Shown here: piece after piece, positions 1 to 64,000 of the stretch
How positions within the stretch are numbered: the first letter of the stretch is position 1
Layout of the letters: the number at the start of each line of letters is the position of its first letter
NCBI RefSeq assembly: GCF_030271835.1
Contig: NZ_CP127389.1
Coordinates: 2,516,001 to 2,580,000 of the forward strand
DNA: 64,000 nt
Origin: Proteus appendicitidis
GTDB lineage: Bacteria > Pseudomonadota > Gammaproteobacteria > Enterobacterales > Enterobacteriaceae
Reading direction: 5' to 3'
Notes under the pieces: generated by a model
Databases searched by the model: none
The model's input: only the letters and a program-made list of their open reading frames with translations
What the model was told of the DNA's origin: nothing
Position numbers and translations under genes: made by a program

Positions 1-582
1 TGGAGCCGTTCCTTTACTACCTGAAGATTGTAATGTTTCGATCCCTGTAAAGTTAGTGACCATTTCAATATTACTATCTACTTTTTGGGTAATTTGCTTA
101 TCACCACCTTGATAGGTGATTTTGCCTGTTGCATCAGCAACAAAAGGTGGTTTATCTGATTGGAAGCCAGCAAAAATATAACGACCCACACCATCTTTTG
201 TATTACCAATACCCACTAGCTGGTCTTTTAAACCCTCTAATTGATCAGCTAAAGATGCACGGTCTTCGTCGCTTAATGTGGCATCATTACCCGCTGCAAC
301 CAGTGTTTCTTGAATTTTAGTGGTAATATTCACCATTTGGCTTGCTAAGCTCATTTGCAAAGACATGCTGTTTTTGGCAAATCCACGCGCTGTCGCATAC
401 TGCTGATTGCGCGATTCAGATTGTTTCACCATCACCGCTTGAGAAGCCGCCATGGGATCATCTGATGGTTTTTCAACACGACGACCGCTAGAAATTTTAT
501 TCCCTTCAGTCATCCATTTACTTTGCGAACCAGTGATATTGTCCACTCGCTGGCTAAAAATTTGATTTGAACTTAAACGCAC
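1..582 (-). CDS. flgL: Flagellar hook-filament junction protein FlgL (N-terminal part, cut by window edge)
   Basis: Encodes the N-terminal 194 residues of FlgL (HAP3), which with FlgK joins hook to filament outside the cell. The translation begins (M)RLSSNQIFSQRV and continues with the flagellin-like D0/D1 helical region, including SSGRRVEKPSDDPMAAS. The start is a GTG at 582-580, preceded by AAGGA about 10 bases upstream; no in-frame ATG gives the conserved N terminus. The 3' end lies beyond base 1. It follows flgK by 27 bases, so the two are cotranscribed, probably from the sigma-28 promoter upstream of flgK. The identification is firm; only length and C terminus are unseen. Confidence 0.95.
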   Translation of the reverse strand, partial: MRLSSNQIFSQRVDNITGSQSKWMTEGNKISSGRRVEKPSDDPMAASQAVMVKQSESRNQQYATARGFAKNSMSLQMSLASQMVNITTKIQETLVAAGNDATLSDEDRASLADQLEGLKDQLVGIGNTKDGVGRYIFAGFQSDKPPFVADATGKITYQGGDKQITQKVDSNIEMVTNFTGIETLQSSGSKGTAP

Positions 583-609
583 CGTGATATTCCTTATTCT
601 GATGAGGGC

Positions 610-2250
610 TTAGAGAACTTGCATAATTGCATCAAACATACTGTTTGCTGTTTGAATAACTTTTGCATTTGCCATGTAATATTCTTGAATGCGATACATC
701 TCGCCATACTCTTCATCCAAGTTCACGCCAGAAACAGACTGTTGTTGTTCTACAATACTTTTAGTAATAGAAACCTGAGCATCAAAGTCAACTTGAGCGG
801 TATTCACTTTATTACCGACCATACTGATCAATGAGCCATAGCCACCAGCAATTGTTGTTTTACCATCAATAATTTTTTCATCAGGTAACTCAAACAGTTT
901 TTTCATGTTTTCGTTATCGCTTGGACCGGTATCTTTAGAGCCTGCTGCTGCAATTTTGCTAGGATCATTCAAGGCAACTTTCATACCAGCAATCACGTTA
1001 CCCACAGATTGAACGACAATAGAATCGTCTTTTTGTGGTGTACCATTGACTTTGATACTCATCCCTTCGAATTCTAATTCGCCCGTTGCACCGACTGTAG
1101 CTGCAACTTTACGACCACCCGGCTCTACCGTCACATTCCAATTGCTGCCGTCGTATTTAACCGTATAGTCAGCGGCTTTCACTTCTTTAGTGTCAGTGTA
1201 TTTCACATCAAAGGTGGCATTACCTTTGTTTTTGCCGTTTGGCATAACATGAGCGCCACCAAGGTCAAAGAATTTTTCACCTTTGTCGCCATTTAAATCA
1301 AAACCTTGCTCATGCTGTTTATTAAATTGATCACCCAGCACTAACGCTAATTGGTTTAATTGGTTACGGCTTGGATCTAACACCTCTTCACGGCTACGAT
1401 AAGCACCACCAAGTTCGCCACCCTTAATGCGTTTTGCATCCACTTCACGCATTTCATCAATGCCGTTGCTATAACCAATAACAAGGCGTTCGCTGTTTTG
1501 ATTAGATGGAATAGCTGAAACTTCATAAGCGCGAGTACCAGAGACTAATGGCAAACCATTAGCAAATGTGACGTTAACAAAACCACCGTCTTGTTGAGTC
1601 ACTTGTACATCAACCAATGTGTTTAATTCTTGAACTAAACGGTCGCGTTGGTCTAATAAATCGTTAGGATCAGCGCCATTAAAGCCTTTAGAGCGGCTAA
1701 TTTCGTTATTTAATTTTGCGATTTGTTTTGTATATTCATTGATATTTTTAGAGGTGTTTGTCACCTGACTATTAATATCTTTTTCTAAATCACGCAATGA
1801 TTGGTCTGCTTTAGCAAACATATTGACCATAGCTTCCGCTTTACCAATAACCGTTGTACGCGCTGGGTTATCTTCTGCATTATTAGTTACATTCGGTAAG
1901 CTGGTAAAAAATTCGTCAATCGCACTCGAAACGTCATTCCCTTTATCTGCTAACAAATCATTAATTTGTGAGATATTTTGGGTATAGCTATTCAGTGCGC
2001 TTTGTTTTGACATTGCACGGTTCATTTGACCGGCAAGGAATTCGTTATATTCACGATGAATACGACTAACATTAACGCCATTACCGATATAACCATTACC
2101 GGTCATCGTACCGCTGTTTTCATTAAACACAGTCATTTGACGGTTGTACCATTTTACATTTTGGTTAGCGATGTTATTACTCACAGTGCTCATCGCAGCT
2201 TGTGCCGCATTAAGTCCGCTCATCGCTGTATTAATTAAACTGTTGGACAT
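610..2250 (-). CDS. flgK: Flagellar hook-associated protein 1 FlgK
   Basis: Encodes 546-residue FlgK (HAP1), the first hook-filament junction protein. The N-terminal rod/hook motif (MSNSLINTAMSGLNAAQAAM, then SNNIANQN) and the C-terminal SGVNLDEEYGEMYRIQEYY helix are typical of the family and form the D0 coiled coil. The middle region, about residues 100-480, is the variable surface domain. AAGGA precedes the ATG. A distinctive point is NVKWYNRQ, where enteric homologues usually have a T/V-x-GY-x-RQ loop, so a glycine is replaced by tryptophan. It is separated from flgJ by a hairpin that overlaps a sigma-28 promoter, which marks it as the first gene of a class 3 flgKL unit. Confidence 0.96.
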   Translation of the reverse strand: MSNSLINTAMSGLNAAQAAMSTVSNNIANQNVKWYNRQMTVFNENSGTMTGNGYIGNGVNVSRIHREYNEFLAGQMNRAMSKQSALNSYTQNISQINDLLADKGNDVSSAIDEFFTSLPNVTNNAEDNPARTTVIGKAEAMVNMFAKADQSLRDLEKDINSQVTNTSKNINEYTKQIAKLNNEISRSKGFNGADPNDLLDQRDRLVQELNTLVDVQVTQQDGGFVNVTFANGLPLVSGTRAYEVSAIPSNQNSERLVIGYSNGIDEMREVDAKRIKGGELGGAYRSREEVLDPSRNQLNQLALVLGDQFNKQHEQGFDLNGDKGEKFFDLGGAHVMPNGKNKGNATFDVKYTDTKEVKAADYTVKYDGSNWNVTVEPGGRKVAATVGATGELEFEGMSIKVNGTPQKDDSIVVQSVGNVIAGMKVALNDPSKIAAAGSKDTGPSDNENMKKLFELPDEKIIDGKTTIAGGYGSLISMVGNKVNTAQVDFDAQVSITKSIVEQQQSVSGVNLDEEYGEMYRIQEYYMANAKVIQTANSMFDAIMQVL

Positions 2251-2329
2251 TTGTCTATCCTTTTACGTTTAGTCATCACCCGTATGCACGGAGCATAGCT
2301 GGCAAGTTAAATGGATGCTCTGGTCTTTA

Positions 2330-2356
2330 TTATCGGTTCTTCCCCTCTAAACTTGA
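2330..2356 (-). promoter_or_regulatory. Sigma-28 (FliA) promoter for flgKL
   Basis: Read on the minus strand the site is TCAA-N15-ACCGATAA, against the sigma-28 consensus TAAA-N15-GCCGATAA. It lies 80 bases upstream of the flgK ATG and partly inside the flgJ terminator hairpin. A class 3 promoter for flgKL is known in enteric bacteria; its use here is inferred. Confidence 0.7.
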
Positions 2357-2360
2357 GGGG
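2342..2360 (-). terminator. Hairpin after flgJ
   Basis: A 6-bp GC-rich stem (CCCCTC/GAGGGG) with a 7-base loop lies just after the flgJ stop codon. It separates flgB-J from flgKL and overlaps the flgK promoter. The T-run on the minus strand is short, so it may only attenuate read-through. Confidence 0.5.
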
Positions 2361-2367
2361 AAAATAA

Positions 2368-3354
2368 TTAAAATAGGTCGCTTAAATCGTGAGTATAAGT
2401 TTTAGCAACTTGCTCACCACTTCCTTTTAATTGGCCAATAATTGAAACCAGTTTTTTGGCATAACCCGGATCGGTAGCATAACCTGCTTCTTGGATGCGG
2501 TAAGCCGCTTGTTCAGGGGTATGGGCTTGAGGTACTTTAGCGTAACGAGGGCTTTCAGTGATCAATCTGAGGTAATCTTGAATAGCTTCAACATAAGAGC
2601 CATAAACACGGAAATTGTCACGCATTTTAACCGAGTTACCATCGATCACTTCAGTTGTCATGATATTCGTAACAGGTCCTTTCCAGCTATTTCCTGCTTT
2701 AATACCAAACAGGTTATAACTCGGTTTACCGTCACCGGTTAGGATCTCACGTTTACCCCAACCTGATTCAAGTGCGGCTTGAGCAACAACTAAAAGATGG
2801 TGTACACCAGTACCTTCTGTGGCTTGTTTTGCTGGCCCTAACAGTTTTGATGCAAAAGAAGCACTGCTTTCAGATAAGCCCTTAAGCTTGCCAATCGTAC
2901 TTTCAACTGCATTTTGATAAGGCTGCATCGCACGATAAATTTGCCCCAATGCTTGCGTTGGCATGGATTGAAATATATCGCTACCATCTAATGGCATTGG
3001 CGTTTTACCCGCCATTTCACTAGGGTCCATCGTAACTTTGGCAGAAAGTTGTTTTTCTATCATGTCAGCAAAGCCCAAGCCTTTTTGTGATAAGTCTTGA
3101 GCGATTTGTTGATCATAAAGAGAGGTGTACATCTTGGTACTTTCTGAGTTGAACATGCTTTCTTGAGGAATAGCATCACGCATGCTCTTTAACATCATTT
3201 GAACGAAAACACCTTCAAGTTGCTGCGCCACTTGGCGCAGCCCTTGTTGATCAGTATTTTGTCCAACCTGATATTTAAGTTTATTCAATGCATTACTGTC
3301 ATATGCTGGCGTTGACATCGTCGGCATTGAAGAAAGCAGAGATAAATCTTTCAT
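2368..3354 (-). CDS. flgJ: Rod assembly protein / peptidoglycan hydrolase FlgJ
   Basis: Encodes 328-residue FlgJ, a dual-function periplasmic protein. Residues ~1-105 are the rod-capping scaffold (QLEGVFVQMMLKSMRDA). Residues ~170-320 form a GH73-type glucosaminidase domain that opens the peptidoglycan for the rod, with the ALESGWG motif placing the catalytic Glu near residue 196. The ATG at 3354 is chosen over an in-frame ATG 30 bases upstream because it overlaps the flgI stop by one base (TGATG), a usual translational coupling in this operon, and gives the family N terminus MKDLSLLSS. Confidence 0.95.
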   Translation of the reverse strand: MKDLSLLSSMPTMSTPAYDSNALNKLKYQVGQNTDQQGLRQVAQQLEGVFVQMMLKSMRDAIPQESMFNSESTKMYTSLYDQQIAQDLSQKGLGFADMIEKQLSAKVTMDPSEMAGKTPMPLDGSDIFQSMPTQALGQIYRAMQPYQNAVESTIGKLKGLSESSASFASKLLGPAKQATEGTGVHHLLVVAQAALESGWGKREILTGDGKPSYNLFGIKAGNSWKGPVTNIMTTEVIDGNSVKMRDNFRVYGSYVEAIQDYLRLITESPRYAKVPQAHTPEQAAYRIQEAGYATDPGYAKKLVSIIGQLKGSGEQVAKTYTHDLSDLF

Positions 3355-4460
3355 CAGATAATCTCCAATCTCGCACGTAAGCAACCCGCGCTTTCCATTG
3401 CTTGCAAAATTGACATTAAATCTGTTGGTGTTGCACCCAGTGCATTTAATGTGCGGATCACTTCGTTTAAGCTTGCACTTGCATTCACTTGTTGTAATGA
3501 GCCACCTTGTTCACTCATATTTACGCTAGTATTACGTGTTACAACCGTACTACCACCCGCAAACGGAGTATTAGGTTGGCTGACATTAACTTGACTATCA
3601 ACCGTAACGGAAAGATTCCCTTGAGCGATAGCACAGCTTCCTAATGTCACATCACGATTCATCACAACAGAACCAGTTCTTGCATTAATGATCACTTTCG
3701 CATCTGCAACTACACGTTTAATTTCAAGGTTTTGAACTTCAGCCAAGAAGCGGACTTGTTCACTTTTACCAATAGGAACACGTAGTTGAACTGTACGGGC
3801 ATCTAAAGGGATCGCCGTGCCCACACCGCGCAATTTATTAACAGCATCAGAGATGTGTTGTGCCAAAGTGAAGTTTTCTTCATTCAGTTGTAGATTCAGC
3901 AGACCTGTTTGACCAAATTGCGAAGGCAGTTCACGTTCAATGATAGCGCCGCTGCTAATGCGTCCACCTGCTAACTGGTTAACTTTAACGCTATTCCCCC
4001 CCGCAGATGCACCCGCTCCCCCGACAATAATATTGCCTTGTGCTAAAGCATAAATCTGATTATCAACACCTTTTAATGGTGTCATCAGCAACGTACCACC
4101 ACGTAAGCTTTTTGCATTACCTAAGGATGAAACAACAACATCGATTGATTGCCCTGTACGACCAAAAGGCGGTAATTTTGCAGTTACCATTACCGCTGCA
4201 ACGTTTTTCAATTGCATATTGGTGCCAGGTGGTACGGTGATCCCCAATTGAGAGAGCATGTTATTCAGACTTTGCGTGGTAAACGGGGTTTGCATTGTTT
4301 GGTCACCCGTTCCATCTAATCCCACGACCAAACCATAACCAATCAGCGCATTTTCTCTTACCCCTTCAACAGAGGTGAGATCTCTGATCCGTTCGGCATG
4401 AGCGGAAAAACCGACACATGTCATCACGATAAAGAAAAGGCTCATCGCTATTTTTTTCAT
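3354..4460 (-). CDS. flgI: Flagellar P-ring protein FlgI
   Basis: Encodes 368-residue FlgI, subunit of the P-ring bushing that lets the rod turn in the peptidoglycan. A Sec signal peptide is visible ([20 protein letters not shown], cleavage after AHA), followed by the conserved [20 protein letters not shown]. Length matches the enteric protein of about 365 residues. The chosen start gives a normal signal peptide; an upstream ATG at 4475, overlapping the flgH stop as TAATG, would add five residues (MSRVQ) and cannot be excluded. It lies between flgH and flgJ in the canonical order. Confidence 0.95.
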
Positions 4461-4474
4461 CTGGACCCTACTCA

Positions 4475-5218
4475 TTAAAAAGGTGATACATTTAAGAAGA
4501 AGCGTTGTAGCCATCCCATAGACTGTGCTTCATTGATATAACCGTCTCCGATATATTCAATACGAGCATCAGCAACTTGGGTTGAATTTACGGTATTAGC
4601 ACCACTGATTGTTCTTGGGTTCACAACACCTGAAAAACGGATAAATTCAGTACCTTGATTGATAGCAATTTGCTTTTCACCGATAACGTGCAGGTTTCCA
4701 TTGGCAAGAAGCTGATCGACGGTAACAGTGATGGTGCCTTTAAAGGTATTGTTTGCGTTTGCGCCACCTTTACCGCCAAAGTCACTGTTTCCTTCCATTC
4801 CCATATCAGCACGGCTATTACCAAACAATCCTTCCAAAAATCTTGGTGTGATCGAAGCAAGGAATCCTGCTTTGCCATTACGGCTCGCATTTGCGGATGA
4901 GTTTTTGCTTGCACTCACGTTTTCTTGCAATGTAATTGTTAGCGTGTCACCAATATTTCGAGGACGTCTGTCTTCAAATAGCGGTTGATAGCCAAAATAA
5001 ACAGGCTGAGCTGACTGAAAAATAGAGCCATTAGGCGCAGGCGCTGTTGGTGCCGTTGGAACCGCCGTTGTGTTACCTTCTACCAACGGTTTTTTGGGTA
5101 TATGTGCGCATCCCGCCAGTGTCAGTACCAACAGGGCGGTACCTAAACGTTGATGACGACGCCATCTGACACTAAGCTTTCTTGCCCCAGAATTGTCAGT
5201 AATGACCTTTGTATCCAT
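4475..5218 (-). CDS. flgH: Flagellar L-ring lipoprotein FlgH
   Basis: Encodes a FlgH precursor of 247 residues, subunit of the outer-membrane L ring. A lipobox LAGC places the lipidated Cys at about residue 37, after a long basic n-region ([12 protein letters not shown]), so the precursor N terminus is longer than usual. The ATG at 5218 is preferred to the upstream ATG at 5275, which would add 19 more residues before an already extended signal. A conserved core ([19 protein letters not shown]) and the C terminus ending SPF are family-typical. The stop overlaps the alternative flgI start. Confidence 0.94.
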
Positions 5219-5281
5219 CTTCGATACTCTTTTAGTAATACGCCTGACAGGAAATCCTGTCAGGCTAATAAACAAACGAAA

Positions 5282-6064
5282 TTAGAGTTGCGTTAGTTTC
5301 TGTAACATCTGATCAGATGTTGAAATCGCTTTACTGTTAATTTCATAAGCACGTTGAGTCTGGATCATATTGACCAGCTCTTCAGCTACGTTAACGTTAG
5401 AGGTTTCAACATATCCCTGATACAACAAGCCTGCGCCGTTGATACCAGGGGCATTCTCAGTAGGTGCGCCAGAACTTGCCGTTTCTAAGTACAAGTTTTC
5501 ACCGACACTTTCTAATCCGCTGTCATTAATAAAGGTAGTAAGTGTTAATTGCCCAACTTGTTGTGGAGCCGGATCACCGTCTATCTCAACACTGACAGTA
5601 CCATCACGACCAATCATCACTTTTTTGGCGGTATCAGGCAAAATGATGGCAGGAACAACTTGGAAGCCACTCGTTGTCACTAATTGCCCATTTTGATCCA
5701 TTTGGAATGCACCATCACGGGTATAAGCGTCTGTACCATCTGGTAACTGAACATGGAAGAAACCTTGTCCTTTAATCGCCACATCACGAGTCCCGTTTGT
5801 TGGCGCTAAGTTACCTTGGCTATGTAAACGTTCAGTCGCAACAGGGCGAACACCGGTACCAATTTGTAAACCAGATGGTGCATTCGTCTGCTCTGATGTC
5901 ATGGCACCTGGTTGACGAATTGTTTGGTACAGTAAATCTTCGAAAACCGCACGTTGGCGTTTAAAACCATTGGTGCTGACGTTTGCGAGGTTGTTGGAAA
6001 TCACATCCATGTTTGTCTGTTGTGCATCCAACCCAGTTTTAGCAATCCATAAAGAACGGATCAT
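5282..6064 (-). CDS. flgG: Flagellar distal rod protein FlgG
   Basis: Encodes 260-residue FlgG, the same length as the E. coli protein, which builds the distal rod. It starts [18 protein letters not shown] and carries the rod-family motif [13 protein letters not shown] near residue 30 and the C-terminal [19 protein letters not shown] motif, both for D0 helix packing. It lies 19 bases from flgF and 63 bases from flgH in the conserved flgBCDEFGHIJ order. No anomaly is seen. Confidence 0.97.
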
Positions 6065-6083
6065 GGTTTTCCCCTTACACTAT

Positions 6084-6839
6084 TTAACTCATTGATAGCA
6101 ATTGGTTAGCTCGTTGCGCATTATCATCGGCGCTATGAATAACCTTCATTTGCATTTCAAAACGTCTTGCGTTTGCTATCATATCGACCATGGCTTCTGC
6201 TGGATTAACATTACTGCCTTCTAACACACCAGCTAACACCTTCACGCTATCATCCGCAGGTAATTCCTCACCAGCACGCGCAGTTCCTTTTGGTGATAAA
6301 TGGAATAAACCATCATCGCCACGAACTAAATCGTTTTGCTCTGGTTTTACCATTTTCAAGCGACCAATTTGACCCAACATTTTTGGTGGATCAGTCGGTA
6401 CATGCGCCGTCACAATACCGTTATTGGCAATACTGACATTTGCTTGAGCAGGTACTTCAATCGCACCGTTATCGCCCATTAACAAACGACCTTGTACCAT
6501 CAACATGCCATCAGCGTTACGCTGAATATTACCGTTTCGGGTATAGGCTTCAGTACCATCTTCAAGTTGAACCGCTAAATAGCCGTTATCACTTAACGCA
6601 ACATCCATTGATCTGCCGGTATAGTTCATCGTTCCTTGACTTTGATCGCTACCAGGCGTGGAGGCTACCGTTAATGTACGAGTTGGTAAGGTATCGCCAT
6701 TGACAGGTACGGCTCGCATTGCACTAAGCTGCGCTTTAAATCCCGGCGTTGATGCGTTTGCTAAGTTGTTCGCCACGACAGCTTGATTTTCCATCGAGTG
6801 TCTGGCGCCGCCCATCGCGGTATAAATCACATGATCCAT
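6084..6839 (-). CDS. flgF: Flagellar proximal rod protein FlgF
   Basis: Encodes 251-residue FlgF, a proximal rod subunit exported through the flagellar type III system. It starts MDHVIYTAMGGARHSMENQ, has the rod signature NNLANASTPGFKAQ, and ends with NVNPAEAMVDMIANARRFEMQMK, the standard C-terminal D0 helix. Neighbours flgE and flgG are 21 and 19 bases away, so it is an internal gene of the class 2 flgB operon. Confidence 0.97.
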   Translation of the reverse strand: MDHVIYTAMGGARHSMENQAVVANNLANASTPGFKAQLSAMRAVPVNGDTLPTRTLTVASTPGSDQSQGTMNYTGRSMDVALSDNGYLAVQLEDGTEAYTRNGNIQRNADGMLMVQGRLLMGDNGAIEVPAQANVSIANNGIVTAHVPTDPPKMLGQIGRLKMVKPEQNDLVRGDDGLFHLSPKGTARAGEELPADDSVKVLAGVLEGSNVNPAEAMVDMIANARRFEMQMKVIHSADDNAQRANQLLSMS

Positions 6840-6860
6840 AACAGATTATTTCCAGCGTTA

Positions 6861-8111
6861 TTAGCGCAAGCTAACCAGAGTCTGCAGGATCTGATCCTGA
6901 GTCTTAATGGTTTGTGCGTTTGATTGATAGTTACGTTGAGCAACGATCATATTGACTAACTCTTGGCTCATATCCACGTTAGACGCTTCTAATGCGTTAT
7001 TGGTTAATTTGCCGAATACACCAGAGCCAGCAACACCCACGATTGGTGAACCTGAACCGTTAGTTTCAGACCACATGTTGTCGCCTTGTGAGCTTAAACC
7101 ACCAGCATTTGCAAAGCTAGCGAGTGCGATTTGGCCAACAACTTGGCTTTGTTGGTTTGAGTAAGTCGCCATGATGGAGCCATCTTGCTCAATACGGAAA
7201 TTGGTAAATTCACCTGCTTGGTAACCATTTTGCGCTAATTTAGAAACACTTGATTCTGATACTTTTTGCTGAGTACTGCCGGCGAAATTCAGTTCAATAG
7301 TACTTGGAGCTGAGCCATTTAAAGAAGCAATAGCAAAGCCTGGTGTTGCTGGAGGTGTCACTGCCGCTGGTGTGAATTTATTTAGAACACCACCCGTTGT
7401 ATAGTCTAATGTACCTAACTCTTGGTGAGGTGTTGGCGCACCACCCGCTGTTTTAGTTGACGTATCTTGACCGTAAACTTTCCATTCATTGTCTTTTGTT
7501 TTTACAAAGAATAAGTTCAGGTTATGTTCATTACCTAAGCTATCGTAAGTGGTAACGTTAGTACTAAAGTTGTATGTATCGCCATCTTTAGCATCAAATG
7601 GAGCTTTAGCGGGTTTATCTTCACCAGAGTTCAGGTTAACCGCCATATCAATTTTGTTGGTTGCGCTGGCATTCATCATATCGGTAGGAATAACGATAGG
7701 TGTTGGTGTTGCCCCTTTTTGAACAACGTTTTTACCATCAACAACTTGTACTGGATAACCTGTAATACGCATACCTTGCATATTAGTCAGGAAACCATTT
7801 TTGTCTTTACCGAATTCACCATTACGTGAATAGAAAACGCCACCGTTTTGGTCTTCAATGCGGAAAAAACCACCGCCAGAAATCGCTACGTCTGTTGGGC
7901 GGTTAGTGGTTGTGATACTACCGTCTTTAAAGTTTTGGCTAATGCCTGCCACTTTAACACCCAGACCTGCACCAGAGCCGGCGAAAACGTCAGCAAAAGA
8001 AACAGTTGCACCTTTAAAGCCATAGGTTGCGGAGTTAGAAATGTTATTACCGATAGAATCTAAGTTAGCGGCTGCTGCGTTTAAACCACTTACTGCTTGT
8101 GAAAAGGACAT
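6861..8111 (-). CDS. flgE: Flagellar hook protein FlgE
   Basis: Encodes 416-residue FlgE, the hook subunit. The N terminus MSFSQAVSGLNAAAANLDSI with NISNSATYGFKG, and the C-terminal ALEASNVDMSQELVNMIVAQ, are the conserved D0 and Dc segments. The central domains (about residues 140-370) are Ala/Pro/Thr-rich and are the variable outer part of the hook. It is about the length of the enteric protein and sits directly after flgD, whose product caps hook growth. Confidence 0.97.
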   Translation of the reverse strand: MSFSQAVSGLNAAAANLDSIGNNISNSATYGFKGATVSFADVFAGSGAGLGVKVAGISQNFKDGSITTTNRPTDVAISGGGFFRIEDQNGGVFYSRNGEFGKDKNGFLTNMQGMRITGYPVQVVDGKNVVQKGATPTPIVIPTDMMNASATNKIDMAVNLNSGEDKPAKAPFDAKDGDTYNFSTNVTTYDSLGNEHNLNLFFVKTKDNEWKVYGQDTSTKTAGGAPTPHQELGTLDYTTGGVLNKFTPAAVTPPATPGFAIASLNGSAPSTIELNFAGSTQQKVSESSVSKLAQNGYQAGEFTNFRIEQDGSIMATYSNQQSQVVGQIALASFANAGGLSSQGDNMWSETNGSGSPIVGVAGSGVFGKLTNNALEASNVDMSQELVNMIVAQRNYQSNAQTIKTQDQILQTLVSLR

Positions 8112-8138
8112 GCGCCCTCCAAGTTGAATATGTGTTAG

Positions 8139-8969
8139 TTAAAGAACCTGACGAATTTCATCCAATGAAACGGTATTACCTAAGCCAACATCAAGGCGGG
8201 CGCCACCATCCACCATGGACACACTATTCACCAGCGCATAATTCAGTGTCTTAACAGGGACCTGAGCATCATTAAGCGTGGCGTTAACGGTAAATTTATA
8301 ACTTCCTGTAGGAACAGGATTGTCATCTTCATCGGTACAATCCCAAGAGAAGTTATAAACATCCGGTAGCATCTTTTTGTCCATTTTGATTGTACGAACG
8401 GTTACACCACTAGCATTAGTGATGTTTATCGTAAGAGAATCGGTTGGACTGAGTAATTCAAAACCAAAAGGTGTTGAAAAAAGGTGTTCACTGTCAGGTG
8501 TATTTGGGTCAGTATCATCTGCTTTATACGTTCCCATTTGCTGACGTGTTTTCTCATTTTGAGTATCAGGTGTTGGAATTGTGTCATCCCCATCACTGGG
8601 TTTTTCAGTCTCGCCTGTACCATCGGTTGGCTGAAAGACAACAATTTTATTACCAGCAACCATGACACCACGGCCAACGAGAGAAGAAGCTCGCAACGCC
8701 TGACTTTGATCAATCTGTCCAACAATGTTATTCACTGTTTTATTCAGTGTCTCAATGCCTTCAACCGTTGAAATTTGAGCTAACTGGGAAGTTAACTCAT
8801 TATTTTGCATTGGGTTTGTTGGGTCTTGATTTTTCATCTGAGTGATGAGAAGCGTGAGGAAATTCCCTTTAATATCATCACTACCCTTTTTTTTCGTATG
8901 ATATGAAGAAGGTGCATCCCCGATAATGGTATTATCATAAGGTTCATTCATTGAGGAGGAAATGCCCAC
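8139..8969 (-). CDS. flgD: Flagellar hook-cap assembly protein FlgD, with acidic insertion
   Basis: Encodes 276-residue FlgD, the scaffold that caps the growing hook. Residues 30-75 (GNFLTLLITQMKNQDPTNPM) form the conserved N-terminal domain; residues from ~165 (STPFGFELLSPTDSLTINIT) form the C-terminal FLG/Tudor-like domains. Between them, at about residues 115-163, lies a stretch rich in D, E, T, P and K with no counterpart in the enteric FlgD I recall (about 231 residues), which accounts for the extra length. This is most likely a surface loop insertion. It lies between flgC and flgE. Confidence 0.94.
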   Translation of the reverse strand: MGISSSMNEPYDNTIIGDAPSSYHTKKKGSDDIKGNFLTLLITQMKNQDPTNPMQNNELTSQLAQISTVEGIETLNKTVNNIVGQIDQSQALRASSLVGRGVMVAGNKIVVFQPTDGTGETEKPSDGDDTIPTPDTQNEKTRQQMGTYKADDTDPNTPDSEHLFSTPFGFELLSPTDSLTINITNASGVTVRTIKMDKKMLPDVYNFSWDCTDEDDNPVPTGSYKFTVNATLNDAQVPVKTLNYALVNSVSMVDGGARLDVGLGNTVSLDEIRQVL

Positions 8970-8981
8970 AATTTATTCTCC

Positions 8982-9386
8982 CTATTGACCTATCATCAGT
9001 GTTTTTTGCATCAGCGATTTTGCCGTGTTCATCACTTCGACGTTAGCTTGGTAACTTCTTGATGCAGAGATGGTGTTAATCATTTCACCCACAACATCAA
9101 CATTCGGCATACGTACATACCCTTTTTCATCGGCAAAAGGATGCCCCGGCTGATATTCCATACGAAATGGTGCAGGATCATCCACCACTTCAGTGACACG
9201 AACGCCGCCAACTTCTTGGCCAGCGGGTGCGTTTACCTGAAAAACAACCTGTTTTGCACGATAAGGATCGCCATCTGGACCCGCAACACTGTCAGCGTTT
9301 GCCATATTGCTGGCACTCACGTTTAAACGCTGTGATTGCGCTGAAAGTGCTGAACTTGAAATATCGAAAATACTAAATAAAGACAT
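8982..9386 (-). CDS. flgC: Flagellar proximal rod protein FlgC
   Basis: Encodes 134-residue FlgC, a proximal rod subunit. It starts [20 protein letters not shown] and has the rod motif [16 protein letters not shown] and the C-terminal [21 protein letters not shown] helix. Length matches the enteric protein of 134 residues. It lies between flgB and flgD with gaps of 10 and 12 bases, so it is a middle gene of one transcript. Confidence 0.97.
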
Positions 9387-9396
9387 GCTCTTTACC

Positions 9397-9807
9397 CTAC
9401 TGTTGCAATACAGCCATCATGCTTTTAACTTGCGAGTTAATAAATGTCACATCAGCCTGATACTTAAGGCTATTGTCAGCAAAATTACTACGTTCCATAT
9501 CCATATCCACGGTATTACCATCCATCGCAGTTTGATGAGGCACGCGATAGAGTAAGTCCGCTTCTAAGCGATAACCGGGTTTGATCGGGATATGACGATC
9601 TGATGTCATTGCCAATTGCATGCCATGACTACCAGTACGTCCATTTTCAATGGTTTTCTTCAATTCAGAAGCAAAATCAATATCACGAGCCTGAAAGCCT
9701 GGGGTATCTGCATTAGCGATATTCGCAGCGAGAATTTCTTGGCGTTTATTGCGTATTGAGAGCGCTTCTTGTTGAAAATGAAACGTATTTTCTAATTTAT
9801 CGAGCAT
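9397..9807 (-). CDS. flgB: Flagellar proximal rod protein FlgB
   Basis: Encodes 136-residue FlgB, the innermost rod subunit, that starts the flgBCDEFGHIJ operon. It begins [19 protein letters not shown], carries the rod signature [15 protein letters not shown], and ends with the conserved helix [17 protein letters not shown]. It is transcribed divergently from flgA, and the FlhDC-like box at 9890-9931 between them probably drives both genes, as in E. coli and Salmonella. Confidence 0.97.
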
Positions 9808-9889
9808 CTTCTATCCTTGGTGGCTAAGCCACATACCTCAGCTGATAAAACAATTTCAGTTGACAGAATAAACGCTCAAAAAAAAGATG

Positions 9890-9931
9890 ATTGGAGGAAT
9901 AGGCGTAAATTGGATTGCTATTTATGCGTTT
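9890..9931. promoter_or_regulatory. FlhDC-type double box between flgB and flgA
   Basis: Two arms resembling the FlhD4C2 consensus (AATGGCAGAAATAGCG, its reverse complement) flank a 10-base spacer: ATTGGAGGAATAGGCG at 9890-9905 and TGCTATTTATGCGTTT at 9916-9931. By my hand alignment the arms match the consensus at about 10 and 12 of 16 positions. The location in the flgA-flgB divergent promoter is where the site is known in enteric bacteria; binding here is inferred. Confidence 0.6.
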
Positions 9932-10016
9932 AAGGCGTGCAAAGTCGATGTACACTGTTGTTGCTAAATAATGGCAAACGCACAATTAGCATCAACTCTG
10001 TAAGGTGATACAAATT

Positions 10017-10673
10017 ATGTTAGTTAGAACTCTTATCGGTCTATTTTCTTTTTTCTTTATGATGAATGTGAGTATTGCGAAATCACTCCCTGAAGAACTA
10101 CAAGATTTCTTTGTCGCACTTCATCAACAAGGCGATAAAGTGACTGTGACAGTTTTAACACCAGAAGATAAATGGCCAGTCTGCCAAACACAAGAGATCC
10201 AAGGTCATGCTGGCTCCCGTAATTGGGGACGTCTTTCAATTCCAATTCAGTGTGATAAACAGCGTCGTTTTATTCAAATTGATGTTAGCGTTAATGGTAA
10301 ATACTTAATCGCGAAAAAAGACATTAATCGTGATGACATCATTGAAACTTCTGCCGTTAGCATGGCAACGGGTGAATTAGAAAAATTACCTTATGATGTA
10401 TTACGTGATCCTGCATTAATTAAAAATGCGATCGCAATGCGACAAATATCCGCAGGAAAGCCTTTAACCTCGACAATGGTTCGTCGCCCTTGGGCTATTT
10501 TGGCGGGACAAACCGTGACTGTATTTGCACAAGGTCCCCACTTTCAGATCCGCTATGAAGGTAAAGCCGTAAACAATGCTGTCGCCAATGAAACCATTCG
10601 CGTAAGAGTTAAATCAGGTCAAATCGTCACTGGCGAAGCACTTGAAGATGGCTCTGTTCGTATCCCTCTTTAA
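10017..10673 (+). CDS. flgA: P-ring assembly chaperone FlgA
   Basis: Encodes 218-residue FlgA, the periplasmic chaperone for FlgI polymerisation. A Sec signal peptide (MLVRTLIGLFSFFFMMNVSI, then AKS) is followed by a SAF-type region; the C terminus RVRVKSGQIVTGEALEDGSV is conserved. The ATG at 10017 is chosen because AAGGTG lies at a good spacing; the GTG at 10005 overlaps that ribosome site. Length matches the enteric protein of about 219 residues. It is the only gene of the block facing away from flgB here. Confidence 0.93.
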   Translation: MLVRTLIGLFSFFFMMNVSIAKSLPEELQDFFVALHQQGDKVTVTVLTPEDKWPVCQTQEIQGHAGSRNWGRLSIPIQCDKQRRFIQIDVSVNGKYLIAKKDINRDDIIETSAVSMATGELEKLPYDVLRDPALIKNAIAMRQISAGKPLTSTMVRRPWAILAGQTVTVFAQGPHFQIRYEGKAVNNAVANETIRVRVKSGQIVTGEALEDGSVRIPL

Positions 10674-10836
10674 TAGATTAAAAAGCTGATAAGCAGAATA
10701 AGCCTATATTAAATTGCTTGTTACCCGTTTCAGTTATGGCAAGCCAAGGTAAACTCTCTTACGTTACATTTTTACTCTAAATAATTGCGACAATTTAAAG
10801 CATCAATATAGATAAATGTTTATAGATAATGTAGAT

Positions 10837-11074
10837 ACTCTAAATAATTTAAGTTGTAGCTAGGCGGCAAATGAATGAGTCGCTAGGAGCATACATAAGT
10901 ATGTGACTAGTGCGAGTGAATGTAGCCAACAACGCTACAGCTTAAAGTATGACGAGTAGTGTGACTAGCGCGAGTGAATGTAGCTAACAACGCTACAGCT
11001 TAAAGTATGACGAGTAGTGTGACTAGTGCGAGTGAATGTAGCTAACAACACTACAGCTTAAAGTATGACGAGTA
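10837..11074 (+). repeat. ERIC/IRU element with internal triplication
   Basis: The sequence aagttgtagctaggcggcaa, followed by ctaggagcatacataagtat and gtgactagtgcgagtgaatg, aligns with the ERIC (IRU) consensus, including the core read by ERIC primers (AGGAGCTTACATAAGTAAGTGACTGGGGTGAG). The right half is not single: a 58-bp unit from gtgactag to gacgagtagt occurs three times in tandem at 10,903-10,960, 10,961-11,018 and 11,019-11,074 with only a few differences. A normal ERIC is about 127 bp, so this copy is expanded. Confidence 0.85.
10903..11074 (+). repeat. Three tandem copies of a 58-bp ERIC half-element
   Basis: Unit borders are 10,903, 10,961 and 11,019. Copy 1 reads tagccaacaacgctac, copy 2 tagctaacaacgctac, copy 3 tagctaacaacactac; the CTAG core is ctagtg, ctagcg and ctagtg respectively. 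The last copy ends agtatcac instead of agtagtgt. Near identity suggests a recent slippage or recombination event. Confidence 0.85.
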
Positions 11075-11087
11075 TCACGACTAAGAT

Positions 11088-11114
11088 TAAAGTTTTTGAT
11101 TCTACAGCCGATAT
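11088..11114 (+). promoter_or_regulatory. Sigma-28 (FliA) promoter for flgMN
   Basis: TAAA (11,088-11,091), a 15-base spacer and GCCGATAT (11,107-11,114) match the sigma-28 consensus TAAA-N15-GCCGATAA at 11 of 12 positions. It lies 90 bases upstream of flgM. FlgM is the anti-sigma-28 factor, so this fits the known negative feedback promoter. Confidence 0.85.
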
Positions 11115-11203
11115 AAAGAACCAAGATGATAGGCGAAAACACATAGGTTGTTTTACAATGGCTTCATCTGACTATTAATTGATGCCTAACAAAGGATTTT
11201 CCT

Positions 11204-11503
11204 ATGAGTATTGAACGCACAAATCCACTGCTTCCGATTAACGCAATTGCACAACGAAATCCGAGTGAAATCACTCAAGGCTCTCGTAAATCGGGAACAA
11301 CTGAACAAAAAACGGCAACAGGCGACACCTCTGTAAAACTGAGTGAAGCACAGAAAAAACTTGTTCAACCGGGAAATAAAGATATTAACGTTGAGAAAGT
11401 TGCTCGCTTAAAAGAAGCAATTGCCAACGGAACATTAACCATGGACAGCGGTAAAATTGCGGACGCTCTTTTCCGTGAAGCTGCTGAAAGCATAACTCAA
11501 TAA
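11204..11503 (+). CDS. flgM: Anti-sigma-28 factor FlgM
   Basis: Encodes 99-residue FlgM, which binds FliA (sigma-28) until the hook is complete and is then exported. The N terminus MSIERTNPLLPINAIAQRN is the disordered export region; the C-terminal half (VEKVARLKEAIANGTLTMDS, then IADALFREA) is the sigma-binding helix region. Length is close to the 97 residues of enteric homologues. AAGGA precedes the ATG. A near-consensus sigma-28 promoter lies upstream and flgN follows after 7 bases. Confidence 0.95.
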   Translation: MSIERTNPLLPINAIAQRNPSEITQGSRKSGTTEQKTATGDTSVKLSEAQKKLVQPGNKDINVEKVARLKEAIANGTLTMDSGKIADALFREAAESITQ

Positions 11504-11510
11504 TATTTTA

Positions 11511-11957
11511 ATGATTATGATGGAAGAACTCCGCCAGACTTTAGATCTTCAATTATCACAGCTTAATACCATTGCGGGTATTTTACGTACTGAACAGCAG
11601 TTATTATGCGCAGGTAATATTGATATCAATGCATTGCATGAAGTCACTGAACAGAAGAATTTTGTCTTGTCGGCTTTGGGTCATACAGACCAACAGCGTC
11701 ATACGCTAAGCCTACAAGCCGGTGTAGAAAAACCTTATACAGGGTTACCGTTCTTATCTGATTTATGGGCGCAAATAATCGACATCACGGCGGAGTTAAG
11801 ATATCTGAATCAACATAACGGATTACTACTTGATCAACACATCGCTCGTAATAGTGATGCTATCCGTTTTTTGCAGAAGAACCACAGCCCCACCCTTTAT
11901 GGTTCTGATGGGCAAGCACAACGTTCAACACTGGCTGGACGCAAAATTCAAGTTTAG
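11511..11957 (+). CDS. flgN: FlgK/FlgL export chaperone FlgN
   Basis: Encodes FlgN, the cytoplasmic export chaperone of FlgK and FlgL, about 145-148 residues and largely helical (QTLDLQLSQLNTIAGILRTE, then TEQKNFVLSALG). Identification rests on family similarity and position after flgM. The start is uncertain: ATGs at 11511, 11517 and 11520 are in frame (MIMMEEL) and none has a clear ribosome site, so translational coupling to flgM is likely. It is followed by a perfect hairpin terminator. Confidence 0.88.
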   Translation: MIMMEELRQTLDLQLSQLNTIAGILRTEQQLLCAGNIDINALHEVTEQKNFVLSALGHTDQQRHTLSLQAGVEKPYTGLPFLSDLWAQIIDITAELRYLNQHNGLLLDQHIARNSDAIRFLQKNHSPTLYGSDGQAQRSTLAGRKIQV

Positions 11958-11985
11958 GTTCTTTCGATAATTATCAGAATTCACA

Positions 11986-12015
11986 CAAAACGCCATCAAT
12001 ATTGATGGCGTTTTG
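11986..12015 (+). terminator. Terminator after flgN
   Basis: A perfect 15-bp inverted repeat (caaaacgccatcaat / attgatggcgttttg) starts 29 bases after the flgN stop. Terminal A/T arms allow function on either strand. Confidence 0.75.
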
Positions 12016-12232
12016 CTTTGCTGATAAAACTTTGCTGACAAAGCACTACTCACTTTAAGCCACCAACAGCTCACGCTGCTCTATTATTTATCGTCTTTTT
12101 TGTGACACATCATTTCGCTTATCTGAACCTTGGTTTTATTGGCGTCTTTATTAATGCACCTTTTCATACACGGCTAAAAATAAACACCACGCGCTAACAC
12201 ATCGCCCCTTCCATTTTATCAATATATAAAAA

Positions 12233-12256
12233 AAGACCACTTAATAAAGTGGTCTT
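12233..12256 (-). terminator. Terminator after flhA
   Basis: The arms aagaccac/gtggtctt enclose an 8-base loop and on the minus strand run into a T-tract (12,226-12,232). It ends the flhBA transcript. Confidence 0.75.
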
Positions 12257-12294
12257 AGATTTGATTTAGATAATGGTATTATTAGCGAGAACGA

Positions 12295-14385
12295 TTAATG
12301 AGGTTGCCCACCAATCATTGACGTCATACGAATGCGACGACCTTCACTGATTTCCATATTCGACAATACAGCTAACTGTGGCAAGCTACGACGTAAGAAA
12401 CGTGACAATAATGAACGTAACGCATGATTGACTAACAATACAGGCGCACCACCAGACATCTCTTGATGACGTACCGCATCCGCGGCTTGTTGTTCAATAT
12501 TTTCAGCCAGCCCCGGCTCTAAACCGCCACCACTTTGCATTGCTTGAACAAGAATACGCTCTAAACTTGCATCCAATCCAATGACTTGGATTTCATCTTG
12601 ATCACCAAACCAGTGTTGTGTAATCGCACGACGAAGTGCAACACGCACAACTGCTGTTAATTCAGCTGGATCTTTCTGCTCTGGTGCGTGCTCTGCTAAG
12701 GCTTCTAAGATGGTTCTCATATCACGAATAGGCACTTGTTCAGACAGCAAATTTTGCAATACTTTGTGCAATACTGTGAGTGAAAGCATATCTGGGATCA
12801 TATTTTCTGTCATTTTAGGCAGCTCTTTACTCACCCTATCAAACAACATTTGTGCTTCTTGACGACCAAATAATTCCGATGCGTATTTCGCTAATGCATG
12901 GTTAAAGTGCGTTGCAATAACGGTACTTGCAGCAACAACGGTATAACCCTGAACCTGAGCTTGTTCTCTTAAGCTGTCATCAATCCAAACAGCAGGTAAA
13001 CCAAATGCAGGCTCTTGAGTAATATCGCCCTCTAAAGAGCCAACGGCATTACCCGGATTGATGGCTAACCAACGACCTGGATGCGCTTCACCGTGACCAA
13101 TCTCAACCCCTTTCATTAGAATGCGATAAGAAGAAGGTCTTAATTCCATATTGTCTCGGATATGAACAACAGGAGGAAGATAACCTGTTTCCTGAGCAAA
13201 CTTTTTACGGATACCACTAATTCGACCTAGCAACTCACCATTTTGGCGGCTATCTACCATTGGAATTAAGCGATACCCTACTTCCATCGCTAATGGATCT
13301 TCAAGTTGTACATCTTCCCATGAAGCTTCAACAACACGGTTTTGTTTTTCAACTTCTTCCATCTCTTTTTGTTGATGCACTTCAGGGTTCGCGTTGCGAC
13401 GTAAGATATACCAACCTAATCCACCTAATGCTGCGGTGAAGAAAAGGAAAACAAAGTTAGGCATTCCTGGCACTAAGCCTAACAGACCTAGCACACCCGC
13501 GGTTAACATTAGAACGCGAGGATTATCAAACAGTTGGGTAACCATCTGTTGCCCAACATCTTCATCTGTGGCAACACGAGTAACGATAACACCCGCTGCT
13601 GTTGAGATAATCAATGCAGGGATTTGAGCAACCAGACCATCACCGATGGTTAAAAGGGTATAAGTCGTTGCCGCATCGTTTAATGCCATTCCGTGTTGAG
13701 CGACACCAACGATAAGCCCGCCCACCACGTTAATCACAAGGATCATTAAGCCTGCGATGGCGTCACCACGAACGAACTTACTCGCACCATCCATTGAACC
13801 GTAAAAGTCGGATTCCAATGAAACTTCTTTACGACGTTTTTTTGCTTCGTCTTCGTTGATAATGCCGGCATTCAGGTCAGCATCGATTGCCATCTGTTTA
13901 CCCGGCATTCCATCTAACACAAAACGCGCACCAACTTCAGCAATACGTCCCGCACCCTTGGTGATAACCATAAAGTTAATCAAAATAAGGATGATAAAGA
14001 CCACAATACCGATAGCAAAGTTACCGCCAACAAGGAAATGACCAAATGCCTCAACAACACGCCCTGCGGCTGCTGGCCCTGTATGCCCTTCCATTAAGAT
14101 GATACGAGTTGAAGCCACGTTTAATGATAAACGTAACAACGTGGTAAACAGCAAAATGGTAGGGAAAGCAGCAAAGTCCAGCGTACGTCGAGTGAACATT
14201 GCGACCAACAGCACCATGATGGAGAGTGCGATGTTAAAGGTAAATAATAAATCCAATAGAAAAGGTGGCAATGGCAATACCATCATTGACAGTATCAACA
14301 AGATAAGCACTGGCCCTGCCAGTATCTGCCACTGAGAACTTTTCCAATTTCCCGGCAAGCGGAGTAATGAGGCCAAATTAGCCAT
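12295..14385 (-). CDS. flhA: Flagellar type III export gate protein FlhA
   Basis: Encodes 696-residue FlhA, the large export-gate subunit that uses the proton gradient and docks chaperone-substrate complexes. The N-terminal half has about eight membrane segments and the FHIPEP-family region (AEVGARFVLDGMPGKQMAID); the C-terminal ~350 residues are the cytosolic ring domain. The ATG at 14385 overlaps the flhB stop by 8 bases (ATGGCTAA) with GGAG upstream, and is preferred over the longer frame. Length fits the enteric protein of about 692. Confidence 0.97.
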   Translation of the reverse strand: MANLASLLRLPGNWKSSQWQILAGPVLILLILSMMVLPLPPFLLDLLFTFNIALSIMVLLVAMFTRRTLDFAAFPTILLFTTLLRLSLNVASTRIILMEGHTGPAAAGRVVEAFGHFLVGGNFAIGIVVFIILILINFMVITKGAGRIAEVGARFVLDGMPGKQMAIDADLNAGIINEDEAKKRRKEVSLESDFYGSMDGASKFVRGDAIAGLMILVINVVGGLIVGVAQHGMALNDAATTYTLLTIGDGLVAQIPALIISTAAGVIVTRVATDEDVGQQMVTQLFDNPRVLMLTAGVLGLLGLVPGMPNFVFLFFTAALGGLGWYILRRNANPEVHQQKEMEEVEKQNRVVEASWEDVQLEDPLAMEVGYRLIPMVDSRQNGELLGRISGIRKKFAQETGYLPPVVHIRDNMELRPSSYRILMKGVEIGHGEAHPGRWLAINPGNAVGSLEGDITQEPAFGLPAVWIDDSLREQAQVQGYTVVAASTVIATHFNHALAKYASELFGRQEAQMLFDRVSKELPKMTENMIPDMLSLTVLHKVLQNLLSEQVPIRDMRTILEALAEHAPEQKDPAELTAVVRVALRRAITQHWFGDQDEIQVIGLDASLERILVQAMQSGGGLEPGLAENIEQQAADAVRHQEMSGGAPVLLVNHALRSLLSRFLRRSLPQLAVLSNMEISEGRRIRMTSMIGGQPH

Positions 14386-15526
14386 GACGATTATCTTCTC
14401 CAGCAAAGTCCAGTGCGGGAGGCACTGGCAAGTTCATAGGTTGTTTAGGTTTTAAACCACCTTCGGTTTTCCATCGTTTCAGTTGATAAACCCATGCAAG
14501 TACCTCGGCAACCGCAGCATAAAGGGTTGAAGGAATTGCATGACCTATTTCACTGTGACGATATAACGCCCTAGCAAGCGGTGGCGCTTCTAGAAGCGGA
14601 ATTCGATTTTCTGCACCAATCTCTTTAATTTTTAACGCAATCGCCCCTGCACCTTTCGCTAACACTTTAGGCGCGGTCATTTTGTCGTTATATTGCAGTG
14701 CAACAGCATAGTGTGTTGGGTTCGTAACAATAACGTCTGCTTTTGGTACATCCGCCATCATTCGACGGCGAGACATTGCATGTTGTTGCTGACGGATACG
14801 CGCTTTAAGTTGCGGATCACCCTCTTGCTGTTTAAATTCATCTTTAATTTCTTGGCGCGTCATACGTAGCTTTTTTAAATGGCTACGAATTTGGAAAATA
14901 ATGTCGAATGCCACCATTGGTATCAGCATAAAAACGGTAATGTAGACGGCAAAAATCAGCAGTTGCATCGCATTGGCTAGCGCACTAAGCGGTGCAAGCG
15001 TGATCAGATGGAGAATATCGTTCCAGTTGTGCCATAAAAAAATGGTTGCGGCGATCCCCACAAACGTTGATTTCAGTATCGCTTTAAATAACTCTGCTAA
15101 CGCATTCATAGAAAAAATACGTTTTAACCCAGAAATAGGATTCCATTTTTTGGGATCGAACTTAATGGATTTACTACTAAAGTTAATCCCGCCTAATAAG
15201 GCAGAGGCACCAATTGCCACGATCACTAACCCCAAAAACACGGGGGATAGCGCAAAAACAGCTTGTTTAATCAAGCTACCAAATCGAGGGATCAACAAAT
15301 TCTCATTACCAATAAGGTGATGATTAAACGTAAACCCTTCTGTTAACATGGCATGTAGCCCACGAGTGATAAATCCACCACTCATCCACAGCAAACTTAC
15401 GCCACCCAAGATCATTAATACGGACGATAGCTCTTTAGAACGGACAATTTGTCCATCCTTTTTGGCTTTTTCCCGTTTATGGGGTGTGGGTTCCTCTGTT
15501 TTTTCGAGATCGCTATCTTCAGCCAC
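14378..15526 (-). CDS. flhB: Flagellar export switch protein FlhB
   Basis: Encodes 382-residue FlhB, which switches export specificity from hook to filament. Four membrane segments lie in residues ~30-210; the autocleavage motif NPTH is at residues 269-272 (VIVTNPTHYAVAL), same as in enteric FlhB. The start is GTG at 15526, and gives the expected polar N terminus MAEDSDLEKTEEPTPHKREK. It overlaps flhA by 8 bases; a gap of about 420 bases with hairpins separates it from cheZ, so it probably has its own class 2 promoter. Confidence 0.97.
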   Translation of the reverse strand: MAEDSDLEKTEEPTPHKREKAKKDGQIVRSKELSSVLMILGGVSLLWMSGGFITRGLHAMLTEGFTFNHHLIGNENLLIPRFGSLIKQAVFALSPVFLGLVIVAIGASALLGGINFSSKSIKFDPKKWNPISGLKRIFSMNALAELFKAILKSTFVGIAATIFLWHNWNDILHLITLAPLSALANAMQLLIFAVYITVFMLIPMVAFDIIFQIRSHLKKLRMTRQEIKDEFKQQEGDPQLKARIRQQQHAMSRRRMMADVPKADVIVTNPTHYAVALQYNDKMTAPKVLAKGAGAIALKIKEIGAENRIPLLEAPPLARALYRHSEIGHAIPSTLYAAVAEVLAWVYQLKRWKTEGGLKPKQPMNLPVPPALDFAGEDNRHG

Positions 15527-15948
15527 AGTCTGTCCGATTTAGATATTGAGATTAAAAGCATGAATGAAATGACTCTAAGCATGACAAATTCAGAGGAAAT
15601 TGATGGGCTGAACAATCGCAAATTTACGGGGCTTTTTGGGCTATGACGGTATGCAGTGAAAAAACAACCCAATGATAAAAATGAAGATATAAGCAATATT
15701 GGCGCTAATTATAAGGAAATCAGCAAAATTCACAGTAAAATTGAGCAATTTTACTTTTGATGTTTATTTCAACAACTTCAAAAGCCGCTTAAAAAAAGCG
15801 GCTTACATTTTCTTCAATAGCGTGGGCTATTAAAGCATTATTACGTGATTTTTTATCCATAAAATACATCATCCTAAAAGAGCTGAGCATAGAGCGAATG
15901 CGTCCTGCATATCTCAACGTCCTTATCGCCCTAAAACTCATTAGAAGG
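15527..15948. other. cheZ-flhB intergenic region
   Basis: About 420 bases without a supported gene. It holds two hairpins: the cheZ terminator (15,782-15,804) and agtaaaatt/aattttact at 15,734-15,755. It should carry the flhBA promoter, but I could not recognise a convincing FlhDC box. Confidence 0.5.
15782..15804 (-). terminator. Terminator of the receptor-cheRBYZ operon
   Basis: The arms aagccgctt/aagcggctt enclose a short A-rich loop about 145 bases downstream of the cheZ stop; the minus-strand product ends gcggctttt. Confidence 0.65.
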
Positions 15949-16605
15949 TTAGAAACCTAAACTTTCCAGTAAATCATCAACTTGATCTTGATTTTTGATC
16001 ACGCCAGCGTTGTTTTTATTAACCTGTGGACCATTTAATAAAGAGTCAGTCTCTTTCTTCACATTAGACTTTTCAAGTTGCTCTGGTGGCAGGTTTTCCA
16101 TTAATACCATCACGAGTTGTTTTTCAATTTCTTGAACAACACTCATCATGCGTTTAATAACCTGGCCGGTCAGATCTTGGAAATCCTGTGCCATCATAAT
16201 TTCCAATAACTGACTGTTAGTAAAAGCCGCACTCTCAGGGATATCCCGCAAATAATTGCGGGTATCGGTTACAAGAGAGCGTACATCTTTCAGCTCTTCT
16301 GGCTGTTCAAACCATTGGTCCCAACGTTCAGTAAGCTTAGTCGCATCGGCACTTAACGCATCCTGTTTAGGCTGCGCAGCTTCGACACAGTTCAATGTAC
16401 GCTCAGCTGCCTGAGCGGTCATTTGAGCAACATAGTCCAGACGTTCCCTAGCGTCAGGGATGGCTTCTGCTGCTTCGGCTATTGCTTTATCCAATCCTAA
16501 TTCTCGCAAACTGTCGCGTAACATCCGCGTCAATTGTCCGATCCGGCTGATAATATCAGATGTCATTTCAATATTATCTTTCGGCATAATTGGATTCCCA
16601 CTCAT
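15949..16605 (-). CDS. cheZ: CheY-P phosphatase CheZ
   Basis: Encodes 218-residue CheZ, the dimeric helical phosphatase of CheY-P. The active-site helix segment [17 protein letters not shown] carries the catalytic Gln in the D-x-x-x-Q motif, and the C-terminal tail [12 protein letters not shown] is the CheY-binding peptide. A strong ribosome site (AAGGAG) precedes the ATG. It is the last gene of the che operon, 9 bases after cheY, and is followed by a hairpin. Confidence 0.97.
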
Positions 16606-16614
16606 TGCGACTCC

Positions 16615-17004
16615 TTAGATGCCCAGTTTTTCAAAAATTTTATTTAGTTTTTCTTCAAGAATTGCTGCTGTAAAAGGTTTAACTACATATCCACTTGCAC
16701 CGGCTTGCGCTGCTGCAATGATATTTTCTTTTTTAGCTTCAGCGGTTACCATGAGTACTGGTGTTGCTGCAAGTCCCGCGTCACTACGAATATTTTTAAG
16801 AAGCTCTAGACCATCCATGTTTGGCATGTTCCAGTCTGTGATCACAAAATCGATTGCCGAATTGCGTAATTTAGCTAACGCGTCAGCACCATCTTCTGCT
16901 TCTTCTACATTCGTAAATCCTAATTCCTTTAGCAAATTACGAACTATGCGGCGCATTGTTGAAAAATCATCAACCACTAAAAATTTCAGATCCTTACTTG
17001 CCAT
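16615..17004 (-). CDS. cheY: Chemotaxis response regulator CheY
   Basis: Encodes 129-residue CheY, the diffusible regulator that binds FliM to make the motor switch. The receiver residues match E. coli numbering: D12, D13, phospho-acceptor D57 (VITDWNMP), T87 (MVTAEA) and K109 (VVKPF). The ATG at 17004 follows AAGGAG at ideal spacing; the frame extends five residues further upstream but without a site. It lies between cheB and cheZ. Confidence 0.98.
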
Positions 17005-17063
17005 TGAAAACTCCTTCAAAATATATCGGCAAATTACTGTGTTGCTTTTTAAACTGAACTTAA

Positions 17064-18116
17064 TCAGATACGCAATGATTGTGTGCTACTGATTTTCATC
17101 AGCACAGCTTTACTCATTGCGCTTATGCTTTTCACCTCGTCTACTGCGCCTAATTCAACCGCAGCACGAGGCATGCCAAAGACGACACAACTCGCTTCAT
17201 CTTGTGCAAAGGTATAACTACCTGCACGACGCATTTCTAATAAGCCAGCAGCACCATCACTGCCCATTCCGGTTAAAATCACACCGATGGCATTACGTCC
17301 CGCATATTTTGCGACAGACCTAAATAGCACATCGACAGAAGGACGATGACGGTTGACCGCAGGCTCTTTATTAATGTGGATCTGGTAGTTAGCACCATTA
17401 CGACGAAGCTCCATGTGATAATCACCTGGCGCAATATAAGCATGCCCAGGTAATACACGTTCGCCATCTTCTGCTTCTTTTACACTTATTTGGCATAAAC
17501 GATTTAATCGTTCTGCAAATGAGTGTGTAAACCCTGCGGGCATATGTTGCGTAATTAATATCGCAGGGCTGGTAATAGGTAATGGTTCTAGAAAATTACG
17601 AATAGCCTCTGTGCCACCAGTTGATGCGCCTACTGCAATCAACTTTTCACTCGAAATCATCGGTGTAAATGACAATGATTTAGAAGGCGGTGCTTGTACT
17701 TCTCGGCGATTAATCCGTGCCTGTGCAGCAGCACGAATTTTTTCGGCAATCAGTTCACTATAAGCCATCATACCTTCACGCAAACCAAGCTGTGGTTTAG
17801 TCACAAAATCAACTGCGCCCAGTTCTAACGCTTTTAACGTCACTTCTGAGCCTTTTGCTGTTAATGATGAGACCATAACGACAGGCATTGGTCTTAATCG
17901 CATCAGTTTTTCCAAGAAATCAATACCATCCATACGTGGCATTTCAACGTCTAACGTTAATACCTGTGGGTTGTACTTTTTTATTAAGTCACGAGCCACT
18001 ATAGGATCTGGGGCACAATCAACAACTTCCATATCGCTATGACTGTTGATGATTTCTCGCATGATTTGACGCATTAGCGCCGAATCATCAACACAGAGTA
18101 CCGTTATTTTATTCAT
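17064..18116 (-). CDS. cheB: Receptor methylesterase / glutamine deamidase CheB
   Basis: Encodes 350-residue CheB, which removes methyl groups from chemoreceptors when phosphorylated. The N-terminal receiver domain has phospho-acceptor D56 (TLDVEMP); the C-terminal esterase domain from about residue 155 has [10 protein letters not shown] (catalytic Ser), TQHMPAGFT (His) and GMGSDGAAG (Asp). It overlaps cheR by 8 bases (ATGAATAA) and is coupled to it. Length is as in E. coli. Confidence 0.98.
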
Positions 18117-18999
18117 AACCTCTCCTTGCTGGTGTCAGCCCGTAAACGGTATGCCCATGCAAGTAGAAATCCTTGCTAAGCTGGCTTACATTTTCAGAAT
18201 GTCCAACAAACAGCATTCCGTCTGGCTTAAGTAATGAGGTAAAGCGGTTAAGTAAGGTTTGTTGTGTCGCTTTGTCAAAATAGATCATGACATTACGACA
18301 AAAAATCGCATCAAAACTGCCTTCTAAATCCCATTGCTTGTCGAGTAAATTCAAATACTGAAAAGAGACCATCTCGCTAATTTGCTGTCTAATTTTCACG
18401 TATCCTTCAAAATCGCCGACACCTTTGAGAAAATATTTTTTCAAATATTCATCATTTAATGTTTTAAGCTCTTCCTGTCGGTAAACACCTTTTCGTGCTT
18501 TATCCAACACATTAGTATCGATATCGCTGGCAATAATTTTGGTTTTATAAGGGTTATTCCCAAAAACATCGCGTAAAGTCATCGCAATTGAATAAGGTTC
18601 TTCTCCAGTAGATGCAGCTGCACACCATACTCGGTAGACGCCTCCTGCTCTTTTTCTGGCATGTTTTGCCAAAATAGGAAAATGATGCGCTTCCCTGAAA
18701 AATGCGGTGAGATTGGTTGTTAATGCATTTACAAACTCTTGCCATTCAGGGTTGCGAACATCACTTTTAAGAAACGCAAGATAGTCACCAAAGTTATTCA
18801 TCCGTAATTCACGTAACCTCCTAGTGAGACGGTTATAAACCATCTCCCTTTTGTTGTTAGTCAGCACAATACCTGCCTTTTGATAAATCAATTGGCATAT
18901 AGATTGGAACTGATCATCGGACAACATAAACCGTTGGGTAAAAATATCCAACGGTTGAGCAGCGATATCTGATAAGACTTCAGTAACATTACGTTTCAT
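18109..18999 (-). CDS. cheR: Chemoreceptor methyltransferase CheR
   Basis: Encodes 296-residue CheR, which methylates receptor glutamates with S-adenosylmethionine. The N-terminal helical domain is followed by the SAM domain ([19 protein letters not shown]) and by [13 protein letters not shown]. The beta-subdomain that binds the receptor pentapeptide is present, matching the NWETF tail of the first receptor encoded upstream. It lies 6 bases after the second receptor gene and overlaps cheB. Confidence 0.97.
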
Positions 19000-19005
19000 T
19001 GTTTT

Positions 19006-20652
19006 TTAATGGGTCTTTTTAAAAAATGATTTTTTATCTGCTTTTTTCAACCCATTACCTTCAAGGGATGAAGAATGATTACTCTCATCCGTGTCAGGCA
19101 ACTCGAATGCCGATACAGCATTAACAAGGTTATTAGCCTGATCTTCTAATGCTGCGGCAGCAGATGCTGATTGCTCCACCAAAGCAGCGTTTTGCTGTGT
19201 CACCTGATCCATCTGACTGACTGCATCAGCGACTTGGTGAATACCTCGGCTTTGTTCATCAGAAGCTGAGGCGATTTCTGCCATTAATTCAGTGACTTTA
19301 TTTACTGATGTGACGAGTTCCTCCATTGTTTGCCCTGCATTATTAACGAGTTGAGAACCTTGAGAGACACGTAAAACAGATTCATCAATCAACAATTTAA
19401 TTTCTTTTGCAGCATCAGCACTACGTTGAGCAAGGTTACGAACTTCTCCAGCGACGACAGAGAATCCACGTCCTTGTTCACCGGCGCGAGCAGCTTCAAC
19501 CGCCGCGTTAAGTGCTAATATATTGGTTTGGAACGCAATACCATCAATCACACTGATAATAGCCCCTATCTTTTGAGAACTTTGTGTAATCGCATCCATG
19601 GTTTCAACAACACTATTCGTGATTTGACCACCACGAATGGCTGTTTCAGAAGCAGACTCTGCGAGCTTGCTCGCTTGTAGGGCGTTATCAGCATTTTGTT
19701 TTACCGTTGCTGTTAACTCTTCCATGCTTGCCGCAGTTTCTTCTAACGAAGCAGCTTGTTGTTCAGTTCTTGAGGATAAATCCGTATTTCCTTTGGAAAT
19801 TTCTTGAATACCGGAGTACATAGCATTGCTGTTGTCTCGAACGATACGAATAGAACGCGCTAGCTCTCCACGCATATCTCGTAGTCGTCTAAACACATCC
19901 CCTATTTCATCATCGGTGAAGACAAGAATTTCACGATTTAATTTACCGGTAGCCACATCATTAAAATAACGGCTTAAACTTGCGAAAGGTTTAATGATAT
20001 TAAAACTTAGCCAGCGATGAGCGGCGAGTGATACCACAATAACCATCGCTATTGCACCGATAAACATCAAGATAGCAATAGTATAAGAGCGATGTCCTTG
20101 CTCTATAGATTCAGTAATTTCTGTCTGAACATAATTCATATAGGTATTAAATGAATTTTCCATCGCGGTTTGATAACGTTCCGTTGGTTGATCTAAAAAG
20201 CCTTGGAAGTTACCGTTTTTTAACATGCTATGTAATTCAGTTAATGCACCATATAAAACGTGGTAATCGTTTTTTACTGCTTCAACGATTTCTTTTTCTT
20301 CTGTTGGGATTGCCTCTTTATTTATATCAGCAAGGAAATTTTGAAAATGAGTATTCGCCGTTTCCAAACGTGAAAGTGCAATTGATTCAATAGATTGAAT
20401 ATAGTCTGTTGACTGTTCAGTTTTCACTGCAATAGCTACACGATTAATCGCATTACGTGTTTGTATTAAAGATGCCCAACTTAATCCTAATTCATCTCGC
20501 TTAGATGTATCTATATCTACTCTGGTGATCTGTTCGTTATTCAAATGAACGATCCCTAGCGAAATACCACTAGAAACCACCTGCATAACGCAAAACATCA
20601 TCAGTAATAAATAGAGACTGGTGGATATCTTTAATTTGCGAAACCTAAACAT
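19006..20652 (-). CDS. Methyl-accepting chemotaxis protein, second receptor, no C-terminal pentapeptide
   Basis: Encodes a 548-residue transmembrane chemoreceptor in the tap position. Two membrane segments (about residues 10-32 and 190-210) flank a four-helix periplasmic sensor; HAMP and the signalling domain follow, with the hairpin tip [20 protein letters not shown]. The protein ends KKADKKSFFKKTH and lacks the NWETF-type tether for CheR/CheB, as in low-abundance enteric receptors. The ATG at 20652 follows AGGTGAAGG. The ligand is not predictable from sequence. It lies 59 bases after the first receptor gene. Confidence 0.93.
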   Translation of the reverse strand: MFRFRKLKISTSLYLLLMMFCVMQVVSSGISLGIVHLNNEQITRVDIDTSKRDELGLSWASLIQTRNAINRVAIAVKTEQSTDYIQSIESIALSRLETANTHFQNFLADINKEAIPTEEKEIVEAVKNDYHVLYGALTELHSMLKNGNFQGFLDQPTERYQTAMENSFNTYMNYVQTEITESIEQGHRSYTIAILMFIGAIAMVIVVSLAAHRWLSFNIIKPFASLSRYFNDVATGKLNREILVFTDDEIGDVFRRLRDMRGELARSIRIVRDNSNAMYSGIQEISKGNTDLSSRTEQQAASLEETAASMEELTATVKQNADNALQASKLAESASETAIRGGQITNSVVETMDAITQSSQKIGAIISVIDGIAFQTNILALNAAVEAARAGEQGRGFSVVAGEVRNLAQRSADAAKEIKLLIDESVLRVSQGSQLVNNAGQTMEELVTSVNKVTELMAEIASASDEQSRGIHQVADAVSQMDQVTQQNAALVEQSASAAAALEDQANNLVNAVSAFELPDTDESNHSSSLEGNGLKKADKKSFFKKTH

Positions 20653-20711
20653 GCCTTCACCTCGTTTAAAGCGGTGGTAAAAAGCCACCGCTTGTCAGCC
20701 ACTTGTTGTTG

Positions 20712-22418
20712 TTAGAAAGTTTCCCAGTTAGCGGGATCTTCAACACTGCTGCTCTTTTTCTTTTCTGAGGTTCCTGGTTTTATAAGTGGAGCAGCGGCTT
20801 TAACTACAGGGGTTGCATCCGATTCCTTTCTTTCTAGCGTTTTTTCTTCCTGACCCGGTAATTTGAAGATTGAAACTAAGCGGGTTAATGCAACTGCTTG
20901 ATCTTCAAGACCAGCAGCAGCGGCTGCAGATTGTTCTACTAAAGAGGCGTTTTGCTGAGTGACACGATCCATTTCAGAAACCGCAAGACCAACTTGTGAA
21001 ATACCTCGGCTTTGCTCATCTGATGCAGAAGCGATTTCGCCCATGATGTCAGTAACACGCGTTACAGAATCCACAATACGCGTCATCGTTTCCCCCGCAC
21101 TTTCAACGAGTACAGAACCCGTTTCAGTACGACTTACAGAATCTTCAATCAGTGTTTTTATTTCTTTAGCAGCTTCTGCACTTCTCTGTGCAAGGTTACG
21201 AACTTCACCGGCAACTACCGCAAATCCGCGACCATGCTCACCGGCTCTTGCCGCTTCAACAGCCGCATTCAGCGCCAAAATATTGGTCTGGAATGCAATG
21301 CCATCGATAACAGCAGTGATATCAGTGATTTTCTGAGAACTTCCGGCTATGTCGTGCATTGTTTGCACCACATTAGCAACAACTTTTCCGCCTTGGCGGG
21401 CAATATCTGAGGCGTCATTAGCAAGGTTACTTGCTTGGCGAGCATTGTCAGCATTCTGTTTCACGGTCGCCGTTAACTGTTCCATACTTGCGGCAGTTTC
21501 TTCTAACGAAGCCACTTGCTCTTCTGTACGGGCAGATAAATCATTATTTCCAGCAGCAATTTCACTTGTACTGTTATAAATGTTTTCCGTGCTTTGATAG
21601 ACACCACGAACAGTTTGAATAAGCTCTTGTTGCATATGTTTTAAGCCATTTGCTAACAAGCTCATTTCATTGCGGCCATTCACTTCGATATTTGGACGTA
21701 AATCACCTTCAGAGAAGGTTTTAATACTTAATAGAAGTGAATTTAATGGTCTAATTAAGGCATTACGTAATGCAAACCAGCATAGAATTAATGCCGAGAT
21801 AACGATAATGGCTAACACAACCATAGTAATGACAGTACGTTGGTGAGAGGCTTCTAGTGCCACATTTAACTCTTCGTTAAATTTCTCATTGCGCATGACA
21901 TATGCAAGATATTCTTTATAAAAAGCGTCTTGATAACCCGTAGTTGGTTGCTCAAAAAAGTCTTTTAAATTTCTATCTTGAAGTAAAATTTCTAGTTGGT
22001 TTAATGCAGAGAAATATTCGATAAAACGCCCTTTTAGGCTACGAACATCATCTTCTGAGTGAACTTGATAAGCAGTAATATTCTTTTCAAATTCTTTAAA
22101 TTTCTCGTCTGCACGAGACATATTTTTACGAGCAAGACCCGTTAAATAATCAACAGACAGAGAATCATCCACATTCATATTTTTGTCTTGTAATAAAAAA
22201 CTAATCGCTGCACGATTAATATTATTACGAGCTTGCAGTAAGTTAGCCCAGCTTTCATCTAGGCGCTCACGTTGATCCTGTATTATCAGTGTTTTATTAA
22301 GGTCATTTCTTGTCTCAATTATATTTGAGTAAAAAACACCCCCTGAGACAAATTGCAAAACACCAAACAACAGAAGAATGGATAATAATCCAGTCACTAT
22401 TTTCATTCGGCTAAACAT
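20712..22418 (-). CDS. Methyl-accepting chemotaxis protein, first receptor, NWETF tail
   Basis: Encodes a 568-residue chemoreceptor in the tar position. It has an N-terminal membrane segment, a periplasmic helical sensor, a second segment near residue 195-215, a HAMP domain and a signalling domain with the tip [20 protein letters not shown]. The C terminus ends NWETF, the CheR/CheB-binding pentapeptide of high-abundance receptors such as Tar and Tsr. The start at 22418 is fixed by the sigma-28 promoter at 22,454-22,480, which lies inside the longer reading frame and excludes its upstream ATG. Ligand unknown. Confidence 0.94.
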
Positions 22419-22453
22419 AGTTTCCCTTTTTATAATAAATGGTAATGAGCAAG

Positions 22454-22480
22454 TTATCGGCAGACTTAAGAGAAACTTTA
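22454..22480 (-). promoter_or_regulatory. Perfect sigma-28 (FliA) promoter for receptor-cheRBYZ operon
   Basis: On the minus strand TAAA, exactly 15 bases, then GCCGATAA: all 12 consensus positions match. It ends 36 bases before the receptor ATG. Class 3 control of receptors is known in enteric bacteria. Confidence 0.92.
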
Positions 22481-22749
22481 TAGGATTCATTTCGCCTTAG
22501 TTGCATTTTTGCTCCATTAGAAAGCGGTGGTAATACTGTTTTTAATTAAAATTATAAGTATAAAAAACTTTAAAGTTATTTCCGTCAGTAGAAAAATATT
22601 ACAGCTAGGTGATAGCTACTTATAAGTTAATAAATAATAAAATAGAACTTAACCAAAATTATTAGTTCTTTTTTATCTTTTAATTTTACTTAAAGTTAAT
22701 TTAATGCTTTAGCACTCGCTAATAAAATAAAAAAAGGTAGAAATAGCTA

Positions 22750-22769
22750 TTCCGGCAAAATTACCGGAA
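22750..22769 (-). terminator. Terminator of motAB-cheAW operon
   Basis: A 6-bp stem (ttccgg/ccggaa) with an 8-base loop lies 34 bases after cheW; on the minus strand a T-rich tract follows about 10 bases later. Confidence 0.6.
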
Positions 22770-22802
22770 CAGTATTTAGATTATTTTTTAAAAAAACAAA
22801 AC

Positions 22803-23303
22803 TTATTTAGCTTGAATTGTTGCGCTATCGACTAATTCCATTTCTTCACTGTTGAGTAATTTTTCAATATCAACAAGAATAAGCATTCTTTCATCTAAAG
22901 TACCTAAACCGGTTAAATACTCAGTAGACATTGTGACTGCAAACTCTGGCGCAGGGCAGATCTGCTCTGGTTTTAGCGTAAGAACATCAGAAACACCGTC
23001 AACAACAATTCCCACAATTCGATTTAATAAGTTAACCACAATAACAACAGTATTGTCATTATAAGTTACACTTTCTTGTGAAAATTTAATACGCAGATCA
23101 ACTATCGGAACAATAACGCCCCGTAAATTAGTTACACCTTTAATAAAACTAGGTGAATTAGCAATACGTGTAACTTGATCATATCCACGAATTTCTTGAA
23201 CCTTTAAAATATCAATTCCATATTCTTCATCACCCAGCGTAAAAATTAGAAATCCTTGTCCAACAGTTTCACCGGATAATTTCTCGAAATGTTCCGAAGC
23301 CAT
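22803..23303 (-). CDS. cheW: Chemotaxis coupling protein CheW
   Basis: Encodes 166-residue CheW, the SH3-like adaptor linking receptors to CheA in arrays. Conserved segments are [38 protein letters not shown] and [14 protein letters not shown]. Length is as in E. coli (167). It follows cheA by 21 bases and ends the motA-cheW operon. Confidence 0.98.
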
Positions 23304-23324
23304 AATCTTATTTTATCCTCACTA

Positions 23325-25490
23325 TTAAATGACTGCGCTCGCAGTTGTATTCTTTTTCTTATTCGTCATTTGTGTATGACTTAAACGTTGCAATTCTGGT
23401 ACATCAAGAATTAAAGCCACACTACCGTCGCCCATAATTGTTGCAGCAGATATACCAGGAACTTTTCGGTAATTGCTTTCTATATTTTTAACAACAACTT
23501 GATGCTGACCAACTAATTGATCGACCAATAAAGCATAACGACGTCCGGCACTTTGAACAATAACCGCAATTGCTTGGGTAATATCAGTTTGAGCGCCTTC
23601 AATATTAAAAGTACGATGTAGTTCAATCAGTGGTAAATATTCCCCTCTGACCTGTAATAATTTCTCATCACCAGCCAATGGATAAATATCATCTTCTTCC
23701 GGTTGTAAAGAACTGACTACCGTTCCTAATGGCAAAATAAAGACTTCATCATGAACTTTCACAGACATACCATCTAAAATTGCTAATGTCAGTGGAAGTA
23801 AAATACGAATACGCGTCCCTTTACCCACTTCAAAACTAATTTGAATTTGGCCACCCATCTCTTGGATATTTCGTTTTACAACATCCATACCCACACCACG
23901 ACCAGAAACATCTGTGACGACTTCTGCGGTAGAAAAACCAGGTGCAAAAATCAGCATCGCAATTTCTTCATTGCTCATATTTTCAGAAACTGCAAGCCCT
24001 GATGAAATCGCTTTTTTCAAAATACGTTCGCGGTTTAATCCAGCACCATCATCAGTCACTTCAATACAAATATTACCGCCTTGATGTTCCGCAGACAGGG
24101 TTAATTGCCCCGCTTCCGGTTTACCTGCTGCAACACGATCGGCCGGCATTTCAATACCATGATCAAGACTGTTACGAACTAAGTGAGTTAAAGGATCGAT
24201 AATTTTTTCAATTAAGCTTTTATCAAGTTCTGTTGAGCTACCAATCATGTTTAGCTCAACTTTCTTATTCATTTTACCTGCAACATCACGCACAACACGA
24301 GGGAAGCGACTGAAAACATATTCCATCGGCATCATACGAATTGACATAACAGATTCTTGTAAATCACGAGAATTGCGCTGTAACTGAGCAATACAACTTA
24401 GTAAATCACTATATATTGCCGGATCAAGACTATCACTGTGCTGTGCCAACATTGACTGAGTAATAACCAGCTCACCCACTAAGTTAATTAGTTGGTCAAC
24501 CTTTTCAACTGCAACACGAATACTGCTTGATTCTGTTTTTGGTGTCGCGGCTGCAACAGGTCTTTTCGCTGGTGTTGCCGATGCCGCGGGTGCTTTAGCC
24601 AACTCTGCGGATGGCTTCACTTTTTCAGGCGCGGGTTGCTCAACGTGGTTTTCAACATGAGCATCATCAACAGATGTTGTACTTTCTTCTGTAACTGTGT
24701 TTTTTTCTGGTGCTTTTTCTGCAACAGCCACTTTTTTAAACGAGATTTGTTCAGGTTCAATCACAAAACAAAGTACAGCGCTGATATCTTCTTCTGTTGC
24801 AGTGGTTTTTAATATTGCTTCAAGACCATGATGCTGTTTTTCAACTTGGCTAACTTCACCAAGATGTTTTAATTCATCAAGCATTAAATCAATATCTGTC
24901 TCTTTAAGATCAGACAAAATAATGTGATGGTAATAATGTCCATCAGCCGCCATTGTCGATGCGACTTCAACCATGGTTTCTACGGCTTCACTTTGCACAT
25001 TTTCAGCGTCAGATGACAAAACAGGCGTTTCAATCATTGTGGTCTGTAAGTCTGAAGTTTCAGATCCAGCAACAGCCTCAACGTGAGGAGCGGATTGTTC
25101 TTCTTTTACATCGAGAGCCAGCTGACGCAACTTCTCACAAATATAGTTAAATGTTTCCTCATCAGGTTCTTGTGAGTTTTTATGTGCATCCAATTGCTGT
25201 TGCATAATATCTTTCGCTTCCAGAAACAGGTTAATAATGTCGTCGGTGAGCGCCATCTCATGACGTCTTGCACTATCGAGCAAGTTTTCAAGCACATGAG
25301 TGGTCTGTTGAAGTTTAACGAAGCCAAATGTTGCAGCTCCTCCTTTTATGGAGTGTGCACTACGGAAAATCGCATTCATCTGTTCTTGATCTGGATTTGC
25401 AGGATCAAGTAACAGTAAATGCTGTTCCATATCAGCTAACAACTCATCTGCTTCATCAAAAAATGTTTGATAAAACTCAGTAATATCCAT
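23325..25490 (-). CDS. cheA: Chemotaxis histidine kinase CheA
   Basis: Encodes 721-residue CheA. The domains are P1 with phospho-His at residue 46 (AHSIKGGAATFGF), P2 (about 190-255), a long Ala/Pro/Glu/Lys-rich linker (about 255-325), P3 dimerisation (KVDQLINLVGELVITQSML), P4 kinase (HLVRNSLDHGIE; DDGAGLNRE; GRGVGMDVV) and the P5 CheW-like regulatory domain. It is longer than E. coli CheA (654), mainly from the P1-P2 and P2-P3 linkers. It lies between motB and cheW. Confidence 0.98.
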   Translation of the reverse strand: MDITEFYQTFFDEADELLADMEQHLLLLDPANPDQEQMNAIFRSAHSIKGGAATFGFVKLQQTTHVLENLLDSARRHEMALTDDIINLFLEAKDIMQQQLDAHKNSQEPDEETFNYICEKLRQLALDVKEEQSAPHVEAVAGSETSDLQTTMIETPVLSSDAENVQSEAVETMVEVASTMAADGHYYHHIILSDLKETDIDLMLDELKHLGEVSQVEKQHHGLEAILKTTATEEDISAVLCFVIEPEQISFKKVAVAEKAPEKNTVTEESTTSVDDAHVENHVEQPAPEKVKPSAELAKAPAASATPAKRPVAAATPKTESSSIRVAVEKVDQLINLVGELVITQSMLAQHSDSLDPAIYSDLLSCIAQLQRNSRDLQESVMSIRMMPMEYVFSRFPRVVRDVAGKMNKKVELNMIGSSTELDKSLIEKIIDPLTHLVRNSLDHGIEMPADRVAAGKPEAGQLTLSAEHQGGNICIEVTDDGAGLNRERILKKAISSGLAVSENMSNEEIAMLIFAPGFSTAEVVTDVSGRGVGMDVVKRNIQEMGGQIQISFEVGKGTRIRILLPLTLAILDGMSVKVHDEVFILPLGTVVSSLQPEEDDIYPLAGDEKLLQVRGEYLPLIELHRTFNIEGAQTDITQAIAVIVQSAGRRYALLVDQLVGQHQVVVKNIESNYRKVPGISAATIMGDGSVALILDVPELQRLSHTQMTNKKKNTTASAVI

Positions 25491-25525
25491 CGTTACTCAT
25501 TCACCTTTACGCGATTACTAACAAA

Positions 25526-26572
25526 TTAGGGGGCAGTTCCCTGCTTTGTCGTAATATTTGTCGATTGTGATGGCAAACTTTCCCCAGAAACTCCTGTTTC
25601 AACATTTTCCTTTTTTGATTCGGGAAGCTCAGATGCAGAAGACACAGACGAACCCGTCTGTGTGTTTCCTGCTTTTTCTTGTGGGGTTTCTTGCCCTGAA
25701 AGTAGAGGTTCAATTTCTGAAGCCCCTGTTACTGTCGGTGCAACCCGCTCATTTTCTTGTACAATTTTTTGTTCTGCTTGCTTCGTTAAGACCAAAATAC
25801 TGATCCGTCGGTTAGCAGGTGCAAAACCATCCTCTTTAACTAAATGAACTGTTGATGCCATACCTACAACACGCAACACTTTCCATTCACTCAATCCCGC
25901 ACCAATTAATTCTCGACGAGAGGCATTCGCGCGATCCGTTGATAGTTCCCAGTTACTATATTTAAAAGCGCCACTTGCATAAGGAATATCATCGGTATGA
26001 CCCGATAAACTGATTTTGTATGGCGTGTCATTTAAAATAGGTGCTATTGCCGTCAAAATATCCTTCATATAAGGTTCAACGGTAGCACTACCGACCCTAA
26101 ACATAGGTCTGCTTTCTTTATCTATAATCTGAATTCGTAATCCTTCATCCATCATGTCTATTAATAAATGAGGTTTCAGATCTTTTAACCGAGGATCGTT
26201 TAAAATAACTTGCTCTAAATTTTCTTTTAATCGGCGAAATTGTTGCTTTTCATTGAGCTGTTTATCTTCCTGGCCTTTTGGCAAAATATCACCTTCGTTA
26301 TAGACAGGATCACGCCCTCCTCCAGGAATAGGATTGGTTGCATCCCCACTAAATCGCCCTTTTTCAATCGCGACTTTTAATGGCGTACGAAAATATTCGG
26401 CTACACGAGTTAATTCTTGTGGACTAGAGATTGAAAGTAACCACATGACAAGAAAGAAAGCCATCATTGCAGTCATAAAGTCAGCATAAGCTATCTTCCA
26501 TGCACCACCGTGAGCGTTATGTTGCTTTCTCCCTCGCTTTTTAACTCGAATGATCTGTGAATTACTCTTCAT
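25526..26572 (-). CDS. motB: Flagellar motor stator protein MotB
   Basis: Encodes 348-residue MotB, which anchors the stator to peptidoglycan and carries the proton-binding Asp (D31 in [20 protein letters not shown]). One membrane helix is followed by a plug region and an OmpA-like peptidoglycan-binding domain ([26 protein letters not shown]). The C-terminal ~70 residues are Ser/Thr/Glu/Gln-rich and poorly conserved. It starts 2 bases after the motA stop. Confidence 0.98.
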
Positions 26573-26574
26573 AA

Positions 26575-27468
26575 TTACTCTTCTTTCATTGCATCAGGAT
26601 TTGCCTGCATTGGTGTCCGTACCTGACGTACATGTTCTTCCAATTCAATAAAAGAAGGTCTGTCTGCCAGAAAGAGGGTTTTACGTCCAAATTCAACCGC
26701 TATCTGTGGTGCATATCCGTTCATGCTAGATAACAATGTTGTTTTAATGCACTCCATCATTTTCATTTGCTGACTAGAGCGCTGTCTGAGTCTAGAAGCT
26801 AATGGTGAAATAAAGCCATAAGCTAATAAAATACCTAAGAAAGTACCAACCATTGCATGTCCAATTAATACGCCCATTTCACCGGCTGGTCTATCCGCAG
26901 CACCTAGCGCATTAACAACACCCATAACAGCGGCAACGATACCAAACGCAGGGAGTGAATCCCCCATCGCTGATAAACCTGTTGCAGGGACTTCGCTCTC
27001 TTCCTCAAAAGTTGCAATCTCTTCATCCATCAGAGATTCAATTTCATAAGGGTTCATATTCCCTGTCACCATTAAACGCATATAGTCAGTAATAAAACTG
27101 AGCATATAAGCATCTTTCATAATGCGAGGATATTGAGAAAAAATGTCACTTTGTTGTGGGTTTTCGATATCTCTCTCTAATGCCAACATCCCGTTCTGAC
27201 GTGCTTTTGACAATAAACGAAACATCAGTGCCATTAAATCCATGTACATCGCTTTATTGTAATTTGTACTACGAAGCAACTTCGGTAGGATCTTCATTGT
27301 TGATACAATTGCTCTACCATTATTACCTACAATAAAAGCACCGACACCGGCACCAAAGATGATTATAAATTCGGCTGGCTGGTACAAGGCGCCTAAACTA
27401 CCACCGACGAGAAGATATCCCCCGATGACGGCGCTCATAACCACGATATATCCTAAGAGTACTAACAC
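26575..27468 (-). CDS. motA: Flagellar motor stator protein MotA
   Basis: Encodes 297-residue MotA, the proton-channel stator subunit with four membrane segments (about residues 1-25, 30-50, 165-190, 200-222) and a large cytoplasmic loop that touches FliG. The start is GTG at 27468 with AAGGGA upstream, giving [14 protein letters not shown]. The [15 protein letters not shown] segment and the following helix carry the channel prolines. It is the first gene of motA-motB-cheA-cheW, 134 bases after flhC. Confidence 0.97.
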
Positions 27469-27549
27469 GCGATATCCCTTTAGCTAATTTCGTTATAGAG
27501 AGAATGGCGAACATAGCAGCAAGAGATAGGAGGGGGAGAGGAAACGGCT

Positions 27550-27580
27550 CAGGTTATAGATAACTAAACTCTATAACCTG
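27550..27580 (-). terminator. Hairpin between flhC and motA
   Basis: An 11-bp perfect stem (caggttataga/tctataacctg) with a 9-base loop lies 22 bases after the flhC stop. On the minus strand no T-tract follows, so it may be a processing or partial termination site. I could not recognise a clear sigma-28 promoter for motA next to it. Confidence 0.55.
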
Positions 27581-27602
27581 ATATTTAACTTTCAATCTCG
27601 AA

Positions 27603-28184
27603 TCACATTGCAAACTGTTCAAGACCATCCAACAGTTGTAAGTTAATATCGGCAGGATTGGCGGAAAGTTTACGTTTTTTTATTGCGCGAGAAGGTGGCT
27701 GGCAAAGACTACAAACATAATTGCTAGCTGGCTGGTGTGCGTGTGTAATAAATGAACCATTACATTTGGTACAAACGGAAAGTTGCAACATGCCACTTTC
27801 AACAAAGCGTACTAATGTCCATGCTCTTGTTAGTGCTAAAATAGGTTCTTGATCTTTAACAGGTGGACATTGTTCTAAATATAAACGATAAGCTTTAACA
27901 ACAGCCTCAACACCAACACAACCGCCATTTTTTAATAAAAAGCGATAAGCGTTATAAAACATTGAAGAATGGATATTTTGTTCCCATGTCATAAACCAAT
28001 CCGTTGAAAATGGCAGCATTCCTTTTGGAGGGGGGCTACCTCTTAATTCTTTGTATAATTTAATTAAACGCCCCCGACTTAATTGAGTTTCACTTTCAAG
28101 CATTTGTAAGCGGGCACCCAAGGTGATTAATTCCATTGCTAAGCGAATATCTTTCGCTTCTCGGACGATACTTTTCTCACTCAT
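27603..28184 (-). CDS. flhC: Flagellar master regulator subunit FlhC
   Basis: Encodes 193-residue FlhC, DNA-binding partner in the FlhD4C2 activator of class 2 flagellar genes. The zinc-binding cysteines are visible as CTKC and CSLC about 20 residues apart (around residues 138-161). Length is as in enteric FlhC. It starts 2 bases after flhD. In Proteus FlhDC also controls swarmer-cell differentiation, which is established knowledge rather than visible here. Confidence 0.98.
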
Positions 28185-28186
28185 TG

Positions 28187-28537
28187 TTATGCCCGTTTCT
28201 TTGTCGCATTAGTGTCTTGTTCCGATAACTGACGAAACAAGTTAGAAGAAAGAAGAATGCCAGTATGAATTTGTTGTAAATCATCCACTCTAGATTCTTT
28301 AGTGAGTTGTTCTATTGTTTCGCTGTCTTCAAACCGGAAATTACAGATTAGTTGGTTTGTTTCAGCCAACTTAACCAATTGAGGCAATGTAAGCTCTGCT
28401 AGCGCATCCGCCATTGCGTCACTAATCCCAAGCCGAAACATTGCGGAAGCCTTTTCTTGGTTAATTAACCTTTGCGCTAAAAGCAAATACGATAAATTTA
28501 TGTCATAAATATGCTTAAGCAATTCAACCGTACTCAT
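28187..28537 (-). CDS. flhD: Flagellar master regulator subunit FlhD
   Basis: Encodes 116-residue FlhD, the dimeric helical partner of FlhC. It starts [20 protein letters not shown] and has the conserved [18 protein letters not shown] segment. It is the first gene of the operon; AAGAG precedes the ATG. Upstream lie a 5'-UTR hairpin, an RcsB-type box, a CRP site and 3.7 kb of AT-rich DNA, consistent with heavy regulation. Confidence 0.98.
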
Positions 28538-28572
28538 CTCTTTACATCCCGTCCGATTATATTGAACAAAGA

Positions 28573-28594
28573 GGATCTCTCTAATGAAAGATCC
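28573..28594 (-). promoter_or_regulatory. 5'-UTR hairpin before flhD
   Basis: A 6-bp stem (ggatct/agatcc) with a 10-base loop lies about 36 bases upstream of the flhD ATG. It could affect mRNA stability or translation; no function is shown. Confidence 0.35.
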
Positions 28595-28758
28595 CGAGGA
28601 AATTAATATAAATGTAATATTAAATTTCCAGGCCCCATTTTATGAACATGACTCGTAGTAACACTACCTTGTATTACTTAGTTACGGTCATTTTCAAAAG
28701 TAGCGAAAAAAACATTTAAATTAAAAGTAAACTTTAAATGCTCGCCAATATAGCTCGT

Positions 28759-28772
28759 TAAGAATAATCCTA
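28759..28772 (-). promoter_or_regulatory. RcsB/RcsAB-type box upstream of flhDC
   Basis: On the plus strand TAAGAATAATCCTA, on the minus strand TAGGATTATTCTTA, which is close to the RcsAB box known in the E. coli flhDC promoter (TAGGAAAAATCTTA) and in the same orientation. It lies 222 bases upstream of flhD. Rcs repression of flhDC is established in enteric bacteria including Proteus; occupancy of this site is inferred. Confidence 0.65.
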
Positions 28773-28838
28773 ACGCCACAACTTTACTCCCTAACGATTA
28801 AGTTATTCAACGGATAAAGTAGTCTAATTTAAATACTA

Positions 28839-28854
28839 TGTGAGTCACATCACA
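28839..28854 (-). promoter_or_regulatory. CRP-cAMP site upstream of flhDC
   Basis: TGTGA-N6-TCACA with both half-sites perfect (28,839-28,843 and 28,850-28,854). It lies 302 bases upstream of the flhD ATG. CRP activation of flhDC is known in E. coli; function here is inferred. Confidence 0.7.
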
Positions 28855-31800
28855 AAAAGATAATCATTATTATGGAATTAGTTCATTAACTATTCAAGTG
28901 ATAAAAGTAATAAAACTTGGTGTAAATTAATAAGCTAATCTACCCAAATTAAAATATTAATGATAATTTTTTATTTTATACGATCTATTAAACTTATAAA
29001 CCTAAAAATACAGCATAAAAATTTGACAAATCCGCAATTGTAGATTTTTTTGATCACAGTAACATATATTGATATATCTCCTCCTCATCTTTATCTAAAC
29101 AAGGCTCCCAAATTTAATAAATATTTCTATAGATATTATTTTTTTCGTCATTTACGTAAACCTTCAGAAATGATCACTTTTTATTTACAATTTGTTTGAA
29201 AAATAATCAATTCTAATTATTTATAGTTATCCTAAATTTTTTTATTATTTTGCAACAGAAATTATTCTTTAAAATCAACACCATAATTCAATACATTTAT
29301 TAAGCAGGACGATAAGTCATATAAAATTAAATTCTTAGTTATGCATCTTCACCCTTAAATCATTGAATATTTATTTCCACATTATTAAAGTTTCAACCGT
29401 AATAATACAATTTAACTAATGATTATTAAGCGCTATTTAACACTTAAATTACAGAACTCTTAATAAGTGTTTTCTTGGTTGTAAATTAATCACATAGAAA
29501 TAATACCCACACATAAGTAAGTTTTATTTATGAATTACAGTGTATTTTATGAACAAAATAAATTTTAAATTACCACAACTTTAATATAAAAATAGAAGAG
29601 TATTTTTTTATTTAATTAAATGAAAAAACCTGTTATTTAATTATCAATTCAAAATAGAATATAAAAATAATACATCATTTAACTTAAGTTAAATTTAAAA
29701 AAACAAGCATTTTTTTATAAAATAAAGTCATAATTTATTAGTGTAAAAAATTAAATTAAAATCCGATTATTTTTCTCCTTATATAGATATATATTAATAA
29801 AATAATCGACAATTAATTAACAATATAATACCCATTAAAAAAATATAAAGAAAAAAAGCAGATTTATAATTTATGTCTTATATAAACACACCTCTTTTTT
29901 TATAGAAAAAAGACATTTTATGAAATATAAATTTCAATTTCATAAAAAAAAATCCCAAGATCTCCAATATAAAGTGATTAATTCATAAAATAATAATGCA
30001 GAATATAAATTCTGTTTTTCCTGTTATCAACATTATCTCAACACAATAAACGGCGGTAATGGCAAATATGACAACCTGAAGTTAACACTTGTATACATCA
30101 ACTTTTTCAATGTAAAGACAGAAAAACAAATATGATCAAAATAACATCTCATTGACTATTCTATTAGCATTAGTGCGAACTAAAAAATATCAAATGTTAC
30201 CTTTTAGCCCCAAAACAACCCCTAACAGCAATTGGTTTTGCTCTTACCAATGATGAGCATTGTTTCACTTTCTCTCTTATCGTGTAGTTAACCTCTTTTT
30301 TTCAACCTAGCTAGCACAAGTATCAAGACATTACAGAGCCAAAAGTGCTGACTTCGTAACAGCGTCATTACTTAACAAAAGTTGATGTGGATGGGCTTAG
30401 CAGAGTATAAAGATTTATATATCGGTATATCTTTACTTAAAGCGCTAAAATATATCTCTAAATATTTCTCTATTCTAATCACTAATTTTACTCATTTTGT
30501 TACCCTTTTTATGAGTAATTTTGCGTTTAAAAAGACTTTTCCTCTCTATAAAAACCTAATAAAAATATTGGTGTATCTAAATAATCAAGGCTTATATCTC
30601 ATTTATTAGATTAGTCTTAAAAACCAATAACAGAGCTTAGTATTCTATACACCCAAACTGTTCTAAATTTTTGGAAAAGAAAGGTTTTGAAAAATATTGT
30701 AACCGTATTTTTCAAAAGTAATAATTGAGATTATTCATGTCGTGAATGCAAATACTTTATGCATTGCTTTCAGTTCTATTGAAATGAGTTACATCGTTTT
30801 TAGTAAGCAAACATGAAATGATTGTTCACCCTTTTATACCAGCAATTTTTTAAATTAAAGTTCCTCTTATCGTTGTTTTTATCTTTTTTAGTAAATCGAA
30901 AAAGGTCAGTACCACAATTATCTTTTATATATATTTTTACAGCAAATACTAATGACACATCTATTTCACACTAAGATAATTCTCTTTCTGTAATAAGTAA
31001 GATTTACGTCCTTGACAAAGTTGTAAACAAGATAATTTTGAAATTATTATTTTATTGAATGGAAAGAGTGGTGTGATTTTTCTACTCTTATTATAAGATT
31101 ACTTATTGGTATCATTTTCTCTACATGACCTTTACAAAAAATCCTACAATTTTTCAAAAGATTTTCATTCATAATTGATTAGTGATTACAAACAACATAC
31201 CGCCGCAATTCATCAGCTTTACTGTAGAGGTCTAAACTCACCGTTTTCCTGAATTTTCCCCCATTTTTTGAATGGTCTAATTTGATTAAATTAAAAACAT
31301 TACTCAAAAAATCATACTTAAATTAAATACGATAGAAAATATTGATAAAATTTTCACCAAATACATTGAAATAATTTGAGAGTATAATTTAGGTATTAAA
31401 AAAAAATTCAATATAATCAATGGAAAACATCTATTTTCACCCCAAATTCTATACTGCATTAAGCCCCTTAATAACGATTTTTTGTCCTACAATACTCCTA
31501 AGTACCTCATTTAATAAGTAAACCAAGGGTAGCAATCGCTTACTTGATTTTAGCTTTTTCTATTTATTAAAAACAAAATAAACAAAGATAAATCAAATCA
31601 GCCTAGAACGAGCAATCAATAAAGATGAGAGAGCGCATCAAATATACCTAAACTCTGTTCAACTTTTTTCATTCATAACTCATGATATACGGGTTAACCA
31701 CAATACAAATAATTGGACATGAATCAATTTAGGTAAAAATGTTTGTTTTTATTAAAACGAAAATGAATATATTCCCCCCCCTACTGTGTATTTTAATTAG

Positions 31801-31982
31801 TTTTTTTAAGTTCATTTTTCTACTTTTTATTCCATTAAGTAATAGTTACAAAAATAATAATTACACAAACAAAATACTTTATTTCTATATATCAGTAATA
31901 ATACGTAACTTATGGCTAAGATCTCATTATTCACATCAGAGAAATGAGTTTTAGAATTAAGCCTTATGCTAAAGCTCTTAAT

Positions 31983-32092
31983 AACTTGAGGCTTGGATAG
32001 GCAAAAGTGAATGGTTTACGAAGAACAAACAAAAATATGTGACTGGGATGAATAAGCATAATCGACGACACAACAGCTTGAAATATGGCAGC
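31983..32092 (+). repeat. Degenerate ERIC element
   Basis: The right core (tatgtgactgggatgaataa, then cacaacagcttgaaatatgg) and the left end (cttgaggcttggataggcaa, aagtgaatgg) follow the ERIC order, while the central palindrome is replaced by non-matching sequence. The length is close to a unit ERIC element. Confidence 0.65.
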
Positions 32093-32207
32093 TCTATTAC
32101 TTACAAATTGCAAAGTTATATTCTTTATAACTTTTATCAATATTCATATTCCTTTTTGAAATAACTTTATAATTGGATATCTATCTCGGTCTTTATACGA
32201 CAAAAAA

Positions 32208-32232
32208 ACGCCCTACATTTAATATAGGGCGT
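32208..32232 (-). terminator. Terminator after the MgtC-family gene
   Basis: A stem acgccctac.. / ..atagggcgt (about 9-10 bp) followed on the minus strand by seven T residues, 35 bases after the stop codon. A standard intrinsic terminator. Confidence 0.85.
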
Positions 32233-32266
32233 CTTAAGTAGAAAGATAGTATCTTGAAAAGATCCA

Positions 32267-32965
32267 TCAAGCGGGATGCTCTGCCGCTATCTTCCAATTA
32301 ATTGCACTGACACTCTTTTCTAAACTTACTCTGCAAACAATCGCTTCTATCTCTTTTTGCTCGACAGGTGTTGCCAGTAATTCAGCACAAACTTCCAACT
32401 GGCTAGGCATCAATGTATCAGCACTGCTTAAAGACTGTAATCGAACGTGTAATCCATTGATGGCTTGCAAAATAAGTGTTCTCACTAAAACTTCATCTTC
32501 TTCATGACAAATAATTCGTATTGAGTAGCGTTGCTCTATATCTATTGCTTGATGTTGTGGTTGCGCGTTTATCCGCTGAGCAGCCTCTCGCAGTAAGATA
32601 TTCGCACAAAGAATAAGAACTGTTGCTATGGTTGCCAATTGATATAAACCTAAGCCACATAACACGCCAATTCCTGCTGAACACCAAAGCGTGGCAGCTG
32701 TATTAAGCCCCCGTATATTCATTCCTTCACGCATGATCACACCTGCACCAAGAAACCCAATACCTGAAACAACTTGAGCCGCAATCCGACCAGGGCTATC
32801 TGGCGAAGTTTCTATTGAACTTAAAATAAAAACAGCCGCACCCGTTGCAACTAAAGCATTTGTTCTTAAACCGGCCATTCTTTGTCGCCATTGACGTTCG
32901 GCACCAATCAAAGCACCAAGACACATTGCAATCACGAGATTTAAAATATAAGGCGTCATCGTCAT
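32267..32965 (-). CDS. MgtC/SapB-family inner membrane protein
   Basis: Encodes a 232-residue protein with four to five N-terminal membrane segments (residues ~5-125) and the family signatures CLGALIGAERQWRQRMAGLRTN and VSGIGFLGAGVIMREG, followed by a C-terminal soluble ACT-like domain (about 145-225). MgtC in Salmonella inhibits the F-type ATP synthase and helps growth at low Mg2+; many relatives have unknown roles, so orthology to MgtC is not claimed. GAGGAAATAAAC precedes the ATG. It stands alone, with a good terminator and a 400-base leader region containing a hairpin. Confidence 0.85.
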   Translation of the reverse strand: MTMTPYILNLVIAMCLGALIGAERQWRQRMAGLRTNALVATGAAVFILSSIETSPDSPGRIAAQVVSGIGFLGAGVIMREGMNIRGLNTAATLWCSAGIGVLCGLGLYQLATIATVLILCANILLREAAQRINAQPQHQAIDIEQRYSIRIICHEEDEVLVRTLILQAINGLHVRLQSLSSADTLMPSQLEVCAELLATPVEQKEIEAIVCRVSLEKSVSAINWKIAAEHPA

Positions 32966-33368
32966 GTTTATTTCCTCTACATGATGATTAAAATTGATAT
33001 GAAAATTTTGCTCTGATAATTCAGAGTGTTGAAATTAATTCATCGCCTTAGGTGGAGGAAATAGAGAGAAAAAAATGTAGCACATAAAATTACCCTTCTT
33101 ATTTTAGAAGCATAAGGGAAATTATTTGGGTAAGTGCATAATAGGAATATATAAGAAAGGAATATTACAATGCACTGCCCACCAAAATGGTAAGCAGTTT
33201 TAGTGAAGAAAACAGCTTACCTGTTATTTTGAATAAAATTATTCTCGATTAATGGGGTTATCATTAACCTACAACTTTGTGTCTCCACAGTGTTTTCTCC
33301 TAACTGAAATTTGGCAAAAGTATAAGTAGCTGATTTGAAAATGTAAATGAACCGTACCTAAACGTCAG
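32966..33368. other. Leader/intergenic region between dsrB and the MgtC-family gene
   Basis: About 400 bases without a gene. At 33,189-33,221 lies a 13-bp stem with one mismatch (ggtaagcagtttt / aaaacagcttacc), and at 33,091-33,120 a weaker one (cccttcttat...). These could be a dsrB terminator or a structured leader of the MgtC-family gene. No PhoP direct repeat was recognised. Confidence 0.4.
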
Positions 33369-33563
33369 TCACTTTTGCTGTATTGGTCTAACAAATGTCC
33401 CTTCTCCGCCCTCTTTTTCATTAAAAAACCAAATTCCTTTTGGATATTCAGGGAGTGATACTAAATACATTATGCCTTCATTAAATTCTTCGACAAGTAG
33501 GATAGTTCCTTCACGATCGGCAATACCATCAGTTTTCACAACAACGTTATCATTAACCTGCAT
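33369..33563 (-). CDS. dsrB: DsrB-family small protein
   Basis: Encodes a 64-residue protein beginning [20 protein letters not shown] and containing [20 protein letters not shown], which closely follows E. coli DsrB as I remember it (about 62 residues, similar Y-L-V-S-L and GIWFFNE segments). Its biochemical function is unknown; in E. coli the gene lies beside the sRNA gene dsrA and rcsA. Here rcsA-like DNA is 6.5 kb away and I see no DsrA. GGAGA precedes the ATG. It is a single gene downstream of csp on the same strand. Confidence 0.85.
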
Positions 33564-33619
33564 TTTCTCTCCTGATAAATATTATCATTCTCTTTTTCTT
33601 TATTTTACCCATAAAGAAA

Positions 33620-33647
33620 AAGCCTGCCACCATAAGGTGACAGGCTT
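33620..33647 (-). terminator. Terminator after the cold-shock gene
   Basis: A stem aagcctg(c/t)cacc / ggtgacaggctt, about 11 bp with one mismatch, followed on the minus strand by a T-rich tail (TTTTTCTTT). It lies 27 bases after the stop codon. Confidence 0.85.
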
Positions 33648-33673
33648 GAAGAAAATTTTTAAAAGGCTTTAAA

Positions 33674-33886
33674 TTACAGAGCTGTTACGTTAGCAGCTGC
33701 TGGACCTTTTGCACCGTTTTCAATTGTGAATTCTACGTTCTGACCTTCAGCCAGAGTTTTGAAACCGTTACCTTGAATGGCAGAAAAGTGAACGAATACG
33801 TCTTTGCTTCCGTCTGCTGGAGTAATAAAACCAAAGCCTTTAGACTCGTTGAACCACTTAACTTGACCTTTCATTTTGTCAGACAT
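33674..33886 (-). CDS. CspA-family cold-shock protein, CspC/CspE type
   Basis: Encodes a 70-residue single cold-shock domain protein that binds single-stranded RNA/DNA. Both RNA-binding motifs are intact: KGFGFITP (RNP1) and VFVHFSAI (RNP2). The segment [20 protein letters not shown], with [15 protein letters not shown], follows E. coli CspC and CspE more closely than CspA, but the ending [13 protein letters not shown] is mixed, so I give no symbol. A leader of more than 100 bases upstream is usual for this family. It is monocistronic. Confidence 0.95.
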
Positions 33887-34341
33887 GTGACTTTCCTATA
33901 TATCAATAAAACGTTGCCTTCTCGGCATCTACTGGCCTGAACTACCTATAACTTATGGGCACACATGAAGAAAACGGTCAAAAAGCGATGCTGTTTAAAA
34001 CTCATTAACTTAGAATGTCAATCATAAATCAGGTCTGTATTGAGGCCTTACTCATTAACGCATGAGACAAGTTTAATAGCAATAGTTTTATGCGTCTAAA
34101 GATTAAAAAAATGCGAATTGCACATTAAAAATACAATTCTTCCTCTATTTTTATCACTGTGCATAAAATTTATTTGATATTTTATCTCTATTATTAACAA
34201 TGACTAAGAATATTCTTAGTCACCTAACAATAACAGTTAATGCCAGAATTAAAAAAAACTGTTCTACCCGCTTATCTTGTCCCCGTGATAATCTAGTAAT
34301 AAGAAACAAGTTTGCAACATTCATCTCTTAAGGTATTTACA
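33887..34341. other. csp-ylaC divergent intergenic region
   Basis: About 455 bases. Read toward csp it contains TTGACA at 34,014-34,019, a possible -35 element, and a presumed long cold-shock leader. Toward ylaC it contains the perfect palindrome at 34,201-34,222. No gene is seen. Confidence 0.5.
34201..34222. promoter_or_regulatory. Perfect 22-bp palindrome containing the RcsB consensus
   Basis: The 11-base half tgactaagaat is followed immediately by its exact reverse complement. The centre, 34,205-34,218, is TAAGAATATTCTTA, identical to the idealised RcsAB box. It lies 120 bases upstream of ylaC and 315 bases upstream of csp. Confidence 0.6.
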
Positions 34342-34848
34342 ATGAATGTATTAAAAGAAATCTTAGAGCGTGATTTAGACCGGATCAATAAAGCAGAAAA
34401 AAGAGACGGGAAACCACATTTTAATAGTCAGTTTTTAAAAAACCATATCTGGTTATGTATCAGTATGGTTCTTTCTTATATATTGCTTGCTGCGTTATTA
34501 ATTTATTCACCTTATTTTGGTGTTATCTCGCTCGTGCTCTTTACTGTGATGTTCTTAGTGATGGCTGGTATCTTGTTATTTGATATAAAGCCTATTTATA
34601 AATTTGAAGATATTGGCGTTCTCGATTTGAGAGTTTGCTATAACGGTGAATGGTATACCTTTGAAAAACTTTCTGATGAAGCCATAAGTGAGATCCACCA
34701 GCACCCGGCAATATCCGAAAAAATAAAAGAAGACATTCGCGAGATTATTAGTAAAAAACAAGAAATTCATTTTTACGATGTGTACTTGATGGCATTTGAT
34801 CCTGTTCAACAATCAATTTCAGCATCACAGTTATCCCCTCAAATTTAA
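34342..34848 (+). CDS. ylaC: YlaC-family inner membrane protein
   Basis: Encodes a 168-residue protein with two adjacent membrane segments (residues ~40-60 and 65-87), an amphipathic N terminus (INKAEKRDGKPHFNSQF) and a soluble C-terminal half with the conserved YKFEDIGVLDLRVCYNGEWY. It matches E. coli YlaC in layout and in the motifs REKRDxKP and DxRVCYNGEWY as I recall them. Function unknown. The ATG at 34342 follows TAAGG; the upstream TTG start in frame is not needed. It is a lone gene. Confidence 0.8.
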   Translation: MNVLKEILERDLDRINKAEKRDGKPHFNSQFLKNHIWLCISMVLSYILLAALLIYSPYFGVISLVLFTVMFLVMAGILLFDIKPIYKFEDIGVLDLRVCYNGEWYTFEKLSDEAISEIHQHPAISEKIKEDIREIISKKQEIHFYDVYLMAFDPVQQSISASQLSPQI

Positions 34849-34970
34849 TTGATTCTCCGTGTGACATATAAAAACACGGAGAATAACTGCTATTATACAG
34901 AGAATAACTTCTATTATTTAGCCACTTTGTTGATAAACCAACCAAACAGATGTTTAATCCACTTTTAACG

Positions 34971-34999
34971 TTGACACTCTGATATATCATCGTTATTAT
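34971..34999 (+). promoter_or_regulatory. Promoter of tRNA-Asn copy 1
   Basis: TTGACA, 17-base spacer, TATTAT, followed by a GC-rich discriminator (gcgcctcg) as in stringently controlled stable RNA genes. The tRNA starts 26 bases after the -10. Confidence 0.85.
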
Positions 35000-35025
35000 G
35001 CGCCTCGTTCTCACGAGAACTCGCT

Positions 35026-35101
35026 TCCTCCATAGTTCAGTCGGTAGAACGGCGGACTGTTAATCCGTATGTCACTGGTTCAAGTCCAGTTGGAGGAGCC
35101 A
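35026..35101 (+). tRNA. tRNA-Asn (GUU), copy 1
   Basis: A 76-base gene with a complete cloverleaf, anticodon loop ctGTTaa, encoded CCA end and the D-loop GTCGGTAGA. The acceptor tcctcca pairs with tggagga. The T-loop reads TTCAAGT, with A at position 57, as in copy 2. It has its own promoter and terminator. Confidence 0.97.
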
Positions 35102-35109
35102 AATTTAGA

Positions 35110-35138
35110 AAAGCCCGCGCTATTACAGTGCGGGCTTT
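35110..35138 (+). terminator. Terminator of tRNA-Asn copy 1
   Basis: aaagcccgc / gcgggcttt hairpin, 8 bases after the tRNA. The same 29-base sequence follows copies 2 and 3. Its T-tail is interrupted here (tttctg). Confidence 0.85.
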
Positions 35139-35252
35139 CTGCGTTCTTATTATCTACATTAGCTATCACCTAAATCAGCGACCTAAATCCAATCTGGATC
35201 GTTATCTTGATTGATTAATAGATAGATAATTTATAGCTGGCACGATAAATAC

Positions 35253-35846
35253 CTAATCTGCTATTCCAATAATTTCTCGTTTTAGGTGTTTTTTATACGC
35301 TTCAACGTCTTGTTCTATTTGCGGTTGTTTCACCACATCAAACATTCCGAAAGTTTTTAATCCTTCCATACCTAAAAATTGATTCGCTTTATGGAATGGA
35401 AAATAGACAGCATCAATTCCTTTTCCTTCAAAGAACTGTTCTTGTTCTTCAAAAGCGCCAAAAGGTGCATTCCAAGTTACAGAAAGAAGATACTTTTTGC
35501 CTTGTAATAATCCACCCGAACCATATTTTTTCGAAGGATCTTTTCGTGTACGACCATCATCAATATACATTTTGCCATACCCAGCACTAAATACATCATC
35601 AACGTATTTTTTTAAGATCCAAGGACCTTCCATCCACCATGCTGGCATTTGATAAATAATGACATCGGCCCATAAATATTTTTCAACTTCTTCGTTATTA
35701 TCATAACCATCATCAATTCGTGTTGATTGCACATTTATCTGATGCGAAGACAACAATTCTGTGGCAACTTGCGTTAAATGGTCGTTGAGTTTTCCTTTAG
35801 ATCCATCAAACTCTTTTGCAGCATTAATAATAAAAACATTAGTCAC
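35253..35846 (-). CDS. mdaB: NAD(P)H:quinone oxidoreductase MdaB
   Basis: Encodes a 197-residue flavodoxin-fold quinone reductase of the MdaB family, which makes two-electron reductions of quinones with NADPH and FAD. It matches E. coli MdaB (193 residues) in YLWADVIIYQMPAWWMEGPW, DGRTRKDPSKKYGSGGLLQG and PFHKANQFLGMEGL. I choose the GTG at 35846 because a strong AAGGAG lies 6 bases before it; the ATG at 35870 lies upstream of that site. It is downstream of, and on the same strand as, the AraC-family gene; the order suggests local regulation. Confidence 0.93.
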   Translation of the reverse strand: MTNVFIINAAKEFDGSKGKLNDHLTQVATELLSSHQINVQSTRIDDGYDNNEEVEKYLWADVIIYQMPAWWMEGPWILKKYVDDVFSAGYGKMYIDDGRTRKDPSKKYGSGGLLQGKKYLLSVTWNAPFGAFEEQEQFFEGKGIDAVYFPFHKANQFLGMEGLKTFGMFDVVKQPQIEQDVEAYKKHLKREIIGIAD

Positions 35847-35936
35847 TTCTAAACTCCTTTGCATACTCATCGTTAATAAGATGACTGTAACGCAATTATC
35901 TATTACTGCCTTAACTCATTTCTCCATTATTCTTGC

Positions 35937-36878
35937 CTAATAATCCAAAGATACTCTTTCTGATCCCGATACTTTTAATCGTTGAATATCTTTTAAAGGT
36001 GATAAGCCAAATAATCGCTGATATTCACGGCTAAACTGTGAGGGGCTTTCATAGCCGACAATAAATGCGGCTTCAGAAACGTCACTCATTTCAATCAGCA
36101 TGATCCTTCTTGCTTCATTCAGTCGTAGCCATTTTTGATATTGCAACGGTGTCATGCCAGTTCGGTTTTTAAAGTGAAAATGAAATGAAGAGGCGCTCAT
36201 ACCCACCAACGTTGTAAGATCTTCAATCCGAATTATTTCGCGATAATGTTGTTTAATCCAATCCAGGGCATGGCTAATTTGCCGACACTGAGGATGTTGT
36301 GATGCTAATAGTTGCTGACGCGCACCATCATTCGATCGTAATAAGTAATAAAGGATCTCTTTTTGGATCAAAGGAGCAATAAAAGGTGCATCTTCTGGTG
36401 TATCTATTAGTTTTATAAGCCTTGTTACGGCTTGTAAGATTGGCGCGGTTGCTTGAACAATTTGTTGAGCGCGGATCTCATTATTTTGTTGTAGTAATTC
36501 AAACTTATTTTCAGCTAGCAGTTCAGGTAATAGAGCGAGGTCTAACTTTAGTAATATTGCTAAAAAAGGCGTTTCTTTTGAAGCTTCACAAACTTTAGCA
36601 AAGGTTGGTATTTCTGATGAGGTTAGAAGCATATTCATAGGGCGATAGCAATTCGTCTCTAACCCTATCGTTATCCGCTTTGCACCTTGTGCAGCAATAG
36701 CCAAACTGGGTTCATACACCCAGCCTTCTGACTCTGTAATAGAGGTATATCGACATAACGCTAAACCAGAAACTGCAGTATCCCATCCCCCTTCTTTATC
36801 TTTTGTATATAGAAGAAGTGTTTTTTTAAATTGCTCAAACTCTAATATCATCGGGGATGATAAGTTCGTCGTATCCAT
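35937..36878 (-). CDS. AraC-family transcriptional regulator (AraC_N/YqhC type)
   Basis: Encodes a 313-residue regulator. Residues ~35-185 form the cupin-like AraC_N domain (SLAIAAQGAKRITIG, SSEIPTFAKVCEAS) of the type found in E. coli YqhC. The C-terminal ~100 residues carry two helix-turn-helix motifs (RIEDLTTLVGMSASSFHFHF; DVSEAAFIVGYESPSQFSRE). YqhC responds to aldehydes and activates oxidoreductase genes, and this gene sits just upstream of mdaB, 90 bases away on the same strand, so control of mdaB is plausible but inferred. Confidence 0.9.
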   Translation of the reverse strand: MDTTNLSSPMILEFEQFKKTLLLYTKDKEGGWDTAVSGLALCRYTSITESEGWVYEPSLAIAAQGAKRITIGLETNCYRPMNMLLTSSEIPTFAKVCEASKETPFLAILLKLDLALLPELLAENKFELLQQNNEIRAQQIVQATAPILQAVTRLIKLIDTPEDAPFIAPLIQKEILYYLLRSNDGARQQLLASQHPQCRQISHALDWIKQHYREIIRIEDLTTLVGMSASSFHFHFKNRTGMTPLQYQKWLRLNEARRIMLIEMSDVSEAAFIVGYESPSQFSREYQRLFGLSPLKDIQRLKVSGSERVSLDY

Positions 36879-37174
36879 CGTCTCGGGATCTTTAATTAGT
36901 CTTTGAATTTGTCAGATTGTATTACTAAACAGTATGAAAAACTTTCTTTTAAAAAAATGCTTTATCTTTTCTTTCTCATGTAAGACTCATTTCAGCGAGT
37001 AGAAATGTAATTTCGAATATTATTTCTACTGATAACCATTTATTTTTTATACACTTTTATCAAAAAAGAAACAATATGATGCACTCTTGAGCAAACAGTT
37101 ATTTTTTTCATTTTTTTACTTTACAAGGTGAGCGAGGATCGCTATTATTCGCCTCGTTCTCACAAGAACTCGCT
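36879..37174. other. Gap between AraC-family gene and tRNA-Asn copy 2
   Basis: About 300 AT-rich bases holding the divergent promoter region of the AraC-family gene and the promoter of tRNA-Asn copy 2. No other feature is recognised. Confidence 0.6.
37120..37148 (+). promoter_or_regulatory. Promoter of tRNA-Asn copy 2
   Basis: TTTACA, 17-base spacer, TATTAT, then tcgcctcg. The downstream leader (cgcctcgttctcac.agaact) is shared with copy 1, differing at one base. Confidence 0.8.
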
Positions 37175-37250
37175 TCCTCCATAGTTCAGTCGGTAGAACG
37201 GCGGACTGTTAATCCGTATGTCACTGGTTCAAGTCCAGTTGGAGGAGCCA
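37175..37250 (+). tRNA. tRNA-Asn (GUU), copy 2
   Basis: A 76-base gene identical to copy 1, including A57 in the T-loop and the encoded CCA. Promoter and terminator are duplicated with it, so the copied unit spans leader, tRNA and terminator. Confidence 0.97.
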
Positions 37251-37258
37251 AATTTAGA

Positions 37259-37287
37259 AAAGCCCGCGCTATTACAGTGCGGGCTTT
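37259..37287 (+). terminator. Terminator of tRNA-Asn copy 2
   Basis: The same aaagcccgc / gcgggcttt hairpin as after copy 1, here followed by TTTTTG, a better T-tail. Confidence 0.9.
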
Positions 37288-37615
37288 TTGCTTTCTACTC
37301 ACCAGTTATTTTTATCCCTCTATTTTCTTGTTTATGCCCTTTGTATCCTCTACATATTCATCTTATATATCTGCTATTTCTATTCAGTTTCTATTTCGTG
37401 TTAACTCAAAATCATCAATAAAAGAATGCCTGTTTATAAGACTGTTTCAATCAGCATCACTCTACTGACTATTTTTTAAACTCAAAACGACCTTATTTGA
37501 TTTAAAAACCATAAATTAGTTATTTTTTAACCACTTAAACTATTATTTCACTTTTTTTACTTTACAAAGTTCATCACCCTCGCTATTATCCGTCTCGTTC
37601 TCACGAGAACTCGCT
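37288..37615. other. Spacer between tRNA-Asn copies 2 and 3
   Basis: About 330 AT-rich bases. Nothing is recognised except the promoter of copy 3 at its right end; short frames here are Phe/Tyr/Ser-rich chance frames. Confidence 0.6.
37561..37589 (+). promoter_or_regulatory. Promoter of tRNA-Asn copy 3
   Basis: TTTACA, 17-base spacer, TATTAT, then the shared leader cgtctcgttctcacgagaac, one base different from copy 1. Confidence 0.8.
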
Positions 37616-37691
37616 TCCTCCATAGTTCAGTCGGTAGAACGGCGGACTGTTAATCCGTATGTCACTGGTTCGAGTCCAGTTGGAGGAGCCA
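37616..37691 (+). tRNA. tRNA-Asn (GUU), copy 3
   Basis: A 76-base gene with encoded CCA. It differs from copies 1 and 2 by G instead of A at T-loop position 57 (TTCGAGT), a neutral purine change. It has its own promoter and terminator. Confidence 0.97.
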
Positions 37692-37699
37692 AATTTAGA

Positions 37700-37728
37700 A
37701 AAGCCCGCGCTATTACAGTGCGGGCTTT
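37700..37728 (+). terminator. Terminator of tRNA-Asn copy 3
   Basis: Third identical copy of the aaagcccgc / gcgggcttt hairpin, followed by TTTTTG. Confidence 0.9.
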
Positions 37729-38012
37729 TTGCTTTCTACCTTCTCTATTATCAAAGCTTTCTCCTTTTTCTATCCATTTTATTTTTCAAAGTCTGCATTG
37801 TCTAAAATACGTTATCTCTTTATTTTTTATCTTTATTTTCAATTTTCAGTGTGAAAAAAATAGCCATTTAAACGCGTTCATTATGTCATTATTAGATTAT
37901 CTGTTTTAGAAACACACAATGTGTTGTTTATCTATGCATTTAAACAAATATTGTCGATTGTCCTTTGACATATCAAATCACCCACTATATGATACACGCC
38001 ACTTAATGTTGT
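37729..38012. other. Spacer between tRNA-Asn copies 3 and 4
   Basis: About 285 AT-rich bases holding only the promoter of copy 4 at the right end. Confidence 0.6.
37965..37993 (+). promoter_or_regulatory. Promoter of tRNA-Asn copy 4
   Basis: TTGACA, 17-base spacer, TATGAT. The leader differs from that of copies 1-3 (acacgccacttaatgttgt), so this copy is not part of the recent duplication unit. Confidence 0.85.
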
Positions 38013-38088
38013 TCCTCCATAGTTCAGTCGGTAGAACGGCGGACTGTTAATCCGTATGTCACTGGTTCGAGTCCAGTTGGAGGAGCCA
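38013..38088 (+). tRNA. tRNA-Asn (GUU), copy 4
   Basis: A 76-base gene identical to copy 3 (G57) with encoded CCA. It lacks the shared leader and terminator; a different hairpin lies at 38,172-38,196. Confidence 0.97.
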
Positions 38089-38171
38089 TTTCTTTTTGTG
38101 TCACCCTCGTAACCTTTTGATTTTATTCTCTGTTTTACCTTACAAAATTCCAAACACATAATAAAAAAATG

Positions 38172-38196
38172 CGATTAAATGGTAGCTATTTAATCG
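38172..38196 (+). terminator. Hairpin between tRNA-Asn copy 4 and pyrC
   Basis: A perfect 9-bp stem (cgattaaat/atttaatcg), 7-base loop, followed by TTTT. It is a candidate terminator of tRNA-Asn copy 4; its AT-richness makes it moderate. Confidence 0.5.
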
Positions 38197-38286
38197 TTTT
38201 CGTATTAGCATTCGTTTCCGGCTTGACTATCTAGTCCAATCCAATCCTTGATCTTTCGATTTTCCTAAGACACACGGAGCCGGTAT

Positions 38287-39339
38287 ATGACCACTGCACA
38301 ACCTATCACCCTCACTATTCGCCGTCCTGATGATTGGCATGTTCACTTTCGTGATGATGACATGCTAAAAACTGTTGTTCCTTATACCAGTCGCTATTTT
38401 GGCAGAGCTATTGTCATGCCAAATCTTGTTCCACCGGTCACAACGATTGAAGCTGCTCGCACTTATCGTGATCGCATCAAAGCGGCTATTCCTGCCGGTG
38501 ATAACTTCGAACCGTTAATGACTTGCTATTTAACCGATAGCACATTGCCTTCAGAAGTAGAACAAGGTTTCTTACAAGGTGTTTTTACCGCTTGTAAACT
38601 TTATCCTGCGAATGCAACAACTAACTCAAGCCATGGTGTATCAGATATCACAAAGATTTATCCTATCTTAAGTGTGATGGAAAAAATCGGCATGCCATTG
38701 CTGATCCACGGCGAAGTAACCGCTTCAAGCATCGATATTTTTGATAGAGAAGCACGTTTCATTGATAGCGTTATGTCTCCTGTACGCAAGCAATTTCCTG
38801 AGCTAAAAATTGTTTTTGAACATATTACAACTAAAGAAGCCGCTCAGTATGTATTAGAAGGAAATGAATTTCTTGGTGCCACCATTACTCCGCAACATTT
38901 GATGTTTAACCGCAATCATATGTTGGTTGGTGGCGTTAAACCTCACCTATATTGCTTACCTATTCTTAAACGCAACGTTCATCAAGAAGCACTAAGAGAA
39001 GCGGTTGCATCAGGAAACTCTCGCTTTTTCTTAGGTACGGATTCCGCACCTCACTTACAACATCGCAAAGAATCATCTTGTGGTTGTGCTGGAGTATTTA
39101 ATGCGCCAACCGCACTAGCAGCCTACGCAACCGTATTTAAAGAACTCAATGCATTACAACACTTTGAAGCCTTCTGTTCTCTAAATGGTCCTCGTTTTTA
39201 TGGTTTACCCGTTAATGAAGGAACAATCACATTAACGGAAAAAACGGTTGAGGCGCCAGCACAAATCCTGTGTGGTAATGAAGCGCTTATTCCTTTCTTA
39301 GCAAATGAAAATATTCATTGGGATATCACTGTCGATTAA
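38287..39339 (+). CDS. pyrC: Dihydroorotase PyrC
   Basis: Encodes 350-residue dihydroorotase (class II), which cyclises N-carbamoyl-L-aspartate to dihydroorotate in pyrimidine synthesis. The metal ligands HVHFRD (about residues 18-22), the carboxylated Lys in [12 protein letters not shown], and LLIHGE and GTDSAPH motifs are present. Length fits the enteric 348. CGGAG precedes the ATG. In E. coli pyrC is repressed by PurR; agcattcgtttccgg at 38,207-38,221 faintly resembles a PurR half-site. The pyrC-bssS neighbourhood and later lpxL-mdtG genes echo the E. coli order. Confidence 0.97.
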
Positions 39340-39363
39340 TCCTTCCCCTTGATATTTATCTAA

Positions 39364-39404
39364 AATGCACCATATAACATTTGTTCGACTGTTAATGGTG
39401 CATT
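39364..39404 (+). terminator. Hairpin after pyrC
   Basis: A perfect 10-bp stem (aatgcaccat/atggtgcatt) with a 21-base loop, 25 bases after the stop; no T-run follows, so termination is uncertain. Confidence 0.45.
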
Positions 39405-39550
39405 ACTCTGTTATCAGAGCCAGCACACATTTTTTTGTTATAACAAAAATTTATCTTTTTAATCACGATAAATCTCGTATACTGAAAAGTAACCACTTTG
39501 TGTGGGAGCTTCTCTCTTAGTCAAAACCGGTTGTATGATTAGGAGGTATT

Positions 39551-39805
39551 ATGAGTAGAAAAAATGAAGTTATTCAGACACATCCTGTTGTAGGCTGGGA
39601 CATCAGTACCGTTGACATCTACGATGCCATGATGTTGCGTTTACATTATCTTCCTGAAAACGAACATCATCCAGAAAACGCAGTTGTAGATAAGACACTT
39701 TGGCTGACAACAGACATAGCTAAACAGTTGATTCATATTCTTCAAGCAGGTATTGATAAAATTGAATCATCTGAAGATTCTGTTTCGGACAACACCAAGC
39801 ATTAA
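39551..39805 (+). CDS. bssS: Biofilm regulator BssS
   Basis: Encodes an 84-residue protein matching E. coli BssS (YceP) in NEVIQTHPVVGWDISTVDIY, DAMMLRLHYL and LWLTTDIAKQ. BssS affects biofilm formation and indole/AI-2 signalling in E. coli; its molecular mechanism is unknown. TAGGAGGT precedes the ATG at good spacing. In E. coli dinI lies between bssS and pyrC; here no dinI is present. A strong terminator follows. Confidence 0.93.
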   Translation: MSRKNEVIQTHPVVGWDISTVDIYDAMMLRLHYLPENEHHPENAVVDKTLWLTTDIAKQLIHILQAGIDKIESSEDSVSDNTKH

Positions 39806-39839
39806 TAAAAAGATCTAGAAAAGATAGCGAACGCAAAGC

Positions 39840-39858
39840 AGGAGTACTTGGTACTCCT
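39840..39858 (+). terminator. Terminator after bssS
   Basis: The arms aggagtac/gtactcct with a 3-base loop are followed by gttcTTTTTTT; it lies 34 bases after the stop. Confidence 0.88.
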
Positions 39859-40034
39859 GTTCTTTTTTTATCCCTCTACAATCCACTATCACATATTTTT
39901 TATATCAATATATAAACCCGCTCTTACTGTATGCAAATAATTAGCCATATTAATAAATCAACTTTCATTTAATTAAAATGTAATCATAACCTTTTTATTC
40001 GATATATCTTCAAAAAAAGAACATATAAGCCGAA

Positions 40035-40063
40035 TTGACATAAAATAAGGTTATCTTTATTTT
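40035..40063 (+). promoter_or_regulatory. Promoter and RcsB-like box of the RcsA-like gene
   Basis: TTGACA (40,035-40,040), a 17-base spacer and TATTTT (40,058-40,063). Within the spacer and -10 is TAAGGTTATCTTTA (40,046-40,059), an imperfect match to the RcsAB box TAAGAATATTCTTA. RcsA is autoregulated through such a box in E. coli; here it is only a candidate. Confidence 0.45.
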
Positions 40064-40099
40064 AATAAATTAAAACAGCTACAAACAAGGAAGTTATTT

Positions 40100-40702
40100 G
40101 TGAAAGTATTAATTATTGATGAATGTTTTTTTACTCGTAATGGTATAAAGCATTATTTTTCGAAGAGAAATGTAAGGCATGAAATAATTGACATGTCATC
40201 TATACAAGAAGCCAATAATTATATTAATCACTCAATGCCAGATATTATATTTATTGACCTCACAAGATATTGTCGAGAAATAGCACATTGCCCACATTTA
40301 CAACTTTTTTTTATTTCAACAAGAAGCTGTCGGCTTTATCTTTATCTTGATGCTAACTACCCAGACAAAGAAAGACCTATCGCATTGACAAATAACTGTT
40401 TTATCCTTCCAAAAAAAATACTTCCTTGGGTGCTTGAAAAGACATCTTTATTCACTTCTCGCTGCCAAGTTTACTTTCCAACCTATAAACATTCATTATG
40501 CTCTATTTTTAGCTCACAAGAACAAAAAATTATTAATTATTGGATGAATGAAATACCTAATCATCAAATTGCTAAAAAACTCTCTATTAGTAGTAGCACA
40601 GTCTATTCTCACAAAAGGCATATTACCGAAAAAATTAATGTGAAAAATCGAATTGAATTATTTTTCATATATAATATTTTAAAATATATATATGAGAAAT
40701 AA
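40100..40702 (+). CDS. RcsA-like LuxR-family orphan regulator
   Basis: Encodes a 200-residue protein. Residues 1-125 form a degenerate receiver-like domain (MKVLIIDECFFTRNGIKHYF; DIIFIDL) without the usual phospho-acceptor environment; residues ~135-195 are a LuxR-type helix-turn-helix (SSQEQKIINYWMNEIPNHQI, AKKLSISSSTVYSHKRHI). Size and layout match the RcsA/BglJ/EcpR group of RcsB partners. I do not assign rcsA: identity cannot be fixed by eye. The start is GTG at 40100 with AAGGAAG upstream. Composition is AT-rich, like the surrounding DNA. Confidence 0.75.
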   Translation: MKVLIIDECFFTRNGIKHYFSKRNVRHEIIDMSSIQEANNYINHSMPDIIFIDLTRYCREIAHCPHLQLFFISTRSCRLYLYLDANYPDKERPIALTNNCFILPKKILPWVLEKTSLFTSRCQVYFPTYKHSLCSIFSSQEQKIINYWMNEIPNHQIAKKLSISSSTVYSHKRHITEKINVKNRIELFFIYNILKYIYEK

Positions 40703-40776
40703 TCCCATTAAGTCCTAATAAAAAATAAATAGCAGAAAAAAAGGGAGCCAATTCACATTATTACTCCCTGTAAATG

Positions 40777-40805
40777 AGGTGGCTAATATGCGTGTTGGCC
40801 ACCTT
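40777..40805 (+). terminator. Terminator after the RcsA-like gene
   Basis: The arms aggtggc/gccacct enclose a 13-base loop, about 75 bases after the stop codon, with a weak T-tail. Confidence 0.5.
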
Positions 40806-40909
40806 AAATTTATTGAAATATTATGTATGTAGGGTACATGTAATATTAAAATAATTAAACTGATCTAGTTCTATCTTACAAAAGATAAAGTAAAACTGAT
40901 TTGTGGTGC

Positions 40910-40949
40910 AATCACTCCACTCTTCTTTTTAATAAAGAGTGGAGTGATT
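40910..40949 (-). terminator. Strong terminator after ttrA
   Basis: A perfect 15-bp stem (aatcactccactctt / aagagtggagtgatt) with a 10-base loop, 22 bases beyond the ttrA stop. It separates ttrBCA from the convergent RcsA-like gene and may act in both directions. Confidence 0.85.
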
Positions 40950-40971
40950 ATTTAAAATACCAAATTGATAA

Positions 40972-43900
40972 TTAAGCTATACGCTCAATCTTAGCTGGTA
41001 AGCCTTGACGCACAGATGCACCAGATACCCAATCTAACCATGTATTAGTGATTTGACGTGTTGGATCGGCAAACCCTAAATCATTAAGGTTGATACCGCT
41101 GCCAATACCTTTATCCATCGGTAATGGTTGTTCATCTAAGTAATGCTGACGTGAACCTAACTCTTGATGCCCATATCCATGTTCAATCGCTAAAACGCCC
41201 GGCATTACGCCATCGAGTAAGCTAATCTCCGCTTCCACTTGTCCACCCGGTGTGACAATGCGAACTTTATCACCATGATTAACACCCCATTTTTTACCAT
41301 CTTGAGGGTTAATCGCGACTAAGTTACTTGGTTTTACCATTCTTAAACGCTGGATCATGCCTGTTGAACTACTCACCACATGAGACTTAAAGGACATTAA
41401 TTTTAATGGCCACTGCTCTTCAGGATAGTGCTGATGAATATCACTACCATCCGATAAACGTGGTGGATAATAAGTCGGGCAACCACTATAACGTTCGCCT
41501 GTTATTGCATGATGGTTTTTTGCCACTTCTTCATTCCAGATTTGTAATGGCTTTTTCCACTGTGGCCCTGTTTCTTCACCATTCCACGCTTTGTCATAAG
41601 GAGCGAAACGACCGCCTCGTGTATAGATATACGCAACCTGAAGAACTTCTTCATTTTTTAATGTTGAGGTTATCGCAGGTAAAATACGGTCTACCCCACT
41701 TAATAAAATATCTTCATTGGTTGCAGGGGCAACAGGTTTTTCCCCCATAAACGCCATATTAGCGGCAACACGTAAATAGTAATCTTCTGCACTATTGATT
41801 GGATAGAAGTTACCATCCATATCTTCAATTGCTTTCTCACCAAAGCCTGGCAAATCTAAGGCTTTTGCCACAGCAATACAGAATGTTTCCATTGAAATTG
41901 GCTGACCATCTGCTGTTTTTGCAACGCGAGGTTCAATAATCGGCCAGCGTGCTGTACTTGCTTTAGTTTGAACACCAGACCAAGGCGCACTAAATCCCCA
42001 GCTCTCAAAGTTATGTGTATCAGGAACAATATAATCAGCCAGCGCTGTTGTTTCATTCATAAAAGCATCAATACCAATAATCAAAGGTAGGTGCTTCGGA
42101 TCTTTCAAGCGCTCTTCCATCACTTGGCGAATACCCGCAATCCCATAAATAGGGTTGGTCATATTCGTTATCCATGCTTTTAATGGATAAGGATAACCCG
42201 CTAATGCAGAGCCGAGCTGTTCAGTTAATTGCCCAGCAGCAAACGGATACCAAGGCGCTTTTGCTGGATATGGAGATTCTCCTTTCTCTACACGCTCACG
42301 GTACTCATCAGATTTCTCATAGGCTGCTTTACTGCGTGATAACACCATGCCTTTGGGTTTAACTTTACCTTTAAAGCTATCCATTTTGTAACATGGGCCA
42401 TCGGTTGCACCATTAAACTTACCGCCACCAACAGATACCCCACCTTTAAGGTTTAAGTTACCGATTAGCGCATTAAGCATAATCACGCTCCACGCGGTAT
42501 AGAAACCATTGCCGCCCATCATACCGCCATGAGAGATAACCGCAGCTTTTCGACCATAAGCAGTAAATTCACGACCTAATGCAGCAATTGTTGTTTCTGG
42601 TACTTTACAACGTTCACTATATTCCGCCAGTGTCATACGTTTAGCTGCGTCATCAAGTAACTGGAAACTTGATTTAACCGTAACGGTAGCACCCGTTTTT
42701 AATGTCACAGTATGCGTAGCAAACAATTGAGCTTTATTGACTTGGGTTGATGGAACTAATTCACCTTCAAGTGATAAAACTAAGGCTTGCTCTTCCCCTT
42801 CAGCAACATCATTAAAATGCGCTGTTGTCAGCATTTGCCCTGACAGAGGATGTTTTTCATCACTGATCACAAGATGAGTCGCATTCGTCCAGCTCTTCTC
42901 ACCCATATTTTTCATTGAAACTTCGCTTGGCACTGACAGATAATCTGCATTGTAGCGATTGTTTTCAATGATCCAGCGGATCATCCCCATGACTAAAGCT
43001 GCATCTGTTCCCGGTTGAACTGGAACCCAATGCCCATGATCGTTAGCTAATGTCGTTGTTAAAGGCAAAGCAGGTGCAACAACCACATAGTTGAACGAAT
43101 CACGAATACGTGCGTTAGCTAACTGACGACCTTGACGCTTAAATGGGTTACCTGATTGTGCCGGTGATGTGCCTAAGAACAGAGCAAATTCAACATAATC
43201 CCAGTCAGGCTTAACGTGGGCATTTTTATCTAAATCGTTCATTAACGCGCCAGAGCCAGCACGGTACGCTAATCCACAATAAGAGCCATGAGCACCAAAG
43301 TTTTTACTACCAAATGAGTTTTGAGCAAAGCGACGAATAAACGTATCTCGTCCATCATCACCCGCATTTGTCATTAATAGTTGATTAGCTTTAGGGCCTA
43401 AAGCCGGTTGCTTTGGATCGATTAAAGTCTCTAAATCACGAATGGCACGTAAACCATCAACATGACCTTCACCAAAGAGATCACCACCTTCAACAATTTC
43501 TTGGATCAACTGCTCAAAACTGATACGTTTCCATTTACCTTCACCGCGTTTACCCACGCGTTTCATCGGTTCAAGAATACGTGTTGGACTATCAAGGCTT
43601 TCCATCATGGTTGCACCACGAGCACAAGCCGTAGAGCGGTTTTCTAAACCACTTTCTCCCCCCATTTTTTCAAATGCTTCTTTAATTGGCATGTTATAGC
43701 CAAAATGATGATCATGAGAAAGTGGATGATAAGGGTTACCCGCAATACGTAAAACTTTATTATTTGCTCTATCAACACGGGCGCGAACGCCACATTGTGT
43801 CCAGCAACCAAAGCATTGCGTCATACAAACAGATTGATCTGTATTTGCTTGCCATTTTGCGTCTTTTACAACTTTACCTTCAGGTAATAAAGAGTTTCCG

Positions 43901-44052
43901 TTGATCCTATCAAGTGTCACTTTGCCTGATGTGCCATCAACTAAACCATCTATGGCACGTTTAGCAACATCACGGTAGCTGGCAGCAAATGCGGCAATAC
44001 CACCGATAACTAATCCACCTTTAAGCCATTGACGTCTTGTAAACTTAGCCAT
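40972..44052 (-). CDS. ttrA: Tetrathionate reductase catalytic subunit TtrA
   Basis: Encodes 1026-residue TtrA, the molybdopterin guanine dinucleotide subunit that reduces tetrathionate to thiosulfate on the periplasmic side. The Tat signal is classic twin-arginine (FTRRQWLKGG). The cysteine motif near residue 75 (CMTQCFGCWTQCGV) binds an iron-sulfur cluster. The body follows the DMSO-reductase family (SHGGMMGGNGFYTAWSVIML; VKPSNLVAINPQDG). The ATG at 44052 overlaps the ttrC stop by 8 bases with AGGAG upstream. It is the last gene of ttrBCA. Length is like Salmonella TtrA, about 1020. Confidence 0.96.
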   Translation of the reverse strand: MAKFTRRQWLKGGLVIGGIAAFAASYRDVAKRAIDGLVDGTSGKVTLDRINGNSLLPEGKVVKDAKWQANTDQSVCMTQCFGCWTQCGVRARVDRANNKVLRIAGNPYHPLSHDHHFGYNMPIKEAFEKMGGESGLENRSTACARGATMMESLDSPTRILEPMKRVGKRGEGKWKRISFEQLIQEIVEGGDLFGEGHVDGLRAIRDLETLIDPKQPALGPKANQLLMTNAGDDGRDTFIRRFAQNSFGSKNFGAHGSYCGLAYRAGSGALMNDLDKNAHVKPDWDYVEFALFLGTSPAQSGNPFKRQGRQLANARIRDSFNYVVVAPALPLTTTLANDHGHWVPVQPGTDAALVMGMIRWIIENNRYNADYLSVPSEVSMKNMGEKSWTNATHLVISDEKHPLSGQMLTTAHFNDVAEGEEQALVLSLEGELVPSTQVNKAQLFATHTVTLKTGATVTVKSSFQLLDDAAKRMTLAEYSERCKVPETTIAALGREFTAYGRKAAVISHGGMMGGNGFYTAWSVIMLNALIGNLNLKGGVSVGGGKFNGATDGPCYKMDSFKGKVKPKGMVLSRSKAAYEKSDEYRERVEKGESPYPAKAPWYPFAAGQLTEQLGSALAGYPYPLKAWITNMTNPIYGIAGIRQVMEERLKDPKHLPLIIGIDAFMNETTALADYIVPDTHNFESWGFSAPWSGVQTKASTARWPIIEPRVAKTADGQPISMETFCIAVAKALDLPGFGEKAIEDMDGNFYPINSAEDYYLRVAANMAFMGEKPVAPATNEDILLSGVDRILPAITSTLKNEEVLQVAYIYTRGGRFAPYDKAWNGEETGPQWKKPLQIWNEEVAKNHHAITGERYSGCPTYYPPRLSDGSDIHQHYPEEQWPLKLMSFKSHVVSSSTGMIQRLRMVKPSNLVAINPQDGKKWGVNHGDKVRIVTPGGQVEAEISLLDGVMPGVLAIEHGYGHQELGSRQHYLDEQPLPMDKGIGSGINLNDLGFADPTRQITNTWLDWVSGASVRQGLPAKIERIA

Positions 44053-45073
44053 GCTGCACTCTCCTGACAACCCAACGAATACTTTCTCTAAATAAAATAG
44101 TTAACGCTATCCACAATCCAAATGTACCGACAATTGCCATCAATCCATCATTACCTAGCGTAAACTCATAAGGGTTTGTAATTATGTTATATTTTGGAAT
44201 GTATTGAGCGCCCATCAACATCAACCAGCGTAATACCCACGCAAGCCCCATCGAGACAAATGCCATGATGGTAATAAACGCAACCGAACGTACTTGTTTT
44301 GCCATCAAAAGTCCCATTGCGACGGAGATACCCCATAGTGCGATAACGCCCATAGCACTCCACCAGCCAAGACTTCCCATTACTAATTGTTCTCTAATTG
44401 CCTGGCCTGAAATCGTATCGCCTGCAACCCAAAAGCCCGTACATACTGCTAATAACATTAGCGAACTCACAAACCACATCGCTAACTCACGTTGATGTAC
44501 AGGTTCACGACGAGTTCCTAATGCGAGTAATGTCGGTAGTACTTGCATTGCACTAAAGAGCAACAGTATTGGTAACCAGTAGGTATACAGCACAGGTCTT
44601 GCTTTTAAGATAGAGGCTTCGCGACCTGTATATAACAGCAAACCAATCGCAGTTAATGAGCAAGCTAATGCTACCCAACGCGTTAATTTGTATTCACGCT
44701 TCCAGACTAAGCGAACGACCATTGCAGCAAAGTAAAGCATGCTAAATGCTGAGAACAACGGCAGTAAGAGTGATCCCCATGCCATCCAAGACCACGGTGT
44801 TGGATAAGCATAGAAATGCCAAACGCGTGCTGTTTGGTGTAAATCTGCTGTTAAAGCAAGAGGTGCCGTAATGCCAGCAGTTACGGCAATAAAAACAGCA
44901 ACCGCTTCTAAACGTTGATTACCTGCACTGCCTTTCCAGCACTGCCAGCACGCATAAAGCGTTGCACTACAAGCAATACCGATAAAAAAGAAATATTGCA
45001 CAGCCCAAGGTAACCAAAAATATTCTTGAGGGATGGCGATGACTTCTTGAATTTGAGAAACTTGCGGGATCAT
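44045..45073 (-). CDS. ttrC: Tetrathionate reductase membrane subunit TtrC
   Basis: Encodes 342-residue TtrC, the NrfD-type integral membrane quinol dehydrogenase that anchors TtrAB and passes electrons from menaquinol. Nine or so hydrophobic segments span the protein. AGGAGGT precedes the ATG at 45073, which overlaps the ttrB stop (ATGA). The longer frame would begin inside ttrB and is rejected. It lies between ttrB and ttrA as in Salmonella. Confidence 0.96.
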   Translation of the reverse strand: MIPQVSQIQEVIAIPQEYFWLPWAVQYFFFIGIACSATLYACWQCWKGSAGNQRLEAVAVFIAVTAGITAPLALTADLHQTARVWHFYAYPTPWSWMAWGSLLLPLFSAFSMLYFAAMVVRLVWKREYKLTRWVALACSLTAIGLLLYTGREASILKARPVLYTYWLPILLLFSAMQVLPTLLALGTRREPVHQRELAMWFVSSLMLLAVCTGFWVAGDTISGQAIREQLVMGSLGWWSAMGVIALWGISVAMGLLMAKQVRSVAFITIMAFVSMGLAWVLRWLMLMGAQYIPKYNIITNPYEFTLGNDGLMAIVGTFGLWIALTILFRESIRWVVRRVQHG

Positions 45074-45813
45074 AAGTGAACCTCCTGATGCCATAACGCG
45101 GGTTGTCCTTGACCTGCTAACGGTTGTACAAATGCATCATCGAGACCGAGATAGAAAACTTGTGGTAATGTGCCGCTTTCTGGTTTTAATACTTTCAGCT
45201 CTTTTTCATGTGTACGCAGCATCTTGCTGATAGTGCTATTAGGATCTTTCATATCGCCGATAATACGCGCGCCGCCAACACAAGATTCAACGCACGCAGG
45301 CAATAATCCAACTTCGAGGCGATGAGCGCAGAAAGTGCATTTATCTGCTGTTTGTGTTGAGTGATTAATAAAACGTGCGTCATAAGGACAGGCTTGAACA
45401 CAATAAGCACAGCCAACACAGCGTTCATTATCAACGACAACAATGCCGTCTTTACGTTGGAAAGTCGCTTGCACAGGGCAAACGGGTACACAAGGTGGTT
45501 CATCACAATGGTTACACAATCTAGGCAGTAAGACGTTGGTTATCCCCTCTTGCCCCTTGATAGCAACCTGATATTGGTTTACTGTCGTCCTAAATTGTCC
45601 TTGAGGCGTCTGATTTTCGATGTTACAGCTCACAGTACAGGACTGGCATCCTACACAGCGACGTAAATCAATCAGCATACCGTAGCGTTTATCTTCCGAG
45701 CCTTCACGACGCTCAGGTGATAATTTAATGCCGGCTTCAGCTAAAGGAACCAGTGAAGCACCCGCAGTAAGGACCCCTAATTGTTGTAAAAATTTTCGTT
45801 TTCCAAGATCCAT
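45070..45813 (-). CDS. ttrB: Tetrathionate reductase iron-sulfur subunit TtrB
   Basis: Encodes 247-residue TtrB, the four-cluster ferredoxin subunit carrying electrons from TtrC to TtrA. Cysteine groups are visible: CVGCQSCTVSC, CNHCDEPPCVPVC, CVGCAYCVQAC and CTFCAHR, with a further CVESC. The N terminus MDLGKRKFLQQLGVLTAGAS is a Tat signal with KR instead of RR; this exception was described for Salmonella TtrB. GGAG precedes the ATG. It is the first gene of the operon, divergent from ttrS. Confidence 0.97.
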   Translation of the reverse strand: MDLGKRKFLQQLGVLTAGASLVPLAEAGIKLSPERREGSEDKRYGMLIDLRRCVGCQSCTVSCNIENQTPQGQFRTTVNQYQVAIKGQEGITNVLLPRLCNHCDEPPCVPVCPVQATFQRKDGIVVVDNERCVGCAYCVQACPYDARFINHSTQTADKCTFCAHRLEVGLLPACVESCVGGARIIGDMKDPNSTISKMLRTHEKELKVLKPESGTLPQVFYLGLDDAFVQPLAGQGQPALWHQEVHL

Positions 45814-45990
45814 ATTTGTCTCCAGCATCACTCAATAACACAATCTCACTATGAGTGAAGGAAATAGAAATTAAAAAGTATGTGTTTTGTTATAAGTGCA
45901 TTGTAAAAATTACTGAAGATGACACCTATTGTGGTTTACCACATACCAAGTGCGAACTTGATCCAAGACAATATTTAACATTAGATATTT
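45814..45990. promoter_or_regulatory. ttrB-ttrS divergent regulatory region
   Basis: 177 bases between the start codons. It holds the inverted repeat TGTGGT-TT-ACCACA (45,930-45,943) and TTGAT-CCAA-GACAA (45,958-45,971), matching the FNR consensus TTGAT-N4-ATCAA at 8 of 10 positions. In Salmonella ttrBCA needs TtrSR with tetrathionate and FNR under anaerobiosis. The palindrome is a candidate TtrR site; neither site is proven. Confidence 0.5.
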
Positions 45991-47754
45991 ATGACGATAA
46001 AACAGACAATTGGGATAAGAAACGCAGTAAGTATCGGGTTATTACTGCTCTTTTTTGTACTTCCTCTGCAAGCCACAGCAAAAGAGTGGACAATCGGTGT
46101 TTTAGCACTACGTGGTGATGCATCCACGCAAAGACACTGGCATCCACTTGTTGACACATTAAATGAACAATTTCCGTCAGAAAACTTTGTGTTAATGCCA
46201 TTAAATCTGGAGGAGATGAAGTTAGCCGTTGCAAAGAAAAGTGTTGATTTCTTACTCACAAACCCTGCGCAATTTGTTCAATTAGATAATGCATTTCCAT
46301 TACGCTGGTTGCTCTCTTTACGTTCTGGCTATGAGCCGGATAACATGACACGAAATGTTATTGGGAGCCTCATTCTTGTCCGTAACGATAGCCCGATTAC
46401 TTCTGTACATGAATTAATCGGAAAACGCGTTGGAGCCATTGCCCCCGATGCCTTTGGTGGCTATCTTTTAGGTTACAAAGCGCTAAGAGAAGACGGTATT
46501 GATCCGGATAAAGATTTCACATTACGTTTCACTGGTTTTCCGGCTGACGCTTTACTTTATCTCTTACGAGATGAAGATATTAATGCGGCAATTATTCCCG
46601 TCTGTTTACTGGAAAATATGGATAGTGAAGGGCTTATTCGTAAAAGTGATTATCGCCCCTTGATTTCTTATCAAACCAATACGCCATGTTTAACCAGTAC
46701 ACCGCTCTACCCTAATTGGTCATTTGCGGCACTAGATACCGTTCCTGATGAACTTGTTGATAAAGTCACTCGCGTTTTACTCACTGATGATAGTAAACCG
46801 ATGAAATGGGGAGCGCCGGCTTCCCATACACAAGTTGAAAATCTATTAAGGGAAGTCAACCAACATCCTCGACAAAGGCAGCTTTGGCAAGATGCGAAAA
46901 GTTGGGCTATTCAGCACCAATTTATTATTGGTCTTTCATTGGCTGCTATCCTTTTTCTCATCCTAAACCAAGTCTGGATCAGCTATTTAGTTAGGCGTCG
47001 TAGTCGCCAACTGGAACTGGCTCACAATCGATTAAGACAGCAAAAGGAAGAGTTAGAACACGCTCAACGCTTAAATATATTGGGAGAAATGGCATCGGGA
47101 TTTGCTCATGAGCTTAATCAGCCCCTTTCTGCCATTAAAAGCTATGCGCAAGGGAGCGTTATTCGCCTTAAAAAAGAGAATGAATCGCACCCATTGCTAC
47201 CTGCATTACAACAAATAGATAAGCAAGCGCAACGCGGTGCTGATATCATTAGAAATCTACGTTTATGGGTTGGAAAACAAACACCTAATACCGATAGTAT
47301 TTTGCTTTCTCATCAAAATATTGCGGAGTGTATTCAACACATTTGGAAGCTTTTACGCGTAGAAGAAAAATACCCTCAGGTTTCACTGATCACCCATATT
47401 GATGAACATGATACCCTGTGTTTACCTGAAACATTATTAGAGCAAATTTTATCGAATTTAATCACCAACAGTCTCCAAGCTGGCGCTAAAGTACTAAAAA
47501 TTAGCACCCATAAGGCACCTGATAGGTTACTTATCGTCATTGAAGATGATGCTGGTGGAATGAGCCACAGCCAACTTGAACAGCCCTTTTCCCCATTCCA
47601 AACAACAAAAACAGAAGGGCTTGGATTAGGTTTAGTCATTTGCCAACGTTTATTGCTTTCTCAAGGTGCTGATATTCATATTGAAAACCAAAAGAATGAA
47701 CAAAATAAAGTTGGAATAAAAATCACACTTATTTTTCCTAACAAAAATAAATAA
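45991..47754 (+). CDS. ttrS: Tetrathionate sensor kinase TtrS
   Basis: Encodes 587-residue TtrS. A signal/first membrane segment (residues ~13-30, ending ATAKEW) precedes a periplasmic PhnD-like binding domain (residues ~30-300), then a second membrane helix (about 307-328) and a kinase core: H-box FAHELNQPLSAIKSYAQG, N-box LITNSLQAGA, GLGLGLVICQRLL. It senses tetrathionate and phosphorylates TtrR. It lies 10 bases before ttrR and is divergent from ttrBCA. Confidence 0.95.
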   Translation: MTIKQTIGIRNAVSIGLLLLFFVLPLQATAKEWTIGVLALRGDASTQRHWHPLVDTLNEQFPSENFVLMPLNLEEMKLAVAKKSVDFLLTNPAQFVQLDNAFPLRWLLSLRSGYEPDNMTRNVIGSLILVRNDSPITSVHELIGKRVGAIAPDAFGGYLLGYKALREDGIDPDKDFTLRFTGFPADALLYLLRDEDINAAIIPVCLLENMDSEGLIRKSDYRPLISYQTNTPCLTSTPLYPNWSFAALDTVPDELVDKVTRVLLTDDSKPMKWGAPASHTQVENLLREVNQHPRQRQLWQDAKSWAIQHQFIIGLSLAAILFLILNQVWISYLVRRRSRQLELAHNRLRQQKEELEHAQRLNILGEMASGFAHELNQPLSAIKSYAQGSVIRLKKENESHPLLPALQQIDKQAQRGADIIRNLRLWVGKQTPNTDSILLSHQNIAECIQHIWKLLRVEEKYPQVSLITHIDEHDTLCLPETLLEQILSNLITNSLQAGAKVLKISTHKAPDRLLIVIEDDAGGMSHSQLEQPFSPFQTTKTEGLGLGLVICQRLLLSQGADIHIENQKNEQNKVGIKITLIFPNKNK

Positions 47755-47764
47755 CGGAGAAAAA

Positions 47765-48367
47765 ATGCCAACAATTCATCTTGTTGATGATGATCTTGCT
47801 GTCACTGATGCTTGTCAGTTTTTATTAGAAAGCTTAGGTTATTCAGCCCATGTCTGGAATGATAGCGAATTCTTTATCAACAATGTCAATCTCTATCAGC
47901 AAGGTGTTGTATTGTTAGATATGAGAATGCCAAAACCCGATGGCAGGCAAGTCCACCAACATTTAATTGATAAGCACAGCACCCTTTCTGTCATTTTTTT
48001 AACTGGTCATGGCGATATTCCCATGGCAGTTGAAGAGATCAAAAAAGGGGCTATCGACTTTCTACAAAAACCCGTTGATAGCAATGCGTTGTTATCTGCT
48101 TTAGATGCAGCATTTATTGAAACCAATGCGCGTTTTACCGCACATGATATTCGTCGCCGTTATGCTTCATTAACCCCAAGAGAAAAAGACATTGCTTATT
48201 ATGTTATTCAAGGATTAATGAACCGAGAAATTGCAGAAGTTGCTTGTGTGTCGATAAGAACGGTCGAAGTTCATCGTGCAAAAGTAATGGACAAAATGGC
48301 AGCTAAAAATATTGCCGAATTGGTGACGGCATTACAAGGCATCGAAATAATTTCACCTAATTTATGA
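47765..48367 (+). CDS. ttrR: Tetrathionate response regulator TtrR
   Basis: Encodes 200-residue TtrR, a FixJ-type regulator. The receiver has acidic DDD at 8-10, phospho-acceptor D52 (VVLLDMRMP) and the LQKP lysine; the LuxR-type helix-turn-helix (LTPREKDIAYYVIQGLMNRE, IAEVACVSIRTVEVHR) lies at residues ~138-195. It activates ttrBCA. GGAGA precedes the ATG. It ends ttrSR. Confidence 0.95.
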   Translation: MPTIHLVDDDLAVTDACQFLLESLGYSAHVWNDSEFFINNVNLYQQGVVLLDMRMPKPDGRQVHQHLIDKHSTLSVIFLTGHGDIPMAVEEIKKGAIDFLQKPVDSNALLSALDAAFIETNARFTAHDIRRRYASLTPREKDIAYYVIQGLMNREIAEVACVSIRTVEVHRAKVMDKMAAKNIAELVTALQGIEIISPNL

Positions 48368-48441
48368 CAAAATTTCTGATCTGCACCAAAAAGTGTCACA
48401 ATATAAGATATTCATTGGAAAAATAGTAAATAGATAGGCTT

Positions 48442-49383
48442 ATGATAAAGTCACCTCAATTTAAAAAATCATTTTTGCAGCCTAAATATTGGCTGACTTG
48501 GTTTGGGATCGGATTACTCTATATTCTGGTTCTGCTTCCCTATCCTGTCATTTATTGGCTAGGCACACGCCTAGGTCGTTTCTCTAAAGTTTTTTTAAAA
48601 AAACGCGTCCAAATAGCGGAACGTAATCTTGAACTCTGTTTTCCACAGATGCCAAAAAGTGAACGAGAAGCCTTAGTTAATAAAAATTTTGAATCTGTTG
48701 GTATGGGATTATTCGAAACGGGTATGGCGTGGTTTTGGCCAGATTGGCGGATCAAACGTTGGTTTAAAGTCAGTGGGATTGAACATATCAAAAAGGTTAA
48801 AGACTCAGGACAAGGGATCTTACTTATTGGGATCCATTTTCTGACACTAGAGCTTGGTGCTAGAATTTTGGGTATTTGTAATCCTGGTGTTGGTGTTTAT
48901 CGTCCTAACGATAATCCCGTTATGGACTGGCTACAAACATGGGGTCGATTACGTTCTAATAAATTTATGATTGACAGAAAAGATGTCAAAGGCATGATCC
49001 GTAGTTTAAAAGCAGGTGAAATTATTTGGTATGCACCTGACCATGATTATGGTCCACATAAAAGTGTTTTTGTGCCTTTGTTTGCAGTTGATAAAGCGGC
49101 AACAACAACGGGAACTTATATTCTGGCAAAAACGAGCAAGCCCGCATTAATTCCATTTACCCCAAAACGCTTACCTGAAGGCAAGGGTTATGAATTAATT
49201 ATATCGCCACCTGTTGCTGATTTTCCTATTGATAATGAGGAAAATACCGCTAAAGCAATGAATAAAGTAGTTGAACAAGAGATTTTACGCGCGCCAGACC
49301 AATATATGTGGTTACATCGCCGCTTTAAAACTCGTCCAGAAGGTGACGCTTCTTTATATAACGAAATAAAGAAAGTACACTAA
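48442..49383 (+). CDS. lpxL: Lipid A lauroyl acyltransferase, LpxL type
   Basis: Encodes a 313-residue late acyltransferase of the LpxL/LpxM/LpxP family, which adds a secondary acyl chain to Kdo2-lipid IVA from acyl-ACP at the inner membrane. One N-terminal membrane helix (residues ~18-37) and the HX4E catalytic motif (H132-F-L-T-L-E137) are present, then [14 protein letters not shown] and YAPDHDYGP. Adjacent mdtG on the same strand supports LpxL, since lpxL and mdtG are neighbours in E. coli. Acyl-chain choice cannot be read from sequence. Confidence 0.9.
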
Positions 49384-49396
49384 GTACACTAATGAC

Positions 49397-49429
49397 AAAG
49401 TGGCTGTTTTGAAATAAAACAGCCACTTT
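49397..49429 (+). terminator. Terminator after lpxL
   Basis: A perfect 14-bp stem (aaagtggctgtttt / aaaacagccacttt) with a 5-base loop, 14 bases after the stop. Confidence 0.85.
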
Positions 49430-49664
49430 GTTATATTATAATGCACTGAAATAACAATAATAAAATCAATAACAGTATAAGCTATAAACTCCTGCGAAAC
49501 ACATTATAAGAGCAAGACCTATCGCACTTATTCTGTATCATGGCTATATTCTTATTCATCATAAAATAAGAAAACCGACTCGTTGTTGCCACGCTCAACA
49601 TCACTACGGTTATTGTCAGCCTATTTTCTTGGTTTACTCTCTCGTTCTCGGCTAAAGGAGTAAC

Positions 49665-50873
49665 ATGGATCTCAAACCCCGAAATAACTCTTGGAAACGT
49701 AATCTCTATATTGTCTGGTTTGGTTGTTTTCTAACTGGTGCCGGTTTTAGCCTGATCATGCCCTTTCTTCCTCTTTATGTAGAAGAACTTGGTATAACCG
49801 ATCACGAAGAGCTTAACCTTTGGACAGGTGTTGCATTTAGTATTACTTTCCTTTTTTCTGCCATTGCAGCGCCTTTTTGGGGGAAATTATCAGATAGAAA
49901 AGGTCGAAAATTAATGCTGTTACGCTCCGCTCTTGGTATGGCGATTGTGATGGTATTAATTGGATTTGCTCAAAATATATGGCAGTTATTAATATTGCGA
50001 GCCTTACTTGGTGTATTAGGTGGCTTTGTTCCGAATGCCAATGCGTTAATTGCCACTCAAGTTCCTGTTAAAAAAAGCGGTTGGGCATTAGGGACACTTT
50101 CGACAGGTGCAGTGAGTGGTGCATTAATAGGTCCTTTAATTGGCGGTATGCTTGCCGATCTCTATGGTTTACGTCCTGTCTTCTTTATTACATCTGCCGT
50201 TTTATTTATTTGCTTTTTAGTCACCCTCTTTTTTGTCAGTGAAAACTTTACACCGGTTTCTAAAAAAGACGCATTGACCACAAAACAAGTATTCTCATCA
50301 CTTAAAAATAAAAGACTCGTTGTATGCCTATTTTTCACTACGATGATCATTCAAGTCGCAACAGGCTCTGTTACGCCTATTTTGACACTTTATATTCGTG
50401 AATTAACAGGCTCTGTCAGCAATCTTGCCTTTATCAGTGGTGTTGTCGCCTCTGTACCCGGTATTGCCGCACTTATTAGCGCCCCTCGTTTTGGTAAATT
50501 AGGTGATCGAATTGGCCCAGATAAAGTCCTTCTTTTTACTCTCGGACTCTCTATTTTTATGTTAATTCCAATGGCATTGGTCAGTAATTATTGGGAACTT
50601 GGCGCACTACGTTTTTTACTTGGGGCGGTCAACGCAGCCATGTTACCTGCGGTACAAACGCTAATTCTTTATAACATTACGCCTGCTATTGCAGGGCGAA
50701 TTTTCAGCTATAACCAAGCACTAAGAGATGTTGGAAATGTTACAGGACCGTTAATGGGCGCTTTTGTTGCGGCAAGCTATGGATTTAGAGCTGTTTTTTA
50801 TTTCACCGCAGCCGTTGTCTTTTTTAATCTAATTTATTCTTGGTTAAGCTTTAGAACCCCACAAGAAAAGTAA
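49665..50873 (+). CDS. mdtG: MFS multidrug efflux transporter MdtG
   Basis: Encodes a 402-residue, 12-segment major facilitator of the DHA1 drug-efflux type. It follows E. coli MdtG (YceE) in [56 protein letters not shown] and [20 protein letters not shown]. MdtG gives fosfomycin and deoxycholate resistance when overproduced in E. coli; the native substrate is unclear. AAAGGAG precedes the ATG. It follows lpxL across a 280-base gap with its own promoter region. Confidence 0.93.
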
Positions 50874-51293
50874 TCAAAAAATCTATAAATTAGATTAGTT
50901 AATAGTTTTTTTTCTTCAAAAAATTACACTTTTACATTTAAAGCCCTAATTGTTATTTTTTTTATTCTATTTTTTGTAATTTATTGTTTATTAAGAACAT
51001 TCTTACCACCCTTTTGTTAACACCCATAAAATTTTCTTGTCCTCTTTTTTCAAAAAATTGCAAGGTTAACTATTGCAAAATGAGATTTTTATCGACTTTT
51101 GCACCAAAAAATGGTTTATAAAGTATTAAATATACTTTTAGTCACTAAATTCTGACAAAAGTATGTTAAAAATATATTAATTAAATGCAGTGGATATTGA
51201 TAACAGAATGAAATAATTTTGTTTAGCCACTAGCTGATATTTTGTTCTTTTTACTTGCAAACGACCTGTAGAGGTTTTTTTTGGGAATTTAAG
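50874..51293. other. AT-rich gap before the POT transporter, with RcsB-like box
   Basis: 420 bases without a gene. At 50,992-51,005 is TAAGAACATTCTTA, which differs from the RcsAB box ideal TAAGAATATTCTTA at one base and is itself an inverted repeat. It lies 288 bases upstream of the transporter start. No other motif is recognised. Confidence 0.45.
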
Positions 51294-52829
51294 ATGCAAT
51301 CTACTCACTCAAAATCTAGCCGAACTTTCTTTGGCCACCCATATCCATTAAGCTCCCTTTTCTTCACCGAAATGTGGGAACGCTTTTCTTTCTATGGTAT
51401 TCGCCCATTATTAATTCTATTTATGGCGGCAACCGTTTATGAGGGTGGCATGGAAATCCCCAGAGAGCAGGCATCTGCTATTGTGGGTATTTTCGCTGGC
51501 GGTGTTTATTTAACATCGTTGCCAGGAGGTTGGCTGGCTGATAACTGGTTAGGTCAGCGCCTAGCTGTATGGTATGGCTCTATCTTTATTGCGCTAGGGC
51601 ACCTTTCCATCGCACTTTCAGCGTTTTGGTCACAAGATCTGTTCTTTATCGGTTTATTACTGATTGTATTGGGTACTGGGCTATTTAAAACCTGCGTAAC
51701 TGTGATGGTAGGAACCTTATATAAAAGGGATGATACTCGCCGTGATGGTGGATTCTCCTTATTTTATATGGGTATCAATATGGGCTCATTTATTGCACCG
51801 CTCATCACGGGTTTCTTAGTGCGTGATTATGGCTGGCATTGGGGCTTTGGTATCGGTGGGATTGGTATGCTTGTTGCGTTACTGATTTTCCGCTTTTACG
51901 CAGTACCTACCATGCGTCGCTTTGATAGCGAAGTCGGTTTAGATTCAAGTTGGGATCGCCCAACCGTTGTTCGTCGTAATGTCGGTCAATGGATCTTAGC
52001 GTTATCTGTCGTTCTTATAGCAATTGTTGGTCTTATTATTTCTGGTGTTATTCCGTTTAACCCAGTTGTTGTGGCTAACTTTATGGTCTATGTGATTTCA
52101 GGTAGTGTTATCGCCTATTTTATCTATTTATTCCTATTTGCTGGATTAAGTAGTAGTGACCGTTCTCGCTTATTTGTTTGTTTCCTCTTATTGGTTTCAG
52201 CAGCCCTTTTCTGGTCTGCATTCGAACAAAAGCCAACATCATTTAACTTATTTGCCAACGACTATACTGACTTAAACTTTATGGGTTTTGAGATCCCAGC
52301 AGTTTGGTTCCAGTCTGTTAACGCACTGTTTATTATTATTCTTGCGCCTGTATTTAGCTGGTTATGGCCAATGATGGCACGTAAGAATATGAATTTAAGC
52401 AGTATGACTAAGTTTGTGATTGGTATTTTATTTGCAGCGGGTGGCTTTACCGTCATGATGTTTGCATCTGAAAGTGTTATTGCAACAGGACAAGGCGTTT
52501 CACCGCTTTGGTTAATTGGCAGTATCTTATTGCTGACATTAGGTGAATTATGCTTAAGCCCAATTGGTCTTGCCACTATGACTATTTTAGCGCCAGCTAA
52601 AATGCGTGGTCAGGTGATGGGATTATGGTTCTGTGCAAGCGCATTAGGTAATTTGGCCGCTGGTTTAATGGGGGGAAATATCCGCCCAGACAAACTGGAT
52701 GTAATGCCTGACTTCTTCTCTCATGTTTCTATCGCTCTGGTTATTTGTGCTGTTGTTCTTGCTGCACTGATTATTCCAGTTCGTAAGCTTTTACAAAGCG
52801 CAGATAGCAAAGAGAAAGCACAAGCTTAA
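51294..52829 (+). CDS. Proton-dependent oligopeptide transporter (POT family)
   Basis: Encodes a 511-residue transporter with 12-14 membrane segments that imports di- and tripeptides with protons. The family motif ExxER is present (E26-M-W-E-R30, followed by FSFYG) and so are GGWLADNWLGQR and FSLFYMGINMGSF. The N-terminal FFGHPYPLSSLFFTEMWERF resembles the DtpT type of Gram-positive bacteria more than E. coli DtpA/DtpB, so no symbol is given. The ATG at 51294 follows GGGA; the upstream in-frame start lacks a site. A strong terminator follows. Confidence 0.9.
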   Translation: MQSTHSKSSRTFFGHPYPLSSLFFTEMWERFSFYGIRPLLILFMAATVYEGGMEIPREQASAIVGIFAGGVYLTSLPGGWLADNWLGQRLAVWYGSIFIALGHLSIALSAFWSQDLFFIGLLLIVLGTGLFKTCVTVMVGTLYKRDDTRRDGGFSLFYMGINMGSFIAPLITGFLVRDYGWHWGFGIGGIGMLVALLIFRFYAVPTMRRFDSEVGLDSSWDRPTVVRRNVGQWILALSVVLIAIVGLIISGVIPFNPVVVANFMVYVISGSVIAYFIYLFLFAGLSSSDRSRLFVCFLLLVSAALFWSAFEQKPTSFNLFANDYTDLNFMGFEIPAVWFQSVNALFIIILAPVFSWLWPMMARKNMNLSSMTKFVIGILFAAGGFTVMMFASESVIATGQGVSPLWLIGSILLLTLGELCLSPIGLATMTILAPAKMRGQVMGLWFCASALGNLAAGLMGGNIRPDKLDVMPDFFSHVSIALVICAVVLAALIIPVRKLLQSADSKEKAQA

Positions 52830-52847
52830 TCTAATGCGTTAATTATT

Positions 52848-52879
52848 AAAGCCATGTCTAATTAATTAGGCATGGCTTT
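52848..52879 (+). terminator. Terminator after the POT transporter
   Basis: A 13-bp stem with one mismatch (aaagccatgtcta / taggcatggcttt), 6-base loop, followed by TTTTGCTTTT. Confidence 0.88.
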
Positions 52880-52990
52880 TTGCTTTTATATCCTACAATT
52901 TGAACGCTTTTTTAAGTATTGCACCCAATATTTAAAACACTTAATCTCATTACCTTCTATTTGTTGGTTGTTTATCACTAAGGTAATGCG

Positions 52991-53770
52991 ATGACAGTTC
53001 TTCCTATTTATTATGTTAATGCTTTTTCCTCTCTGCCTTTTTCAGGAAATCCCGCTGCTGTCGTTTTATTAGAAGAGTGGCTGCCTGATGACACCTTAAT
53101 TACACTTGCTAGTGAGATTAATTTACCTGAAACGGCTTTTTTAGTTGGCGATCATATTCGTTGGTTTACACCTAAAATTGAAGTTCCTCTTTGTGGGCAT
53201 GCAACATTAGCCACAGCTTTTGTGCTAAAAACGATAAAACAGTTACCTAAGAAGCTCTTTAAATTCCAATCTCTTTCAGGTGAACTCACTATTTCTTGCC
53301 AAGGCGCTCTCTTTACACTTAATTTTCCGGCACTACCTGCGACATTAAATAACGATATAAAATCAGTGCTTGAACAAAAATTAGCATTACAAATAGATGA
53401 AGTTTGGCAAGCGCATGATCGTTATATTTGCTTTTTATCTGATCCAGAAACCGTCATTAACTACCAACCGGATTTCACTCAAATCGCACAGTTGCCTTTA
53501 CCTGGCGTTATTATCACAGCGAAAGGTCATGCTCCTTTTGACTTTGTTTCTCGCTTCTTTGCGCCCGTAAAAGGCGTGAATGAAGATCCTGTTACAGGCA
53601 CATCACATTGTGTATTAGCACCAATTTGGGGTAATAAGCTCAATAAAACACAGTTACAAGCAAGACAAGTTTCAAAACGAGGTGGAAATATCGACTGTGA
53701 GCTAAAAGATGGTCGCGTTTTACTAACAGGAGATGCTGCACTCTTTTTAACTGGCGAAATAACCTTTTAA
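52991..53770 (+). CDS. PhzF-family isomerase-like protein
   Basis: Encodes a 259-residue protein of the PhzF/YddE family with the diaminopimelate-epimerase fold. Conserved motifs are VNAFSSLPFSGNPAAVV, the catalytic Glu in NLPETAFLV (E47), PLCGHATLATAFVL and EDPVTGTSHCVL. The PhzF reaction belongs to phenazine synthesis, but no phenazine genes are seen, so the substrate is unknown as for most family members. AAGG precedes the ATG. It lies upstream of the thioesterase gene with a hairpin between. Confidence 0.88.
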   Translation: MTVLPIYYVNAFSSLPFSGNPAAVVLLEEWLPDDTLITLASEINLPETAFLVGDHIRWFTPKIEVPLCGHATLATAFVLKTIKQLPKKLFKFQSLSGELTISCQGALFTLNFPALPATLNNDIKSVLEQKLALQIDEVWQAHDRYICFLSDPETVINYQPDFTQIAQLPLPGVIITAKGHAPFDFVSRFFAPVKGVNEDPVTGTSHCVLAPIWGNKLNKTQLQARQVSKRGGNIDCELKDGRVLLTGDAALFLTGEITF

Positions 53771-53820
53771 TTACAGACGGCATAATCAGCCATTCATCTA
53801 CTTTGCTTTCAATTTACTCT

Positions 53821-53858
53821 ATTTTATACTGTGGGGAATTTCTCCCCTACAGTATAAA
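53821..53858 (+). promoter_or_regulatory. Strong hairpin between phzF-like and thioesterase genes
   Basis: Arms ttttatactgt-gggga and tcccct-acagtataaaa pair over about 15 bp with one bulge. It ends 19 bases before the thioesterase ATG and just before its ribosome site. It could terminate phzF or act as a translational or processing element. Confidence 0.55.
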
Positions 53859-53877
53859 AGAAGAAGGCTTTATTGTT

Positions 53878-54288
53878 ATGTCCATCTCTGACTTATCTCC
53901 TGAGCTACAAGATAAAATTAAAAATTCAGTCACCCGTGTATCTAAAGTCATATTCCCCACTACAACTAATCACCACTCAACACTCTTTGGTGGCACGGCA
54001 TTAGCTTGGATGGATGAAGTTTCATTTATTACCGCTACCCGTTTTAGCCGTAAACGCCTAGTAACGGTTTCAACCGAAAAAATAAATTTTAATCACCCTA
54101 TTCCATCAGGTACGATTATTGAATTAGTGGGTGAAGTTATTCGTGTTGGGCGTACAAGTTTAACGGTAAATGTTTCTATTTTTCTTGAAGATATGTACGC
54201 AGAAGGTCGTGAAGAAGTGATCCATGGTCAGTTTAATTTCGTGGCGGTTGATCATGACGGAAAACCAACGCCATTATTCGATAAATAA
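53878..54288 (+). CDS. Acyl-CoA thioesterase, hotdog fold
   Basis: Encodes a 136-residue hotdog thioesterase of the YciA/BFIT-like acyl-CoA hydrolase type. The core motif NHHSTLFGGTALAWMDEVSF contains the usual catalytic Asp in the long helix; VTVSTEKINFNHPIPSGTII and GQFNFVAVD follow. The ATG at 53878 is chosen because it gives the family length and follows AGAAGG; the longer frame runs through the hairpin. The preferred acyl chain is unknown. Confidence 0.87.
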   Translation: MSISDLSPELQDKIKNSVTRVSKVIFPTTTNHHSTLFGGTALAWMDEVSFITATRFSRKRLVTVSTEKINFNHPIPSGTIIELVGEVIRVGRTSLTVNVSIFLEDMYAEGREEVIHGQFNFVAVDHDGKPTPLFDK

Positions 54289-54296
54289 CAACTTAT

Positions 54297-54326
54297 AGAG
54301 AGATTTGTCATACTTTTTATCTCTCT
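54297..54326 (+). terminator. Hairpin after the thioesterase gene
   Basis: An 8-bp stem (agagagat/atctctct) with a 14-base loop, 8 bases after the stop. A moderate terminator candidate. Confidence 0.5.
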
Positions 54327-54518
54327 TAATTAAAAACTGCATTATTTTATTATGTTCTTTATTATTTTTAATAATAACAAAGCAGTAAGAGCATTAATTT
54401 AAATGGATATTTTTCAATCAACGTAAAATATCTAATAAAATCAATAAATAATAAGATTACTAACATGTAAGACAAGAGTTATCCACAGTTAATGTGGATA
54501 ACTGAACAAGCCCCAAAA

Positions 54519-54836
54519 TCAGAGAACACAGATTTTTGTTACTGCAAATTCAATCTGACAAATAGTCAGCTTCCTTCCTACTATTGCACTTTCAGCAATA
54601 ACAATATCCGTTGATTGTGAATACTGTCGCCCTACTTCAAGTGCTAACTCAATAGTGGGTTCAATCAGTAATATCACTCCAGCCTGTTCAATATCAACAG
54701 GGAAGTCTGCAAGCGCTATCAGTTGTACCACTTGTTTTATCTTACTTTTAGCAATCTCTTGTGCTTTTTCCGTTGCGGCCTGATTAACTCTGGTTTGTTT
54801 TTCAAAAGCACCACCACCAGAATAAAGATAGATCAT
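54519..54836 (-). CDS. Unrecognised 105-residue protein
   Basis: I do not recognise this protein. It begins MIYLYSGGGAFEKQTRVNQA, continues with a charged helix (ATEKAQEIAKSKIKQVVQLI), then has two hydrophobic stretches (IEQAGVILLIEPTIELALEV; DIVIAESAIVGRKL) that look like buried strands and helices rather than membrane segments. No signal peptide, cysteine pair or known motif is seen. The ribosome site is weak. It lies 132 bases downstream of the adhesin gene on the same strand. Amino-acid composition is balanced, which supports a real gene. Confidence 0.55.
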   Translation of the reverse strand: MIYLYSGGGAFEKQTRVNQAATEKAQEIAKSKIKQVVQLIALADFPVDIEQAGVILLIEPTIELALEVGRQYSQSTDIVIAESAIVGRKLTICQIEFAVTKICVL

Positions 54837-54968
54837 AATTTACTCATTATAGAAAAAAGGCTGTTACCTTTATTATTCAAATCCACCGCATAAAAGCCAG
54901 TTGAACATATAAAAAGGCAACAACCTTATCTCTGCTTTTTATCCTAATTAATACAATATAAAAAGCAT

Positions 54969-56666
54969 TTACCAACCATAAGATATACCACCACCAACAA
55001 CAGCACGATCTTCCGTATTCCACGAAGCAGAAACACGAATAACAGCACTCTCTGTTATTTGATATTGAGCGCCAGTTGCAAACGCATTGGCATCACGATA
55101 ATTCCCAGCACCCACGCCAAGGCTAAAAGTATGAGCCGCAACGTAGGGAATATTAGCCATCGCTGCGACAGAAGCGATACCAGCACTTGCCCTTTTGTCT
55201 GCTTTGTCTATTTTATTATCCATATTATTGAGCGCGACATCATTATCAATAAAGATATTTTTAATCTTATTATTGGTATATTCATTCGCAATAGAGATAG
55301 AATCTTTTTTGGATGAATCAATGTACTCTCTTAAGGATTCATCTCTTTCATTGATAACCGTATTGGTAATATTGATATATTCATTTCCTTTTTGAGTAAT
55401 ATATTTTTCACGTTCTTTCGTGATCTTTTCGTTATTTCTGTTTATTGCACCATCAATACCTGTGGCAATTTTGCCAATCTCAATATCAGTATAGCTATTG
55501 GCATTTTTTTCAGATTTCCTTACTTGATTGTCTGTTAATGTAATAATTTCATCTCTCGTATTTGTGATATGTTCTACTGTTTTTTCGTGATGTTCGTTTA
55601 CTTTAAAATCAGTATATTCTTTACCGCTATTCTCAACTTCTATAAATTTATTATTAGCATATTCTTTAATACTGCCTTCAGACTCAGCCACTTTATCGCT
55701 GATATTTTTTTCAATATCACCTTTCATTTCAGCATATTTATTTTCACTATAGATATGAAATTCATTTTTTGCTTCATTGATATAACTAATCGTATTTTCT
55801 TGATGTTTTTCTATTTTACTATCAGTATATTGGTTTGCTTTCTTCTCTGCATTATTGGCTAATTCATTGGCTTTTGTTTCACTTCTTTTTAGTACCTCCT
55901 CATTAGCTTTAGCTATATCGCCTTTTATTATTTTATTATTTTCATTTATTTGATTATTTGTCTCTTTAAGAATGTGATTTTTTTCTTGCTCAATTTTATT
56001 ATAAATATTCTGATTATTGTCATTAATATGCTTATCTGTCTCAATAAGAATATTATCTTTTTCTTTTCTTAATTGTGAAACATTAACAGCATCGGTATCT
56101 TCCGTACCTGCTGCGACATTAATAATTTGTCGCTGATTTTTATCACTGCCGATTGATAATGTATTATTGCGATTATTGCTACTTTTATCGCCTAATATAA
56201 TTGCATTACTTGCTGATCCTGAAGAATTACTACCAATAATAACTGAATTATCTGCACTATCAGAAAGGTGACTGCCACTCCCTAAAATAACACCATTTTC
56301 AGCATTATTTATAGCACCCTTACCAATACTTATTGCATCTTTACTTTCACTATAAGCTTGAGAACCAATAGAAAGGGAGCCTTCACCAATTGCCATTGCA
56401 CCACTTCCCAATGACATCGCATTATCACCAATTGCTGTGCTTTTATGACCTATTGCTGTTGCATTTTGACCTTCCGCGCCCGCATTAGCACCAATCGCGG
56501 TTGATTGATCTGAATGCGCCCATGTATTATATCCAACCGCTGTCGATTCATTACCATCTGCTTTACTATTTCCACCTAATAAAGTGGTATTATCGGCATA
56601 GGCAGAAGTAGATGAAAATAATATAATAACTAATAGTTTTATCTTAAAATTTATATTACAATTCAT
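54969..56666 (-). CDS. Trimeric autotransporter adhesin (YadA-like)
   Basis: Encodes a 565-residue surface adhesin. A signal peptide (FKIKLLVIILFSSTSAYA) is followed by a YadA-type head of about ten left-handed beta-roll repeats with the xAIG/xSIG pattern (STAIGANAG, ATAIGHKS, MAIGEGS), a neck (INVAAGTEDTDAVNVSQLR), a ~280-residue coiled-coil stalk rich in Asn/Glu/Lys with YTD repeats, and a C-terminal anchor (KADKRASAGIASVAAMANIP to GISYGW) forming a trimeric beta-barrel. GGAG precedes the ATG at 56666. Proteus has other trimeric autotransporters (AipA, TaaP); identity with these is not claimed. Confidence 0.93.
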   Translation of the reverse strand: MNCNINFKIKLLVIILFSSTSAYADNTTLLGGNSKADGNESTAVGYNTWAHSDQSTAIGANAGAEGQNATAIGHKSTAIGDNAMSLGSGAMAIGEGSLSIGSQAYSESKDAISIGKGAINNAENGVILGSGSHLSDSADNSVIIGSNSSGSASNAIILGDKSSNNRNNTLSIGSDKNQRQIINVAAGTEDTDAVNVSQLRKEKDNILIETDKHINDNNQNIYNKIEQEKNHILKETNNQINENNKIIKGDIAKANEEVLKRSETKANELANNAEKKANQYTDSKIEKHQENTISYINEAKNEFHIYSENKYAEMKGDIEKNISDKVAESEGSIKEYANNKFIEVENSGKEYTDFKVNEHHEKTVEHITNTRDEIITLTDNQVRKSEKNANSYTDIEIGKIATGIDGAINRNNEKITKEREKYITQKGNEYINITNTVINERDESLREYIDSSKKDSISIANEYTNNKIKNIFIDNDVALNNMDNKIDKADKRASAGIASVAAMANIPYVAAHTFSLGVGAGNYRDANAFATGAQYQITESAVIRVSASWNTEDRAVVGGGISYGW

Positions 56667-57034
56667 ATCTATATCACTCCAAATTAATAAACTCACATAT
56701 AGAGTAATATGTATTTTATTTTTTACATGTTATATATTTTATAAAACAACTTAATAACGCTTGATGATTCTATTAAATACAAACAATAACATCATTAGAT
56801 AATTTTAAATTTAATAAAAAAATAAATAACTAACTTTTATTTTTAAAATAAAATCAACCACTAAAGAAAAAACACAAATAATAAAGAAATAAAAACCATC
56901 CTGAACAATTTAAATAATAGTTATTTTAATAAATTTAAAATATTCTTAAATTTGAGATAGGGATCAAATAAAAAAACAACGTTCTTTTTTATCTTTCAGT
57001 GATATGATTAATTTATTAAGACAATATCTAAGTA
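56667..57034. other. AT-rich gap between adhesin and acetyltransferase genes
   Basis: About 370 very AT-rich bases, mostly A/T runs. It must hold the adhesin promoter, but no clear element is recognised. Confidence 0.5.
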
Positions 57035-57068
57035 AAAATCCCTAAACGTAGTTACGTTTAGGGATTTT
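57035..57068 (-). terminator. Terminator after the acetyltransferase gene
   Basis: A perfect 16-bp stem (aaaatccctaaacgta / tacgtttagggatttt) with a 2-base loop, 4 bases beyond the stop codon at 57072. It may act on both strands. Confidence 0.85.
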
Positions 57069-57071
57069 GTT

Positions 57072-57701
57072 TTACTCAATAAATTTCGCTTCTGCAATTA
57101 ATAATTTATCAATTGATGATTGACATAAATAAGGTCTCAGAGCATCAAATTTCTTTTCTGACCATTGGTAAATCTTTAACGATAAAAGTTGCTCAATAAC
57201 CTTTGGCTCAAAACGATATTTAAGGTGTCGCGCGGGTGTTCCTCCAACAATGCTATAAGGTTCAACATTTTTGGAAACAACGCTATTAGCCGCAACAATA
57301 GCACCTTCGCCAACTGTCACACCAGGCATTATCATTGCACGCATTCCTATCCATGCACCATCATGAATATGAGTATCGCCTTTACCAATATATGCCTCTT
57401 CAATTTTATCCATAAAAGGATAAAGAGAGAACCAATCCATACGATGTGTATGGTTTCCTCCCATTAATATGACGGCTTGCGCACCAATACAAACATAATC
57501 GCCAATATATAATTTATCAATTTCCCACAATGGCTCCCATTGCAAGCTAATTTCGTCACCATAAAGATAACGTACTACGGAAGCTTCAAAACCTTCATCC
57601 CAACAATCACTGTAATAACTGTGTTGTCCTTTGATGATAATATTTTTATTTTTAACCGTTTCGTGTAGATATTCTACACGCGACCAATGTTTATTTTTCA
57701 T
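57072..57701 (-). CDS. CatB/Vat-type hexapeptide-repeat acetyltransferase
   Basis: Encodes a 209-residue left-handed beta-helix acetyltransferase of the xenobiotic (XAT) class. Features are HSYYSDCWDEGFEASVVRYLYG, the catalytic-loop region MGGNHTHRMDWFSLYPF, hexapeptide repeats (IHDGAWIGMRAMIMPGVTVG, EGAIVAANSVVSKNVEPYSI) and GGTPARHLKYRF. This layout is shared by CatB chloramphenicol and Vat streptogramin acetyltransferases. Substrate is not fixed by sequence; an intrinsic resistance enzyme is possible. It is not flanked by integron or transposon marks. Confidence 0.85.
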   Translation of the reverse strand: MKNKHWSRVEYLHETVKNKNIIIKGQHSYYSDCWDEGFEASVVRYLYGDEISLQWEPLWEIDKLYIGDYVCIGAQAVILMGGNHTHRMDWFSLYPFMDKIEEAYIGKGDTHIHDGAWIGMRAMIMPGVTVGEGAIVAANSVVSKNVEPYSIVGGTPARHLKYRFEPKVIEQLLSLKIYQWSEKKFDALRPYLCQSSIDKLLIAEAKFIE

Positions 57702-57891
57702 AATATGACTCGCAATAAATTAATGAGTCATCAAAGAATGCTTAATTCTCTGATGATGTGTTCGCATTCAAAACACATCTTCTTAAGCAATCCTTGGTTG
57801 AAGCAATAAGGGATTTTTTTTCATCTTTTTTACGACCAATTATTACAACGCAATTCGTTTATGCGCATCATCATAAAGGTTATTAAAGAAA

Positions 57892-57927
57892 AAGCCACGG
57901 AGAATAACACTCAGCTTCCCGTGGCTT
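57892..57927 (-). terminator. Terminator after the OYE gene
   Basis: The arms aagccacgg/ccgtggctt with an 18-base loop; on the minus strand TTTTTC follows. It lies just beyond the stop codon at 57935. Confidence 0.8.
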
Positions 57928-57934
57928 AGTATCA

Positions 57935-59026
57935 CTATTTAAAAAAGTCTTTGCTACCATGAGGCGCACAACGTAAATATTGAGGCGCTACTTTTATGGT
58001 TTGTTTAAGTTTTTCTGCTGCATGCCAAGGCCAACGAGGATCATAAAGAATACCTCGCCCTAAAGCGATAAAATCAGCCTGCTCGGTAAGTAAAATGGCT
58101 TCGGCTTGTTCTGGCTCGGTAATGAGACCAACAGTAATAACAGGTAGTTGTGTTTCATTATAAATTGCCTGAGCAAATGGTACTTGGTAATTAGGACCCA
58201 GTTTAATTTCTTGTTTTTCTGATAATCCACCAGAAGAAACATGAATATAATGGCAACCTAATTCTTCAAGATGTTGTGTTAATGCAATTGCACTTTCTAA
58301 GTCCCAGCCACCTTCAACCCAATCTGTCGCAGAAATTCTGACACCAACACAGACATTATCAGAAACCGCATTTTTCACGGCAACAAAGACATCCGCCAAT
58401 AACCGACTACGGTTATTAAAATCGCCACCGTATTGATCCGTTCTGTGATTTGATAATGGAGATAAGAATTCATGCAATAAATATCCATGAGCACCGTGGA
58501 TCTCAATCACATCAAATCCTGCTGATTCAGCTCTTCTTGCCGCATCAACAAAAGCTTGTTTTATTTCTTCAATTTCATCAATAGTCAAAGCATGAGGCTG
58601 ATGATTATTTCCAAAAGGAATTGCTGATGGTGCAACTTTTTGCCATCCATTAGGAGAATCTGGCGCTAATGATGCTCCGCCATTCCAAGGTAAATCGGTC
58701 GATGCTTTACGTCCTGCATGGGCAATCTGTATACCCATTTTTGCAGATGAATATTGCTTAACATTATCAACAAGTTTTTTTAATTCACTGCCATGTTGAT
58801 CAGACCAAATACCTAAATCTTTATAGCTAATACGACCTCTAGGCTCAACCGCTGTTGCTTCAACAATCACTAGCGAAGCACCAGATAGTGCCAGTTGCCC
58901 GTAATGCATAGTGTGCCATGCTGTCGGGTAACCTTCTTGTGCTGAATACTGGCACATAGGTGCAACGATAATACGGTTATCTAACTGATGGGGGCCTAGT
59001 TTTTTAGGGGAGAACAACAAACTCAT
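57935..59026 (-). CDS. NADH:flavin oxidoreductase, Old Yellow Enzyme (YqjM class)
   Basis: Encodes a 363-residue FMN-dependent ene-reductase. The YqjM-class features are Cys25 in VAPMCQYSA, EIHGAHGYLLHEFLSPLSNH with the substrate-binding HxxH, and RTDQYGG; the C terminus has GRGILYDPRWPWHAAEKL. GGAGG precedes the ATG. It reduces activated alkenes such as enones; the physiological substrate is unknown. It is transcribed alone, with terminators on both sides. Confidence 0.92.
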   Translation of the reverse strand: MSLLFSPKKLGPHQLDNRIIVAPMCQYSAQEGYPTAWHTMHYGQLALSGASLVIVEATAVEPRGRISYKDLGIWSDQHGSELKKLVDNVKQYSSAKMGIQIAHAGRKASTDLPWNGGASLAPDSPNGWQKVAPSAIPFGNNHQPHALTIDEIEEIKQAFVDAARRAESAGFDVIEIHGAHGYLLHEFLSPLSNHRTDQYGGDFNNRSRLLADVFVAVKNAVSDNVCVGVRISATDWVEGGWDLESAIALTQHLEELGCHYIHVSSGGLSEKQEIKLGPNYQVPFAQAIYNETQLPVITVGLITEPEQAEAILLTEQADFIALGRGILYDPRWPWHAAEKLKQTIKVAPQYLRCAPHGSKDFFK

Positions 59027-59167
59027 TTAAAGCCTCCTGCTATCAATAAGAATTTATGCAAAGAAAAATATCTTTGCTTTTCGATATACCATTTAAATAT
59101 ACAGGTTTAAGGCTATCGGATCTTATTCATTTAGGCGATGCTTTACTTCACATTGTGAAAAACAAAA

Positions 59168-59190
59168 AGATCAGCATCAATTGCTGATCT
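59168..59190 (-). terminator. Terminator after the DUF2798-like gene
   Basis: A perfect 9-bp stem (agatcagca/tgctgatct) with a 5-base loop; on the minus strand TTTTTGTTTTT follows. Confidence 0.9.
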
Positions 59191-59199
59191 CTTTTTTAA

Positions 59200-59478
59200 T
59201 TAATCATTAGATTTGGCAGGTTTCACCAATAACAGTGAAAAGCGTCTTGCGATCGGCAAAACGAATAAAACCGTAGGAAAAGCAATCATCCAAGAGATCC
59301 CCCAAGAAGTTAACCATGGAGAGATAACGTACATTCCCATTCCTAACGATTTGACGGTACTAATAAAAGCCACAATACCTGACATAATAAAAGAAAGGAA
59401 AAAGGGAACAAGAAAAATCATTGCTCGAGTAGGAAGTTTAGGAATACCTAAAAAGTAATTTTTGTCCTGAAAAGACAT
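59200..59478 (-). CDS. Small membrane protein, DUF2798-like
   Basis: Encodes a 92-residue protein with two membrane helices (residues ~18-38 and ~52-75) and a short cytoplasmic C terminus. The LPTRAMIFLVPFFLSFIMSG and SWGISWMIAFPTVLFVLPIA segments resemble DUF2798 proteins, whose function is unknown. The ATG at 59478 gives the compact form; the upstream start at 59526 is less likely because of a poor site. An inverted repeat of GATAAT-type hexamers lies upstream. Confidence 0.65.
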   Translation of the reverse strand: MSFQDKNYFLGIPKLPTRAMIFLVPFFLSFIMSGIVAFISTVKSLGMGMYVISPWLTSWGISWMIAFPTVLFVLPIARRFSLLLVKPAKSND

Positions 59479-59637
59479 AGATAAAGACTCCAATAATACG
59501 ATTGTACAACAGCACATAACTGCCAATACAACAGGCTAAAAAAAGTTATATGCGTTGATTAACGTAAACGCTTACGAGTCTTTTAGACCAAACTGAGAGC
59601 TAGTTTATTAATAAATATTTCTTTGTCAACTAAATTA

Positions 59638-59667
59638 TTATCATTATCATTTAGGTGATAATGATAA
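59638..59667 (-). promoter_or_regulatory. 12-bp inverted repeat resembling Fur hexamers
   Basis: ttatcattatca and tgataatgataa form a perfect 12-bp inverted repeat around a 6-base loop. The hexamers GATAAT/ATTATC are those of Fur boxes, but the arrangement (two reverse then two forward) is not the classical one. It is about 160 bases upstream of the DUF2798-like gene. Confidence 0.35.
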
Positions 59668-59687
59668 AATTGAGATTAATGAAAAAT

Positions 59688-59711
59688 GAGAAAACACGAT
59701 AGGGTTTTCTC
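59688..59711 (-). terminator. Hairpin after the DUF5713-like gene
   Basis: Arms gagaaaac/gttttctc with an 8-base loop just beyond the stop codon; the minus-strand tail is T-rich. Confidence 0.55.
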
Positions 59712-59720
59712 CTCTTCTTT

Positions 59721-60059
59721 CTACCAATCTCGTGTTGCAATTAACTCTTCTATATCAGCATCTTCAAAACCATATTCATCAGCAATAACGCCAAAATCCT
59801 CAGCAATGCACTCTCTGGCTATTGTTTCAATTTCGCTATTTTCTTCATAAAATTCTTCAGCTAATGCATTAAATTGATCTGTTGTTTGTTGCGTTAGAAT
59901 ATAAAGTTCTGCCAAATTTTTAGGTGAAGTCGCTTCTATTTTTACACAAAGCGCTTTTAATAAATCTTGCCCTTTCTTTACAAGGTGTGCTGGATAATAA
60001 TTATCATTGTCCATTTCCTTTAAAAAATAATGTGCAGCGAGTACTTTATTTTTAATCAT
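59721..60059 (-). CDS. Small acidic helical protein, DUF5713-like
   Basis: Encodes a 112-residue soluble acidic protein (NYYPAHLVKKGQDLLKALCV, then TTDQFNALAEEFYEENSEIE). It resembles DUF5713 proteins as I remember them, which have no known function; the assignment is moderate. AAGG precedes the ATG at about 10 bases. The gene stands alone between two divergent genes. Confidence 0.6.
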   Translation of the reverse strand: MIKNKVLAAHYFLKEMDNDNYYPAHLVKKGQDLLKALCVKIEATSPKNLAELYILTQQTTDQFNALAEEFYEENSEIETIARECIAEDFGVIADEYGFEDADIEELIATRDW

Positions 60060-60221
60060 AAAAAATATCCTTATCTAAGTATTTATCTTAAGGTCATTAA
60101 AGCGCACTTATTATCTTAATGACAGAAAAGTATATTACGTTTTTTAATTAAATGTCTCGCTTTTATTTCTATGAATTTATAGAATTCTGACCAGCAAACG
60201 AAAAATAGGCAATTAATTAAA

Positions 60222-60956
60222 ATGGCTAAAAAAATACGATTTATATTTCTTTTTTTGACTATTGCACTGCTCTCTTTTTTGACCATTAATAAATATTTAA
60301 AAAATGCACCTTTAGCGACATGGCACTTCTATGGCAATAATGGTGAATATATTACAGGTCATTACTACCCACCAGCAGAAGATGATGCAACAGATGCGGT
60401 GATCTCCATTCCAGAAAAACCAACTAAAGAAGGTTTAACAATAACGCATTGGGATACTTGCAGCATTGAACTGAATATTGATAATAAAACACTTTATATT
60501 TCTTATTTTACGAGTGGTCTTATTCAAGCTTCATTAGCAACAAAAACCACATCTTATGTTGCATTAACTGAGCTGTATTTTTATCAACCTGATGATATGC
60601 ATTGGTCGATAAATCGATTAGAGGATGGAACATATAAAGGCTGGATTTGGGATAATGTTACAAATCAGCTTATTTCTGTTCGTTATCAGGAAGATAAAAC
60701 AACAATTATTGACGGTACAAAATATACATTAATGCCAGAAAGTTATTGGCTATTTCAACGTTGGGCTAATGGCGTTTTAGTAGAAGAGTACACATTAGAT
60801 GATTTACCGGCAAAAGATGGCTTTATTCCTGATATAGATAAACAAAGGTTGACCCAAGCAAAAGCAGACCTTCAAGCCACGGTAAATGAGTTGGTAATAC
60901 CATTAAATTTACCATTTAACTTAGTGTTGTGGGATAACTCACTTTGTAAGCAATAA
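60222..60956 (+). CDS. Unrecognised N-terminally anchored protein
   Basis: I do not recognise this 244-residue protein. It has an N-terminal signal anchor (IRFIFLFLTIALLSFLTINK) and a soluble, aromatic-rich exported part (WHFYGNNGEYITGHYY; YWLFQRWANGVLVEEYTL), with three Cys including one near the C terminus (NSLCKQ). The body may be a beta-sheet domain. It has no lipobox. It stands alone and is followed by a good hairpin. It may belong to a DUF family of enteric envelope proteins, but I cannot name it. Confidence 0.65.
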   Translation: MAKKIRFIFLFLTIALLSFLTINKYLKNAPLATWHFYGNNGEYITGHYYPPAEDDATDAVISIPEKPTKEGLTITHWDTCSIELNIDNKTLYISYFTSGLIQASLATKTTSYVALTELYFYQPDDMHWSINRLEDGTYKGWIWDNVTNQLISVRYQEDKTTIIDGTKYTLMPESYWLFQRWANGVLVEEYTLDDLPAKDGFIPDIDKQRLTQAKADLQATVNELVIPLNLPFNLVLWDNSLCKQ

Positions 60957-60965
60957 CATCAGGTG

Positions 60966-60993
60966 AAATGCTCCCAGAGGGTTGGGAGCATTT
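60966..60993 (+). terminator. Terminator after the anchored protein gene
   Basis: A perfect 11-bp stem (aaatgctccca/tgggagcattt) with a 6-base loop, 9 bases after the stop. Confidence 0.75.
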
Positions 60994-61538
60994 CTGACAC
61001 AGAATGATTTAATTTATACTAAATAACACCATCTAATTTCATGTAAATTCCTTTTATTGAAAAATCAATTCCTTTTAAGTCGTTAATTTTTACTGCAAGA
61101 GTATAGATGAATAGAGTAAATAATTTAAATCTAATAAACATGTTGCACAACAGGGATATATTAAAACAGTTATCTATTTTCAATAAAAGAATAAGACATC
61201 AATTTAATAGTTATATTATTCAATGAAATTGATATTTTATATTTATATCATTCTAAATATAAAACCTTATTTATAGACTGTTGATTTTTAATAAGCTTTA
61301 TTTTTAAACTCAAGGTGACTTAAATAATGTATTTAAGTTACTTTAGCATAATAGAGTGAGATATTTATTATTCACATTAGATTAATTATGCTAATTCTAT
61401 CTAAAATAGATCTCTAAATTTAACATTAAATGCCTTAACGTGATAAAAATAAAATAAATAGCATTTTTATCTTAATCTATTTCTAAAAATTCCAGTCATT
61501 TATTTTTAGTAAAAAGTATTAAATAAAAATTTACCTTA

Positions 61539-61555
61539 CATTAAGAGTTCATTAA
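61539..61555 (+). promoter_or_regulatory. CATTAA-N5-CATTAA direct repeat (response-regulator box candidate)
   Basis: Two identical hexamers are spaced by 5 bases (11-bp period), as in OmpR-family regulator boxes such as PmrA (CTTAAx-N5-CTTAAx). It lies 86 bases upstream of the start codon and 28 bases upstream of the -35 element, suited to autoactivation. Confidence 0.5.
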
Positions 61556-61582
61556 TCAAACCTTGCTTTGCATTTTATTATA

Positions 61583-61611
61583 TTGCTCAATTTTTATTTG
61601 GCTCTTATACT
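61583..61611 (+). promoter_or_regulatory. Promoter of the two-component operon
   Basis: TTGCTC, 17-base spacer, TATACT. The weak -35 fits an activated promoter, and the -10 is 30 bases from the ATG. Confidence 0.55.
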
Positions 61612-61641
61612 TTCTTAAGACGATTTTAGATAGGTATTATT

Positions 61642-62307
61642 ATGAATATTTTATTAGTTGAAGACGATTTACAACTCGGTAAAGCACTTTGTCGCGGGCT
61701 TGAAATTGCTGGTTTTCAACCATGTTGGGTCAGATTGCTTGCGGATGCTCGTGTTCAATTAAGCCAACGCCCTTTTGATTTAATGCTATTAGATTTAGGT
61801 TTACCTGATGGTGATGGGCAAGATGAACTGATTGCGCTGAGAAAAAGTGGCGAGAAAATTCCGATTATTATTTTAACTGCCCGCACTCAAATTGATAATT
61901 TAGTACAAACATTAGACTCAGGCGCAGATGATTTTTTACCAAAGCCTTTTGCTATGCCTGAACTTATTTCTCGCGTAAAAGCAGTGAGTCGTAGAATGGC
62001 AGGTTTTTCTTCACAAATATGGTCTATTGGCGATTTGCAACTTAATCCAGCAAACCATCAAGTCACCTTAAATGACGAATTACTTTTATTATCAGGTAAA
62101 GAATACCAACTATTATATGAATTAATGCGTAATACTGACAATGTGGTGCGTAAGTCAGAGTTGGAACAGCGTTTATTTGGTTTAGACGATAAAATTGAGA
62201 GCAATTCCCTTGAAGTGCATATGCATAATTTACGAAGAAAAATAGGCAAAGAACGTATTATCACAGTTCGTGGCGTAGGTTATTTATTAAAAAAAGAAAC
62301 TAATTAA
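61642..62307 (+). CDS. OmpR/PhoB-family response regulator (RppA/QseB/PmrA type)
   Basis: Encodes a 221-residue response regulator. The receiver has E7-D8-D9, phospho-acceptor D51 (LLDLGLPDGDG) and the LPKPF lysine; the C-terminal winged helix (residues ~125-218) ends in the usual NSLEVHMHNLRRKIG and TVRGVGYLLKK. It belongs to the PmrA/QseB group; in Proteus the rppA gene, which controls polymyxin B resistance, has this layout, but I cannot confirm the ortholog by sequence alone. The kinase gene follows directly with no gap. Confidence 0.9.
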   Translation: MNILLVEDDLQLGKALCRGLEIAGFQPCWVRLLADARVQLSQRPFDLMLLDLGLPDGDGQDELIALRKSGEKIPIIILTARTQIDNLVQTLDSGADDFLPKPFAMPELISRVKAVSRRMAGFSSQIWSIGDLQLNPANHQVTLNDELLLLSGKEYQLLYELMRNTDNVVRKSELEQRLFGLDDKIESNSLEVHMHNLRRKIGKERIITVRGVGYLLKKETN

Positions 62308-63711
62308 ATGAAGATCCGCTCCTTCTTTATTTACACCATTGTCCTTCAGATTATCTCCATCGTTATGCTTTGGGGCGTTTGGTTAGCTTGGATACAATTT
62401 GATTATCTTGCTGAGTTTGAAAAAGTTTATAACAAACAGCAAGAAATTATTGCTGAGGGTTTTGCTAATACCTTAGAGATTGTTGCTGACCAACCTGAAG
62501 TTCTCAAAGAAATCGCTCATAATTTACAAGGTATGTATATCGACGCCATGCTTAACGGTGAAGATGATGAGCTACAATATCTGCCGTGGTTTATTGCCTT
62601 AGATGAAAATAATACGCTGATTTATACTAATCGTCCTGAGTTGCCTATCCCTACAAGAGTACTTTCATTAGCATCAGAAAAAGTGTCTGTTGCAGGTGAA
62701 AAATGGATACTCTCTTTTAGTTGGGGAGAAAAACATAAAATAAAAGTGTTTATCGGTGAATCTGTTGAAGACAGAGGTCATGTTATTGGTAACCCTGTTG
62801 AAGGCACCTTTATTCCTTTCCTATTTATTCTTGCGACGGTTATTTTTGCCATCTTAATTACGGCCTATTTTAGTTTACGCCCTCTAAGACAAGCTGCAGA
62901 ACTTATCTCTAACCGTAAACCACGTAATTTAACGCCGATTAATGTCGGTCAGCAATTTAAAGAAATTCGCCCTATCTTTAAAGAGCTAAACCAATTAATG
63001 GCAAGAATTGACGCTGCTAATATCCGTGAAAAACAATTTATGGCAGATGCCGCCCATGAATTAAGAACACCAATAGCTGCGGTTATCGCTCAATTACATC
63101 TGCTCTCTTTAGTCGATGATCAGCAAGAGCGTGAAGAAATTATTGATGATATGAAACAATCTCTTGATAGAGCCGCAGCTCTTTCTCATCAATTAATTGA
63201 TTTGGCACGATTAGAATGTGACGATTTCCCATTAAAAATAGAATCTCTTGATATCTATAACGTTATTGGAAATGCAATAGCACAACACGTTCCTTATGCG
63301 ATTACTAAAAATATTGAGTTATCACTTAATGAAGGTCAAACATTAACACTTAAGACTGATAAACAGGCTTTACTCTCTATATTTAATAATCTGCTTGATA
63401 ATGCTATTAAATATTGCCCTAAAGGTAGCCAAGTTGAGGTAACTATCGAGAATCGATATGCCGAAGGGATACATGTTATTGTGCGTGATAATGGTCCTGG
63501 TGTTGCCAAAGAACATATCAATGTTCTATTTTCACGTTTTTATCGCGTTCCAGGCTCTAACGAAACAGGCAGCGGGTTAGGTCTATCTATTGCACAAAAT
63601 CTTGCTAATAAAATTCAAGCATCGTTAATTGTTACTGAAGGGCTAAATAATAAAGGAATTGGCTTTATTATTGTTCTCCCTTTAGAAGTAAAATCATCAG
63701 AAAACGATTAA
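62308..63711 (+). CDS. Sensor histidine kinase of the OmpR-type system
   Basis: Encodes a 467-residue membrane sensor kinase. Two membrane segments (residues ~8-30 and ~168-190) bound a periplasmic sensor of about 135 residues; a HAMP segment follows, then the H-box FMADAAHELRTPIAAV with His250, N-box NNLLDNAIKYCPKG, and G-boxes DNGPGV and GSGLGLSIAQNLA. The sensor has acidic stretches (NGEDDELQ), a feature seen in metal- or cation-sensing kinases, but the ligand is unknown. Its ATG follows the regulator's TAA without a gap. Possible RppB/QseC-type. Confidence 0.9.
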   Translation: MKIRSFFIYTIVLQIISIVMLWGVWLAWIQFDYLAEFEKVYNKQQEIIAEGFANTLEIVADQPEVLKEIAHNLQGMYIDAMLNGEDDELQYLPWFIALDENNTLIYTNRPELPIPTRVLSLASEKVSVAGEKWILSFSWGEKHKIKVFIGESVEDRGHVIGNPVEGTFIPFLFILATVIFAILITAYFSLRPLRQAAELISNRKPRNLTPINVGQQFKEIRPIFKELNQLMARIDAANIREKQFMADAAHELRTPIAAVIAQLHLLSLVDDQQEREEIIDDMKQSLDRAAALSHQLIDLARLECDDFPLKIESLDIYNVIGNAIAQHVPYAITKNIELSLNEGQTLTLKTDKQALLSIFNNLLDNAIKYCPKGSQVEVTIENRYAEGIHVIVRDNGPGVAKEHINVLFSRFYRVPGSNETGSGLGLSIAQNLANKIQASLIVTEGLNNKGIGFIIVLPLEVKSSEND

Positions 63712-63736
63712 TAAATAGATAGCGATATTGCAGAAT

Positions 63737-63760
63737 AAAGGAGGTCTTTGTACCTCCTTT
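63737..63760 (+). terminator. Terminator of the two-component operon
   Basis: The arms aaaggaggt/acctccttt enclose a 6-base loop and are followed by TTTATTTTAT. It lies 25 bases after the kinase stop. Confidence 0.9.
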
Positions 63761-63791
63761 TTATTTTATCGTACTGAGATCCTAAAAGGTG

Positions 63792-64000
63792 TTATCCCCA
63801 AAGATTAATTAACCAACGTAGACCAGCTGTCAAAATTGCTGCACTAAGCACAATCATAATAAAAGGTTTTTTTTGCCAAGTAAGCACACCTGCGACACCA
63901 ACACCAACAATTTTTGAAATATCAGCAAGTTGGTCGCCATCAAAAAATGTCGATGTCATCGCCACTGAAAACAGAATAACAATCGCAGATAATGAGAGAA
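63792..64000 (-). CDS. AzlD-type branched-chain amino acid exporter subunit (3' part)
   Basis: A minus-strand reading frame enters at the right edge and ends with TAA at 63794-63792. The visible 69 codons read LSLSAIVILFSVAMTSTFFD, then VGVGVAGVLTWQKKPFIMIV and end RWLINLWG. The pattern of short membrane helices with GVLTWQKKP is typical of AzlD, the small partner of AzlC. The 5' end and azlC would lie beyond 64,000. Identification is by resemblance only. Confidence 0.7.
   Translation of the reverse strand, partial: LSLSAIVILFSVAMTSTFFDGDQLADISKIVGVGVAGVLTWQKKPFIMIVLSAAILTAGLRWLINLWG

Follow-up and report, generated by a model that had tools for sequence, protein, structure and literature searches.

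The gene-free interval upstream of flhDC in Proteus as a probable composite of a promoter block, an AT-rich spacer, and the site of a decayed mgtB gene

RESULTS

A composite interval between flhD and mgtC

We analyzed a 64,000-nucleotide stretch of the Proteus appendicitidis genome, referred to here as the window. In it, flhD and mgtC are separated by a gap of 3,729 bp (28538-32266) with a G+C content of 25.8%. This gap is very probably made of three parts: about 650 bp of flhDC promoter and leader, about 0.85 kb of AT-rich spacer, and about 2.2 kb that was once the place of mgtB, a gene for a Mg2+ P-type ATPase, and now holds its decayed remains. The sequences support this three-part anatomy, the remains of mgtB, and a series in relatives that runs from an intact gene to a nearly erased ghost. 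What looked like a giant control region in a model swarming genus can therefore be divided into two testable pieces, a promoter block of ~0.65 kb and a gene fossil, and the fossil should not be taken as regulation without a test.

No ORF of at least 80 amino acids (aa) was found within the gap, and its G+C content was 0.258, compared with 0.380 across a 400-kb sample of this genome. With ORFs of at least 80 aa as boundaries, it ranked first in length among 288 gaps and was 2.6 times as long as the runner-up (1,408 bp), in a sample of the window plus 20 stretches of 20 kb each (464 kb, ~11% of the 4.1-Mb genome), so that a longer gap may exist elsewhere. When the ORF cutoff was lowered to 60 aa, chance ORFs broke up the gap, and the biggest fragment left (1,844 bp) still ranked first among 307 (the next was 1,575 bp). 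The 1-kb interval with the lowest G+C content among 1,793 was 29001-30000 (0.197). The initial annotation had described 3.7 kb without genes, unlike the gene-dense remainder of the window, and had put a 180-base sample (29581-29760) at about 12% G+C. The exact coordinates, the lack of ORFs of at least 80 aa, and the rank of the gap bear out the first statement, and the sample measured 11.7%. The runner-up gap, also without an ORF of at least 80 aa, is at 36879-38286.

FlhD was present and mgtC was open in all 20 Proteus genomes. The gap was 3,320 to 3,729 bp long in all 18 in which it could be measured, the window included, and it always ended at the same mgtC gene. Two loci (L052 and L058) are outside this count because their contigs end within the gap, after 1,232 and 2,361 bp, and L138, which duplicates the locus of the window, was not counted. 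Within Proteus, therefore, the interval proved to be neither absent nor random in length when it was checked in close relatives. In Photorhabdus, mgtC was 3,262 to 3,668 bp upstream of flhD at 9/9 named loci. The distance from flhD to the closest ORF of at least 100 aa was usually below 1.8 kb at loci from Serratia, Rahnella, and Pantoea.

The flhD-proximal 0.65 kb resembles enteric flhDC promoter regions

Alignment of the 18 Proteus gaps revealed a single strongly conserved block, 0 to 650 bp upstream of flhD. Its features are as follows.

28187-28537, minus strand: flhD, an open frame of 116 aa downstream of the gap, with its start at 28537.
28538-28757, minus strand: putative flhD leader (5' untranslated region), with a hairpin at 28572-28595; identity of 0.945 among five representative Proteus species.
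28758-29021, minus strand: promoter core conserved beyond the genus (blastn, 70 to 77% identity at 30/30 Xenorhabdus, Photorhabdus, and MAG loci).
28759-28772, minus strand: RcsAB-like box, an exact match to the pattern.
28839-28854, no strand assigned: CRP box (TGTGA-N6-TCACA, 0 mismatches).
29022-29200, no strand assigned: upstream extension of the control region, conserved in Proteus (identity of 0.864 at 484 to 650 bp upstream of flhD).

Mean pairwise identities among the five representatives were 0.945, 0.964, and 0.864 in the successive bands of this block, versus 0.552 at the third codon positions of mgtC. In the rest of the gap, identity was 0.56 to 0.70. The promoter core lies 221 to 484 bp upstream of flhD. 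Among five other loci, one from Serratia matched it, over 105 bp. The leader is outside the cross-genus blastn match, and its conservation is confined to Proteus. More than 0.5 kb upstream of flhD, the only cross-genus DNA similarity was one weak, out-of-place match in P. thracensis (E value, 8e-4).

The CRP and RcsAB-like boxes were searched for as sequence patterns. By these patterns, a perfect CRP box was present in 20/20 Proteus genomes and at 30/30 Xenorhabdus, Photorhabdus, and MAG loci. An RcsAB-like box with no more than two mismatches accompanied it in 19/20 and 29/30, always nearer to flhD, by 82 bp in Proteus and by 84 bp in the others. The exceptions were L130 in Proteus and L087 in the other set. 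Both boxes were also found, at the 84-bp offset, in Serratia L098 and Rahnella L107. Pantoea L127 had the CRP box alone, and neither box was present at L102 (Serratia sp. Ag1) or L122 (Arsenophonus). Therefore, the CRP and Rcs motifs that the initial annotation had noted at the flhD-proximal end were both found there, and the region that holds them is strongly conserved.

The regulation of flhDC in P. mirabilis was reportedly addressed by Clemmer and Rather in 2007. Judging by its sequence, the proximal ~0.65 kb is an ordinary enteric flhDC promoter with its leader. As at Serratia L098 and Rahnella L107, a perfect CRP box is combined with an RcsAB-like box at an offset fixed at 82 to 84 bp, but here the next gene is 3.7 kb away. 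As in other enterics, flhDC would be controlled from this segment through a CRP-dependent promoter, with the Rcs-like box close to where the transcript begins and with ~220 nucleotides of leader, counted from a predicted start position. Crp of P. mirabilis is described as binding a 666-bp flhDC promoter fragment (PMC5544767).

Several smaller observations concern this block. Locus L130 (genome G126) lacks 50 bp of it, ~195 to 260 bp upstream of flhD, including the RcsAB-like box, and keeps the CRP box; it is a predicted natural flhDC promoter without an Rcs box. Elsewhere in the window, RcsAB-like palindromes occur at 34205-34218 (one mismatch) and 50992-51005 (two mismatches), and matches in the whole window numbered six, versus a shuffle mean of 1.7. 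Two small ORFs, 28642-28719 (plus strand, 25 aa) and 28971-29057 (minus strand, 28 aa), have kept start, stop, and frame in 18/18 and 17/18 Proteus gaps, respectively. Both are within the conserved block, and therefore their retention may mean nothing.

Intact and broken mgtB genes occupy the same place in relatives

The other side of the gap is marked by the following.

32205-32235, minus strand: hairpin resembling an intrinsic terminator, just after mgtC (14-pair stem and then a T run).
32267-32965, minus strand: mgtC (MgtC family; NCBIfam NF011912, 330.9 bits), intact, the former partner of mgtB.

Just upstream of mgtC is a cold-shock gene (33617-34027, minus strand) with a full-length match to the cspA thermoregulator RNA (RF01766, 195.6 bits).

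An intact gene for a Mg2+ P-type ATPase (NF011702) lies between mgtC and flhD in Xenorhabdus kozodoii (906 aa; 1,658 bits) and Xenorhabdus sp. IM139775 (899 aa; 1,644 bits), filling the space as far as 1.56 kb before flhD. Sixteen further named Xenorhabdus loci have broken pieces of MgtB in the same place, with identities from ~90% down to ~40%; two others (L072 and L073) are too short to judge. Older pieces are at this place in 9/9 Photorhabdus loci and in MAG L081. Eight more loci (L185, L190, L191, L192, L193, L194, L195, and L152) have both genes intact, in the order mgtC-mgtB, upstream of flhD and on its strand. The order at L185 is csp-mgtC-mgtB-flhD, with mgtB ending 368 bp from flhD, and beyond mgtC both L185 and L194 have the same csp gene as the window. 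The distance from the end of mgtB to flhD is ~1.57 kb in L190 and L192, ~2.7 kb in L191, L195, and L152, 5.6 kb in L193, and 12 kb in L194; three of the intact-mgtB loci have other DNA of 5.6 to 12 kb, or a spacing that matches less well, before flhD. Because intact or broken mgtB occupies the same place in relatives, mgtC-mgtB near flhDC on one strand is probably the ancestral order, and the Proteus gap would be the former place of mgtB.

Other relatives have no mgtB there. In all four genomes of one related genus, mgtC is ~1.72 kb from flhD, and at L186 it is 2.15 kb away, with no mgtB match between the two genes in either case. Therefore, the ghost can be lost. Of the four genomes of that genus, three carry a full-length MgtB-like frame at another site and the fourth carries one of 613 aa. 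In genomes G093, G247, G320, and G382, mgtC is alone by flhDC and an MgtB-like frame is elsewhere (905 aa in three and 613 aa in G093), so in these the mgtC/mgtB pair has been separated. Seven Xenorhabdus loci (L071, L078, L079, L083, L085, L086, and L087) keep mgtB pieces with no mgtC match in 6 to 10 kb of upstream DNA. At an eighth, L062, there is a 62% match to mgtC but no ORF of at least 100 aa, which suggests that this gene, too, has decayed. Three genera thus provide, at one locus, a graded series from an intact gene to a nearly erased ghost, which should be useful for measuring how pseudogenes lose sequence and length.

Remains of mgtB in Proteus

In the window, the predicted ghost and its recognizable part are as follows.

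30041-32200, minus strand: mgtB ghost, approximate limits drawn from synteny and a G+C step (G+C, 0.281).
31077-31490, minus strand: recognizable part of the ghost (MgtB profile positions 347 to 484; 32.3 bits; E value, 8.2e-12).

The profile was built from ten intact relatives. MgtB is recognizable in the window only at positions 347 to 484, and synteny and G+C content were therefore used to place the ends of the ghost. The step, from 0.22 to 0.32, is 1.5 kb upstream of flhD, near the position at which the Xenorhabdus mgtB ends (1.56 kb). A search of the same genome with X. kozodoii MgtB matched seven places. Six of them belong to other P-type ATPases with long open frames (818, 690, and 982 aa). 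The remaining match was in the gap (31092-31538, minus strand; E value, 2.7e-7) and had six stops in 149 codons. P. hauseri (L056) retains more, with three MgtB stretches in order: 339 to 500 (E value, 3e-22), 511 to 629 (3e-5), and 785 to 823 (6e-3).

The match extends across the genus. In the profile test, 17/18 Proteus gaps matched in register and outscored all 540 shuffles, which reached 1.0 bit at most; the lowest score among the 17 was that of L050, at 4.4 bits. P. mirabilis (L057) had no in-register match (0.3 bits, out of register). L058, searched in addition to the 18, ends short of the relevant stretch and gave no match. When only the best high-scoring segment pair (HSP) was counted, 16/18 gaps beat all 540 shuffles, and antisense and reversed copies stayed at shuffle level. 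The exceptions were P. mirabilis, beaten by one of the 540 shuffles, and L135, beaten by two. These two tests replaced a score of chained HSPs that was not stringent enough. Its three queries gave shuffle scores as high as 115, 128, and 104 bits, and when L084 was the query, no more than 4/18 gaps scored above the shuffle maximum.

We looked for an open mgtB frame of ~900 aa in the gap and found none, there being no ORF of even 80 aa. Identities at the three codon phases of the recognizable stretch were 0.671, 0.654, and 0.689 among the five representative species, versus 0.909, 0.975, and 0.552 for mgtC. The three phases are alike, and therefore mgtB was dead before these species diverged. 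No intact MgtA or MgtB was found in any of the 20 Proteus genomes searched; the best MgtB match anywhere in the 19 other than that of the window had E values from 8e-12 to 1.1e-17. Therefore, all 20 have retained mgtC in the absence of mgtB and of any intact MgtA or MgtB.

We propose that the ancestor had mgtC-mgtB-flhDC on one strand, that mgtB was inactivated and decayed in the Proteus line while mgtC and flhDC were retained, and that the space it left would have become AT-rich noncoding DNA. As in the enteric mgtCB operon (mgtC, NF011912; mgtB, NF011702/TIGR01524), an intact mgtC is followed by collinear mgtB sequence on the same strand, but here mgtB is a dead gene that has lost part of its 5' end, and mgtC is followed by the terminator-like hairpin. 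The remains are like other eroded bacterial pseudogenes in their stops and frame breaks, lowered G+C content, lost codon-phase signal, and collinear fragments. Bacterial pseudogenes are usually deleted fast. This one differs in that ~2 kb remains with most of the identity lost and in that separate ghosts occupy the same place in two other genera. Among the titles and abstract openings that literature searches brought up, we found no description of a dead mgtB next to flhDC.

Slow decay could account for the persistence of the ghost

Between the promoter block and the ghost is the remaining part of the gap.

29201-30040, no strand assigned: AT-rich spacer (G+C, 0.186), with conserved patches at 29318-29347, 29358-29387, and 29448-29477.

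A dip of high AT content 1.0 to 1.5 kb upstream of flhD was present in 16/16 Proteus, Photorhabdus, and Xenorhabdus profiles. Two of these have intact mgtB, and there the 250- to 500-bp step was lower still or equal. Since the dip also occurs with intact mgtB, the spacer is older than the loss of that gene. The spacer, at 29.2 to 30.0 kb, is candidate H-NS-binding DNA and the portion of the gap in which the H-NS suggestion of the initial annotation most deserves a test.

In 2 kb of ghost, close species differed by 5 to 12 indel events (6 to 14 bases) versus 157 to 266 substitutions, and species across the genus differed by 9 to 34 events (98 to 365 bases) versus 409 to 766 substitutions. With so few indels per substitution, the length of the ghost can outlast its sequence unaided. 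Therefore, slow decay can explain, at these apparent rates, why the ghost persists, and we infer that it is functionally inert.

Some observations nonetheless argue against complete neutrality of the ghost. Identity in the distal part is mostly similar to that at mgtC third positions, but conserved patches occur in clumps. Variability within the ghost was lower than at those positions (0.37 versus 0.53) when 11 close genomes were compared. Its conservation was clumped (variance 3.1 times the permuted mean, reached in 0/5,000 permutations), and its best 40-bp interval was reached by 58/5,000 permutations in the close group and by 3/5,000 in all 18. Intervals conserved in the close group tended to be conserved in other species also (Spearman coefficient, 0.36; P = 0.0012; n = 80). 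The conserved patches inside the ghost are at 31358-31387, 31088-31117, 30988-31017, and 31838-31867. Uneven mutation rates and alignment effects may be simpler causes of such patches. It is also conceivable, though we consider it unlikely, that once mgtB had died, what was left of it came to serve flhDC as a distal, AT-rich element for control or insulation, perhaps through parallel events in Proteus, Photorhabdus, and Xenorhabdus. If true, this would account for the kept length in three genera and for the conserved patches inside a dead gene. A reading in which length is selected is made less likely by the slow indels and the relatives without the ghost.

A broader idea is that the whole 3.7 kb is an H-NS-bound flhDC control landscape with several promoters, selected for its length and AT-richness, for which mgtB was incidental raw material. 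The initial annotation had suggested a regulatory landscape of this extent. We think it very unlikely. The gap is of similar length in 18/18 Proteus and 9/9 Photorhabdus loci even though no sequence is shared beyond 0.5 kb, the AT dip is at the same place in three genera, and the clumped conservation of the ghost tends to recur between species, all of which would favor a landscape. However, indels are few enough per substitution for length to persist without selection, the relatives described above have shorter intervals without the ghost, and several Xenorhabdus lack mgtC or have only part of mgtB. Nor are promoter-like sites enriched, the gap having 23 versus a shuffle mean of 28.0 (standard deviation, 5.8). 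What stands of the suggestion is the flhD-proximal part; the distal ~2.2 kb is better read as the site of mgtB with its recognizable remains.

Finally, it is hardly credible that the gap hides an unrecognized small RNA or small-protein gene: three of the conserved patches (31358-31387, 31088-31117, and 30988-31017) and a 41-aa ORF (31047-31172, minus strand) with start, stop, and frame kept in 12/18 Proteus gaps could be so read, but the sole Rfam match in the gap was below threshold (E value, 2.6), no terminator-like site was found in 28596-32204, distal windows gave no convincing consensus structure, their extreme z-scores stemming from near-zero shuffle variance at -2 to -5 kcal/mol, and the ORFs kept in 17 or 18 of 18 gaps are in the proximal conserved block, where retention is expected anyway. 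In the structure scan, the one modest signal came from the flhD leader, in windows covering 28598-28777 (z-scores of -2.7 to -3.4).
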